From a virus, in IMG/VR virus record IMGVR_UViG_3300046524_000373, positions 1 through 39,616 of that record: a DNA stretch of 39,616 nucleotides. One strand, 5' to 3'. A program made the translations under genes and the position numbers. Shown here one piece after another: positions 1-39,616 of this stretch. Numbering within the stretch: the first letter of the stretch is position 1; each line of letters opens with the position of its first letter. The notes under the pieces are model-generated. The model saw only the letters and a list, made by a program, of their open reading frames with translations. It did no database searches and had not been told where the DNA came from.

Positions 1-195
1 GGTTAAGCCAGCAGCGGCAAAAACTGCAGCCAAGCCAGCGGTCAAGCCAGCAGCGGCAAAAGCTGCAGCCAAGCCAGCGGTTAAGCCAGCAGCGGCAAAA
101 ACTGCAGCCAAGCCAGCGGTTAAGCCAGCAGCGGCAAAAACTGCAGCCAAGCCAGCGGTTAAGCCAGCAGCGGCAAAACCTGCAGCTAAGCCAGC
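1..195 (+). repeat. 39-bp tandem repeats inside algP
   Basis: Five tandem units of 39 bp start at 1, 40, 79, 118 and 157, each beginning GGTTAAGCCAGC or GGTCAAGCCAGC and differing at only a few positions. Each encodes 13 residues rich in KPAA. The array is coding and in frame, so it is a protein repeat prone to copy-number change and not a CRISPR. Confidence 0.95.
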
Positions 196-367
196 AGCGG
201 CAAAACCTGCCGCCAAGCCAGCAGTGCCAAAAGCCGCTGTCAAGCCAGCTGCGGCGAGACCAGCAACTCCCGCACCTTCTGCTGGAATGGGAGCTGGAGG
301 GGGTCTTCCTCTGCCGGCAGTAAACGTGCCTGGAGAGGGTGATATGGCTATCAACTCGAATAACTGA
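1..367 (+). CDS. algP: AlgP, histone H1-like alginate regulator (C-terminal part)
   Basis: The frame is open from base 2 to the TGA at 365-367; the 5' end lies outside the window. The protein is built of Lys-Pro-Ala-Ala repeats (VKPAAAK, TAAKPA), followed by a glycine-rich stretch and an end reading MAINSNN. This is the signature of the AlgP/AlgR3 tail, a DNA-binding histone H1-like protein linked to alginate gene control in Pseudomonas. The repeat sequence is highly variable between strains, so length here means little. It is the only clear core-genome gene left of the prophage and marks the insertion neighbourhood. Confidence 0.9.
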   Translation, partial: VKPAAAKTAAKPAVKPAAAKAAAKPAVKPAAAKTAAKPAVKPAAAKTAAKPAVKPAAAKPAAKPAAAKPAAKPAVPKAAVKPAAARPATPAPSAGMGAGGGLPLPAVNVPGEGDMAINSNN

Positions 368-388
368 GTGTTCGGATAGTAATTTTTT

Positions 389-424
389 AAAGCCGACTTC
401 CAATGTAAGTCGGCTTTATTTTAG
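389..424 (+). terminator. Rho-independent terminator of algP
   Basis: An 11-bp perfect stem, AAAGCCGACTT (389-399) with AAGTCGGCTTT (407-417), encloses a 7-nt loop and runs into TTTATTTTAG on the + strand. It lies 21 bp after the algP stop. The leftward prtN-like gene ends at 421, a few bases away, so the host-prophage junction must be at or very close to this hairpin. Confidence 0.85.
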
Positions 425-690
425 TGGTTTCTTCCCATTAATTTATTATGCTCGGTGGTTGCTCTCGCTCGTTGTCGGTCGATGTAGTCGGCTAGGTCTT
501 TCAAATATATACCTAATGCCGCTTTCTGACTTTCGGATCCAAGCCGTACTACCGGAATGTCTATTTCTCCAGCCAATTGCTTGCTTTTGAATTTTTCAAC
601 AGTTAGATGCATATAGTCCATGCACACCTGGTCTAACGGTATAACTGCCTTTGAATTGTATTGAGCCATTAGTAAAAATAGAGTGTTCAT
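421..690 (-). CDS. prtN: PrtN-type pyocin/prophage late-gene activator
   Basis: The 89-aa protein matches the small PrtN family: the core around residues 15-30 reads VIPLDQVCMDY, and the C-terminal half has SQKAALGIYLKDLADYIDRQR, the most recognisable part of the family. In Pseudomonas PrtN activates pyocin genes by binding P-boxes, and prtN is repressed by PrtR until RecA promotes PrtR inactivation. Here it is the last gene of the leftward operon; its ATG overlaps the stop of the upstream gene (ATGA, 687-690). A P-box-like array lies at 10.45-10.52 kb ahead of the late genes, a plausible target. A second PrtN-like gene is at 2176-2505. Confidence 0.85.
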   Translation of the reverse strand: MNTLFLLMAQYNSKAVIPLDQVCMDYMHLTVEKFKSKQLAGEIDIPVVRLGSESQKAALGIYLKDLADYIDRQRARATTEHNKLMGRNH

Positions 691-971
691 GCTCTTTTTC
701 CAGTTGTATGGATTTGGTTTTCTGTAGGCGTTTTCCCGATATACCCCAGAGCAGGCTGCGCGAGCGGGCGTTCCTGAGCGTTTAGCGTTGCATCAGCGAG
801 CGCTGCCCCGCGCAGCTTTTCGTGGGGTATAAGTGCCTCGGTGGTGGCGCTGGAAGGAGCAATAGTGCCTGCTGCTGCGCAGCAGATACTGTTTGTTTCT
901 AGCGTGTCGACACTGTCTCCAGCGCGGAGCAAAGCGGACAGAGAAGGGAAGTTATCCTGTTGGTTCTTCAT
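687..971 (-). CDS. Small phage protein of unknown function
   Basis: A 94-aa reading frame begins at the ATG at 971-969, which overlaps the stop of the HD-domain gene (ATGA), and ends overlapping the start of the PrtN-like gene. This translational coupling on both sides is the main support that it is a gene. A longer frame reaching 1052 runs into the HD gene and is less likely. The product is alanine-rich with no motif I recognise. Confidence 0.6.
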   Translation of the reverse strand: MKNQQDNFPSLSALLRAGDSVDTLETNSICCAAAGTIAPSSATTEALIPHEKLRGAALADATLNAQERPLAQPALGYIGKTPTENQIHTTGKRA

Positions 972-1510
972 GCCGCTTTCCTCCGGTGTTCGATAACGAG
1001 TTGGTCCATCAGGCGCTGGTGGTAGGTGAGCCGGGCTTCTGCGGCAGACCATGGGCGGATGTTTTCAACCATGGGTTCGATGCCGACCAAGCAATCCCAG
1101 ATGGCCGGATCGGGTGACATGAGGTCTCGGCGCTCGGTCGCAAGCGCAATCAGGTCGGCCTTGTAGATGCAGGCGGGGAGTTCTGGGGCGATGTCGAACC
1201 GCTCGCACACGCGCCACCAGATACAGTCCTCGAAATGTTGGTAGGCGCTAATCCACTGCTTGAGTGGCCGCGTCATGTCACCCACGTATGCCTCGGCGGC
1301 GTCGTGAAGTAAGGCCGCGAGTTTGTGTTCTTTCGGCACCAGCTCGGCGACGATGCAGCTGTGTTGAGCCACGCTGTAGAACTCGCGGGTGTGGCCGTTG
1401 AATCGGCACAGGTGGGCCAGTGCGTGCGAGATGTCCCGTGGGTCGATCATGTCGGCGTCAGGCTCGAACAAGTCGAAGCGCTTGCCGGTTGATGTGAGAA
1501 TCCAGTTCAT
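968..1510 (-). CDS. HD-domain phosphohydrolase, YfbR (5'-deoxynucleotidase)-like
   Basis: The 180-aa protein has the HD metal-binding pattern: QHS at about residues 49-51, LLHDAAEAY with the HD pair at 69-70, and GDMTRPLK directly after, which matches the GDLPTPVK stretch of YfbR. A further Asp sits in IYKADLIAL near 118. The family removes phosphate from deoxynucleoside monophosphates; in a phage operon that would be nucleotide pool adjustment, which is inference. The gene overlaps its neighbours by 4 bp on both sides, so it belongs to the leftward operon. Confidence 0.75.
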   Translation of the reverse strand: MNWILTSTGKRFDLFEPDADMIDPRDISHALAHLCRFNGHTREFYSVAQHSCIVAELVPKEHKLAALLHDAAEAYVGDMTRPLKQWISAYQHFEDCIWWRVCERFDIAPELPACIYKADLIALATERRDLMSPDPAIWDCLVGIEPMVENIRPWSAAEARLTYHQRLMDQLVIEHRRKAA

Positions 1511-1728
1511 GCGGCTTCCCTCACAAGGTCGGCCAGCAGCAAGGCGTCGTCGGTTGCCTTGTGCAATTGGCGCAGAGCCTCATAGCCGATGAGGGCTTTC
1601 AACTGGCGGTCGAACTCTTTGCTGTAGCGGGTCAGAGCGCGCAGTTCCTTGGTGGCCTTGGCGTGTTGCTGCTGCATTGTGCCGGCGGCTTGGGGTGTCA
1701 GGCGCAGCATAGGGATGGCTCGGCTCAT
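1507..1728 (-). CDS. Small phage protein of unknown function
   Basis: A 73-aa product, mostly helical in composition, with charged and leucine-rich segments (KELRALTRYSKEFDRQLKALIGYEALRQL kept together in the middle). Start and stop both overlap neighbours by 4 bp (ATGA at 1725-1728 and 1507-1510). No family is recognised. Its place between a membrane-anchored protein and an HD enzyme gives no clear role. Confidence 0.65.
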   Translation of the reverse strand: MSRAIPMLRLTPQAAGTMQQQHAKATKELRALTRYSKEFDRQLKALIGYEALRQLHKATDDALLLADLVREAA

Positions 1729-2126
1729 GCTGCATCCCCCTTCAACTCGAAGCGATCCATCAGCGCAGCCATATTCAGTGCCTTGTCACGTAGGGCAAGC
1801 GCCTGAGTTGCTTGGGTTTCGGATCTGACAGCGCGGAAGGTGTCTGCCGCGAGCTTCAGCTTTTCGGCAATGGCCAAAAGGGTGTAGCGGTCTTGCGGTT
1901 CCCGGCTCAATAGGAGTTCGGTGCGCATGCATTGATCTGACATATCTTTGAGAGAGGCTGCGTATGCGGCTGAAGCTTCCTCACGGCCCGAGATGTACCC
2001 GTCGGAATAGCCTTCGTCGTAGCCATCATTTTTGCCATCTGTGAGGCCGCCTCGGTAGCCGATCCAGTAGAGGATGCCGGCGGCGAATACGATGCCGATC
2101 AGTGCGCAGATTTGAATCGCAGTCAT
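1725..2126 (-). CDS. Membrane-anchored small phage protein
   Basis: The 133-aa protein starts with a single hydrophobic helix (about residues 4-23, ALIGIVFAAGILYWIGY). A Gly/Asp/Tyr-rich linker with repeated DGxxxGY motifs follows, then a helical region of about 80 residues. It is probably an inner-membrane protein with a cytoplasmic or periplasmic helical tail. Function is unknown. It begins 49 bp after the stop of the second PrtN-like gene and is coupled to the following gene by a 4-bp overlap. Confidence 0.65.
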   Translation of the reverse strand: MTAIQICALIGIVFAAGILYWIGYRGGLTDGKNDGYDEGYSDGYISGREEASAAYAASLKDMSDQCMRTELLLSREPQDRYTLLAIAEKLKLAADTFRAVRSETQATQALALRDKALNMAALMDRFELKGDAA

Positions 2127-2175
2127 GTGGTGTGCTCCTGGTAGTTACATTGGCTGGTGGTGGCAGCCGTTGGGG

Positions 2176-2505
2176 TTACTGGTCTAGCTCGGTTGAGTCG
2201 TTTTGCAGTCGTGCCATGTCCTCGTCTGCTTTGTAGGCGCGGATATCGATCAGTGCCGCGACGTGCTTGATGTGCGCGTACCGCAACGCCTTCACACTGT
2301 GATCCAGCGTGGTCACCGGCAGCTGAATCCGGCCGCTGTTGATCGCCTCGGTGAAGGTCTTTTCGTTGAGGTTCTTGAAGTAGTGCACGCGCAGCTTTTC
2401 CAGAGGGATAAGCACGTCGCCGAAGAGTTGGTGCAGCATTTCCACGGTTGCGCTATCCGGTGCGTGTAACAGCTTTAGCGGAGGCTGGTTGGTGGTCATC
2501 TCCAT
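2176..2505 (-). CDS. Second PrtN-like regulator
   Basis: The 109-aa protein aligns by eye with the PrtN family: LIPLEKLRVHYFKNL near residue 31 corresponds to VIPLDQVCMDYMHLT of the 421-690 product. The C-terminal half (ALRYAHIKHVAALIDIR) fits the region ending in DLADYIDRQR. It is therefore likely a DNA-binding regulator diverged from PrtN. Two ATGs (2505 and 2499) are possible; GGGAG lies 3 nt before the first and 9 nt before the second. Whether both PrtN-like proteins bind the same sites is unknown. Confidence 0.7.
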   Translation of the reverse strand: MEMTTNQPPLKLLHAPDSATVEMLHQLFGDVLIPLEKLRVHYFKNLNEKTFTEAINSGRIQLPVTTLDHSVKALRYAHIKHVAALIDIRAYKADEDMARLQNDSTELDQ

Positions 2506-2533
2506 GAACTCCCGATCAATCTATATTTTCGTT

Positions 2534-2908
2534 TCACCGCCGAATGCGGGTTCGCGTCCAGTCCTGAACCTCCGAAAGAACCCATGCTACTGGGGCACTC
2601 TTGCCGGTAGCGTCGGTTAGCTTGACTGGGCGAGGAAACTTGCCTTCGGGGTTCCTGAGTAGCTTGTAGATTGTTGGACGAGCCAAACCGACAATCTTTG
2701 TAACTTCACTCATGCGAATGAGGATGCAACTTGGATCTTTCGCTTCAATCGCTGTCATCGGTTGCGCGTCGGAGGGTTGATCGATTTTATTTATGCCTGC
2801 CACTTCAACCGCAAGTTGTAGAGCGCTCCTAACTTTTTTTGGGGCGCGATCTGAGTGAGGCAATTCAAGTAGGGTTTTCAGCAGGTAATCTAAAAGGTCA
2901 TGGTTCAT
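2534..2908 (-). CDS. AlpA-family helix-turn-helix regulator
   Basis: The C-terminal part of this 124-aa product is an AlpA/MerR-like winged HTH: ILIRMSEVTKIVGLARPTIYKLL, then GKFPRPVKL and a closing WVLSEVQDWTRTR. The first about 60 residues are an N-terminal extension that I do not recognise. AlpA-type proteins are phage regulators or excisionase-like factors. The ATG at 2908 overlaps the 3' end of the upstream gene by 11 bp; a longer start at 2941 would overlap it more and is less likely. Confidence 0.75.
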   Translation of the reverse strand: MNHDLLDYLLKTLLELPHSDRAPKKVRSALQLAVEVAGINKIDQPSDAQPMTAIEAKDPSCILIRMSEVTKIVGLARPTIYKLLRNPEGKFPRPVKLTDATGKSAPVAWVLSEVQDWTRTRIRR

Positions 2909-3062
2909 TAAGTTTTTTCCGTTTTGGATGATGCCAGGCATTCAGGCAATGACGTTTGGTTAGCTCCCGCAGATGCTCCGGCACTTCGAGGAGCGCGGCG
3001 TTGCGCTCCTCGCGTGTGTGCATGGCCACGATCTGGCGGGCGTACTCCCTAGGCCACGTCAC
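2898..3062 (-). CDS. Small conserved-looking phage protein
   Basis: A 54-aa product starting at GTG (3062-3060), just inside the 3' end of the KilAC gene, reading TWPREYARQIVAMHTREER and then LLEVPEHLRELTKRHCLNAW. I recall similar short proteins next to KilAC genes in Pseudomonas prophages, but no function. The alternative ATG further in would give only about 40 residues. The overlaps with both neighbours suggest translational coupling. Confidence 0.6.
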   Translation of the reverse strand: MTWPREYARQIVAMHTREERNAALLEVPEHLRELTKRHCLNAWHHPKRKKLNEP

Positions 3063-3333
3063 GGTTGTCTGCCGGGATGGCTGCCAGTTCGAGGCCCAAC
3101 TGTTCGGCGAGCCAGCGGATACCGGCTTGGCGGACCTTGGTCGACTGGCTGTACTGCATGCCAGCGGTCTCGTGGTACCAGTTGCTGTCCTTGACTCGCA
3201 GGTACTCGCGGTCCCGCATAGGGAAGGCAGGCAGGTTGCGGTCGTTGAGCAGTCCCTTTTCACGCATGAGAGCGATCAGCTTTGGGCGGGTGAGGCCGAA
3301 GTACTTGGCGGCTTTTGCCAGGTTACGTTCCAT
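3049..3333 (-). CDS. KilAC-domain phage antirepressor-like protein
   Basis: The 94-aa protein consists of little more than the KilAC domain (found at the C terminus of phage antirepressors): AKYFGLTRPKLIALMREKG, then LNDRNLPA and a C-terminal stretch with YSQSTKVRQAG. A strong AGGAGG lies 5 nt before the ATG at 3333. The usual N-terminal Bro or AntA domain is absent, so it may act as a partner or DNA-binding module and not as a full antirepressor. It sits in the operon repressed by the S24 repressor. Confidence 0.8.
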   Translation of the reverse strand: MERNLAKAAKYFGLTRPKLIALMREKGLLNDRNLPAFPMRDREYLRVKDSNWYHETAGMQYSQSTKVRQAGIRWLAEQLGLELAAIPADNRDVA

Positions 3334-3342
3334 CTCGGCCTC

Positions 3343-3924
3343 CTAGGCTGCATGCGCGGCGGGTGTCGCCACGGCTGCCAGATGGGTTATGGACTCGGCC
3401 ACCATGGAGTAGATCTCCACGTCGCTGCCGTACACCGTAAAACACTTGGTGCGCGGCTTTCTGACGCCGATGCTCATGATGGTGGTAATGCCAGCGCGGG
3501 TTTTGCTGCGGTGGATTGCCAAGTTGATCGGTTGCTCGAAGCCCATATCGAGACTGAGAGCGCCGCCGGTTTGCACTAGGTCGAATACCTGCTGCTTGTG
3601 TTCGGTCTCGAACGAGCCGTAGCGGCGGTCTGCGTGCGGCAGAGAGGATGGATCGGTTGGGTTGGTTGGTCCGTTAACGATCTCCTCAATGAAGTCCGCA
3701 AGCTTGAGGTGCATATTCTTGGTGTTGGCCAGGGTCAGCGTGTGGCGTTCGCTGCCCAGCTCAACGGTGAAGTGCGTGTCGACTTTGCGGCGCTCGACGT
3801 TCAGGCGGAAGGCCAGGGCCTCACGTTGCGTTTCGGCGCGCAAGAGGTGGTTGAAGGTTTCCGTCAGGCTGACTTGTGCCTTGAGCAGGGTCAGGGTGCG
3901 TTTGTCGAATTTGTACTTTTTCAT
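3343..3924 (-). CDS. Phage protein of unknown function
   Basis: A 193-aa product with a charged N terminus (KKYKFDKRTLTLLKAQ), an alternating beta-like middle (VDTHFTVELGSERHTLTLANTKN) and a C-terminal half containing TTIMSIGVRKPRT. No family recognised. The ATG overlaps the upstream stop (3921-3924, ATGA). As a promoter-proximal gene of the leftward operon it would be among the first proteins made after derepression. Confidence 0.7.
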   Translation of the reverse strand: MKKYKFDKRTLTLLKAQVSLTETFNHLLRAETQREALAFRLNVERRKVDTHFTVELGSERHTLTLANTKNMHLKLADFIEEIVNGPTNPTDPSSLPHADRRYGSFETEHKQQVFDLVQTGGALSLDMGFEQPINLAIHRSKTRAGITTIMSIGVRKPRTKCFTVYGSDVEIYSMVAESITHLAAVATPAAHAA

Positions 3925-4097
3925 GCCGCATGCCCTCCACCATTTGGGTCAAATGGGACAGGCGCTGAGCGCTGTTTCAGTCTGGGTTTGGACGCGATGA
4001 AGGCGCAGCCGCAGTCTTGTGCCAGTCGGCGAATTTCGAAGATGCGGGAGGGGTTAGCAGCGGCCGGGTGGACGTGCAGGGTGGCTGTGGTGTGCAT
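3921..4097 (-). CDS. First gene of leftward operon, small protein
   Basis: A 58-aa product starting at ATG 4097-4095 (HTTATLHVHPAAANPSRI), ending with GGGHAA. An upstream TTG at 4133 is in frame but lies inside the -10 element of the leftward promoter, so the ATG is preferred. It contains two cysteines (QDCGCAF) but no complete zinc motif. Function unknown. Confidence 0.55.
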   Translation of the reverse strand: MHTTATLHVHPAAANPSRIFEIRRLAQDCGCAFIASKPRLKQRSAPVPFDPNGGGHAA

Positions 4098-4132
4098 GAT
4101 GTTGTCTCGCTCTGTGGTGGAAGAGTAAGACA

Positions 4133-4161
4133 AATATCAACCGATGGTTGCGTAATGTCAA
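4133..4161 (-). promoter_or_regulatory. Leftward early promoter (PL)
   Basis: Read on the minus strand, TTGACA (complement of 4156-4161) is a perfect -35, followed by a 17-nt spacer and GATATT (complement of 4133-4138) as -10, matching TATAAT at four of six positions. Transcription would start near 4126, about 30 nt before the first gene of the leftward operon. Two palindromic operator sites overlap the -35 and -10, so a bound repressor would block polymerase. Confidence 0.75.
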
Positions 4162-4172
4162 CTGTCGGTTGT
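4137..4172. promoter_or_regulatory. Paired repressor operators OL1/OL2
   Basis: Two 15-bp sites fit TCAAC-N5-GTTGA: TCAACCGATGGTTGC (4137-4151) and TCAACTGTCGGTTGT (4158-4172). Their starts are 21 bp apart, two helical turns, placing both on the same DNA face. They cover the -10/spacer and the -35 of the leftward promoter. The same motif recurs at the repressor gene (6151-6165, 6207-6221), which supports control by the S24 repressor. Confidence 0.75.
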
Positions 4173-4280
4173 TTTTACCGCGCTGTTGGCCGTTAGGTAG
4201 ACTGCATAATGGCTTTTGGATAGCATCCCACCCTTTTGTGGGCGGTTGCGCAACGTTTAGTAAAATTACAGGAGTTTTTG

Positions 4281-5405
4281 ATGGCAATTGAAAAGAGACT
4301 TGCGGCCGAATATAGGAAAAAGCTCCGTAACGAGAAAATATCCATAATCTTCAAAAGGTCACTAATTACTGTCTATGAAAAAGTGTCTTGGATGAAGTTC
4401 GGGCCTGTATTTCTTGCTGTCAGCGTTATGCTAATTTTCTTCATAGCTTTTATTCTTTGGCTGAAAATCTCAGTTAACGTTGACTTCCCATTGCTCAAGT
4501 TCGCTAACGTTAAACAGCTTGAATATATGGGGCAAATTGGTGATTTTTTCGGAGGTGTCCTAAATCCGCTTCTGAGTTTTATGGCTTTAATTGCAGTGTT
4601 ATTCACCATCAAAATGCAAAGTAGAGAGCTTAAGGAGGCGAAGGAAGAAACCAGAATTGCTAACCGAATCCAAGATAAGCAAACCGCCGTGTTTGAGCGG
4701 CAGAATTTTGAATCGGTCCTTTTTCGGCTTCTCGATGTACATAGCCGTCTTGCTGAGAGACTGCGAACTAACTATCGTCTTGGCGAAGGTGATAGATTTA
4801 AGGCCATCGTAGATAGTGTTTTAGATTTGGTGAATGAAAATGAGCCGATCGAAGCCAGAGGCTTTAATTTTGAGGAGTTTGGCACATGGCAAGCGTATAA
4901 GGTCGAGCGAGAGAGATCAAATATTGAAGGCTTTGGGAAGCTGCTAGAGGCGGTTAAGATTTCGGTAAGTCGAGAAAATAAAATTCTACTCTCTCAGTAT
5001 TTCAGGAATATGTATCAAATACTCAAGCTGATAGATAATTTCAAGCTTGAAATTTACGAAGAAGGCTCAGATAAAGGCAAGAAATCTAAGCGTCAGCTTA
5101 GAATGGAGTACTTTCAGCGGAGACAGTACTGTAATATTCTCAGGGCGCAAATATCAGATGATGAATTGAAGGTTTTATATCTGAACTGTCTGAGCGCTAC
5201 AGGATTTGGCCTAAAGTATTACGTAGAGAAATACTCTTTGTTGAAGCATATGGATAGAACTGACTTTTTAAAGGTGTCCTGGGATTGGCATGAGGTTTAT
5301 CAGAGTACTGCTTATGAAGACTATGAGCTGATTACTGATATTCATATACGGGATTTTCAGAAGGCCCGAAGTGTTTCGAACTTCAGTCATATGTTCCCTC
5401 ACTGA
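4281..5405 (+). CDS. AbiC-like putative abortive-infection membrane protein
   Basis: The start is ATG 4281, with AGGAG 6 nt upstream; the in-frame start at 4236 has no such site. The 374-aa protein has a charged N terminus, a TM helix at about residues 41-62, and the motif GQIGDFFGGVLNPLLSF leading into a second TM near 92-112. A coiled-coil stretch with KEAKEETRIANRIQDKQ and a long soluble C-terminal domain follow. This layout and the GDFFGG-NP motif are typical of the putative phage abortive infection family (Pfam putAbiC). It is AT-richer than the phage backbone and lies between the two repressor-controlled promoters, transcribed away from PL: a typical moron position. Exclusion of other phages is inference from the family. 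Confidence 0.75.
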   Translation: MAIEKRLAAEYRKKLRNEKISIIFKRSLITVYEKVSWMKFGPVFLAVSVMLIFFIAFILWLKISVNVDFPLLKFANVKQLEYMGQIGDFFGGVLNPLLSFMALIAVLFTIKMQSRELKEAKEETRIANRIQDKQTAVFERQNFESVLFRLLDVHSRLAERLRTNYRLGEGDRFKAIVDSVLDLVNENEPIEARGFNFEEFGTWQAYKVERERSNIEGFGKLLEAVKISVSRENKILLSQYFRNMYQILKLIDNFKLEIYEEGSDKGKKSKRQLRMEYFQRRQYCNILRAQISDDELKVLYLNCLSATGFGLKYYVEKYSLLKHMDRTDFLKVSWDWHEVYQSTAYEDYELITDIHIRDFQKARSVSNFSHMFPH

Positions 5406-5432
5406 TGTAAAAGTGAGGTTTGCCAGCTCTGC

Positions 5433-6158
5433 TTACTCAGGAATGAAAGACCCCACTACTTTCCCACAGATGTGTGTTTCCTCCGTAATATCAATGATTG
5501 GATATTGCGGATTGATAGGCTTCAAGAATTGCCTGCCTGCGTCTGCTACCAATACCTTGAATGTTGCTTCGTTGGTTCGTGGAACCCTAGCGATCACTCG
5601 ATCGCCTGTCTTGGTTTCAGCTTCTGGATCTACAAAAATAATGCAGCCCGTTGGATAGCTGCGTCCTGGTCCGGGGTTTGTCATGGAGTCGCCAAGCACT
5701 TTCAGCGCATACCCGCTTTCACTAATCGGTACGGGGCAAGATAGCCATGACTCCCCGTCATGCTGCTCGAAGTTTGACTCACACCATGCGCCAGCCTGAA
5801 CCCACGAAATCAACGGGACATTTCCAAAGCGTTGACTTACTTCTCGGACATTACTCTCGCCTGCTGCAACGAACTGGCGAACATTGCTGTCCCCTGTTTG
5901 CTCTTTAGGTAGCACACCGTACTCCAGCCACTCCCTCCGCACCTTCAGCCATGAGCACAGCACAACCATGCTGTCTGCCTCAGGTATAGATTCACCATTC
6001 AGCCATTTACTTATTGCCTGAGTACTTTTTTCAGACCCAACCTTCACCAAATGCTTATGGATATCCACGCCGCGCCCCCGGGTGCGTACACCGGCATCGT
6101 CGAGTGCTTCGTGAAGGCGCGCCGTGAAAGCTGCCCGTAGCTCATTCTTATCAACCAT
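5433..6158 (-). CDS. prtR: PrtR/CI-type S24 self-cleaving repressor
   Basis: The 241-aa protein has an N-terminal HTH (about residues 1-75, with STQAISKWLNGESIP) and a C-terminal LexA/S24 peptidase domain. The predicted cleavage site is Ala122-Gly123 (SWVQAGAW), the nucleophile Ser158 lies in LGDSM, and the catalytic Lys is about 201 in NEATFKVL. RecA filaments would stimulate self-cleavage, lifting repression of PL and PR. An operator (6151-6165) covers the start codon, so the repressor probably controls its own synthesis. Length and layout match PrtR and phage CI proteins. The gene converges on the abi gene with only 27 bp between stops. Confidence 0.9.
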   Translation of the reverse strand: MVDKNELRAAFTARLHEALDDAGVRTRGRGVDIHKHLVKVGSEKSTQAISKWLNGESIPEADSMVVLCSWLKVRREWLEYGVLPKEQTGDSNVRQFVAAGESNVREVSQRFGNVPLISWVQAGAWCESNFEQHDGESWLSCPVPISESGYALKVLGDSMTNPGPGRSYPTGCIIFVDPEAETKTGDRVIARVPRTNEATFKVLVADAGRQFLKPINPQYPIIDITEETHICGKVVGSFIPE

Positions 6159-6221
6159 GAGTTGATACTCTCATAGGGGTTGCGCAATAGTCAGTTGATG
6201 TTAATATCAACTGCGAGTTGA
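6151..6221. promoter_or_regulatory. Repressor/Cro control region with operators OR
   Basis: Perfect 15-bp sites TCAACCATGAGTTGA (6151-6165, over the repressor start codon) and TCAACTGCGAGTTGA (6207-6221, immediately before the Cro-like gene) match the two PL operators. A degenerate third copy, GCAATAGTCAGTTGA, can be read at 6184-6198. The spacing differs from the left region, which is usual for divergent repressor/Cro switches. Confidence 0.8.
6180..6207 (+). promoter_or_regulatory. Rightward early promoter (PR)
   Basis: TTGCGC (6180-6185) and TAATAT (6202-6207), 16 nt apart, form a sigma-70-like promoter pointing to the Cro-like gene at 6237. The operator at 6207-6221 overlaps the last base of the -10 and the predicted start site, so occupancy would block transcription. 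Confidence 0.6.
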
Positions 6222-6236
6222 TAAATGGAGGTTGCC

Positions 6237-6497
6237 ATGTTGGACCCCGCAGATTTTCCGAACGCCATCGCGTTCGCATTTGAAGCAGTAGGCGGCATCG
6301 GAGCCGCCGCCAAGGTATGTGACAGGAGTTACCAAGCACTCAATAAATGGCGCTTGGCTGCCAGCCTTCCACGCACCGATTACACCGGTGAAACCCACTA
6401 CGCAAAACTTTTAGCGACCGCTGCAGAGCAAAAGGGCAACGCGTTTGACGCTGCTTGGCTGCTCAACGCATCGGCCCCGCAGAAAGCTGCGGCGTAG
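6237..6497 (+). CDS. Cro-like regulator (YdaS-type)
   Basis: An 86-aa protein with a compact HTH: AIAFAFEAVGGIGAAAKVC, then YQALNKWR, then SLPRTDY, the usual helix pattern of YdaS/Cro proteins. ATG 6237 is chosen because GGAGG (6227-6231) lies 5 nt upstream; the ATG at 6225 includes that ribosome site and is less likely. Divergent from the S24 repressor across shared operators, it should be the opposing switch protein. Confidence 0.8.
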   Translation: MLDPADFPNAIAFAFEAVGGIGAAAKVCDRSYQALNKWRLAASLPRTDYTGETHYAKLLATAAEQKGNAFDAAWLLNASAPQKAAA

Positions 6498-6591
6498 ATA
6501 GAAAAAAGGCGACCCAAGGGCCGCCCAGTTCCTCCCGGCACACACCACCACAGTGCTGTCGGGTCGCGACGAAGGTAGGAGGGCACACCAC
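6498..6591 (+). other. Structured leader after cro-like gene
   Basis: GCGACCC near 6509 can pair with GGGTCGC near 6562, closing a large loop that holds ACACACCACCACAGTG (6540-6555). Nearly the same 16-mer, with one mismatch, occurs at 10595-10610 in the late leader. No promoter is obvious. It may be an untranslated RNA segment with a regulatory role. Confidence 0.35.
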
Positions 6592-6666
6592 ATGCAAACC
6601 ACCTCCCTTTATCGCGCTGCCAAGACACGGATGTCTTGGGTTGCTGCCTTTTCCACCACAGATTAG
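6592..6666 (+). CDS. Possible 24-aa leader peptide
   Basis: ATG 6592 follows AGGAGG (6577-6582) by 9 nt and opens a 24-codon frame reading QTTSLYRAAKTRMSWVAAF and ending at TAG 6664-6666. The strong ribosome site and position in an otherwise empty leader are the only support. Whether the peptide or its translation matters is unknown. Confidence 0.35.
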   Translation: MQTTSLYRAAKTRMSWVAAFSTTD

Positions 6667-6825
6667 GCAACTGTTGCGCCAGAGGTGAGCAACGGATTGT
6701 TCGCCTCGGCACGGTGCCGGTTTCGATCCCTAGATCTAGCCGGCGTTTGGGCCCTTTCAAGCCACGCGGCAAATGTAACACCACTGCATGTCGCGGGGCA
6801 CTGGCAACTTAGTAGGATTAATGCC

Positions 6826-7344
6826 ATGAGCCGAGTAGCTTTAAGCTGTGTTGATCGAGCGCAAAGGGAAGTACTGACGCTCGAATTAGCCCTGTATCAC
6901 GCCGCACGGGACTATCCCGGCGGTGCTGCAGCAATCGCCGCTACCACCGGTCGAAATGCCACCACGTTGCAGCACAAGTTGTCTCCTACCCATCCCTCTC
7001 ACACCGTCAATGTCCAGGAGTTCGGCGAGATCCTCGAACTGACCAAGGACCGCCGCATTCTCGATGCAGTGCATGGCCTTGTCGGTGACACGATCTGGCA
7101 GGAGTTGGCCGAGGCGTATACCAACGACATGCCTGAAACCCTCACCACGGGGATCGCGCAGTTCTTTCGGCAGGTTGCCGATCTGTCCGAGACCTGGGCC
7201 AAGCACATTGGCGACGGCAAGGTCGATGACGGCGAGCTGGCCGAGATTCGCCAGTTGGTATTTCGCGGTATCCAAGGGTTGTTGGGCATGTACAACCGCG
7301 CCCGCTACGTCAACCAGACGACTCGCGGGGTGGAACGTGGCTGA
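6826..7344 (+). CDS. Phage regulatory protein CII (CP76/YmfL-like)
   Basis: The 172-aa protein starts at ATG 6826 (SRVALSCVDRAQREVL) with a weak AGGA upstream; the in-frame GTG at 6685 would add 47 residues of unlikely sequence. HTH-like N terminus: ALYHAARDYPGGAAAIAATTG, then LSPTHPSHTVNVQEF with EILELTKDRRIL. This pattern is typical of the CP76-type CII family in Pseudomonas prophages, thought to be a transcription regulator of early genes. It lies between the Cro-like gene and the replication genes. Confidence 0.75.
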   Translation: MSRVALSCVDRAQREVLTLELALYHAARDYPGGAAAIAATTGRNATTLQHKLSPTHPSHTVNVQEFGEILELTKDRRILDAVHGLVGDTIWQELAEAYTNDMPETLTTGIAQFFRQVADLSETWAKHIGDGKVDDGELAEIRQLVFRGIQGLLGMYNRARYVNQTTRGVERG

Positions 7345-7564
7345 TATCGCTGACTTTGCAAATGATCTGGTGCAGGAACGAATCGATCAAGCCGTGGCTG
7401 CACGCCTGGCGCTGATGTCCAGCGCGGCACCGCACTCCCTGATGTTCTGTGATGAGTGTGACGAACGTATTCCTGAGGCGCGCCGCTTGGCACAACCCGG
7501 TTGCACGCTGTGCATTGGGTGCAAAACCGCTGATGATCTGAGGGCTTCCCATTATGCTCGATGA
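7337..7564 (+). CDS. TraR/DksA-type C4 zinc-finger protein
   Basis: A 75-aa protein starting at GTG 7337, overlapping the CII stop by 8 bp. The C-terminal half carries a four-cysteine zinc finger (FCDECDERIPEARR, then CTLCIGCKTADD), as in the short TraR/C1-type relatives of DksA. These bind the secondary channel of RNA polymerase and alter promoter use, mimicking DksA and ppGpp. The start is set by the overlap and by the absence of a better codon nearby. Confidence 0.8.
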   Translation: MADIADFANDLVQERIDQAVAARLALMSSAAPHSLMFCDECDERIPEARRLAQPGCTLCIGCKTADDLRASHYAR

Positions 7565-9770
7565 CGTGCTCAATCAATTTGCAGACTACGGTCTCGAACC
7601 CGCTCAACCTCTCGTATTCGGCAAACTCACCCGCTGCAAAACCACCCAAGATAAGGGCAAGGAAAAGAACGGCTGGTACGTCATCCACGAACACCGCACC
7701 GAAAAGAACGAGACGCTGATCTTCGGCAGTTTCGGTGACTGGCGCTCCGGCGAGACCCAGAAGATCAAGGTCAAGACCGGTCGTATGAGCCCAGAAGAGC
7801 GCGAAGTCATGCGCGCTCGCCAGGAGGACGCCAAGCGTAAGGCCGCCGAGATCGCGGCCAACGCGTCACGCCGAGCGGCCAGCCGTGCAGCCGGCCTATT
7901 CAAGCGTATGCCCGAAAAGGGTAAGAGCGCCTACCTAGATCGAAAGCAGATCGTCGGCTTCAAGGTTCGCTATGCACCCCGTACCGGCGCTTTTTTAGTG
8001 CCCATGTGCAACGTGCGCGACCAGATCGTCGGTCTGCAGGTGATCTTCCCCGCGAAGCAAGAGGACACCGGGCGGGACAAAGCGTATTGGCCCTACGGCA
8101 TGTCGAAGGAAGGCGCCTTCCACCTGATCGGCCCGCACCCTGAACCCGGAGAGCCAGTGCTGGTGTGTGAGGGCTACGCCACGGGCGCAAGCCTGCACAT
8201 GGCGACTTCGCTCACCGTCGCCATCGCCTTTGACGCGGGCAACTTGCTGCCGGTCTCCAAGGCCATGCGCGAGCGTTTCCCCGGCTGCCCGCTGATCATC
8301 TGTCGCGATGATGACTGGAAGACCAAACGCCCCAACGGCGATCCCTGGAACCCTGGCGAAGAGAAGGCCAACAACGCTGCGCTGGTTGTCGGCGGCCAGG
8401 TGGTTGCTCCGGTGTTCTCCGGCGAGCGCGAGATCAAATGGACCGACTTCAACGACCTGCATGTCGCCGAAGGTTTGGAGGCTGTCCGCCGCCAGGTGCT
8501 AGCGGTGGTCAAGCCTCCTGCAGCGGGTGGTTGGAAGGACCAGCTCGCCCACACCGAAAACGGCTCCCTGATCGCGCACATGCAAAACGTCGAGCTGATC
8601 CTGGGCAATGACGAGCGCTGGGCCGGGGTCATAGGCTACAGCGTGTTCAGCTCCAAGATCGTCAAGCTGCGATCAGCGCCCTTCGGCGGCGGTGCCGGTG
8701 ACTGGGCCGACATCGACGACATGCGGGTGATGAAGTGGCTCGCGCAGCAGTACAACCTGCGGGTCAAAGCCTCCCATGTGATCGAGGCGGTCAGCGTGGT
8801 TGCCCACGACCATGCCTTCCACCCGGTGCGCGAGTACCTGGAGAAGCTGGAATGGGACCGTGTGCCCCGTATCGAAACTTGGCTCACCGACGTGCTGGGC
8901 GTCAATGCCAGCGAGTACTCGGCCAAGGTTGGTAAGCGCTGGCTGATCTCTGCGGTCGCACGGGTCATGCGCCCAGGCTGCAAGGCCGACTCGGTGATGA
9001 TCCTCGAAGGCGGGCAGGGCGCTGGTAAGTCCACGGCCATGGGCGTCCTCGGCGGCGAGTGGTTCATGGATACGCCTTTTGCTCTCGGCGATAAGGACAG
9101 CTTCCAGGCGATTCGCGGCAAGTGGATCGTCGAGCTGGGCGAGCTGGACAGCTTCAACAAGGCTGAAAGCACCAAGGCCAAGCAGTTCTTTTCCGCGTCC
9201 ACCGACACCTACCGCGAGAGCTACGGCCGCAGAACGAATGACGTGCCACGCCAGTGTGTTTTCGTGGGCACCACCAACCAAGAGGAGTACCTCAAGGACG
9301 CCACGGGCAACCGCCGCTATTGGCCGGTGTTCTGCAACAAGGTCGATCTAGAGCAACTGCGCGAGGTCCGCGATCAGCTGTGGGCCGAGGCGTTGTTCTG
9401 CTTCGAGGCGGGCGACATCTGGTGGGTGAACAAGGACGAATCCAAGATGTTCGCCGAGGCCCAGGACGAGCGCTTCGTCGTCGACGAATGGGAAGGGCCG
9501 ATCCTGGCCTGGATGGAAGAGTCGCAGATTGGCGAGACGGCCACCGGCAACGAGATCCTGACCCAGGCGCTGAAGCTGGACTTCGGGCACTGGGGCAAAC
9601 CCGAGCAGATGCGTGTTGGCGCGATCATGCACCGGTTGGGTTGGCGCAAACGGCGCATGCCGGCATTGCCGAAAAGCGGGGTGCGGCCGTGGGCCTATGA
9701 AAAGCCAGCGGGCTGGGGGCGTGCGCCTGCGTTGCAGCAGTCGGTGATTGAGGAGCCGTGCTTTGATTAA
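7554..9770 (+). CDS. Toprim primase / VapE-family helicase, replication protein
   Basis: This 738-aa protein joins two modules. Residues about 150-320 form a Toprim-like domain (VLVCEGYATGASLHMA near 200, then LIICRDDD). The C-terminal half is a virulence-associated-E type P-loop ATPase with Walker A GGQGAGKS near residue 486, a Walker B-like stretch KWIVELGELDSF and a sensor region VGTTNQEEYLKD with GNRRYWPV. It should prime and unwind phage DNA at the origin. The ATG overlaps the zinc-finger gene by 11 bp. The adjacent iterated TGTCC region (10.15-10.42 kb) is a candidate origin. Confidence 0.85.
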   Translation: MLDDVLNQFADYGLEPAQPLVFGKLTRCKTTQDKGKEKNGWYVIHEHRTEKNETLIFGSFGDWRSGETQKIKVKTGRMSPEEREVMRARQEDAKRKAAEIAANASRRAASRAAGLFKRMPEKGKSAYLDRKQIVGFKVRYAPRTGAFLVPMCNVRDQIVGLQVIFPAKQEDTGRDKAYWPYGMSKEGAFHLIGPHPEPGEPVLVCEGYATGASLHMATSLTVAIAFDAGNLLPVSKAMRERFPGCPLIICRDDDWKTKRPNGDPWNPGEEKANNAALVVGGQVVAPVFSGEREIKWTDFNDLHVAEGLEAVRRQVLAVVKPPAAGGWKDQLAHTENGSLIAHMQNVELILGNDERWAGVIGYSVFSSKIVKLRSAPFGGGAGDWADIDDMRVMKWLAQQYNLRVKASHVIEAVSVVAHDHAFHPVREYLEKLEWDRVPRIETWLTDVLGVNASEYSAKVGKRWLISAVARVMRPGCKADSVMILEGGQGAGKSTAMGVLGGEWFMDTPFALGDKDSFQAIRGKWIVELGELDSFNKAESTKAKQFFSASTDTYRESYGRRTNDVPRQCVFVGTTNQEEYLKDATGNRRYWPVFCNKVDLEQLREVRDQLWAEALFCFEAGDIWWVNKDESKMFAEAQDERFVVDEWEGPILAWMEESQIGETATGNEILTQALKLDFGHWGKPEQMRVGAIMHRLGWRKRRMPALPKSGVRPWAYEKPAGWGRAPALQQSVIEEPCFD

Positions 9771-10128
9771 GCGAATCGACGAGATGCTCAAACTATGGGC
9801 GCAGGATCTGCATTCGCCTGTGTCGGAACACACAGGCGGGCCGAGTGGCGGCAACATGATCGCCATGTTGATGGAATGCAAAGGGGAGTTGATACGCGGC
9901 ACGCGGGGTAGTCGGGTGCTGTTGGATGAATCAGCGGACATCGAGCTGATCGTCAAAAAGCACCTTCCGCCCCGGCTTGCCCTGGTCGTGTGGGAGCACT
10001 ACTGCAACCACGAAAGCTTCCTCTCGCAGAAGCTGTTGCACTGCGCCTGCAGTTCGAGGACCTATTACATGCGGTTGCATGACGCGCATGTGTTCATCCA
10101 GGGGATGCTGATGGGGAAAGCTGCATGA
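9763..10128 (+). CDS. Antiterminator Q-like protein
   Basis: The 121-aa frame starts at TTG 9763, with AGGAG (9751-9755) 7 nt upstream, overlapping the replication gene stop. The start (IDEMLKLWAQDL) and the C-terminal half (LPPRLALVVWEHYCN, then CSSRTYYMRLHDAHVFI) resemble phage Q antiterminators, which end with a sigma-region-4-like helix pair. The location fits: the last gene before a leader with a promoter-like array and a terminator (10611-10635) ahead of the late genes. The family call is by eye only, so moderate. Confidence 0.55.
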   Translation: MIKRIDEMLKLWAQDLHSPVSEHTGGPSGGNMIAMLMECKGELIRGTRGSRVLLDESADIELIVKKHLPPRLALVVWEHYCNHESFLSQKLLHCACSSRTYYMRLHDAHVFIQGMLMGKAA

Positions 10129-10151
10129 CCCTCTGCGTCACACCGTGTGCC

Positions 10152-10420
10152 ACTGTCCTACTGTCCCACCTTGTCCGACTCGTATTTAGCGCAGTTGGAC
10201 AGGTGCAGGCCGCGCCGTTACAGGGCTGTCCTACTTCCAACCTTCACCCGCCCCACGCACACATGAGCATAGCGGGGACGTAGTCGCGCCCATGGCGCGC
10301 ACGCGTGCTTTTAGCTTTCTCTCTATACACAAGAGAAAAGTAAAAAAGGTAGGACAGTAGGGCAGAGCCCCGAATTCAGGGACCTGTAGCTGTCCTGCTT
10401 CGATTCAGAATAGTGGGACA
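10152..10420. repeat. TGTCC repeat cluster with 18-bp inverted repeat (candidate origin)
   Basis: TGTCC occurs at 10154, 10162, 10172, 10227 and 10391, and its complement GGACA at 10197, 10352 and 10416: eight copies in about 270 bp. CTGTCCTACTGTCCCACC (10153-10170) is matched by an inverted copy at 10348-10365 with 16 of 18 bases identical. An A-rich stretch with a TTTCTCT/AGAGAAA stem lies between. Iterons downstream of a replication protein suggest an origin or partition site; this is inference. Confidence 0.5.
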
Positions 10421-10451
10421 GGCAAGACAGGGCACCAGAAGCTATAGCCGA

Positions 10452-10513
10452 TTGAGTGCGTTGTACCTGTGTTACACCTGCGTCATACCTGTATTGCACC
10501 CGTATTGCGCTAT
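10452..10513 (+). promoter_or_regulatory. P-box-like 11-bp array ahead of late genes
   Basis: Five units start exactly 11 bp apart at 10461, 10472, 10483, 10494 and 10505: TTGTACCTG, TTACACCTG, TCATACCTG, TTGCACCCG and TTGCGCTAT; ATTGAGTGCG precedes them. Pyocin P-boxes, bound by PrtN, are tandem ATTG-containing repeats spaced about a helical turn apart, and the window encodes two PrtN-like proteins. The array is therefore likely the PrtN target of the late promoter. TAAAAT near 10541 could serve as -10. Confidence 0.55.
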
Positions 10514-10610
10514 GGCATTAAAACCTGCTTGCTGCCAGTAAAATCCACCTGTAAAAAGTACCCATCTTCGATAGGTGCGACCGCAAGCAGCGGGACACAC
10601 CACCACACTG

Positions 10611-10635
10611 AACCCGGCCATTGCGCCGGGTTTTT
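10611..10635 (+). terminator. Intrinsic terminator before the holin
   Basis: AACCCGGC (10611-10618) pairs with GCCGGGTT (10625-10632) around a 6-nt loop, followed by a T run. It lies between the P-box-like array and the holin ATG at 10655. Late transcripts starting at the array would meet it first, as in Q-controlled late operons, unless antitermination lets them through. Confidence 0.75.
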
Positions 10636-10654
10636 GCGTTTACGGGGTAGGGCG

Positions 10655-10999
10655 ATGACGAACGAGCAGCAAGCGCTTATTGATATGCCGATCTGGATGG
10701 TGATCGTACTGTCCCTGGTCGGCGGCATATCCGGCGAGGCATGGCGAGCCGACAAAGCGGGGGTAAGCGGCTGGTCTTTGATTCGCCGCTTGCTCCTTCG
10801 GTCCGGGGCCTGCGTGGTCTGCGGCCTTTCCACCATGATGTTGCTGCACGCTTCGGGCATGTCGGTCCTGGCGGCAGGGAGCATCGGATGCCTCACCGCG
10901 ATGGCCGGCGCCGATGTCGCCATCGGGCTGTATGAACGCTGGGCCGCCAAGCGGTTGGGCGTGTGCGATGTGCCGCCCTCGGGTAGCGGTCAGGCATGA
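10655..10999 (+). CDS. Putative holin
   Basis: The 114-aa protein has about three hydrophobic helices: MPIWMVIVLSLVGGI near 10-25, RSGACVVCGLSTMMLLHA near 48-66 and VLAAGSIGCLTAMAG near 71-86. A charged tail follows (ERWAAKRLG). Size, topology and position before the terminase fit a phage holin, which would permeabilise the inner membrane at lysis. The ATG at 10655 follows a weak GGGGTAGGG site; a longer frame upstream would cross the terminator and is rejected. Confidence 0.65.
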   Translation: MTNEQQALIDMPIWMVIVLSLVGGISGEAWRADKAGVSGWSLIRRLLLRSGACVVCGLSTMMLLHASGMSVLAAGSIGCLTAMAGADVAIGLYERWAAKRLGVCDVPPSGSGQA

Positions 11000-11148
11000 T
11001 GCGCTGGAGGCCACGGAATACGTAGCCTGTAGCGGGATTCGTCAAAATGGCGCACCGAAAGTCGCCGGGGACCCTGGCGGCATTCGAGGGACACGGGGCA
11101 TGAAACCCGCGGGAAAGCGTTAGCGGCAGGGCTGCCAGCTTACTGAAA

Positions 11149-11194
11149 TTCAATCCATTGAAATTGAAAGGTTTCCATTGAAAAGCCGTTGAAA
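11149..11194. repeat. TTGAAA cluster before the terminase (possible cos element)
   Basis: TTGAAA occurs at 11158, 11164, 11178 and 11189, and TTCAAT-CC-ATTGAA forms a palindrome at 11149-11162. The cluster lies in the 205-bp gap between holin and small terminase; apart from a short G/C-rich stretch nothing else is visible there. Lambda-type terminases bind repeats near cos next to Nu1, so this may be a terminase or IHF recognition region. Confidence 0.35.
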
Positions 11195-11204
11195 AGGAGG
11201 GCTT

Positions 11205-11810
11205 ATGACGGATCCACTGTTCCTGTCTAAAAGCGCTTTCGCGGTTCGCATCGGCAGGACGCCGAGCTACATCACCTGGCTGAAAGACAACAACCGCCTG
11301 GTGCTTTCGCCGGATGGCAAGAAGGTTGACGTGCTGGCAACCGAATCGCTGATCCTTGAAACCGCCGACCCCAGCAAGGCCGCTGTCGCAGCTCGACACC
11401 AACAAGACCGGCTCCAGCGTGACGTTTACAGCCAACTGTCCCCAATGGTCGAGCCGACTAACACGGCTGCGCCGCCGCAGCCTGCTGGCGCGAAGAGCGG
11501 GCAACCTGACTTCCAGAAAGCCCGCGCACACCGTGAGTACTATCTGGCCCAGTTGGCCGAGGCCGAATTTCACAAGGTGCAGGGCTCGCTGGTGGATATG
11601 AAGGCGGTCACCACCGGGGCCTACAACGCCGGACGCATGCTGCGCGATCAACTGCTCAGCATGCCCCCGCAACTGGCCCCTGAACTGGCCGCAATGACTG
11701 ACCCTTGGGAAATTGAACAGCACCTGACCAAGGCGCTACGGCTGTCTCTGGAAGAGGCCGAGCGCATGTCTTCGGCCGACCTTGAACGCGATCTGATCAC
11801 TACGAGTTAA
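11205..11810 (+). CDS. Terminase small subunit (Nu1-like)
   Basis: The 201-aa protein starts with a winged-HTH-like segment (LSKSAFAVRIGRTPSYITWLKDN, given here by its key residues SKSAFA and PSYITWL) and the VLATESLI stretch seen in phage DNA-packaging proteins of the Nu1 type. A central linker rich in Pro and Ala leads to a helical C-terminal half (AHREYYLAQLAEAEFHK). It would recognise the packaging site and recruit the large subunit. AAGGAGG lies 4 nt before the ATG. Confidence 0.75.
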   Translation: MTDPLFLSKSAFAVRIGRTPSYITWLKDNNRLVLSPDGKKVDVLATESLILETADPSKAAVAARHQQDRLQRDVYSQLSPMVEPTNTAAPPQPAGAKSGQPDFQKARAHREYYLAQLAEAEFHKVQGSLVDMKAVTTGAYNAGRMLRDQLLSMPPQLAPELAAMTDPWEIEQHLTKALRLSLEEAERMSSADLERDLITTS

Positions 11811-11813
11811 CTC

Positions 11814-13814
11814 ATGCAAACGGAAAAACCTGACGGCGCTGAGGTGTACCGTGAGGCGTATTTCCGTGGGCTGCGTCCAGACCCCAGCCTCTGGGTGGAC
11901 GAGTGGGCCGACGAGTACATGCGCATCCCGCGTGATACCGGCGCCGCCGAGCCAGGGAAATATCGCACTGTTCGAACGCCCTACGCGCGCGAGCCGATGC
12001 GATGCCTGTCACCGGCTCACCCGTGCAAGCGCGTAGTGACCATGGTCGCCTCGCAACTGATGAAAACCCAGATCGCCTTGAACTGGATCGGTGCGCTGAT
12101 CCACATGGTGCCGTCGAACATCCTCACGCTGCTGCCCAGCCTAGGCCTGGCAAAGCGGGTGTCGTCGCGGATCGGCAAGACCATCAAGGCCACCCCGGTG
12201 CTGCGCGAACGTGTGGCGGCGAGCCGCTCGCGGGACTCGCGCAACACCATGGACACCAAGGAGTTCGAAGGCGGCTCGCTGTACGTCACCACCGCCGGCT
12301 CTGCGGCCAACTTGGCCGAGCTGTCGGCGCGCTACGTGTACGGCGATGAGATTGACCGTTGGGAAGTCGACGTAGGCGAAGAGGGCGACCCCATCGAGCT
12401 GGCGGAAACGCGGGGTAGTACCTTCGGCCGCAATGCCAAGTTCTACTTCTCCAGTTCGCCGACGATCAAGGGCGCCTCGCGCATCGACGATCTGTTCGAG
12501 GGTAGCGACCAGCGTTACTACTACGTGCCGTGCCCGACCTGCGGGCACATGCAAACCCTGGAGTGGGAACGACTGCATTACTCCCAGGACTTCAGCGTCG
12601 TGCATTACGAGTGCGCCGGGCCTGACTGCGACGTGCTGATCGAGGAACACCAAAAGGGCGATATGCTCGCCCGTGGCGAGTGGCGTGCCCATGCCAAAGG
12701 CGATGGCGAGACGGTCGGCTTCCACCTCAACGCGCTGTATTCACCGCTGGGTTGGACGGGCTGGAAGTCGCTGGCGAAGCAATTCGAGAAGGCGAAAAAG
12801 GCCCAAGCCAAAGGCGACCTTGAACCCATGCAGGTGTTCTACAACACCCGTCTGGCTAAGGTGTGGGACAGCGCGCAAGAGCAGACCAAGGCATCGGTAC
12901 TGATCGAGCGGGCACGCCGGGAAGGGTTCTCCCTCGGTGCAATGCCCGCCGCCGTGATGATGATCACGGGCGCCGTCGACGTACAGGCCGACCGTCTGGA
13001 GTTCATGGCAATGGGCTGGGGTGTCGGCATGGAACGCTGGGTCATTGACCACCGGGTGATCGCGGGCGACCCGTCGGACGAGCGCACCTGGGCGGTGCTG
13101 GATGAACTGCTGAAAGAGCGGTACCGGCATCCCTGCGGCGTCGGCCTGGGCATTCTCGCGGTCGCCGTCGACTCCGGCGGTCACCACACCGACGAGGTCT
13201 ACCAGTTCTGCCGCGTGCGGCGCTGGCGCAACATCTTCGCCATCAAGGGCGCGAGCAAACCCGGTAAGCCGGTGATCGCTCAGCGGCCGTCCATGGTTGA
13301 TGTGACCTGGAAGGGCCAGACCGAACGCGGCGGCGCCGAGCTGTGGTTTGTCGGTACCGACACCGCAAAAGACTGGATCTACAACCGTTACCCGTTCGAG
13401 TCCGGCCCAGGTGCGCTGCACTTTGCCAACGACCTGCCGGACGAGTTCTTTGCCCAGTGCGTGGCCGAGCGCAAGGTCGCCAAGTACGTGCGGGGCCACA
13501 AGCGTATCGAGTGGATCAAGGGCAAGGCCGAGCGCAACGAAGCCCTCGACCTGATGGTGTATTGCCTGGCGATGGCGCATTACCTCGGCATCAACCGGTA
13601 TCAGGAACACGACTGGGACCGGGTACGGAACTCACTGGCACAGGCCGGTTTGTTCGATGAAAAGGTGGTCGCTGCTGAGCGTGTAACGGTTGCGCCACAG
13701 GCTACCGCGACACCGCAAGTGGCGCCGCAACCCGTTGCCCCGGTCGCCCAACCGCGACCCGCTGCACCCCCACAACGCCGCAGCTCCACCAGCGGTTACC
13801 TGAAGAGACGCTGA
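11814..13814 (+). CDS. Terminase large subunit, GpA family
   Basis: The 666-aa length and order match lambda GpA. An N-terminal ATPase carries a Walker A-like stretch (VVTMVASQLMKTQIALNW near residue 70) and an acidic YVYGDEIDRWE motif near 175. A zinc-ribbon-like segment follows (CPTCGH, then CAGPDC near 240-265). The C-terminal nuclease region contains VAVDSGGHHTDEV. A Pro/Ala-rich tail ends the protein. It cuts concatemers and powers DNA packaging at the portal. It begins 3 bp after the small subunit stop. Confidence 0.9.
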   Translation: MQTEKPDGAEVYREAYFRGLRPDPSLWVDEWADEYMRIPRDTGAAEPGKYRTVRTPYAREPMRCLSPAHPCKRVVTMVASQLMKTQIALNWIGALIHMVPSNILTLLPSLGLAKRVSSRIGKTIKATPVLRERVAASRSRDSRNTMDTKEFEGGSLYVTTAGSAANLAELSARYVYGDEIDRWEVDVGEEGDPIELAETRGSTFGRNAKFYFSSSPTIKGASRIDDLFEGSDQRYYYVPCPTCGHMQTLEWERLHYSQDFSVVHYECAGPDCDVLIEEHQKGDMLARGEWRAHAKGDGETVGFHLNALYSPLGWTGWKSLAKQFEKAKKAQAKGDLEPMQVFYNTRLAKVWDSAQEQTKASVLIERARREGFSLGAMPAAVMMITGAVDVQADRLEFMAMGWGVGMERWVIDHRVIAGDPSDERTWAVLDELLKERYRHPCGVGLGILAVAVDSGGHHTDEVYQFCRVRRWRNIFAIKGASKPGKPVIAQRPSMVDVTWKGQTERGGAELWFVGTDTAKDWIYNRYPFESGPGALHFANDLPDEFFAQCVAERKVAKYVRGHKRIEWIKGKAERNEALDLMVYCLAMAHYLGINRYQEHDWDRVRNSLAQAGLFDEKVVAAERVTVAPQATATPQVAPQPVAPVAQPRPAAPPQRRSSTSGYLKRR

Positions 13815-13815
13815 T

Positions 13816-14022
13816 ATGTCGTTTACTCCGAAGCACCTCGAAGCCATCGAGCGCGCCATCGCACGCGGTGAAAAGACCGTGCGCTATAGCGACCGCACGG
13901 TGGAATACCGCTCCATCGACGAACTGCTCAAGGCCCGCGACGAGATCCGCACTTCGCTGACCAACGCCATCGGGCCGCGCTCTCGCGTAGTCCGGCTCAC
14001 CCACGGAGGCAAAGGACTCTAA
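13816..14022 (+). CDS. gpW-like head-tail joining protein
   Basis: A 68-aa protein, close to the usual length of lambda gpW: AIERAIARGEKTVRYSDRTVEYRS then IDELLKARDEIR. The beta hairpin of RYSDRTVEYRS between two helices is the typical gpW fold. It would plug the portal after packaging. The stop overlaps the portal ATG by one base (TAATG). Confidence 0.85.
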   Translation: MSFTPKHLEAIERAIARGEKTVRYSDRTVEYRSIDELLKARDEIRTSLTNAIGPRSRVVRLTHGGKGL

Positions 14023-15503
14023 TGGCCCGACATTATCCGACGCTGACCCGTAATGGATTCTTGCTGCCGTCGAACATCAAGGCCAGTTACGAAGGCGCCG
14101 GAGAGGGCCGACGTTCGGCCAGTTGGGAAGCCACCGACAACGGCATCAACAGCATCAACACCCCGGCACTGCGCAACCTGCGGGCTCGCTCGCGGGCGGC
14201 GGTGCGCAATGACCCGTATGCCTTCAACGTCATCGACAAGCGCGTCAGCAACCTGATCGGCACGGGCATTACGCCCAGGCCGACCACGGACGACGCGGCA
14301 CTGCGCAAACTCAAGCAGCAGCTGTGGGATGACTGGGTGGATGAGGCGGATGCCGACGAACTGACCGACTTCTACGGCATGCAGGCCCTGGTGGCGCGCA
14401 CCGTTGAAACTGCTGGTGAATGTTTTGTGCGGTTGCGGCCGCGCAGCCCGAGCGAAGGTTTAGCTGTGCCGCTGCAGCTGCAGGCACTGGCCCCGGAGTT
14501 TGTCCCACATGACAAGTTCGAAACGGCCAAAAACGGCAACGTCATCCGCGCCGGAATCGAGTTCAACCCGGCCGGCAAGCGCGTAGCGTACTGGATGTAC
14601 TTGTCGCACCCACGCGACTCATCGTCGTTGAACGCCGGTTACAACCAGTTGGTGCGGGTGCCAGCGACGCAGGTGCTGCACGTCTTCGAACCCATGGAGC
14701 CAGGGCAACTGCGCGGCGTGCCGCGTCTGGCACCGGTATTGAAACGACTGCGCAGCCTGGACAACTACGACGACGCGGTGCTGTTTCGCCAGGAGGTGGC
14801 AAACCTGTTTGCTGGCTTCATCAAGCGCCCGCCGCCGGACAGCGGGCAGCAACCACGCGACCCGGTAACGGGGCAACTGCTGACCACCGACCGCGACGGC
14901 TTCACACCGATGGTGGCCCTGGAGCCCGGCACGATGCAGGAGCTGGGGCCAGGTGAAGAGGTGGAGTTCTCCAAACCACCGGATGCCGGCAACAACTATC
15001 CGGACTTCATGCGTCAGCAACTGATGGCTGCGGCGGCGGGTTCGGGCACGCCGTACGAGATCCTTACCGGCGATATGCGAGAGGTCAACGACCGGGCGCT
15101 GCGGGTGGTACTCAACGAGTTCCGGCGGCGCCTGGAGCAGCTGCAATTCGGCGTGTATGTGCATCAGCTGTGTCGCCCGGTGCGTGCTGCCTGGATGGAC
15201 ATGGCGGTGCTGTCCGGCGCCCTGGTGCTGGAGGATTACGCGCAACGTCGGCGCGAATACCTGCGCACACGTTGGGTGCCGCAAGGCTGGGCCTACATCC
15301 AGCCGGTGCAGGACGTGCAGGCGCGGCGGATGGAAGTGCAGGCGGGCTTCGGTTCACGCAGCGAGATGTGTCTGCGCAACGGCTACGACGCGGAAACCAT
15401 CGACGCGGAAAACGCGGCCGACCTCGCCAGGTCCACGGATCTGGGCCTCAACTACACGACGCTTGATGCCATCGAGCCGACAGATGACAAGGAACAACCA
15501 TGA
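14022..15503 (+). CDS. Portal protein, lambda GpB family
   Basis: The 493-aa protein shows the lambda portal pattern: LRARSRAAVRNDPYAFNVIDK near residues 52-72 followed by NLIGTGITPRP, then QVLHVFEPMEPGQLRGVPRL near 215 and the NYPDFMRQQLMAAAAGSGTPYE segment near 325. The dodecameric portal forms the DNA entry channel of the head. Length agrees with the family. The end overlaps the protease start by 4 bp. Confidence 0.9.
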   Translation: MARHYPTLTRNGFLLPSNIKASYEGAGEGRRSASWEATDNGINSINTPALRNLRARSRAAVRNDPYAFNVIDKRVSNLIGTGITPRPTTDDAALRKLKQQLWDDWVDEADADELTDFYGMQALVARTVETAGECFVRLRPRSPSEGLAVPLQLQALAPEFVPHDKFETAKNGNVIRAGIEFNPAGKRVAYWMYLSHPRDSSSLNAGYNQLVRVPATQVLHVFEPMEPGQLRGVPRLAPVLKRLRSLDNYDDAVLFRQEVANLFAGFIKRPPPDSGQQPRDPVTGQLLTTDRDGFTPMVALEPGTMQELGPGEEVEFSKPPDAGNNYPDFMRQQLMAAAAGSGTPYEILTGDMREVNDRALRVVLNEFRRRLEQLQFGVYVHQLCRPVRAAWMDMAVLSGALVLEDYAQRRREYLRTRWVPQGWAYIQPVQDVQARRMEVQAGFGSRSEMCLRNGYDAETIDAENAADLARSTDLGLNYTTLDAIEPTDDKEQP

Positions 15504-16642
15504 GTAAAAAAACGATCCCGCGCATTTATGACGAGGCTGGCAAGCAGGTAAAAGTCGCGGATAAGAGTTGGTACACCTTTCAGGCCAGCGGTGAAGCCGA
15601 GCAGCAAACCATTGAGGTGTTTGTATACGGCGAGATCGGCACCTGGGGGGTCAGCGCTAATCAGTTTGTCCAGGACCTGCGCGCCATGGACGACGGCGCG
15701 TCACCAGTGATTGTTGCGTTCAACAGCATCGGTGGCGACCTGTTCGACGGCCTGGCGATCCACAACGCACTGTCGCGCTTGGGCGACCGCTGTACCGGGC
15801 GCATTGATGCCTTGGCGGCTAGCGCGGCCAGTGTCGCGGTGTGCGGCGCTCACCGGGTGGTGATTGCGGCCAACGCCATGTTGATGATCCACAACCCCTA
15901 CACATTCACTGGGGGGGACGCTGAAGACTTCCGCCGTGTTGCTGATGTGTTGGACCAGACGCTGGAAGCGATCATCGCTGCCTACAAGTCCAAGGCGCCC
16001 GACATCGACGAGGCCGAGCTGCGGCGCATGGTCAACGCCGAGACTTGGCTGACTGCCAATGAGGCGGTGGCGCTGGGCCTGGCAGATGAGGTGGGCGACG
16101 GCCTCAAGGTCAAAGCCTGTCTCGGCCAGGGCAGTGTCTTGCAGCGCTTCCAGCATGCCCCGGCTGAATTGCTCGCCCAGTTGGATGAAGAGCCAGATGT
16201 CGAACCGCCTCAACCGGTCGACCCACCGGAACCGGCGCCCGTATTGGACGCTGCTGGACTGGCACTGATGGTCACCAAGGGTTGCGCGGCGGCTGGCATC
16301 AGTAACCTGGTGGAACCGCTGCTCGCCACCACCAGGCTGGAAAGCGAAGCGGTAGTTACGGCAGCACTGACCAACGCGAAAACGCTGCATGGTCTGTGTG
16401 TAGCCGCACGATTGCCGGAACTGACCGCTGAGTTTATCTCGGCGGGTCTGGATGAAAGCGCAGTTCGTGCTCGCCTGTTCGACAAGCTGGTCAGCAGCGG
16501 CGGTGGTTTTGAGATCAACAACAGCCTGCCGCTGGATAACGACCCGGAACTCACCATTAAGGCCAAACAGGTCGACACCCAATCAATCTGGGCTACCCGC
16601 CAGGCAGCACAGAACGGAACCTCGAAAGGAGCAAGAGCATGA
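15500..16642 (+). CDS. Head maturation protease, ClpP/S49-like, with scaffold tail
   Basis: The first about 190 residues are ClpP-like: FNSIGGDLFDGLAIHNAL, the nucleophile Ser108 in ALAASAASVAV, and His131 in MLMIHNPY. The C-terminal about 150 residues after the Pro-rich linker (EPDVEPPQPVDPPEPAP) resemble the scaffold portion of lambda gpC-type proteins. It should assemble inside the prohead and process head proteins. The start overlaps the portal, and the stop overlaps the decoration gene (ATGA). Confidence 0.85.
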   Translation: MSKKTIPRIYDEAGKQVKVADKSWYTFQASGEAEQQTIEVFVYGEIGTWGVSANQFVQDLRAMDDGASPVIVAFNSIGGDLFDGLAIHNALSRLGDRCTGRIDALAASAASVAVCGAHRVVIAANAMLMIHNPYTFTGGDAEDFRRVADVLDQTLEAIIAAYKSKAPDIDEAELRRMVNAETWLTANEAVALGLADEVGDGLKVKACLGQGSVLQRFQHAPAELLAQLDEEPDVEPPQPVDPPEPAPVLDAAGLALMVTKGCAAAGISNLVEPLLATTRLESEAVVTAALTNAKTLHGLCVAARLPELTAEFISAGLDESAVRARLFDKLVSSGGGFEINNSLPLDNDPELTIKAKQVDTQSIWATRQAAQNGTSKGARA

Positions 16643-16977
16643 AAGTCGAATCGATGCACGCGGGCGAGTTCCTGCTGTCCGAAGGCGCTGGCAACATTTC
16701 CCGCGAAGCGATCAACGTCGCAGCCGGGAAAGCCCTGGAGCCGGGCCAGATCCTCGGCCTAGTCACCGCCACCAGCGAGTTTGCCCCGTACCAGCCAACC
16801 GCCGAGGACGGTACCGAAAACGCCGTCGCGATTCTCTATGGCCCGCTGGGCGAGTCCGATGTTGCCCGGCGCGGTCGTGCCATTGTGCGGCTGGCTGAGG
16901 TCAGCGAGGCGCACTTGACCGACCTTGACCCCGCCGCCGAAAAGGCCCTGGCCGCCCATTTCGTGATCGTCCGTTAA
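16639..16977 (+). CDS. Head decoration protein, gpD-like
   Basis: A 112-aa product with the gpD core: GEFLLSEGAGNISREAINV, then GQILGLVTA and a closing LAAHFVIVR. The family trimers cap the expanded capsid and stabilise it against DNA pressure. Length and position before the major capsid gene match lambda. Confidence 0.85.
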   Translation: MKVESMHAGEFLLSEGAGNISREAINVAAGKALEPGQILGLVTATSEFAPYQPTAEDGTENAVAILYGPLGESDVARRGRAIVRLAEVSEAHLTDLDPAAEKALAAHFVIVR

Positions 16978-16997
16978 GGCGCTCACCACATTTATCC

Positions 16998-17020
16998 ATC
17001 CCGCCGAGTGCGGGATTTTT
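16998..17020 (+). terminator. Terminator-like hairpin before major capsid gene
   Basis: ATCCCGC (16998-17004) and GCGGGAT (17010-17016) form a 7-bp stem with a 5-nt loop followed by TTTTC. It sits between decoration and major capsid genes and may act as an attenuator or mRNA end stabiliser rather than a full stop. Confidence 0.5.
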
Positions 17021-17039
17021 CGTTTCTGGAGAGTACCCC

Positions 17040-18035
17040 ATGGCCGATATCGCCATTTTTGAAGACGATGCATTCAGCGTCTCCTCGCTGACCGCTGCAA
17101 TCAATGAACAGGAATACCTGCCGGGCCGCATCAGCAGCCTCGGCCTGTTCCGCGAAGAGGGTATCAGCACGTTGACCGTGCAGATCGAGAAAGACGGCGA
17201 CACCCTGGCCCTGGTGCCATCGGGTGAACGTGGTACTTCTGGTCTGGTGGTCGGAGCGACTAAGCGGCAGCTGATCCCGTTCAACACCGTGCACTTGCCT
17301 GAGCGCTTCACGATCAAGGCCGATGAGATCCAGGGCATTCGCGCCTTCGGTACCCGCAGCGAATTGCAGGCCGTGCAGGATGTGGTCAACAAGCGCCTGG
17401 CAAAGGCCCGCCGACAGCTGGATGCCACCCACGAATTTCAGCGCATGGGCGCATTGAACGGGCAGGTGCTGGACGCCGATGGCAAGACAGTCCTGTTGGA
17501 TATTTATAAATCCTTCGGCGTGAATCGTCAGAAGCTGCCAATGGGCTTGAACAGTCCAGATACCGAGCTGCGGGTCAAATGCGGTGAAGCGCTGGATATG
17601 CAGGAAGAAGCCCTCGGCAGCGTCACCAGCAGCGGCTCCCGCGCCATGTGCGGCAAGAACTTCTGGAACAAGCTGGTCGTCCACAAGTCGGTCAAAGAGA
17701 CTTACCTCAACACCATGCAAGCCGCGTCTCTGCGTGGTGATGCCCGTGAAGCCTTTGAGTTCGGCGGGATCGTCTGGGAGCGTTATCGCGGCAAGGTTGC
17801 CGGCGTTGCGTTTGTCCACGACGACAAAGCGCTGCTGGTCCCAGAGGGCGTCCCTGATTTGTACATCTCGTCCTTCGCACCGGCCGACTACATGGAAACG
17901 GTCAACACCCAGGGCATCCCGTACTACAGCAAGATCGAGCCGCTGCCGTTCAACAAGGGTGTGGCCGGCGAAGCTCAGTCCAACCCGCTGCACCTATGCA
18001 CGCGGCCTCGGGCGCAGATCCTGCTGGAGATGTGA
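17040..18035 (+). CDS. Major capsid protein, lambda gpE family
   Basis: The 331-aa protein follows the lambda gpE pattern: a short N-terminal arm (ADIAIFEDDAFSVSSLTAAI), FTIKADEIQGIRAFG near 90, a central RQLDATHEFQRMGALNG, and a C-terminal segment with APADYMETVNTQGIPYYSK. It builds the icosahedral shell. GGAGA lies just upstream of the ATG (tggagagtacccc). Confidence 0.9.
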   Translation: MADIAIFEDDAFSVSSLTAAINEQEYLPGRISSLGLFREEGISTLTVQIEKDGDTLALVPSGERGTSGLVVGATKRQLIPFNTVHLPERFTIKADEIQGIRAFGTRSELQAVQDVVNKRLAKARRQLDATHEFQRMGALNGQVLDADGKTVLLDIYKSFGVNRQKLPMGLNSPDTELRVKCGEALDMQEEALGSVTSSGSRAMCGKNFWNKLVVHKSVKETYLNTMQAASLRGDAREAFEFGGIVWERYRGKVAGVAFVHDDKALLVPEGVPDLYISSFAPADYMETVNTQGIPYYSKIEPLPFNKGVAGEAQSNPLHLCTRPRAQILLEM

Positions 18036-18037
18036 TC

Positions 18038-18358
18038 GTGGCCTTCCGCGATCTGATCGACGACATCGACGACGTGATCTTCGACACCCTCGGCGACAGC
18101 GCCTTGATCGAAGGTCGCACCGAGTCGGTGCTGGGAATGTTTATCGCACCCTGGAAGGCCCCGCAGTTTGGCAAGGTCCACACCGGCTTGCGTGAGCCGC
18201 GCTTTGAAGTGCGGGTGCGAGACTCGGACGGACTCAGCAAAGGCCTGCGGGTCACGGTCGATCTGCCGGCTTTGGATGGCGGCGGCGACTACGACCTGCT
18301 GCAGCTGGAGCCCGGCGGCGATGGTCTGGTTGCCCTGATATTGAGGAAGCGTCCATGA
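18038..18358 (+). CDS. Head-tail attachment protein (gpFII-like)
   Basis: The 106-aa frame starts at GTG 18038, 2 bp after the capsid stop, with GGAGA 7 nt upstream. AFRDLIDDIDDVIFDTLGD at the N terminus and EVRVRDSDG in the middle fit the phage attachment (FII) family, the final connector ring in lambda. Position after the capsid protein agrees. Confidence 0.65.
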   Translation: MAFRDLIDDIDDVIFDTLGDSALIEGRTESVLGMFIAPWKAPQFGKVHTGLREPRFEVRVRDSDGLSKGLRVTVDLPALDGGGDYDLLQLEPGGDGLVALILRKRP

Positions 18359-19011
18359 GCATCGGCAGCTATGTGCAACAGAACCGCGACAGCGGGATGA
18401 TCAACATCCAGCCGTCGGCGGTGCATTCACAGGCTTTGCGCGAGTTTGGGCAACTGGTGCCCAAGGCTGCTGCAGCGGCCCAGCGCCGTGCGATCAACAA
18501 GACGTTAGGTTGGTTGCGTACCCACATCGCTCGTGCTGTGGGCAAGCAGGAACGGATTGCCATTGGCGTCGTCCGGCAACGCTTGCGGGCTTACCCGGTC
18601 AGCGGCGGGGCGATGCGCGGCAAGTTGTGGTTCGGCGTCAACGCTATTGAGGCCAGCCGTATCGGACGGCCTCGGCAATCTCGCGCCGGGGTTTCTGTGG
18701 CGGGTAGGCGCTACCAGGGCGCGTTCTTCAAGCAGGTGTATGGCAGCAGCCCTGACATCTGGATCCGCACGTCGAGTAAGCATTTCAACGCCACGGATTA
18801 TCCCGGCAGTACGCAAGGCCGCCTCAGTTCTGGCTTCGTGGTGGAAAGCGACAACCGCTTCCCGCTGGCGAAAGCCAAGGTTTCGTTGGACCAGGTGCGA
18901 CCGCACTTCGACAGTTGGGTAAAACGCGCCGATGAGCGCTTGCTGGAGATCCTCAAGCAAGAGCTGAACTTTGAATTGCAGAAGTACCTCAAGGGGAACG
19001 TCCGTGTCTGA
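18355..19011 (+). CDS. Minor tail protein Z-like
   Basis: The 218-aa protein contains AAAAAQRRAINKTLGWLRTH, RLRAYPVSGGAMRGKLWFG and SSGFVVESDNRFPLAKAKV, typical of the prophage minor tail protein Z family, involved in finishing the tail. ATGA overlap with the preceding gene (18355-18358). GpZ is a siphovirus name; here it precedes a contractile tail. Confidence 0.75.
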   Translation: MSIGSYVQQNRDSGMINIQPSAVHSQALREFGQLVPKAAAAAQRRAINKTLGWLRTHIARAVGKQERIAIGVVRQRLRAYPVSGGAMRGKLWFGVNAIEASRIGRPRQSRAGVSVAGRRYQGAFFKQVYGSSPDIWIRTSSKHFNATDYPGSTQGRLSSGFVVESDNRFPLAKAKVSLDQVRPHFDSWVKRADERLLEILKQELNFELQKYLKGNVRV

Positions 19012-19540
19012 TCAGCCTTTCAGCCTCGACCGTTTGTATGAAGCTATCGAGCAGCACCTGCAGGAGCATCTGCCGGGGATTCAGGCCGTGTCTTTCTGGC
19101 CGGATCTGTCGGCAGAGACCAGCATCCCCACACCCGTAGTGTTGCTGGAAATGGCCGAGATGGAACCAGCGCCGGATATCGGTACCGGTGAAACCTCGCT
19201 GAACTGCAAGTTCGAAGCGCGGATTGTCGTCGATTCGATCAGTGCAGATCCGCAACGTCAGGCCGTGCAATTGGCTTCACAACTAGCCGTGCTGTTGCGG
19301 GCGCAAAGCTGGGGTTTGGAGGTCGACTGCGCCGCGTTTGTGCGCTCCACCCAGGACTGGACCAAGCCTGAACTGGACGGCTATTTCGTCTGGCTGGTGG
19401 AGTGGGATCAAACGATCTATCTGGGAGCTGAGGAATGGCCGTGGCCGGATGAGCCGCCGGGCACGTTGGTGTTTGGTTTCAACGATGACACGGGGCCAGG
19501 CAATGAACATAAATACATTGAGCCGGAGGATCTGCAATGA
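19004..19540 (+). CDS. Putative tail completion/terminator protein
   Basis: A 178-aa product from GTG 19004, overlapping the Z-like gene by 8 bp. It begins SDQPFSLDRLYEAIEQHL and has an alternating alpha/beta middle with FEARIVVDSISADPQRQ. Position between Z and the baseplate spike, and the general look (conserved FEARI strand and RxxAVQLA helix), suggest a tail terminator, but I cannot assign a family firmly. The acidic tail ends in YIEPEDLQ. Confidence 0.55.
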   Translation: MSDQPFSLDRLYEAIEQHLQEHLPGIQAVSFWPDLSAETSIPTPVVLLEMAEMEPAPDIGTGETSLNCKFEARIVVDSISADPQRQAVQLASQLAVLLRAQSWGLEVDCAAFVRSTQDWTKPELDGYFVWLVEWDQTIYLGAEEWPWPDEPPGTLVFGFNDDTGPGNEHKYIEPEDLQ

Positions 19541-20094
19541 GCTATACCTCCGCGCAGCATGATCGAATGATCGCCTCGATGTTGATGCCCTGTGTTGTGG
19601 TGGCGGTTGATCTGTCCACGGCCATGGTGCGTGTGCAGGCGGATGAATGGACCAGCGCCTGGGTGCGCTGGCACAGCCTCGCTGCGGGCAAGGCGCGCCA
19701 TTGGCGGGTGCCAAGCCTGAAAGAGCAGGGCGTGTTGTTCAGCCCAAGCGGTGAGCCTGCGATGGGCACGTTCATTCCTGGCCTGTACGGCAATGCTGGT
19801 GCGCAACCGGACAATCGCGACCACGTAGAAGTATGGCGTTTCGACGATGGTGGCTCCCTGGTCTACGACTGGGAAGCCAACAGCTACACCATCGATCTGC
19901 CGACCGGTACCGTCACGGTCAAGGTTGGTGGCTCAGTTCTGGAGATGACGCCCAGCGGTACGCGGTTGGTATCTGAGCAGATCAACCTGATAGGTACGGT
20001 CACCGTAGAGGGGCCGCTGACAACGACCGGCGATATTAACAGTGCGGGCATGGTCATCGATGTCGGCGGCAATACACCCAACCACAAACACTGA
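19537..20094 (+). CDS. Baseplate assembly protein V (tail spike)
   Basis: The 185-aa protein has an OB-like N-terminal part (VVVAVDLSTAMVRVQADEW, VLFSPSGEP) and a C-terminal beta-helical stretch (GTVTVKVGGSVLEMTPSG, then TVEGPLTTTGDIN). It ends in GGNTPNHKH, the terminal His pattern that binds metal at the tip of P2-type spikes. It would pierce the outer membrane on contraction. Confidence 0.85.
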   Translation: MSYTSAQHDRMIASMLMPCVVVAVDLSTAMVRVQADEWTSAWVRWHSLAAGKARHWRVPSLKEQGVLFSPSGEPAMGTFIPGLYGNAGAQPDNRDHVEVWRFDDGGSLVYDWEANSYTIDLPTGTVTVKVGGSVLEMTPSGTRLVSEQINLIGTVTVEGPLTTTGDINSAGMVIDVGGNTPNHKH

Positions 20095-20099
20095 TACCG

Positions 20100-20128
20100 A
20101 CCCGCCCTGTGCGGGTTTCTTCGTTTTG
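20100..20128 (+). terminator. Terminator-like hairpin after gpV
   Basis: ACCCGC (20100-20105) pairs with GCGGGT (20111-20116), loop CCTGT, followed by TTCTTCGTTTT. The arrangement closely resembles the hairpin at 16998-17020 and precedes the next ribosome site, so it may be an mRNA processing or attenuation element. Confidence 0.45.
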
Positions 20129-20140
20129 GAGCATTCGTTC

Positions 20141-20356
20141 ATGAGTAGAAACAAACCTGACAGCCAGGACGCTATTGAGACCGAGCCATCCATTGTCATT
20201 GGCAGCACTTTCCGCGACACGCTCTACACATCACGCACGTTGGTCTTTCCCGATGGCAGCACGGCATCCGTGACCAAGGGGCGTGTTTCGGCCAGCACTG
20301 ATAAACAGCTCGCCTTCCTCAAGGCCCACCCGGATTTGGAACTGGTACAGGAGTAA
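20141..20356 (+). CDS. Small tail-cluster protein of unknown function
   Basis: A 71-aa product with TFRDTLYTSRTLVFPDGS in the middle and an end reading HPDLELVQE. ATG 20141 has GGAG 9 nt upstream. It lies between gpV and the gp25/W gene. I do not recognise the family; such short proteins occur at this place in Pseudomonas phages. Confidence 0.6.
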   Translation: MSRNKPDSQDAIETEPSIVIGSTFRDTLYTSRTLVFPDGSTASVTKGRVSASTDKQLAFLKAHPDLELVQE

Positions 20357-20361
20357 GCCTG

Positions 20362-20688
20362 ATGATCGGAATGGATCGTCGCACCGGCAAGCCGTTGTCC
20401 GGGCTCGACCATCTCCGGCAGTCCATCGAGGACATTCTCGCCACGCCAGTGGGTAGCCGGCGGATGCGACCAGAGTACGGCAGCCAGATACGGCGTTTTG
20501 TCGACCTGCCCGTGAATGCTGGTTGGAAGAGCGCGGTACAGGCCGAAGTGGCTCGTTCGCTTGGGCGCTGGGAGCCGCGGCTGAAGCTGGAACAGGCACA
20601 GGTCGTCGCCATTGTCGGCGGCCGTATCGACTTCAAATTAACCGGTGAATATCAAGGCGAAAGCCTACTGCTTGAGGTGTCGGCATGA
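20362..20688 (+). CDS. Baseplate wedge protein, gpW/gp25 family
   Basis: The 108-aa protein shows the gp25 signature: DHLRQSIEDILATPVGSRRM near residues 14-33 and the EYGSQI motif directly after. Such proteins join the sheath to the baseplate in contractile tails (P2 W, T4 gp25). Length and the following gpJ and gpI genes agree with P2 order. Confidence 0.9.
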   Translation: MIGMDRRTGKPLSGLDHLRQSIEDILATPVGSRRMRPEYGSQIRRFVDLPVNAGWKSAVQAEVARSLGRWEPRLKLEQAQVVAIVGGRIDFKLTGEYQGESLLLEVSA

Positions 20689-21566
20689 GCACGGTGGATT
20701 TATCGGCATTGCCGGCGCCGCAGGTGCTGGAGTCTCTGGACTACGAGGCGTTGTATGAAGAGGGGCTGTCAGCCTTTCGCGGATACATGGGAGAGAACTG
20801 GTCGGCGGCCTTGGAGAGCGATCCGGTGGTCAAGCTCGTCGAGCTGGGCGCCTACGGCAAAATGCAGAACAGGGCCCGGGTCAATGATGCGGCCAAAGCC
20901 CTTCTGTTGGCCTACGCCGAAAAGGAAGACCTCGACCAGCTCGCGGCCAATGTCAGGCTCAAGCGCCTAGTCATCCAGCCGGAAAATCTGCTCTCGGTAC
21001 CACCGGTTGAGGAGGTCAGGGAGTCGGACGATGCCCTGCGTGAACGCATTCAGTTGGTCTACGAGGGGCTCACCACAGCAGGCCCGCGTAACAGCTACAT
21101 CTTCCACGCTCGCAACGCTTCGGCGTTGGTGGCCGATGCCACGGCGGAAAGCCCGTCACCGGCTGAAGTGGTCGTGACCGTGCTGAGCCTCAACGGCAAT
21201 GGCCGCGCTGATCAAGCGTTGCTGGACCAGGTGTTCGCCAAGCTCAGCGATGACGACATCCGCCCGGTTGGCGACCGCCTCACGGTACAGAGCGCGGAGA
21301 TCCTCGAGTATCGAATTGACGCCGTCTTGCACATGCAGGGCGCTGGCCCGGAAAACGACGCCATTCTCTCCGAGGCGATCAAGCGTCTTGCCGCCTGGAT
21401 CAACCCGCGCAAGCGCTTGGCGTTGGAGGTGGCTCGATCCGGCGTCGATGCTCAGCTGCACATCAGCGGCGTCGGCCGGGTCGAGCTGCGGGGCTGGGTT
21501 GACCTGAAACCGAGCAAGTTCCAGGCGGCCTATTGCAAGGGCTACAGCGTGGTCCTTGGAGGCTGA
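20685..21566 (+). CDS. Baseplate J-like protein
   Basis: The 293-aa protein has LGAYGKMQNRARVNDAAKAL near residue 51, DDALRERIQLVYEGLTTAGP near 114 and VVVTVLSLNGNGRADQALL near 163, all typical of gpJ. It forms the baseplate wedge with W and I. It overlaps the W gene by 4 bp. Confidence 0.9.
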   Translation: MSTVDLSALPAPQVLESLDYEALYEEGLSAFRGYMGENWSAALESDPVVKLVELGAYGKMQNRARVNDAAKALLLAYAEKEDLDQLAANVRLKRLVIQPENLLSVPPVEEVRESDDALRERIQLVYEGLTTAGPRNSYIFHARNASALVADATAESPSPAEVVVTVLSLNGNGRADQALLDQVFAKLSDDDIRPVGDRLTVQSAEILEYRIDAVLHMQGAGPENDAILSEAIKRLAAWINPRKRLALEVARSGVDAQLHISGVGRVELRGWVDLKPSKFQAAYCKGYSVVLGG

Positions 21567-21567
21567 C

Positions 21568-22173
21568 ATGACCAGCTTATTACCCCTGAGCAGCACCCAG
21601 CTGGAGCGGGCCATTGAGGCCGCGCTGAATGAGACTACTGAGATTCCGCTCCGCACTTTGTACAACCCGGACACCTGCCCGGTGCACCTTTTGCCCTGGT
21701 TGGCGTGGACCTGGTCGGTTGACCGTTGGGACAGCCGCTGGACCGAGGCGGTCAAGCGTTCGGCCATTCGTTCCGCGTTCTACGTGCATGCCCACAAAGG
21801 CACTATCGGCGCGCTCCGGCGTGTGGTGGAACCGTTGGGCTATCTGATCGAGGTGATCGAGTGGTGGCAGACCGTACCGCGAGGTGTGCCTGGCACCTTT
21901 GCTTTGAAGGTCGGCGTGCTGGACACCGGTATTACCGAAGAGATGTACCTGGAGCTGGAACGGCTGGTCGATGACGCGAAACCCGTTAGCCGTCAGCTAA
22001 CCGGCTTGGCGATCAGCCTCGAAACTCAAGGCGCTTTAAATATTGGTGTCGCCGTTTATGAAGGCGATGAAATCAACGTCTATCCGCCCATGCAGCGTGA
22101 CATTGATGTCACTGGCTACATTGGCGCGTCTGGACGTGAGCACACTATCGACACCCTGGACGTGTATCCATGA
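21568..22173 (+). CDS. Tail protein I (baseplate)
   Basis: 201 residues with LYNPDTCPVHLLPWLAWTWS near 31-50, followed by AHKGTIGALRRVVEPLGY, the usual gpI signature. The ATG at 21568 follows GGAGG (21558-21562); an in-frame TTG at 21556 covers that site and is rejected. The baseplate role comes from P2. Confidence 0.9.
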   Translation: MTSLLPLSSTQLERAIEAALNETTEIPLRTLYNPDTCPVHLLPWLAWTWSVDRWDSRWTEAVKRSAIRSAFYVHAHKGTIGALRRVVEPLGYLIEVIEWWQTVPRGVPGTFALKVGVLDTGITEEMYLELERLVDDAKPVSRQLTGLAISLETQGALNIGVAVYEGDEINVYPPMQRDIDVTGYIGASGREHTIDTLDVYP

Positions 22174-24089
22174 TCGACGTTAATTCACAATTCTTCGCCA
22201 TCCTCACCAGGGTAGGCGAGGCGAAGCAGGCCAACGCTGACGCGCTGGGTATTCCCTGGAACATTGCACAGATGGGAGTTGGGGATGCGAACGATACAAA
22301 TCCTATCCCGGATCGTCTGCAAACGAAGCTGATCAACGAGCGCCGCCGGGCGCCGCTCAATCAGCTAATGATTGATCCCCTCAACCCCTCCGTTTTGATC
22401 GCCGAGCAGGTGATCCCGGCTGATGTTGGTGGTTGGTGGGTGCGGGAAATTGGTTTGTATGACTCAGACGGCGACCTGATCGCTGTTGCCAATTGCGCGC
22501 CGAGCTATAAGTCGCTCTTGTCTCAAGGCTCTGGCCGCACACAGATTGTGCGCATGAACTTCATCATCTCCAGCATCACCAATGTGGTGTTGAAGATTGA
22601 TCCGGCGATTGTGCTTGCAACGCGGGAGTATGTGGATCGATCAATTGCAGATGTGCTACCGGCGAACAAAATCGCCGGAACGTATCGACAGGTTACGATC
22701 GATAAGCGAGGAGTGGTTCAGTCTGGCTCTAATCCGACTACTCTCGCGGGCTACGGTATTACAGATGCGCTTCCTAATAATAATCCGTTGCTAGACGGAA
22801 GCCTTGATCTTCATGGCGGCCCCTACGCTTTTGTAACCTCGACGAGCGAATCTTCTGTATGTCAGAACTGCTATTACTCTGGAACTGCATGGTTACGCCA
22901 TGACATCAGTAAGCCGGCGGTCTGTATCGCTCTGGATGGCGGGCAGTTCTATGTCCGAAGGGTGAGCGCGGGTCAAAACCCTATCGCTTGGCAAACTGTG
23001 TCCCCGGTATGGGACGCGAGCAATGCGAAATTTTCGGGGTTGTTGGAACGTCCCACCACGCTCGCGGGCTATAGCATTCGTGATGCCTTCACCAAAGCGG
23101 AAACCTCCGCGAGTATTGATGAAGCCATTGCTCGACTTATCGGCTCTGCTCCTGGTGCTGTAGATACGATTGAGGAGCTTGCCCGCGCGCTGAACAACAA
23201 CCCAAATTTCGCTTCTGACGTTATCAATGGGTTAGCCGAAAAGGCAAACAAAGCCACTACGCTTGCTGGTTACAACATCACCGACGCTTACACCAAAGCG
23301 GTGATGGATCAGACTTTCAAGTCCAAGGCCGATAAGGCCAACACGTTGGCAGGTTATGGCATCGGCGATGCTTATGATGCTGCAACTATGGATCGGGCGC
23401 TCTCAGATAAAGCCAATAAAGCCAGCAGTTTGGCTGGCTATGGTATTACCGACGCCTACACCAAAGCGATAATGGACCAGACCCTCAAGACGAAAGCCGA
23501 CAAGGCAACTACCCTCGGGGGTTATGGAATTTCTGACGCGATTCGCAATAGCAACCCGCTTCCAAACGGAAGTATTGATATTCACGGTGAAATGTATGCG
23601 TTCGTAACGTCACCTTTGGAATCAAGCCTGTGTCAGAACTGTTTTTGGAATGGATCCACATGGCTGCGGCATGACCCGACAAAGCCAGCAGTATCGATAG
23701 TCGGTGCAAGCGGCTCGGCTCTGGTGCGGTCAGCGCCTGCAGGAGCGGGTCCGATTGTTTGGGCTTCTGTCGATCCCATATGGACTTCAAGCAATGCGAC
23801 CCTGAGTAGCTCTGCTGGAATAGGGACTCTTAGGTTACCAAACGGCTGGATCCAGCAAGTTTTTGATGTGACTGAAAGCACTGGGGCGGCTGACTATCGC
23901 TACTTTCCGGTGTCGTTTCCAACCGAGTGTTTCGGTGTTTTCCCTGTGTTAACCAGTGCCACGCCAGGAGGTTATGGAAGCAATTTCGGAATGGTTGTCG
24001 GCGACGTTACCAAGGATCGTTTCCTGATAAGTGCTGGTGGAAATTTTTCCCCAGAAGGCCGTTTCCGCGTATTCGCATTGGGGAGGTAA
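22170..24089 (+). CDS. Tail fibre protein with internal duplication
   Basis: A 639-aa fibre. The N-terminal about 150 residues resemble the baseplate-binding DUF3751-type domain (DANDTNPIPDRL, PADVGGWWVREIGLYDSDG). Next are six copies of a TLAGYGITDA motif (near residues 188, 295, 362, 392, 422 and 450), the phage tail-fibre repeat. Two homologous modules of about 85 residues (about 206-290 and 459-545) share YAFVTS, SSxCQNC, WLRHD and KPAV. The C terminus is a separate tip domain (GWIQQVFDVTES). It should determine host binding. Codon use is more AT-rich than the adjoining baseplate genes. Confidence 0.85.
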   Translation: MIDVNSQFFAILTRVGEAKQANADALGIPWNIAQMGVGDANDTNPIPDRLQTKLINERRRAPLNQLMIDPLNPSVLIAEQVIPADVGGWWVREIGLYDSDGDLIAVANCAPSYKSLLSQGSGRTQIVRMNFIISSITNVVLKIDPAIVLATREYVDRSIADVLPANKIAGTYRQVTIDKRGVVQSGSNPTTLAGYGITDALPNNNPLLDGSLDLHGGPYAFVTSTSESSVCQNCYYSGTAWLRHDISKPAVCIALDGGQFYVRRVSAGQNPIAWQTVSPVWDASNAKFSGLLERPTTLAGYSIRDAFTKAETSASIDEAIARLIGSAPGAVDTIEELARALNNNPNFASDVINGLAEKANKATTLAGYNITDAYTKAVMDQTFKSKADKANTLAGYGIGDAYDAATMDRALSDKANKASSLAGYGITDAYTKAIMDQTLKTKADKATTLGGYGISDAIRNSNPLPNGSIDIHGEMYAFVTSPLESSLCQNCFWNGSTWLRHDPTKPAVSIVGASGSALVRSAPAGAGPIVWASVDPIWTSSNATLSSSAGIGTLRLPNGWIQQVFDVTESTGAADYRYFPVSFPTECFGVFPVLTSATPGGYGSNFGMVVGDVTKDRFLISAGGNFSPEGRFRVFALGR

Positions 24090-24092
24090 TAC

Positions 24093-24551
24093 ATGAGGTT
24101 TTTCTTCAGTCCATCAACAACCGCTTTTTTTCGATCTGACATTAATGGCGAGCCTGGCAATGACGATAACTCGCTGGCTGCAGACGCGATGGAGGTGTCA
24201 GAGGAATTGTATGAACAAATGCTGCTGGTACGTGAGCAAGGAGGCCGAGTAATTGCTGGAAAAGGTGGGAAGCCCATTGCGGCGCCTCCACCCACTCCTA
24301 CAGACGCGGAGCAGGCTGAAAAAGCACGGCACTGGAGAGATAGCCAGCTCACCATGAGTGAGTGGGTAGTAACCCGTCATCGTGACGAGGCCGACATGGC
24401 TATGAAAACTACGATCACGACACAGCAATTTTCCGGTCTTTTGAAGTATCGGCAGGCTCTGAGGGATTGGCCGACTGCAGAAGGGTTTCCCTCTGAGGAC
24501 TTGAGACCGAATGCGCCGGACTGGCTTGCTGATCAAGCTGCATATGGGTAG
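24093..24551 (+). CDS. Tail fibre assembly chaperone
   Basis: A 152-aa protein directly after the fibre gene (3-bp gap). It has FFSPSTTAFFRSDINGE at the start, the MEVSEELYEQMLLVREQG helix and PDWLADQAAYG at the end. This fits the tail fibre assembly/chaperone proteins usually co-inherited with a matching fibre. Confidence 0.8.
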   Translation: MRFFFSPSTTAFFRSDINGEPGNDDNSLAADAMEVSEELYEQMLLVREQGGRVIAGKGGKPIAAPPPTPTDAEQAEKARHWRDSQLTMSEWVVTRHRDEADMAMKTTITTQQFSGLLKYRQALRDWPTAEGFPSEDLRPNAPDWLADQAAYG

Positions 24552-24615
24552 CGATAGATTGGATTCCAACCCCGGCTGGCCTTAACGCTAGCCCCGCCAT
24601 TATTTGTTTGCCACT

Positions 24616-24642
24616 AAAGCCTCGCATAAGCGGGGCTTTGTC
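24616..24642 (+). terminator. Terminator-like hairpin before sheath gene
   Basis: AAAGCCTCGC (24616-24625) and GCGGGGCTTT (24630-24639) form a 10-bp stem with one G-T pair and an ATAA loop, in the 109-bp gap before the sheath gene. The T run is short, so stopping may be partial. Confidence 0.5.
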
Positions 24643-24660
24643 ATTTCTGGAGATCGCACA

Positions 24661-25833
24661 ATGAGTGCAGCTGGATTTTTTCACGGCGTCACCGTGACCA
24701 ACGTCGACACCGGCACACGGCCTATCGCGGTGCCGTCGTCGTCCATAATTGGCCTGTGTGACACTTTCACGCCTGGCCCCGCCGCCAGTGCGTTACCCAA
24801 TCAACTGATACTGATCACCCGAGAAAGCGAAGCCGTCGCGGCCTGGGGCGCAGACGCGGCGATCACGAAAGCGGTCAAGGCCATCTATGTTCGCTCTAAG
24901 GCGGTAATCGTCGCCTGCGGCGTGGAGAAGCTGGCAGATGCAGCAGCGCAAACCTCGGCCATTATTGGCGGCGTCCTGGCGAACGGCACTCGTACCGGCA
25001 TGCAGGCGCTGCTGGATGGCAAGAGCCGGTTCAATGCACAGCCTCGCTTGCTCGCGGCGCCGAAGCACACCGCCACGTTGGCGACTGCAACGGCTCTGGT
25101 TGCACTGAGCGATAAATTACGCGCCCTGGCGATCATTGATGGTCCCAACACCACCGATGAAGAGGCGATGGAATACCGCGAAAACTTCGGCAGCAAGCGG
25201 GTATTTATTGTCGACCCGGGTGTGAAGTTCTGGGACACGGCGCTCAGTGCCACCATGGACGCACCGAGTTCAGCATGGGTTGCCGGGCTCTTCGCCTGGA
25301 CCGATTCGGAGTACGGTTTCTGGGCCTCGCCGTCGAATAAAGAATTTGTCGGCCTCACCGGCACCGGCCGTCCGATTGAGTTTCTGGATGGTGACGAAAC
25401 CTGTCGGGCCAATCTGCTCAACAACGCGCAGATCACCACGATCATCCGTGATGACGGCTACCGCTTGTGGGGCAACCGCACCTGCTCCAGCGATCCGAAG
25501 TGGGCGTTCGTCACCCGCGTACGGACCATGGATATCGTCATGGATGCGATTCTTTACGGGCATAAATGGGCGGTTGACCGTTCGATCACCAAGACCTACG
25601 TCAGCGACGTCACCAACGGCCTGCAGGCGTTCATGCGTGACCTGAAGAATCAGGGTGCTGTGATCAATTTCGAGGTGTTCGCTGACCCGGAGTTGAACAC
25701 GGCCAGCCAGCTGGAGCAGGGCAAGGTGTACTGGAACATCCGTTTTACCGACGTGCCGCCGGCAGAAAACCCCAACTTCCGGGTCGAGGTCACCAACCAG
25801 TGGTTGACCGAAGTCCTCGACACCAACGCATAA
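24661..25833 (+). CDS. Contractile tail sheath protein
   Basis: The 390-aa protein matches P2 FI-type sheaths in size and motifs: FFHGVTVTNVDTGTRPI at the start, TDSEYGFWASPSN near residue 218, and a C-terminal domain with DLKNQGAVINFEVFADPELN followed by WNIRFTDVPPAENPNF. ATG 24661 follows GGAG (tctggagatcgcaca). It proves a myovirus-type tail. Confidence 0.95.
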   Translation: MSAAGFFHGVTVTNVDTGTRPIAVPSSSIIGLCDTFTPGPAASALPNQLILITRESEAVAAWGADAAITKAVKAIYVRSKAVIVACGVEKLADAAAQTSAIIGGVLANGTRTGMQALLDGKSRFNAQPRLLAAPKHTATLATATALVALSDKLRALAIIDGPNTTDEEAMEYRENFGSKRVFIVDPGVKFWDTALSATMDAPSSAWVAGLFAWTDSEYGFWASPSNKEFVGLTGTGRPIEFLDGDETCRANLLNNAQITTIIRDDGYRLWGNRTCSSDPKWAFVTRVRTMDIVMDAILYGHKWAVDRSITKTYVSDVTNGLQAFMRDLKNQGAVINFEVFADPELNTASQLEQGKVYWNIRFTDVPPAENPNFRVEVTNQWLTEVLDTNA

Positions 25834-25845
25834 GGAGAGCCTCAA

Positions 25846-26349
25846 ATGGTTCCGCAAACGCTCTACAACATGAACGCGTTTATTGATGGCGTCAGTTTCA
25901 ACGGCGATATCACCAGTGTGACGCTGCCCAAGATGACGCTGAAAACCGAAGAGCATCGCGCTGGGGGTATGGATGCCCCGGTGGAGATGGATCAGGGCAT
26001 GGAGAAGCTGGAGGCCAGTTTCGCTGGCAAAGGTGTGCGAGCTGGAGCATTGAAGTTTTACGGTCTGGCCGATCAAACCGCGTTCAACGCGGTGTTCCGG
26101 GGCTCCTTCAAAGGGCAGAAAGGTGCGACCACAGCCGTGATTGCCACCATGCGCGGCATGCTCAAGGAAATTGACAGTGGCGACTGGAAGCCTGGTGAGG
26201 CAGCTGAGTTCAAGTACGCCGTAGCCTGCAGCTACTACAAGCTCGAAGTCGGTGGCCGCTTGATGTACGAAATCGATCCGGTCAACTGCGTGCGGGTCAT
26301 CAACGGTGTGGATCAACTTGCCAGCGTCCGCCGTGACCTGGGCCTGTAA
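25846..26349 (+). CDS. Major tail tube protein
   Basis: The 167-aa product starts VPQTLYNMNAFIDGVSFNG and has VTLPKMTLKTEEHRAGGMD, the hallmark of FII-type tube proteins, plus EAAEFKYAVACSYYKLEVGG. It polymerises inside the sheath. It follows the sheath gene by 12 bp. Confidence 0.95.
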   Translation: MVPQTLYNMNAFIDGVSFNGDITSVTLPKMTLKTEEHRAGGMDAPVEMDQGMEKLEASFAGKGVRAGALKFYGLADQTAFNAVFRGSFKGQKGATTAVIATMRGMLKEIDSGDWKPGEAAEFKYAVACSYYKLEVGGRLMYEIDPVNCVRVINGVDQLASVRRDLGL

Positions 26350-26363
26350 CGGGAGCGTATCTT

Positions 26364-26975
26364 ATGAAAAAACCGAAAAAACTTAACGAACTTCCATCCT
26401 GGCTCACTCTTGGTCCTGATAGCGCGGCGGTCAATCTGACGCGTCCATACGATATCAATGGCGGCAAGGTTGAACAGTTGACCCTGCGTGCGCCTCTGTT
26501 GCGTGAGGTTCGCGCTTCTGACGCTATTGGCGGTGACGATGCAGTGCTGCGCGAGATGACCATTCTTGCCTCGCTCTCAGACGCGAGTACCAAGGATCTC
26601 GACGGGCTCAAACTAACGGATTACGCACGGCTGCAAGCCGCTTACGGGCAGTTGCTGCGTGACACGGGTATACCTGATGACGAAAGCAAAATGCCCGCCT
26701 GGCTGGTGGTTGATCTGGAGCGCGCAATCGTCACTCTGTCCAAACCCTACGACATCAACGATATGAAGGTCGACCGCTTGAGCTTGCGCGCTCCCACTGT
26801 GAGCGACGTCCGTGCGGCAACGTCTGCTTCCAACGGCGACGACGATCAGCGCGACACCATCATCCTGGCCAACCTGTCTGAATCCACCACCAAGGATCTG
26901 GAGGGGCTCAAGCTGACGGACTACCAGCGGCTGCAAGCCGCCTACTTTCGCCTGGTGCAGGATGACGGGGTTTAA
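26364..26975 (+). CDS. Tail assembly protein E, tandemly duplicated
   Basis: Two homologous halves make up this 203-aa protein: residues about 21-96 and 120-200. Each has a PYDIN element, a LTLRAP/LSLRAP strand, LASLSDASTKDL/LANLSESTTKDL and a LKLTDYxRLQAAY helix. P2 gpE-like proteins are normally one such unit of roughly 90-100 residues. The protein acts as a chaperone for tape measure and tube assembly. The stop is preceded by GGGG, a possible +1 slip site into the E' frame. Confidence 0.8.
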   Translation: MKKPKKLNELPSWLTLGPDSAAVNLTRPYDINGGKVEQLTLRAPLLREVRASDAIGGDDAVLREMTILASLSDASTKDLDGLKLTDYARLQAAYGQLLRDTGIPDDESKMPAWLVVDLERAIVTLSKPYDINDMKVDRLSLRAPTVSDVRAATSASNGDDDQRDTIILANLSESTTKDLEGLKLTDYQRLQAAYFRLVQDDGV

Positions 26976-27087
26976 CGCCTCCCTGCAGAAGCAGGTCGCG
27001 AAACGCTTGGCGACGGAGTTCTGCTTCGCGGCCAGCGAAATCGAGTCCATGCCTTTTTCCACGATGATCTGGTGGCTCACGGACTGA
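26962..27087 (+). CDS. GpE' tail protein (frameshift partner of E)
   Basis: A 41-aa frame (+1 relative to E) starts at ATG 26962 inside the E gene and ends at 27087. The tail SEIESMPFSTMIWWLTD resembles the closing motif of P2 E' (SEMDxMPLxELMxWRE). In P2 and Mu-type phages E' is made as an E-E' fusion by frameshifting. Here either the ATG or slippage at 26967-26970 could express it. Confidence 0.65.
   Translation: MTGFNASLQKQVAKRLATEFCFAASEIESMPFSTMIWWLTD
26967..26975 (+). other. Candidate +1 frameshift site in E/E'
   Basis: The zero-frame codons GAC GGG GTT TAA allow the tRNA on GGG (26967-26969) to re-pair perfectly one base forward on GGG (26968-26970), then read TTT AAC in the E' frame. 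The stop follows after one codon. The +1/-2 relation is that reported for Mu-like tail assembly genes, not the -1 of P2. Confidence 0.45.
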
Positions 27088-27115
27088 GCTACCTATCTCT
27101 GCACGGAGTTACCCC

Positions 27116-29635
27116 ATGGCAAATAACATGGCGCTCGGCCTGGTCATTGGTGGCGTCGTCAGCTCCACCGTCGGCGCTGCCTTCAAGGATGTCGAAGGCC
27201 GCATCAAGAAACTTGGTGAAACCGGCACCAAGGCCCGCGTACTGCAGAGCACCATCGGCGATACGGTGCGTCTGCGGGACGAGTGGAAAAAAGCTCATGA
27301 CACGGGCTCAGCTTCGGCCGATGGCCTGTTGCGAAAACTGGAGTCCAACCTCAAGACCCTGAAAGAGCAGGGCATCGAGGTCCGTAACCTGCGCAAGGAA
27401 TACCAATCTCTCGGGCAGGTAGCGCGAGCGGCCGAACTCAAGGCCCTGGGCCATACGCAGATCCAGCAGGGTAAAGAGGGTATGAAAAACTCCCTCGGCA
27501 AAGCGGCAGCGCTCACGGCGTCGTTGGCAATTCCCACCAAGGTTTCCGGCGACTACCAGGCGCAGATCCGACAGATGTCGTTGTGGGCCCACACCGCTGG
27601 TACTGGCGACGAAGCCAAACTGGCAGCCAGTATCAGCAAGGTTGCGGCGGATAAGGGCATGAGCCAGCAACTGCTCGCAAGATCGGTCGGGGCGCTGATT
27701 GAGAAAGGGGTGGATTGGGATGTCGCTGCGAGCTACGCGGGGCAGATCGCCGACCTGATCGACGGCCAGGGCATGGAACCCGAGACCATTGCGACTCTGA
27801 TCAACTCCTTCAAGGAGGCAGGGGTGAAGCAGGCCGATATGGGTGCCATGTTGGGCCAGGTCGCGGCGGCGGGGGACATCGGCGCATTCGGTCCCAAGGA
27901 CATGGCCAAGTACTTGCCGGCCATGCTCGGTAACATCAAGCGTCTGGGCATGGAAGGCCCGGAGGCGGTGCGCTTCCTCGGGGCCAGCCTGCAGTCACAG
28001 TTCTCGCAAACGCAGGATTCTGCGGCTGCGGCCACCAACATGAACAACCTGCTTAACGCGGTTATTAGCAGCACCAGCCAGGAACGGTTCGCCAAGGAAG
28101 GTTACGACTTGACCGGCTCGATCCTGGCCGCGACCAAAAGCGGCAAGGCGGCAAATCCGGTCGATGCCTTCATCATGCTCAGTGAGCAACTGATCAAGAA
28201 ACAGGATCCGGCCAAGGCTAAGAAAATCGAAGCGCTCAAGGCCAAGATCAAGGCATCTGCGGATGGCAGCGCCGAGGAAGAACAGGCCATTGTCGCGCTG
28301 ACTGAGGCGGCGGGGCTGGCGACCATCGTCAGCGATCAAAGCGCGAGTGCCGGTTTGCTCGCGCAGATTAAATACGGTGACAAGATCAAGGCTGATATGT
28401 CGACCATCAAGAAGACGGATGGCAAAGCCAAGATTGAGTCGGACGCGGCGAAGGCGCGGGAAACATCGAACAGGAAGTGGGCTGCGGCGACTGCGGGCAT
28501 TGAATCGTCAATGACGCGTATCGGTGATGCGGTGCGCCCGCTGACTGATCTGGCAGCAGACGGGCTAGCGAAAGTGGCGTATGGCCTTGGTGAGCTAGCA
28601 GGGAAGTTTCCGACAGTCATCAGCGGCGCGACGGTTCTGGCCGGTGGCATTGTCGCACTAGGCGCGGCGCTGAGCGCGTACAAGATGGGCAAAGGCATGC
28701 TCAACGTGGCCCGTGGTTCGCTGATGGGCAATCCCAATATTCCGCAAAAAGTGATCGTGACCAATATGCCTGTGGGTGGGCTTGATGGTGGCGGAGTTGA
28801 TGGGCAAGGCAAAAAAGGCAGGCGTGGTAAAGGTCGTAAAGGTCGGGGAGGCCGTGCAGCGATTGCCGGTGCTGCATCCCTCGCGCCGGTCGATGCTGCC
28901 AGCAGGTTCGCGCCCAAGGCCATGATGGGCAAGGGCCTTGGGTTCGCTAAGGTCGGTGCACCCATGGCGCTGATTGAGGCGGGGTTGATCGCTGCTGATA
29001 CCTACCAGAATGCTGAGACCCGCGACGAAAAGGCCGAGGGCTACGGCAATGCTGCAGGAACCCTGGCCGGCACGTTGGCCGGTGCAGCGGCGGGTGCCGC
29101 GATTGGTTCGGTTGTGCCGGTAATCGGCACGGTGGTCGGCGGCCTGATTGGTGGCTTCCTCGGGAGTTGGGGCGGCGGTGAGCTGGGTAGTGCGGTGGGC
29201 AAAGCGGCGTTCGGTGGCCCGGATGAGCCATTGGCTTTGCCGGCTCAACCTTCACCTTTGCGCCTGCCGCCGCCCAGTTCAGTACCCATGCCGCACCTGG
29301 GTCAGATGGCACCTTCGCTGCCGTCAGGTCCGTTGATGTTCAAGGTGCCCGCTGCTCCTGGTCCAGCGCTAGGTGATGTCTCGAGGTCGTTGGCGGTCAC
29401 ACCAGCCGCTGCTGCGGCACCTGCAGTACTCAGTGCAGTATCACCCGCGAAGTCGGAGCCACCGCGTGTCGATCAACAGTGGACGTTTGCCCCATCCATA
29501 CCGGTGAACGTGCAGGGCGACGTCAAAGATCCTCGGCAACTGGCGCAAGAACTTATGCCGCACCTGCAGCGAATGTTTGAGGACTTCAGCCGGGAGCAAG
29601 CTCGGCGAAACTTGTTTGATGCCCCTCACGTTTAA
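27116..29635 (+). CDS. Tail tape measure protein
   Basis: The 839-aa protein has a helical N terminus (GKAAALTASLAIPTK), a TP901-like region with SYAGQIADLIDGQGMEPETI and MAKYLPAMLGNIKRLGMEG, and Gly/Ala-rich hydrophobic runs near residue 645 (AAGTLAGTLAGAAAGAAIG) able to cross a membrane. The C terminus is rich in Pro and Ala. It sets tail length and is ejected first. Position between E' and U is as in P2. Confidence 0.9.
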   Translation: MANNMALGLVIGGVVSSTVGAAFKDVEGRIKKLGETGTKARVLQSTIGDTVRLRDEWKKAHDTGSASADGLLRKLESNLKTLKEQGIEVRNLRKEYQSLGQVARAAELKALGHTQIQQGKEGMKNSLGKAAALTASLAIPTKVSGDYQAQIRQMSLWAHTAGTGDEAKLAASISKVAADKGMSQQLLARSVGALIEKGVDWDVAASYAGQIADLIDGQGMEPETIATLINSFKEAGVKQADMGAMLGQVAAAGDIGAFGPKDMAKYLPAMLGNIKRLGMEGPEAVRFLGASLQSQFSQTQDSAAAATNMNNLLNAVISSTSQERFAKEGYDLTGSILAATKSGKAANPVDAFIMLSEQLIKKQDPAKAKKIEALKAKIKASADGSAEEEQAIVALTEAAGLATIVSDQSASAGLLAQIKYGDKIKADMSTIKKTDGKAKIESDAAKARETSNRKWAAATAGIESSMTRIGDAVRPLTDLAADGLAKVAYGLGELAGKFPTVISGATVLAGGIVALGAALSAYKMGKGMLNVARGSLMGNPNIPQKVIVTNMPVGGLDGGGVDGQGKKGRRGKGRKGRGGRAAIAGAASLAPVDAASRFAPKAMMGKGLGFAKVGAPMALIEAGLIAADTYQNAETRDEKAEGYGNAAGTLAGTLAGAAAGAAIGSVVPVIGTVVGGLIGGFLGSWGGGELGSAVGKAAFGGPDEPLALPAQPSPLRLPPPSSVPMPHLGQMAPSLPSGPLMFKVPAAPGPALGDVSRSLAVTPAAAAAPAVLSAVSPAKSEPPRVDQQWTFAPSIPVNVQGDVKDPRQLAQELMPHLQRMFEDFSREQARRNLFDAPHV

Positions 29636-29644
29636 GGAGCCACC

Positions 29645-30490
29645 ATGACCTACATGGAACAACTGCAGTCAGGCTTCAAATCCCTGGTCCAGGCCGGGGA
29701 GGCGGGCCGGCGCAGCATCGACGACATGATCGGCCCCGTGAACGGCGCGATTAGCGAAATCACTGGTGCCGCTGAAGAACTTGCCAGCCTTCCCGGCGTG
29801 CCACCTGGTGTTGGCGAAAAGCTGCAGCGTGTCATGCGCGGCATCGGCGCTGCACAATCGAAGGTCGGCACCGTCCTCGCCACCTATAACAAAGGCGTGC
29901 GGACGATGTCGGGCCTTGATGATCGCATGGAGACTCTGAAGGACCAGGCATATCGTGCCGGAACGGCGATCAACCAGATCGCTGGCAAGGTCGATCCGCG
30001 TCTGGCGAACATTTTGCCGACCAGCGCCCTGGCGCCCAACGCTACACCCATGGCCGAAGCGGTCAAACCGTTTCCGCACCTGCTGATTCTGCAGCCGCTA
30101 CAAAGCAATGCCCAGCCGTTCTATTTCAACTTGGACACGGCAGCATTTGACGAGCTGCGTCGAGAGACAGAGTTTCGCTGGGCCTCGCAAGAGCGCCTAA
30201 GTCGTCGGCCAGCGCAGCAGGGCGTAGGCATGGGGGAGGAAAAATTGAGCCTCAAGGGGGCGATCTTTCCCACCTTCAAGGGCGGTCTCAAACAACTGGA
30301 TACCCTGCGCTCCATCGGGGCCAAGCTGCTGCCGCTCAACTTGACCACCGGCTATGGCTTCGTGCTGGGTACCTGGTGCTTACGCAGCCTGGAGGAAGAG
30401 CAAGGCGCCTTGATGGCCGGCGGGATCCCGCGTAAGCAAACCTTTAGTCTGGAGTTCACGCGCTATGGCGACGATATGCAGAACGTCTGA
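29645..30490 (+). CDS. Tail protein U with N-terminal extension
   Basis: The C-terminal about 140 residues match P2 gpU: ETEFRWASQERLSRRPAQQG, EKLSLKGAIFPTFKGG and TFSLEFTRYGDD. P2 gpU is about 160 residues; here about 130 helical residues precede it (MIGPVNGAISEITGAAEEL, then RAGTAINQIAGKVDPR). The extension has no motif I recognise; it is not seen in P2 gpU. It should join the tail tip or tube end. Confidence 0.8.
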   Translation: MTYMEQLQSGFKSLVQAGEAGRRSIDDMIGPVNGAISEITGAAEELASLPGVPPGVGEKLQRVMRGIGAAQSKVGTVLATYNKGVRTMSGLDDRMETLKDQAYRAGTAINQIAGKVDPRLANILPTSALAPNATPMAEAVKPFPHLLILQPLQSNAQPFYFNLDTAAFDELRRETEFRWASQERLSRRPAQQGVGMGEEKLSLKGAIFPTFKGGLKQLDTLRSIGAKLLPLNLTTGYGFVLGTWCLRSLEEEQGALMAGGIPRKQTFSLEFTRYGDDMQNV

Positions 30491-30671
30491 TGGTGACCTG
30501 CTGGATACCCTATGTTTTCAGCATTATGGGCACCTGAACGGCACGGTCGAGGCGGTGCTATCGGAGAATAGGTTGTTAGCGGATGAGCGTCAGCCGTTTC
30601 GGGCTGGCCTGTTGATTATCTTTCCTGAAGTTATAAAGCCGATGGCGGAGCAGGTGCAGCTGTGGGATTGA
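30465..30671 (+). CDS. Tail protein X (LysM-like)
   Basis: The 68-aa protein is the usual gpX size: DLLDTLCFQHYGHLNGTVEA then LLIIFPEVI, a LysM-like fold that binds peptidoglycan or the tail tip. It overlaps the end of U by 26 bp, as is common in P2-type tails. Confidence 0.85.
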   Translation: MATICRTSDGDLLDTLCFQHYGHLNGTVEAVLSENRLLADERQPFRAGLLIIFPEVIKPMAEQVQLWD

Positions 30672-30687
30672 ACAACGAGGTACGAGC

Positions 30688-31731
30688 ATGAAACCCACCT
30701 TTCGGATTGTTGCTGATGGTTCCGACATCACGGCATTGATCAATGACCGTCTGCTGTTGCTGCGTACCTTGGACAAACCCGGTATGGAGTCGGATGAATT
30801 CGAGCTGCGCATCGACGACCGCGACGGCGCCGTCACATTGCCAAAGCGCGGCGCCGGTATCGAGATCTACCTCGGATATGGTAGCAATGCACTAGCCCGC
30901 TTGGGCCGATACACCGTTGATGACATTGAGGTCTCTGGCCCACCGGACACCCTGGTCATACGTGGCAAGGCCAGCGACATGCGAGGAACGGGCAAAACCA
31001 CCCGCAGTGGCAGTTGGGAAAACGTCCCGTTGTCGCGGATTGTCAGAGACATCGCTGCTCGCAACGGTTGGGCGCCAGAGTGTTCAGTGGCAACCGTAGT
31101 GCCTCGGGTTGATCAGTTGAATGAATCAGACTTCAACTTCATCACCCGACTCGCCAAGGACCATGACTGCACCGCGAAGGTCGCCGACAGCAAGTTGTTG
31201 GTCCTTCCTCGCCAAAGCGGGCAAACAGCCAGTGGCAAATCCCTGGCGGGGGTCATCATCCAGCGTAGTGATGTCAGCCGCTGGCAATTCCGTTTCACCG
31301 ACCGCACTACGCAGAAGGCCGTTAAGGCTAAGTACCAGGACAAGAAAACAGGCGCGCTGGTCAACCTGACCCTGGACAACGACGACGCTCCGGCGGGATT
31401 GCCGCCCGTGCATACCGACCGGCACATCCATCCGAACAAGTCCGCCGCCGAGCAGGCAGCCAAGGCGCGCCTTGCGGCGTTCAACCGCTCAACCGCCGAG
31501 GTCCGGCTGGAGATGGTCGGGCGTACGGATCTATTCGCGGAACGGCAGATTAACGCGCAAGGCTTCAAGGAAGGCCTCGACGGCGTGTTTCTGGTGGACT
31601 CGGTGGAACAGGTATTCACCCAGTCTGGCTGGAGCACGTCGGTCGAATGCAATGCAGGGAAGAAGGGAAAGGCCAAGGCAGTCGGCAAGAAAGCGAAAAA
31701 GTCCAAGGAGGTCAAAGTTCTGGAGCTATGA
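30688..31731 (+). CDS. Late control protein D (tail tip hub)
   Basis: The 347-aa protein follows the gpD order: an N-terminal PTFRIVADGSDITALIND, LDKPGMESDEFELRIDD near 30-47, IEIYLGYG near 64-71, and a central NESDFNFITRLAKDHDC. A Lys-rich tail (KKGKAKAVGKKAKKSKE) ends it. gpD is the hub that links tube and spike; it is homologous to the T4 gp27 part. Confidence 0.9.
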   Translation: MKPTFRIVADGSDITALINDRLLLLRTLDKPGMESDEFELRIDDRDGAVTLPKRGAGIEIYLGYGSNALARLGRYTVDDIEVSGPPDTLVIRGKASDMRGTGKTTRSGSWENVPLSRIVRDIAARNGWAPECSVATVVPRVDQLNESDFNFITRLAKDHDCTAKVADSKLLVLPRQSGQTASGKSLAGVIIQRSDVSRWQFRFTDRTTQKAVKAKYQDKKTGALVNLTLDNDDAPAGLPPVHTDRHIHPNKSAAEQAAKARLAAFNRSTAEVRLEMVGRTDLFAERQINAQGFKEGLDGVFLVDSVEQVFTQSGWSTSVECNAGKKGKAKAVGKKAKKSKEVKVLEL

Positions 31732-31756
31732 CCTGGCCTTTCTGTTTCATCACCCG

Positions 31757-31780
31757 CCGCCTTCGAGCGGTCTTTTTTTG
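31757..31780 (+). terminator. Intrinsic terminator before endolysin
   Basis: CCGC (31757-31760) and GCGG (31767-31770), with a CTTCGA loop, precede TCTTTTTTTG. The stem is short but GC-only, extendable by a G-T pair. It lies between the gpD stop and the endolysin ATG (31795). Confidence 0.6.
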
Positions 31781-31794
31781 TCTGGGAAAATGCG

Positions 31795-32352
31795 ATGTCC
31801 ATCACCGAGCAGCAACTCCAACGGATCATGCCCAACGCCCGCCGCCAAGCGGGCGTTTTTGTGTCTGCTTTAAATGCAGCGATGATCAACAGGAAGATCA
31901 ATACGCCCAAGCGCCAGGCCGCATTCCTCGCCCAGGTCGGCCACGAGTCGGGCCAGTTGCAATACGTACGCGAACTGGGCAGCGATCAGTACCTCAGCAG
32001 ATACGACACCGGCGCCCTGGCGGCCAAGCTCGGTAACACGCCCGAAGCCGACGGTGATGGTCAGCGCTACCGTGGTCGTGGCCTGATTCAGGTCACCGGT
32101 CACGACAACTACCTGCGCTGCAGCTTGGCGCTGTTTGGCGATGAGCGATTGTTACGCACACCGGAGCTGCTCGAGCAGCCGCAATGGGCAGCAGAGTCGG
32201 CGGCGTGGTTCTGGTCGGTGAACGGATTGAATGCGCTCGCGGATCAGGATCAGTTCAACACCATCACCCGCCGGATCAATGGTGGCCTCAACGGCCTGGA
32301 GGATCGGCTGCAGCTCTGGGGCAGGGCGAGGGCAGTGTTATGCGTCTCTTAG
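31795..32352 (+). CDS. GH19 chitinase-type endolysin
   Basis: The 185-aa protein has the GH19 lysozyme pattern: SITEQQLQRIMPNARRQ at the start, AFLAQVGHESGQL near residue 42 with the catalytic Glu in HES, GRGLIQVTGHDNY near 95 and RRINGGLNG near 162. It degrades peptidoglycan after the holin fires. No signal peptide is seen. A terminator-like hairpin overlaps codons 13-22. Confidence 0.9.
   Translation: MSITEQQLQRIMPNARRQAGVFVSALNAAMINRKINTPKRQAAFLAQVGHESGQLQYVRELGSDQYLSRYDTGALAAKLGNTPEADGDGQRYRGRGLIQVTGHDNYLRCSLALFGDERLLRTPELLEQPQWAAESAAWFWSVNGLNALADQDQFNTITRRINGGLNGLEDRLQLWGRARAVLCVS
31834..31860 (+). terminator. Terminator-like hairpin inside endolysin codons
   Basis: AACGCCCGC (31834-31842) pairs perfectly with GCGGGCGTT (31849-31857), loop CGCCAA, with TTTTT at 31856-31860. 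It satisfies the usual intrinsic-terminator criteria yet lies within the start of the endolysin frame. It may limit leaky lysis gene expression or act only at the RNA level. Confidence 0.6.
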
Positions 32353-32882
32353 ACCTGATTCCAGCGCAGTTTCGAATCGCTGTCGTCGGCGGCTTGTTGC
32401 TGATGGTCGCCGCCGGATCCGCGGCGTTGGCCTGGACTGCGCAGAACTGGCGTTATGGCCTTGTGTTGGAGCGCCAGGCCCGGCTGCAGGCGGACACCCT
32501 CTACGAGATATCCCAAGCGTCTGCTAGGCAGCAGCGCACCGAGCGGGACAAACGTCTGGCCCTGGAGCGCCTCCTGCAGAACCAAGACGAAACTCACTAC
32601 AAGGACCTGACCGATGAGCAAACCAAGCAGGCTCGCCTGCGTGATCGCCTGGCTACTGCTGATTTGCGGCTGTCAGTCGTACTCGCCGCCACCGAAACCA
32701 CCAGCAGCTGTGCAATGCCAACCACCACCGCCACCGGCCGCGTGGTTCATGGCACCACAAGAGCCCAACTTGACCCAGCGCATGCTCAACGAATTATCGG
32801 AATCACCGATGACGGCGACCAAGGATTGATCGCCCTGCGGGCCTGCCAGGCTTACGCAGAAGAGGTTTCTACACCGAAGTAA
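32340..32882 (+). CDS. Rz-like inner-membrane spanin
   Basis: The 180-aa protein has one N-terminal TM helix (about residues 13-33, VVGGLLLMVAAGSAALAW) and a long periplasmic coiled-coil stretch (ASARQQRTERDKRLALERLL). The ATG at 32340 overlaps the endolysin end by 13 bp. With the nested Rz1 lipoprotein it would span the periplasm and fuse inner and outer membranes in the last lysis step. Confidence 0.85.
   Translation: MRLLDLIPAQFRIAVVGGLLLMVAAGSAALAWTAQNWRYGLVLERQARLQADTLYEISQASARQQRTERDKRLALERLLQNQDETHYKDLTDEQTKQARLRDRLATADLRLSVVLAATETTSSCAMPTTTATGRVVHGTTRAQLDPAHAQRIIGITDDGDQGLIALRACQAYAEEVSTPK
32614..32829 (+). CDS. Rz1-like outer-membrane spanin lipoprotein
   Basis: The 71-aa frame lies wholly inside Rz in the +1 frame. 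A signal peptide (SKPSRLACVIAWLLLICGC) carries a lipobox ending ICGC, with Cys19 or Cys21 as acceptor. The mature part is Pro-rich (PPPKPPAAV, QPPPPPAAW), as in Rz1 proteins. It pairs with Rz across the periplasm. Confidence 0.85.
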   Translation: MSKPSRLACVIAWLLLICGCQSYSPPPKPPAAVQCQPPPPPAAWFMAPQEPNLTQRMLNELSESPMTATKD

Positions 32883-32889
32883 AAGGAGC

Positions 32890-32923
32890 GGCCGGGCTGG
32901 ATGCGTCAACATCCCACCCGGCC
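32890..32923 (+). other. Strong stem-loop between spanins and dam
   Basis: GGCCGGG (32890-32896) pairs with CCCGGCC (32917-32923), and the inner GGATG (32899-32903) with CATCC (32910-32914) around a 6-nt loop. There is no T run. The 149-bp gap to the methylase holds nothing else clear, so the element may control dam expression at RNA level. Confidence 0.5.
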
Positions 32924-33031
32924 ACCTTCCCCGCAGATCGTCCCTGCAAGTCCAGCCAAGGCTCCTGCTTCGTGCACAAAGCGGAGCGAGCCTAGCACTG
33001 TTTATCCATACAGCAAAGGTCTTGCTTTTAT

Positions 33032-33826
33032 ATGTCCACACCCATCATCCCTTGGATGGGCGGCAAACGCCGCCTGGCCGACCGCCTCATCCCGCTCTTC
33101 CCGCCACACGAATGCTACGTTGAAGTCTTTGCCGGCGGCGCCGCGCTCTACTTCATGCGTCCCCAGGCTGCGCCCGTTGAAGTCCTCAACGACATCAACG
33201 GCGACCTGGTGACGCTGTACCGCGTCGTGCAGAACCACCTGGAAGAATTCGTGCGCCAGTTCAAATGGGCGCTCAGCTCCCGCCAGGTGTTCGAGTGGCA
33301 GAAAATGACCCGCCCTGAAACCCTCACTGATATCCAGCGTGCAGCTCGGTTCTTCTACCTGCAGCACCATGCTTTTGCCGGCAAGGTGACGGGGCAGACG
33401 TTTGGTACGGCGACTACTGGCCCGGCCATCAACCTGCTGCGGATTGAGGAAAACCTCTCGGCCGCCTGGCAGCGCCTGTCCGGAACCTACGTCGAAAATC
33501 TACCCTGGCTTGAATGCGCGGAACGTTACGACCGTGCCCACACTTTCCATTACATGGACCCGCCTTATTGGCAGACCGCAGGCTATGGCGTGGACTTCCC
33601 CTTCGAAAACTACGAGCGGATGGCCGACTTCATGCGTCGTTGCAAGGGCAAGGTGATGGTCAGTATCAACGACCATCCGGACATCCGGCGTGTGTTCGAA
33701 GGATTTCATTTTGAGACGCTGGACATTCGCTACACCACGACCAACCAGAGGCAGGGAAAGGCCGAAGTCAGTGGTGAGCTACTGATCATGAACTGGGAGC
33801 CGGCGGTATTAGGCGGGTTGTTCTGA
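33032..33826 (+). CDS. D12-class N6-adenine DNA methylase (Dam-like)
   Basis: The 264-aa protein shows Dam motifs in order: IPWMGGKRRL near residues 6-15 (AdoMet site), VEVFAGGAALYFM near 30 and the catalytic YMDPPYW near 175. Length is typical of D12 enzymes. It would methylate adenine, perhaps in GATC, protecting phage DNA from restriction or altering regulation; the target is not deducible. Located downstream of the lysis genes in the same orientation. Confidence 0.85.
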   Translation: MSTPIIPWMGGKRRLADRLIPLFPPHECYVEVFAGGAALYFMRPQAAPVEVLNDINGDLVTLYRVVQNHLEEFVRQFKWALSSRQVFEWQKMTRPETLTDIQRAARFFYLQHHAFAGKVTGQTFGTATTGPAINLLRIEENLSAAWQRLSGTYVENLPWLECAERYDRAHTFHYMDPPYWQTAGYGVDFPFENYERMADFMRRCKGKVMVSINDHPDIRRVFEGFHFETLDIRYTTTNQRQGKAEVSGELLIMNWEPAVLGGLF

Positions 33827-33858
33827 GCATCCTTGGCATTTTCCGTGAACACCAAGTA

Positions 33859-33888
33859 GAGCCTGCTGATACCCATTTCAGGAGGCTC
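33859..33888. repeat. Inverted repeat after dam
   Basis: GAGCCTGCTGA (33859-33869) and TCAGGAGGCTC (33878-33888) pair at 10 of 11 positions around an 8-nt loop. No T run follows on either strand. It lies between the methylase and the integrase fragment and could be a weak terminator or part of the attachment region. Confidence 0.45.
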
Positions 33889-33946
33889 CGCCTTGACTCT
33901 TTCCAGATTGAGCACGATTCCCGTGCAATCCTGACAGAGAGTCCGT

Positions 33947-34057
33947 ATGACCACCCGCCGCGCTACTTCGCTTCGGCCTGGGCAATTCAAGCACCTAATG
34001 CGCGTTGCAAGGCTCTACTGTCAGGCAGGTATAAAGCAGGCAGGTTGCAGTTCCTGA
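33947..34057 (+). pseudogene. N-terminal remnant of a tyrosine recombinase/integrase
   Basis: A 36-codon frame from ATG 33947 reads TRRATSLRPGQFKHLMRVAR, close to the N terminus of a tyrosine integrase family I recall from Pseudomonas (ATLLTPAQFKHLLRV). The similarity ends after about 25 residues and a stop follows at 34055; none of the catalytic Arg/His/Tyr region remains. It is probably the prophage integrase cut off by a deletion or by gain of the 34.1-kb gene. The call rests on a short memory-based match. Confidence 0.5.
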
Positions 34058-34121
34058 TAAAATGTGAATTGATGTAAAACTAAAACGGGTCCATGTTTTT
34101 CGAGGCGTCAGGTGAGGCCAT

Positions 34122-35606
34122 ATGCGAGCAAGAGATAAACGTTTCAAGGAAAGTATTGAACTTGCCCCAAGTGACTGGTTATTTTGGAAGGATGAGGATT
34201 TTAATAGATGGAGGCGACAGCACGATTTTCCCAGGATTGTAGAGTTTCTTTTTGATAGCTTGCCTTATTTTTCTTTATGGCTCTCTGAACAGGTGGGGTT
34301 GACTGAGGAGGATTTGTTATTTCATGGCCCATCTCGATTTATAAGATTTTACGGCGAAGAGGTAACTTATATTGAGCGCAATGTGGGGGGTTCATTGTTT
34401 CAAGAGATTCCCGCTCGTAAAATTGTTAGATATGAATTTATAGAGAGGGGCGATGCTGATAAGGTAGATCGATTTAGAGTGCTGAGGCAGGTTCGCTTTG
34501 TAAGTTATATTGACTGGGCATTCTCTAGGAGGGAGTGGGCTTTCCCTAATAAAGTAAAAGACATCAGAGATATAGCTCGATTCTTAACTCCTTCAGGAAG
34601 ATCGTGTCAGACCTCAGACTTTTTGAATAGTCATTCTAGTATACAGTTCAATATACCATTGTTCATGCCTAGTGTTTCCATAGAATCGTTGAGGTCAAAA
34701 CATCTGGTAGGGGCCCCACCGATGCTTGAATTGCTTAAGCTTGGTGGAGGCGGAGTAGAAGTAGCAAATGGTCTGATTGGAGAAAAAAATCTTGAGTTCA
34801 CAAATATCGACAATCTGACACTTATCTCTCCAATCATAACAAGCTTTCAAAGTGTCGCATTCTCCACTTTGCGAAATTTTAAGATAGTTGGTTCAATTCA
34901 TGCGATGACTTTTCATCAGTGCTCGGTTGAAATTACCGTGAGCAACGGTGGTTTGTTTTCTTGTAGATTTGAGTATGGTGATCAAAAAATTGACCTGAAA
35001 AATTCGAAGTTGGATAGGTCTTCGATAAAGTCGCGAAGGCTTGGCCTGAAGCTGTCTGATACAGAGGTTTTAGATTGCTGCTTTAAATACTCTGATCTTT
35101 TCACCTTTTCGTCCGCAGAAAAGAAAAATTTCCACAAGTCTGCCAAGATGATTTTTTCACATTTAGGGTACCCTGACTTGGCTGGCAAACATTTTTTATT
35201 AGAGAGGAAGTCAGAGAGGGTAAATAAGTGGGAGGTGTTTTCAGATATTAAGCGAGGCGTGGGAATAAGAAACAGGCTTCTAGCACTGCTTGGCTTTTTC
35301 TGGATGCTTCTACAGGAGTTGTATTGGGGGTATGGGGAAAAGCCTTTTAATGTAATATTGTCCTCGCTATCTCTTATTTTTACTGTTTCGATTTATGGGT
35401 ATTGCGGACAATACTCTAGCACCTATGGAGACGTGTTAGCGTCTGTAATGTACTCCTTTCAGTCGTATACCAATATTTCGATAATGGAAATTAAGCAAGC
35501 TAGCAAAGGGCTTAAATTGACTGGGGCCGTTATGTCATTTTTTGGCTTGATGTCAGTAGGTCTACTGGTGGCTTCGCTGTCGTCTAAATCGAAAAACTAT
35601 AACTAA
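34122..35606 (+). CDS. Large accessory protein with ion-channel-like C terminus
   Basis: The 494-aa protein has a soluble N-terminal region of about 380 residues. A middle portion (about 210-330) suggests short pentapeptide-like or beta-helical turns. The membrane end is GYGEKP at 403-408, a TM near 409-427, a re-entrant-like MYSFQSYTNI near 443-452 and a TM near 466-485. The YGE-(R/K)-P lead and two TMs around a pore loop are typical of pentapeptide/Ion_trans_2 proteins, but the TxGYG selectivity filter is replaced by QSYTN. AGGTGAGG lies 5 nt before the ATG. The gene is AT-rich beside the phage and is probably horizontally gained. Role unknown; defence is possible. Confidence 0.65.
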   Translation: MRARDKRFKESIELAPSDWLFWKDEDFNRWRRQHDFPRIVEFLFDSLPYFSLWLSEQVGLTEEDLLFHGPSRFIRFYGEEVTYIERNVGGSLFQEIPARKIVRYEFIERGDADKVDRFRVLRQVRFVSYIDWAFSRREWAFPNKVKDIRDIARFLTPSGRSCQTSDFLNSHSSIQFNIPLFMPSVSIESLRSKHLVGAPPMLELLKLGGGGVEVANGLIGEKNLEFTNIDNLTLISPIITSFQSVAFSTLRNFKIVGSIHAMTFHQCSVEITVSNGGLFSCRFEYGDQKIDLKNSKLDRSSIKSRRLGLKLSDTEVLDCCFKYSDLFTFSSAEKKNFHKSAKMIFSHLGYPDLAGKHFLLERKSERVNKWEVFSDIKRGVGIRNRLLALLGFFWMLLQELYWGYGEKPFNVILSSLSLIFTVSIYGYCGQYSSTYGDVLASVMYSFQSYTNISIMEIKQASKGLKLTGAVMSFFGLMSVGLLVASLSSKSKNYN

Positions 35607-35675
35607 TCATTTTTGAGGCGTAAGGAGTTTTATCTAGTTGGAATAAAAACCAGAATTCCTATATCTGGCTCAATC

Positions 35676-36557
35676 TTACGCTTCATTGTAAGGAGAAAGC
35701 TCAAGCTGGAAGGATTGATTAGCAGGAGTCGCCTGAAGGATTTGTGCGTGGGGGTAGAGACGATTGATTGCTAGTGATAAAGACGCTCGTTGGTCAAGCG
35801 GCATGCGGCAGCCAAAGACAACTCCTGTAAGCTCTTTAGCTCCAAACTTTACGTCTTCATGTGGGGCGTTTTTATTTCGTCCGTCACCTGAAAATATCCT
35901 CCACTCATTTTCATGTTTCCAAGCGTCAGATTTTGTATAAGTCAAAGTATTTATTCGTTTTGCTTGGTCGAAATTAATTAGTCCTGACAAGAAATCCGAA
36001 AGCTCGTCTTCTTCAAAGAGCATGGGTATGTCTTTCATATAAGACATTGGCTTGGCTGTTTTGTATGGGCTGTCTGCTCCAGGTTCATCTTGAAAGCGGA
36101 GGACTACACCTTTGTTGCTGTCGGCATAATATGCCCACATAAGTTGGTTGATGGGCGAATCAGTCAAGCATAAGATTTTAGACTTGGAGAGATGGTCTCT
36201 TGTGTCGCGATACGTTTGATGAATATTTTTGTCTATAGCTGCAAATGATTTCCGAATCCCATCTTCCATATTGCGCATAAAGACCTTTTTAGGTACGTCT
36301 TTAAGGTATGGTCTCATGAGGTCAAATGCAGCTGACATTTTGTTTTCAGGATGTCCCCGGAGCTCACCCATATGTACCTTCCAAAGTTTGTCTAGCGTAG
36401 CGCGAAGTACTTTGTCACGATCAAAGTCGATACGAAGGTCAAACTGGATGTCGTAGGGGTCGTTCAAGGTCGCAGGTGTACTCCAACGAAGGGTCTGGTT
36501 TTCAAGCACAATGTTAGCTGTGCTGTAGGGCATATACTTATAGAAGGCTTCAGGCAT
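35676..36557 (-). CDS. DUF2971 protein
   Basis: The 293-aa protein matches DUF2971: FYKYMP at the start, STPATLNDPYD near residues 29-39, LCLTDSPINQLMWAYYAD near 134-151 followed by KGVVLRF, and KHENEWRIFSGDG near 220. The family has no settled biochemical role and is often found in variable or defence-linked loci. It converges with the channel-like gene (69 bp between stops) and is also AT-rich, suggesting joint acquisition. Confidence 0.75.
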   Translation of the reverse strand: MPEAFYKYMPYSTANIVLENQTLRWSTPATLNDPYDIQFDLRIDFDRDKVLRATLDKLWKVHMGELRGHPENKMSAAFDLMRPYLKDVPKKVFMRNMEDGIRKSFAAIDKNIHQTYRDTRDHLSKSKILCLTDSPINQLMWAYYADSNKGVVLRFQDEPGADSPYKTAKPMSYMKDIPMLFEEDELSDFLSGLINFDQAKRINTLTYTKSDAWKHENEWRIFSGDGRNKNAPHEDVKFGAKELTGVVFGCRMPLDQRASLSLAINRLYPHAQILQATPANQSFQLELSPYNEA

Positions 36558-36983
36558 GGTTCTGGCTCAATGTGACTGTTTGATTCGATGCCATCATGCC
36601 TCGTCTCGATTGTCAATTGGCGCGGTTCGCGGCCGAAACCATCGCCTACCTTCGATAGACTGGCTTTCAAAAATGTTAGTGTGATGCACTCTTGCCTGTG
36701 TGAAAGCTTGCTTAAAAATTGCTACCCGACTACGAAATTAAGCGGGATGGGGCTGGCGGGCCGGACATCTGATGGGTAACTATATATATCCATTCCATGA
36801 TCGAACGGATCGTTCTTGTGGAACCTCAAGCGCCCAGCATGGGGCAAACCATACGCCAATCTATGCCATCCAATGCCAAATATGCGTTTATGCAACAGGA
36901 TGCATGCACGCATTACAGCCAGCAACCACGGGCCTATCCGCCAAAACCGTGCTCATACTCCTACACAATCGGGGTGTGCTTTG
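36558..36983. other. Gene-poor stretch
   Basis: No frame here has a convincing ribosome site or recognisable product. It contains TATATATATCC near 36781 and one copy of a 20-bp repeat (36706-36725). Several short frames exist on both strands but look random or decayed. Confidence 0.5.
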
Positions 36984-37269
36984 TCAGAGACGATTCGTTC
37001 GTAGCTTCGCCAAGCCCTGCTTGATGTGCCCAGCGTTTTCGCCGATCACGAATAGAGCACCACGTACGTTGTCACCGACCTCATCCATGCCTTGCTTTTC
37101 GCTTTGGAGAGCCAACTCCATCAGAGCTGCTTCCAACGCGAGCTGATTCTCGTACATTCGTTCAAGCAAATCTGGGAGTGAGTATTCCCCTGCCATATGT
37201 ATCACCCCGCCTAAAAGGGCTAAGCATAGCAGTGGCCTAGTAAATTGGTGCTTGCTTAGAAATTGCTAC
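36706..37269. repeat. 20-bp direct repeats flanking a small gene
   Basis: GCTTGCTTAAAAATTGCTAC (36706-36725) and GCTTGCTTAGAAATTGCTAC (37250-37269) differ at one base and lie 544 bp apart in the same orientation. They bracket the gene at 36984-37196. They could be duplicated intergenic sequence or recombination scars. Confidence 0.6.
36984..37196 (-). CDS. Small Pseudomonas protein of unknown function
   Basis: A 70-aa protein from ATG 37196 (AGEYSLPDLLERMYENQLAL), then EVGDNVRGALFVIGENAGHI and a Lys/Arg end. I recall near-identical short proteins in several pseudomonads but no function. The GTG three codons upstream (37205) is possible; the ATG has GGGG 8 nt before it. It is largely helical. 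Confidence 0.65.
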   Translation of the reverse strand: MAGEYSLPDLLERMYENQLALEAALMELALQSEKQGMDEVGDNVRGALFVIGENAGHIKQGLAKLRTNRL

Positions 37270-37472
37270 GAGAACGACCGCTCAATGCCTCGAAAGCAGG
37301 GATAGTGGCGGTTTTGTGGAGGGCTACGTCCAATCCATCATGGGGGCGACGGAGAAGCGGCGGGAGAGTGGGGCGGTTTGTAGGGGCATGGGGGATCTGA
37401 GTCAGCGAGACGAATGGGGCGCAGTTTATCAGGAACGGATCTTGGGTGCCGGTGAGGCAAGTTTTGCGCGCA

Positions 37473-37757
37473 TTACCACTTCGAACGAGGACGTTGCCGT
37501 GTGTGGAATACGCCAAGGATCTGCAGTCGATCACCCCGCACTCTATACGGGATCAGATAGGACCAGTTGGGGACTGCCCATTCGCGAGTATGTTTCACCC
37601 GACCTTCGCGTCCTATAGAAGGAAACTGAGCCAGCCTGTCGACGCTGGCGAAAATGGCATCCGAGAAGTCGTCAGCGGCTTTTGGATTTTCGAGAGCGAT
37701 ATAATTCGCTTCGTCTTCCAGATTTTTGAGTGCTTTTTCAAGCCACTCAACCCGCAT
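37473..37757 (-). CDS. RelE/ParE-family toxin
   Basis: The 94-aa protein has the ParE pattern: VEWLEKALKNLEDEANYIA at the start, AADDFSDAIFASVDRLAQFP, GREGRVKHTREWAV and a YLIPYRV strand, ending with ILGVFHTRQRP. ParE toxins poison gyrase and RelE toxins cleave mRNA at ribosomes; the target here is unknown. ATG 37757, with GGAG 5 nt upstream, overlaps the antitoxin by 11 bp. Confidence 0.85.
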   Translation of the reverse strand: MRVEWLEKALKNLEDEANYIALENPKAADDFSDAIFASVDRLAQFPSIGREGRVKHTREWAVPNWSYLIPYRVRGDRLQILGVFHTRQRPRSKW

Positions 37758-37989
37758 TCTTGCTCCAGCGCCTAGCGCGCATGGCTGCCACTTGGTCATC
37801 AGTGGCGAATTTGCCTTCGTCGGCGTTTTTTATCGCCAGCTCGATCTGAGCGGTTAGCGTTTTTTCGTGCTCGATGTAGTCGCGAAGAACATCCATTGCT
37901 AGGTAGCTCGCTGTCTGGCCGTTGGTTTTGGCCAAGTCGGCGAGAGAGTTGGACAGGTCTTCCGGCAGGTTTAGGGATATCCCAGTCAT
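37747..37989 (-). CDS. Ribbon-helix-helix antitoxin
   Basis: An 80-aa CopG/RHH protein: N-terminal strand ISLNLPEDL, helices around TASYLAMDVLRDYIEHE, and a C-terminal toxin-binding tail with VAAMRARRW. It would bind the ParE-type toxin and repress the operon. It precedes and overlaps the toxin gene, the usual order. Confidence 0.85.
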   Translation of the reverse strand: MTGISLNLPEDLSNSLADLAKTNGQTASYLAMDVLRDYIEHEKTLTAQIELAIKNADEGKFATDDQVAAMRARRWSKNAG

Positions 37990-38133
37990 GGCGGTCTCGA
38001 TGGTGGACGGTTGTGGGGCATCTTACACCTTGATGTGCTTGGTTGACTCAGCAGTCCGTCGTGAGGTGTATCTGGAAGTGAATTGCTTTTCGCTGCCTAC
38101 TCAAAATTAAGTACCGTAGTCTGGCTTCGATAT

Positions 38134-38202
38134 CTGCCCTTGAGTGACGCGGTTCACGTCATCGGCTTTCGTGAAGCCAACAAACTGGGGGGGCAAAAAT
38201 AA
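38134..38202 (+). pseudogene. 3' remnant of a brnT-like toxin gene
   Basis: The frame ending at TAA 38200-38202 reads LSDAVHVIGFREANKLGGQK, which resembles the closing RVISFRKANKREV segment of BrnT toxins. Upstream the match fails within a few codons. TAATG joins it to the BrnA-like frame, the normal brnT-brnA junction. The rest of brnT (about 70 residues) is missing or unrecognisable. Confidence 0.5.
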
Positions 38203-38503
38203 TGACCAGAAACTCCCGTTCTGAAAGGGTTGATGCAGTGAACCCGGAATGGCCGGCTGAGGACTTTTCTAAGGCCAAACCAGCGAGCGAGGTGCTTGTG
38301 GGATTGTTTGGTAAAGCTCAGGCGAAGGAAATGCTCAAGCCCAAGCGGGGCAATCGGCAGTAACCAAAGAGCACTTCAAAGTTCGTTTTGACGCTGACGT
38401 GCTGGAGCGATTCTGCGCTTTCGGGCTAGGCTGGCAAAACGCGAATGAATGCCGCTTGGCCGATTGGCTCAAGACGCCCACGCCAGATGAGCTGAAGGCC
38501 TAA
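38202..38503 (+). pseudogene. Frameshifted BrnA-like antitoxin gene
   Basis: From ATG 38202 the frame reads NPEWPAEDFSKAKPASEVL and ends at TAA 38361 after 53 codons. A second frame from about 38351 continues as AVTKEHFKVRFDADVLERF, then GLGWQN and RLADWLKT, ending at 38501-38503. Joined, these match BrnA antitoxins (AKPASE, then RLDADV, GWQxRxN). A one-base loss, probably in GGGG 38347-38350, explains the break. Confidence 0.65.
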
Positions 38504-38504
38504 G

Positions 38505-38532
38505 GCAATAAGCCACCGATTTGGCTTATTGC
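38505..38532 (+). terminator. Hairpin after the brnA remnant
   Basis: GCAATAAGCC (38505-38514) and GGCTTATTGC (38523-38532) form a perfect 10-bp stem, loop ACCGATTT. It starts 1 bp after the brnA stop. The tail is TGTCTCG, so termination may be weak. Confidence 0.6.
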
Positions 38533-38606
38533 TGTCTCGTGATTAGCTTTTTTCAGCGATAACATAAATAAATCTGTTCCTTTTTTGTTTGCACGAAGGA
38601 GGTTGG

Positions 38607-38858
38607 ATGCCGGGTGCTGAAGCTTATGAGCCTTGGACATCCGGTTTTAAAAAAGCCCAAATGAGCGGCGTAAGAAATGGAGTTTTCACTGGCCCGTACA
38701 ACGGAAGTAAAGATATTGCGGCGCAAAACCACAACACTTCTTGGGAGTTTTCCTACGTTTCTCAGAGCTTGCCCGTCGGACCACCCGCCGCTAACCTTCT
38801 GAGGTCGCTGCAAACCCAGCGGCCGGAGGTGGAAGTCCGTATTGCTAAGGCGTTTTAA
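38607..38858 (+). CDS. Possible small gene, function unknown
   Basis: ATG 38607 follows AAGGAGG by 5 nt and opens an 83-aa frame: EAYEPWTSGFKKAQMSGV at the start and LQTQRPEVEVRIAKAF at the end. No family is recognised and a long antisense frame overlaps it, so coding status is open. The strong ribosome site is the main support. Confidence 0.35.
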   Translation: MPGAEAYEPWTSGFKKAQMSGVRNGVFTGPYNGSKDIAAQNHNTSWEFSYVSQSLPVGPPAANLLRSLQTQRPEVEVRIAKAF

Positions 38859-38883
38859 CTCCCGAAAATATTGGAGCTTCGCC

Positions 38884-39249
38884 ATGCGCAACAACACACG
38901 CAGTTCTTCACTTGACCAAACCGCATCGCCCGTCGACCCCAAGCTTCAAGCCGCAGCCCAGTGAGCAATCCATCATCACTTGCCCCCATCGGACGACGCT
39001 GCGTCCGCCGAACACCCAAGCAACAACCTATTCCTCGTAAACCCAACCATCGACCCCGAAACCCTCCTGGCCAACGCCGCCGAAAACCTCGCAGCCGCCA
39101 ACGAAATGGCCGCCACTTTGGCGTTCGATCTCGACGACTCCCAGCGTGCCATCGCCCTGGGCATCCAGCAGTTAATCGAGTTGAGCTCGCTGCTCGTTGA
39201 CCGAGCCCAGGAGCAGGTTGCGCCTGTAACCGCCTCAGTCAAAGCCTGA
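38884..39249 (+). pseudogene. DUF6124/DUF3077-like gene with in-frame stop
   Basis: ATG 38884, with GGAG 7 nt upstream, opens a frame of 26 codons that stops at TGA 38962-38964. The same frame then continues without break to 39249 with NNLFLVNPTIDPETLLANAA and LGIQQLIELSSLLVDRA, the core of a small protein family common in Pseudomonas. A restart at TTG 38980 would give 89 residues. Either the stop is a nonsense mutation or the shorter form is made. Confidence 0.55.
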
Positions 39250-39259
39250 TAACCAACCC

Positions 39260-39281
39260 TGCCGCCTCACCCAAGGCGGCA
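39260..39281 (+). terminator. Hairpin after the DUF6124-like gene
   Basis: TGCCGCCT (39260-39267) pairs with AGGCGGCA (39274-39281) around CACCCA. It lies 10 bp after the stop at 39249. There is no T run. Confidence 0.55.
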
Positions 39282-39395
39282 ACCTGAACTCATGCTGTCA
39301 CCCAGCAAAGTTTCATAACTCCCTGCGCCGTTGAGGTCTACGATCCCCTACTGAGAGAGGACCCCAGCGCCTCCAGCCCATAGGGAACTGAAACC

Positions 39396-39616
39396 ATGAT
39401 CTCGAACCTCGTCAAACTTGTGATGATCACCGGCACGTTGCTGTTGAGCGCTTGTTCATCTTCATCGAGCGTGACCAACAGCGACCCGTGCTTTTCAGGC
39501 GGGTGCCAGGCGTTTGGTGACCATAGCCCCAACAAAGCCGCGAAGATGAATTTTGGTGGCAGTGGGTTGGGGAGTAGTTATGGGGAGTATGGTTCGGGGT
39601 TGTTGCATGATGATTG
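39396..39616 (+). CDS. Small lipoprotein (truncated by window end)
   Basis: ATG 39396 opens a frame still open at the window edge. The N terminus is a lipoprotein signal (VKLVMITGTLLLSAC, acceptor Cys near 20) followed by a Ser-rich linker (SSSSSVTNSD) and a Gly/Ser-rich sequence with PNKAAKMNFGG. Outer or inner membrane anchoring and role are unknown. Confidence 0.7.
   Translation, partial: MISNLVKLVMITGTLLLSACSSSSSVTNSDPCFSGGCQAFGDHSPNKAAKMNFGGSGLGSSYGEYGSGLLHDD

Follow-up and report, generated by a model that had tools for sequence, protein, structure and literature searches.

The question raised by this locus is what a gene lying between the PL promoter and the cI repressor gene of a temperate phage does, and how it fits into the switch that surrounds it. 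The window analysed here is the whole stretch of 39,616 bases from one viral record. The abiC-like gene starts 107 bp past OL and ends 27 bp from the end of the cI open reading frame, divergent from PL and tail-to-tail with cI. A sequence-only reading had placed an AT-rich gene for a two-transmembrane protein between PL and the repressor gene, transcribed away from PL; its frame and strand were recovered exactly, with AGGAG before the ATG, and its stated place, with PL on one side and the cI 3' end on the other, was confirmed (Table 1). Operator-like matches numbered 30 in the window versus 8.5 expected. GC content around the gene was 0.39-0.46 versus about 0.6 over most of the window.

Table 1. 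Features of the switch region and the abiC-like gene (positions in the window)
Feature	Position	Strand	Remarks
193-aa PL-operon gene, phrog_15582	3343-3924	-	conserved left flank of slot
70-aa gene, phrog_35204, first in PL operon	3924-4133	-	conserved left flank of slot
PL, -35 TTGACA, spacing 17, -10 GATATT	4161-4133	-	nested within OL
OL operator 1, ATCAACCGATGGTTGCG	4136-4152		operator search
OL operator 2, GTCAACTGTCGGTTGTT	4157-4173		left boundary of exchange slot
Direct-repeat element, ATAATGGCTTTTGGATAGCAT	4206-4226	+	common to unrelated cargos; probable cargo promoter/regulator site
Ribosome binding site AGGAG, 5' of abiC-like ATG	4270-4274	+	from sequence
abiC-like gene	4281-5405	+	374 aa; 2 TM segments and cytosolic helical domain, putAbiC aa 236-328
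7-bp inverted repeat CCTCACT...AGTGAGG, end of abiC-like gene	5397-5418		possible weak terminator
cI-type repressor (S24/LexA type, S24 peptidase)	5433-6158	-	stop codon is right boundary of slot
OR operators	6150-6166, 6183-6199, 6206-6222		similar to OL sites
cro-like gene	6225-6497	+	weak carph-isopro and repressor-family matches

The argument that genes at this position are usually expressed in the lysogen rests on rexAB-type genes of the cI operon. A Rex-type gene shares strand and operon with cI, whereas the abiC-like gene lies on the plus strand and cI on the minus strand, so that it cannot belong to the cI operon. A canonical sigma-70 promoter was looked for upstream of the gene and none was found. 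The inverted repeat at the end of the gene gave folding z values of -0.8 and -1.2, which are not significant. On the plus strand the OL operator pair (4138-4175) forms a strong, terminator-like hairpin followed by a T run (z -4.6), which may insulate the cargo or may be a by-product of two inverted repeats. AbiC-like relatives were collected with the family alignment at 35 viral loci, 15 of which had a CI-like repressor nearby. Rex-like order, with the AbiC-like gene following the repressor on the same strand, was seen in 5 of those 15; several of the other ten were slots already counted in the survey below. At two loci (L178 and L181) the CI-like repressor gene and an AbiC-like gene directly 3' of it share a strand. 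Among cellular genomes, putAbiC was detected in 16 of 199 from Pseudomonas and in 0 of 14 controls.

The protein itself bore out the description of two transmembrane segments with a GDFFGG-NP motif. Its hydrophobic segments span aa 43-61 and aa 92-110, GDFFGG lies at aa 87, and both GDFFGG (27/27) and N95-P96 were invariant across a 27-sequence alignment, 26 members of which had at least two hydrophobic segments (the short L049 frame has one). The invariant residues of the cytosolic helical region, read from a 10-sequence alignment, were Y.RN.YQ..K. The description as AbiC-like was supported by the HMM search: Pfam putAbiC (PF16872) matched aa 236-328 with E 1.2e-19 and 71.1 bits versus a cut-off of 22. 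The match to PADLOC AbiC (PDLC02343), over aa 43-311, was weak, with E 6.2e-6 and a modest 24 bits. The PHROGs match was phrog_8999, a family of unknown function (E 6e-29). An AlphaFold2 model built from 27 sequences (pLDDT 77.7, pTM 0.60) predicted two membrane helices, the second continuing as an 85-residue helix, and then a helical cytosolic domain. Foldseek returned zero matches to this model at E<=0.001, VIA-align gave Z values of at most 5.7 among helical bundles, and a profile search of PDB sequences reached a best E of 0.22; we claim no fold.

We then surveyed, in related phages, the DNA between OL operator 2 and the stop codon of cI, here called the slot. Viral loci were gathered through the repressor (the best 80 of 171 relatives), through the 193-aa neighbour (51 loci) and through the AbiC-like protein (5 loci), and genome loci through the repressor (32, of which 30 were in Pseudomonas). 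Inclusion required a cI of at least 70% identity and the presence of the 70-aa left gene. Left out were 9 viral-record loci without the left gene, 9 with cI below 70%, 10 without a cI match, and 3 of the 32 genome loci; slots identical to viral-record slots were counted once. The sample consisted of 82 distinct viral-record slots including that of the window, to which named Pseudomonas genomes added 24 more. Of the 106 distinct slots, 100 were filled and 6 were empty, the latter being only 64-78 bp long and still keeping OL and PL. A PL-like promoter was present in 100 of the 106. When proteins were linked by BLAST and by slot sharing, the filled slots resolved into 31 unrelated cargo types, with AbiC-like cargo in 10 of the 100. 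The main cargo was on the plus strand in 77 of 78 filled viral-record slots; the exception, L124, carries a minus-strand 1114-aa protein with a PIN-TPR-GreABC domain. Like the abiC-like gene, the slots were AT-rich, with a mean GC of 0.41 (0.36-0.44) against 0.59 for the left flank and 0.51 for cI of the related phages.

To place the limits of the slot, we compared 81 pairs that resemble each other in cI but differ in cargo. On the left, similarity ceased where OL operator 2 ends (median 0; quartiles -12, +5). On the right, it reached 2 bp past the end of the cI coding sequence (quartiles 1, 3). Cargo type was shared by 10/10 pairs at cI identity of at least 95%, by 1/7 at 90-95%, 2/35 at 85-90%, 20/443 at 80-85% and 198/4455 below 80%. 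Since cargo sharing was lost so quickly with cI divergence, exchange is fast relative to that divergence. Like a prophage hotspot, the slot combines variable cargo at one site with conserved flanking genes: it is an exchange site with sharp boundaries and swapped cargo in a family of Pseudomonas temperate phages.

To read what the slots carry, PADLOC and Pfam were run on 40 cargo proteins drawn from 29 types, the window protein representing a thirtieth type; the type of L156 was outside the scan. A PADLOC match at E<=1e-3 was obtained for 16 of the 30 scanned types, a raw rate, uncorrected for that of ordinary genes in the same phages, and known or candidate defence systems, as in a defence hotspot, are thus among the cargo. 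The matching types account for 56 of the 100 filled slots, read by type from one or two representatives each. Septu occupied 12 slots, AbiC-like 10, KAP NTPase/PDC-S20 6 and PDC-S21 5; SIR2/PDC-S25, CBASS (Cap15 and cyclase), PDC-M34B-like and DRT5 occupied 3 each, and PDC-S31, PDC-S28 and Lamassu 2 each. AriB, DzbB-like, PDC-S49, PDC-M36A and NsnB were found in one slot each. A NACHT type (7 slots) was recognised by Pfam only. At the same threshold PADLOC gave no match for 14 of the 30 scanned types, and the slot may also carry non-defence genes. Seven recurrent types were without a PADLOC match in their representatives, including a 584-603 aa type (6 slots), a DUF2806 type (6) and a 338-aa type (5). 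Recurrent PADLOC-negative groups were L002, L012, L023, L028, L155 and L166; L034, L059, L074, L147 and L158; and L033, L122, L151 and L167. We regard such recurrent cargos as candidate new defence genes. Guilt by association is a strong argument for a defence role of slot cargo, but not a proof.

Other features were noted elsewhere in the window. A second AT-rich island (34122-36557) holds a plus-strand gene for a 494-aa protein, for which Pfam, PADLOC, PHROGs and NCBIfam gave no match, and a minus-strand gene for a DUF2971/PDC-S31 protein (E 1e-37). DUF2971/PDC-S31 is likewise the cargo of the OL slot in L046 and L154; both accessory places thus draw similar cargo. Near the right end of the window a ParE-type toxin and an upstream ribbon-helix-helix-like partner lie on the minus strand (37473-37989).

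Many unrelated cargos share a sequence element upstream of their genes. Unsupervised fitting on 70 non-redundant regions after OL (L004 had no anchor and was left out) yielded TGATGGC-N4-TGATAKC, a direct repeat with period 11, with a log-likelihood of 259 versus 101-105 in four shuffled sets. Matches of at least 11 bits numbered 57 on the cargo strand in 19.5 kb versus 10 on the opposite strand; outside the slot regions there were 61 in 1.68 Mb on both strands. The copy in the window scored 19.6 bits (16.9 with its own cargo type left out), and the next best site there 11.7. In leave-one-type-out scoring at p<=0.01 the element was found in 45 of 91 regions, representing 18 of 31 types, versus 14 of 91 on the reverse strand, and among held-out genome regions unlike the training set 8 of 20 scored at least 9 bits (p<0.05). 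In roughly half of the regions it was weak or missing. The element is therefore real but not universal. Its distance from OL was mostly about -1 to 85 bp among phages.

Several identities of the element were considered and set aside. It is unlike the CI operator ATCAAC-N5-GTTGAT. The sigma-54 pattern GG-N10-GC fits some sites, including that of the window, and was not favoured: among 45 sites +16 was G in 47% and +17 was C in 64%, and the conserved host sites end in TC. The reading as a palindromic operator was rejected on the log-likelihood of a symmetric model (155 versus 234 for the free model); a direct repeat offset by +11 gave a better fit. Compared with a sigma-70 core promoter, the element offered several weak registers, none decisive. 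The strict pattern was counted 38 times, in 33 of the 99 Pseudomonas genomes searched, and its reversed control 0 times. These sites lay upstream of one orthologous gene in at least 15 of the loci examined and upstream of another in 7, so that independent host sites are far fewer than 38. We take the two downstream genes to be cheV and smrA. Across many Pseudomonas species, one orthologous host gene has the element some 223-277 bp upstream, within a block that is strongly conserved (L214, L223, L226, L231-L234 and others). Because the element also precedes host genes in Pseudomonas genomes, there are hints that its binder is a host factor.

Since related prophages often carry known defence systems in the same slot, the abiC-like gene is very probably an immune gene like their cargo, and its earlier nomination as a defence candidate is strengthened. 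We consider it likely, from slot context and protein architecture, that the gene is interchangeable prophage immune cargo in a fixed slot and probably acts at the membrane by abortive infection. Phages would swap the DNA enclosed by the last OL operator and the stop codon of cI while retaining PL/OL and cI. The cargo would be read away from PL toward cI from a promoter of its own, marked by the repeat element in about half of the phages, and would presumably be made in the lysogen. We infer that the AbiC-like protein would be held in the membrane by its two transmembrane helices, that its cytosolic helical domain may sense the infecting phage, and that it would then halt infection at the membrane or soon after. 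The two transmembrane segments and the prophage location would also suit superinfection exclusion by an entry block, in which the protein would interfere with DNA injection or modify a receptor and the cell would not arrest. We find this rather unlikely, in that the cytosolic helical region, with invariant residues of its own, makes up most of the protein, and many of the systems found in the same slot (Septu, CBASS, DRT, Lamassu, SIR2) come from families known to work inside the cell.

Two further readings concern the switch. The abiC-like promoter could be repressed or activated by OL-bound CI, coupling defence to lysogeny; the slot always begins at OL, which in the window ends 107 bp upstream of the start codon. 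The loose spacing between OL and the element and the dissimilarity of the element to the operator argue against direct CI control, and OL and PL are kept in empty slots, so that OL serves PL. The suggestion of a repressor-tuned promoter thus found no support, and we hold CI control to be improbable. The cargo could instead chiefly tune the switch, with convergent transcription or antisense RNA toward cI lowering the repressor and the protein being secondary. Its convergent order in nearly all filled viral-record slots fits this, as do nine cargo open reading frames that overlap the cI end by 11-15 nt; the 31 unrelated types of protein cargo with frames kept open, and the six phages without cargo, make it highly improbable. 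Interchangeable immune cargo is the reading that we carry forward.

P2-like phages and P4-like satellites carry anti-phage hotspots (Rousset et al. 2022, PMC9122126), which resemble the slot in having a fixed site in a mobile element and swapped anti-phage cargo; they belong to another phage family and another site, whereas the slot runs from OL to the stop codon of cI and has a shared upstream element. BstA of prophage BTP1 is a defence gene in the immunity region adjoining cI, as is the position of the abiC-like gene, but is one gene family, described as lying downstream of cI (PMC8585504), whereas the slot is divergent from PL, opposed to cI and holds 31 types. RexAB of lambda and RexABpp of P. 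putida P1 are membrane-acting defences near the repressor (PMC12894663), as the AbiC-like protein is presumed to be; RexABpp is reported to form one operon with the repressor, whereas the abiC-like gene is on the opposite strand and encodes an unrelated protein. Lactococcal AbiC is reported to limit major capsid protein (review PMC9952470). The AbiC-like protein shares the putAbiC domain far above the cut-off, and its relation to lactococcal AbiC runs through the 24-bit PADLOC match. As a kind, such loci are already established by the P2/P4 hotspots, BstA and RexAB-type genes (PMC9122126, PMC8585504, PMC12894663). Searches confined to open-access papers brought up no description of the slot, its orientation, its operator and stop-codon boundaries or the shared element, which is weak evidence of absence.

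The slot gives a precise position at which the defence systems of a widespread Pseudomonas prophage family can be read off, and its recurrent cargo types without a PADLOC match make it a discovery resource. We tentatively raise the possibility, doubtful as it is, that the swapped-in immune systems share one regulator binding the repeat, a host factor with sites at conserved Pseudomonas genes. If so, the phage family would use a signal borrowed from the host to govern its interchangeable immune systems as one regulon. With the shared element, common control of swapped-in immune genes becomes testable, and such control bears on how prophages deploy defence without self-harm at induction.

Follow-up and report, generated by a model that had tools for sequence, protein, structure and literature searches.

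The open reading frame at positions 34,122–35,606 of a 39,616-base virus contig from IMG/VR (the whole of this stretch is called the window here) encodes a protein that almost certainly descends from two-transmembrane (2TM) potassium channels, as judged by sequence comparison. The channel-like unit is joined to a large soluble region, and the residues at the position of the potassium selectivity filter have been replaced. The gene is very probably mobile cargo. A role for its product in phage conflict is slightly favoured, and the best reading, a tentative one, is that of an infection-gated leak that would not be selective for potassium. The protein is a reasonable candidate for a channel-type defence protein.

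Gene and domain structure

Shuffling the bases of the surrounding 2.7-kb stretch 500 times gave open frames of at most 235 codons, compared with the 494 residues encoded here, and full-length homologues with 72, 68 and 64% identity to the window protein occur in three Pseudomonas genomes. A chance frame is therefore ruled out. The dN/dS ratio is 0.07–0.14 over the whole gene (dS above 1, distances near saturation, so that the values are rough) and approximately 0.1–0.2 in the pore region, where per-segment values are noisier. These substitution patterns indicate that the frame is under purifying selection. Since selection remains strong in the pore region, the gene is not decaying; a pseudogene was considered and ruled out by the ratios and by the presence of four intact copies. 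The AT-richness described in the original prediction is evident: GC is 40% and GC3 41% in the gene, compared with 60% and 75–80% in the phage core. The features of the locus are as follows.

33,032–33,826, + strand: Dam-type N6-adenine methyltransferase at the end of the late region, which marks the cargo spot (PF02086, phrog_56, 80 IMG/VR relatives)
34,122–35,606, + strand: filter-less channel-like protein, 494 residues, standalone gene (open frame, homologues at 64–72%, dN/dS, hhalign)
34,122–34,721, + strand: N-terminal soluble domain, residues 1–200 (alignments)
34,722–35,111, + strand: strand-rich stretch, residues 201–330, putative beta-helix (low-confidence model, strands 212–293)
35,112–35,330, + strand: predicted helical linker, residues 331–403 (low-confidence model; conserved in alignment)
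35,331–35,345, + strand: YGEKP motif before TM1, residues 404–408 (sequence; relatives have WG[YFH]GE[KR]P)
35,343–35,408, + strand: TM1, residues 408–429 (hydropathy)
35,472–35,489, + strand: position of the lost selectivity filter, N451–E456 (NISIME), equivalent to TLGYGD (gapless alignments to canonical relatives)
35,508–35,585, + strand: TM2, residues 463–488, then the conserved tail SKSKNYN (hydropathy, alignment)
35,676–36,557, − strand: DUF2971 protein, convergent neighbour, PADLOC candidate PDC-S31, also cargo (PF11185, PDC-S31, phrog_1762)

The order described, of soluble region, WGYGEKP, transmembrane segment, pore loop and second transmembrane segment, is found in the sequence. The hydrophobic segments lie at residues 408–429 and 463–488, with none before residue 385. 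The soluble region of approximately 380 residues is likewise present, not as one uniform domain but as an N-terminal domain, a strand-rich part at about 201–330 (a low-confidence prediction) and a helical linker. The first half of the N-terminal domain (FW..EDFNRWRRQHDFPR...LPYFSLWLS) is common to relatives with a canonical filter, as shown by alignments. A full-length AlphaFold2 monomer from a four-sequence alignment is not usable as a structure (mean pLDDT 36.3, pTM 0.26). It places short strands at 212–293, long helices at 331–404 and further helices at 406–428, 435–451 and 462–487; residues 201–330 probably form a beta-helix. Its TM-helix-TM topology has the expected order and carries little weight at pLDDT 36.

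The window protein has no match in Pfam, NCBIfam, PADLOC or PHROGs. PADLOC models give none at E ≤ 1, and neither does Pfam for pentapeptide repeats at the same threshold; the L014 protein matches PF00805 at 3.8e-13. The Ion_trans_2 model does not match at its gathering cutoff of 22.5 bits, below which the clade member L003 also falls (18.7 bits). The protein's own profile matches solved structures at chance level (best E 0.23).

Ancestry and the replaced filter

The connection to potassium channels is provided by distant relatives. A search of Pseudomonas genomes with a profile of the clade yielded the full-length relatives L012 and L013. An Aeromonas member (L005) came from a record in a plasmid collection, and L150–L152 came from IMG/VR (query A5). 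Searches by tblastn found no relatives in phage records and only the Aeromonas protein in plasmid records; viral-contig scans with A2, A4 and A6 found none. The canonical relatives (L150 of a P2-like prophage, L012 and L013 of Pseudomonas, L005 of Aeromonas) have the domain order of the window protein: an N-terminal domain, a strand-rich domain and a WGFGERP-2TM channel. They share with the window clade an N-terminal motif, WG[FY]GE[RK]P, TM1, the pore helix, TM2 and an SK[ST]K.Y tail. The motif EQFN..R...DYP..F is common to L012, L013 and L150, and L005 as read starts after it. All four retain TLGYGD or TLGFGD, whereas the window clade has NISIME. The clade also has some 50 more residues in the soluble part, and identity is only about 25%.

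Alignment of the window family with the canonical-filter family by hhalign reaches 99.9% (E 1.8e-31, columns 23–493). The canonical relatives score above the Ion_trans_2 cutoff of 22.5 bits (L150 59.6, L012 43.0 and L005 41.6 bits). By sequence, their profile matches solved potassium channels, TRAAK at 2.2e-9 and also Kv4.2, as well as bacterial 'potassium channel protein' entries at about 4e-6. Because the window family is tied by profile to relatives that both score with Ion_trans_2 and match solved channels, its protein is read as a potassium-channel descendant with a replaced filter. The gapless pore alignment and the full-length profile match make the TM1–pore helix–TM2 unit homologous to 2TM P-loop potassium channels.

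In the gapless alignment to canonical relatives, SFQSYTNISIMEI pairs with SIVTFVTLGYGDI. Each of the six residues of TLGYGD is changed at N451–E456, which read NISIME, and both glycines are gone in all four clade members. These share SYTN[IV]S[IL] and have no TxGYG. The original prediction had QSYTN standing in place of TxGYG. It was right about the absence of the filter and off by about four residues in register; the filter equivalent is N451–E456, and QSYT is therefore the end of the pore helix. A pore tree was built without the filter columns. The four lost-filter rows group together (99/98), next to the full-length relatives with a canonical filter (94/85), with long branches making the deeper joins unsure. 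Taken together, the sequences indicate a single replacement of the filter, within a Pseudomonas clade of just four sequences. In a survey of YGEKP proteins, 53 rows had a canonical filter and four did not (L001–L003 and L119), a count that leaves out the window protein and includes near-duplicates. The filter-less clade was found in three of 399 Pseudomonas genomes, the same three as already found.

A repeat or beta-helix domain joined to a YGEKP-2TM pore is a known build, common among channels whose filter is canonical. The claim that no described system has this combination is uncontradicted by PADLOC, NCBIfam, PHROGs and PMC; the build itself is not new. What these annotation resources (PADLOC, PHROGs and NCBIfam) have missed is the family of N-terminal domain, strand-rich part and 2TM unit in its filter-less form, which is unannotated mobile cargo. 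The pentapeptide-repeat potassium channels (PF00805 plus PF07885), common in Pseudomonadales, resemble the window protein in having a repeat domain, a helical linker, GYGEKP and a 2TM pore, and hhalign relates them to the window family at 94.7%. They differ in their canonical TLGYGD and recognisable repeats, and they lack the N-terminal domain of the window protein.

A two-gene module was also observed on plasmids and genomes of Pseudomonas, Rhizobium, Priestia and another gammaproteobacterium. A pentapeptide-repeat 2TM protein is followed directly by a nucleotidyltransferase (L119:647–2244, L154:2478–4046, L155:2938–4493 and L153:2932–4535). The potassium filter is absent in three of these modules (L119, L154 and L155); in L153 it reads TVGYGQ. 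Among the nucleotidyltransferases, two weakly match the PADLOC candidates PDC-S09/PDC-M05A. As in the window clade, a G[YNH]GE[KR]P-2TM protein has independently lost its filter, mostly in mobile DNA. The module differs in its true pentapeptide repeats, its linked nucleotidyltransferase and the lack of a common N-terminal domain. With filter loss in this lineage as well, channel scaffolds have lost the filter more than once.

Genomic settings

The late region before the channel gene carries the baseplate hub GPD, a GH19 lysin, an Rz-like ORF and the Dam methylase. The gene had been placed exactly at the prophage edge. It does follow the methylase that closes the late region; the edge itself lies further on, since the DUF2971 gene (phrog_1762), a phrog_12397 ORF and a ParE/RHH pair stand beyond it. 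The right boundary of the prophage probably falls within 36.6–38.9 kb. Neither att repeats of at least 14 bases nor a recognisable integrase gene was found within the window. Near the right end, a ParE-type toxin gene overlaps a ribbon-helix-helix-like antitoxin gene (37,473–37,989). At the left end (2–367) lies the end of an AAAKPAAKPA-type repeat protein, AlgP-like by eye, which is probably host chromosome. The left arm also carries a PutAbiC gene (PF16872; 4236–5405, GC3 43%), a second likely defence cargo.

Eighty IMG/VR contigs carry a Dam protein at 95–98% identity. Their homology to the window stops after the Dam gene, and the channel gene is missing from all of them. The ORFs behind Dam fall into 158 clusters from 256 ORFs, host DNA and spurious ORFs included. 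In a choice of 38 cargo proteins, PADLOC and Pfam identify PtuA/PtuB (Septu), SIR2 and a STAND NTPase among others, and the cargo also includes UmuC-like, SRAP, colicin-type and subtilase genes. These mixed contents therefore point to a site for cargo of a general kind, defence genes included. The variable spot is seen at 33,827–36,560 of the window and in L022–L101, behind the Dam gene of this Pseudomonas prophage group. A functional pairing of the channel gene with its DUF2971 neighbour was considered and is unsupported: no DUF2971 gene stands beside the other copies (L001–L003). A literature search, mostly without subscription journals, found no paper linking pentapeptide-type channels or DUF2971 to defence.

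Relatives occupy varied settings. The canonical L150 gene (34% GC) lies between Phage_tail_S (gpS) and the Phage_base_V/spike gene (gpV) of a P2-like phage of 54% GC. The canonical L012 gene adjoins prophage lysis genes; a GH19 lysin lies nearby, as does an integrase-like ORF that is truncated and has no Pfam match, and an ORF whose family recurs in the Dam cargo spot (L040). Of the filter-less copies, L002 has a TIR_2 gene 222 bp away, part of a cluster that includes three strong matches to ThsB (Thoeris), L001 is near DUF4238 and an IrrE-type gene, and L003 is near a weak PDC-M30A match. The L013 gene is near unannotated genes, and L005 has ordinary chromosomal neighbours, as judged by eye. 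No constant partner gene was found across the neighbourhoods of the family members examined. Homologues are thus not confined to housekeeping contexts: L005 has an ordinary chromosomal setting, and other members occur at the moron site of a P2-like phage, at the end of a prophage and by a TIR cluster of Thoeris. The proposal of a channel homologue without a potassium filter as mobile, prophage- or defence-associated cargo gains support from the alignments and these gene settings. An unannotated family (MTNFVFSRRA.QARIN...) was noted beside a canonical-filter channel relative in one genome (L158:3851–5218) and in the Dam cargo spot of a related prophage (L040:8310–9677). The link between the two was made by eye, and L158 has no Pfam or PADLOC match. 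For the canonical relatives L150 and L158, PADLOC gives no match at E ≤ 0.001.

Proposed mechanism and alternatives

The proposed mechanism can be set out in steps. (i) The gene would have been acquired horizontally as prophage cargo (a moron). (ii) Its product, a member of the 2TM P-loop channel superfamily, would sit in the inner membrane with the large N-terminal part in the cytoplasm. (iii) Four subunits may form a pore that is closed in the lysogen. (iv) A cue from infection would be received by the cytoplasmic N-terminal domain and beta-helix. (v) The pore would then open and pass ions without potassium selectivity, as the TxGYG filter is absent. (vi) Collapse of the membrane potential would abort the superinfecting phage. 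Gated, non-selective leakage as the mechanism is put at somewhat short of an even chance. The fuller proposal is more speculative and, as it stands, unlikely: a single-gene defence effector, with an infection-sensing N-terminal domain and beta-helix fused to a gated leak derived from a potassium channel by filter replacement, in a conflict that phage-borne, potassium-selective relatives may share.

The nearest functional comparison is with the RexAB-type systems (lambda RexAB, Sbash gp30/gp31 and P. putida RexABpp), which like the window gene are prophage-borne. RexB and Sbash gp31 are proposed to be channels opened by infection or to damage membranes (PMC6426596, PMC12894663), and the RexB analogue of P. 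putida damages membranes with no measurable depolarisation (PMC12894663). RexB has four transmembrane segments and a separate RexA sensor, whereas the window protein combines a sensor-like region and a 2TM pore in one chain, with no partner seen. RexAB features are absent from the window locus, which has two transmembrane segments, a convergent DUF2971 neighbour and no partner conserved in L001–L003.

The main rival to a gated leak, because every filter position has changed, is a non-conducting descendant in which the 2TM unit only anchors or oligomerises a cytoplasmic N-terminal domain and beta-helix that senses or binds a phage or host protein. The replaced filter, NISIM, has lost both glycines, and the pore may not conduct at all. 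The filter-less members of the pentapeptide-2TM/nucleotidyltransferase lineage also suggest a dispensable pore, and TM1 is the least conserved stretch in the clade comparison (45–65% identity). A pure anchor need not, however, retain SYTN[IV]S and TM2 (75–81% identity), which are conserved under purifying selection, and we consider this reading rather doubtful. It is improbable that the channel serves ordinary cell physiology (osmotic or potassium homeostasis) and is carried by chance, or modulates a resident channel. Canonical-filter YGEKP pentapeptide channels are indeed common in Pseudomonadales chromosomes, and the Aeromonas member sits among ordinary chromosomal genes, but the patchy distribution, low GC and phage or defence settings argue against such a role. 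A role as silent partner within a pentapeptide channel of the same cell was rejected, as the genomes G001–G003 contain no such channel to modulate.

Small prophage membrane morons often act by superinfection exclusion. A membrane protein that constitutively keeps DNA from entering or the receptor from being used, with no gated pore, would suit a gene standing alone in accessory DNA. A cytoplasmic region this large and conserved, together with the complete anatomy of a channel, seems to exceed what known small exclusion proteins need, and the relatives L002, L003 and L013 lie outside recognised prophages, so that exclusion too appears a poor prospect. A benefit to the prophage itself, through the timing of lysis or through induction and not through defence, is suggested by the position of the gene, which comes after the lysis and Dam genes that end the late region and shares their strand. 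With the channel gene missing from all 80 Dam-bearing contigs and copies existing far from such prophages, this explanation is very improbable.

If the window protein conducts, it would represent a potassium channel remodelled into a phage-defence pore by filter replacement. The relatives that keep the filter, which are about 25% identical to it and found in comparable settings, would then be natural controls for the role of selectivity in channel-type immunity. A protein that conducts no ions would instead be a clear example of a channel scaffold retained for a different function.
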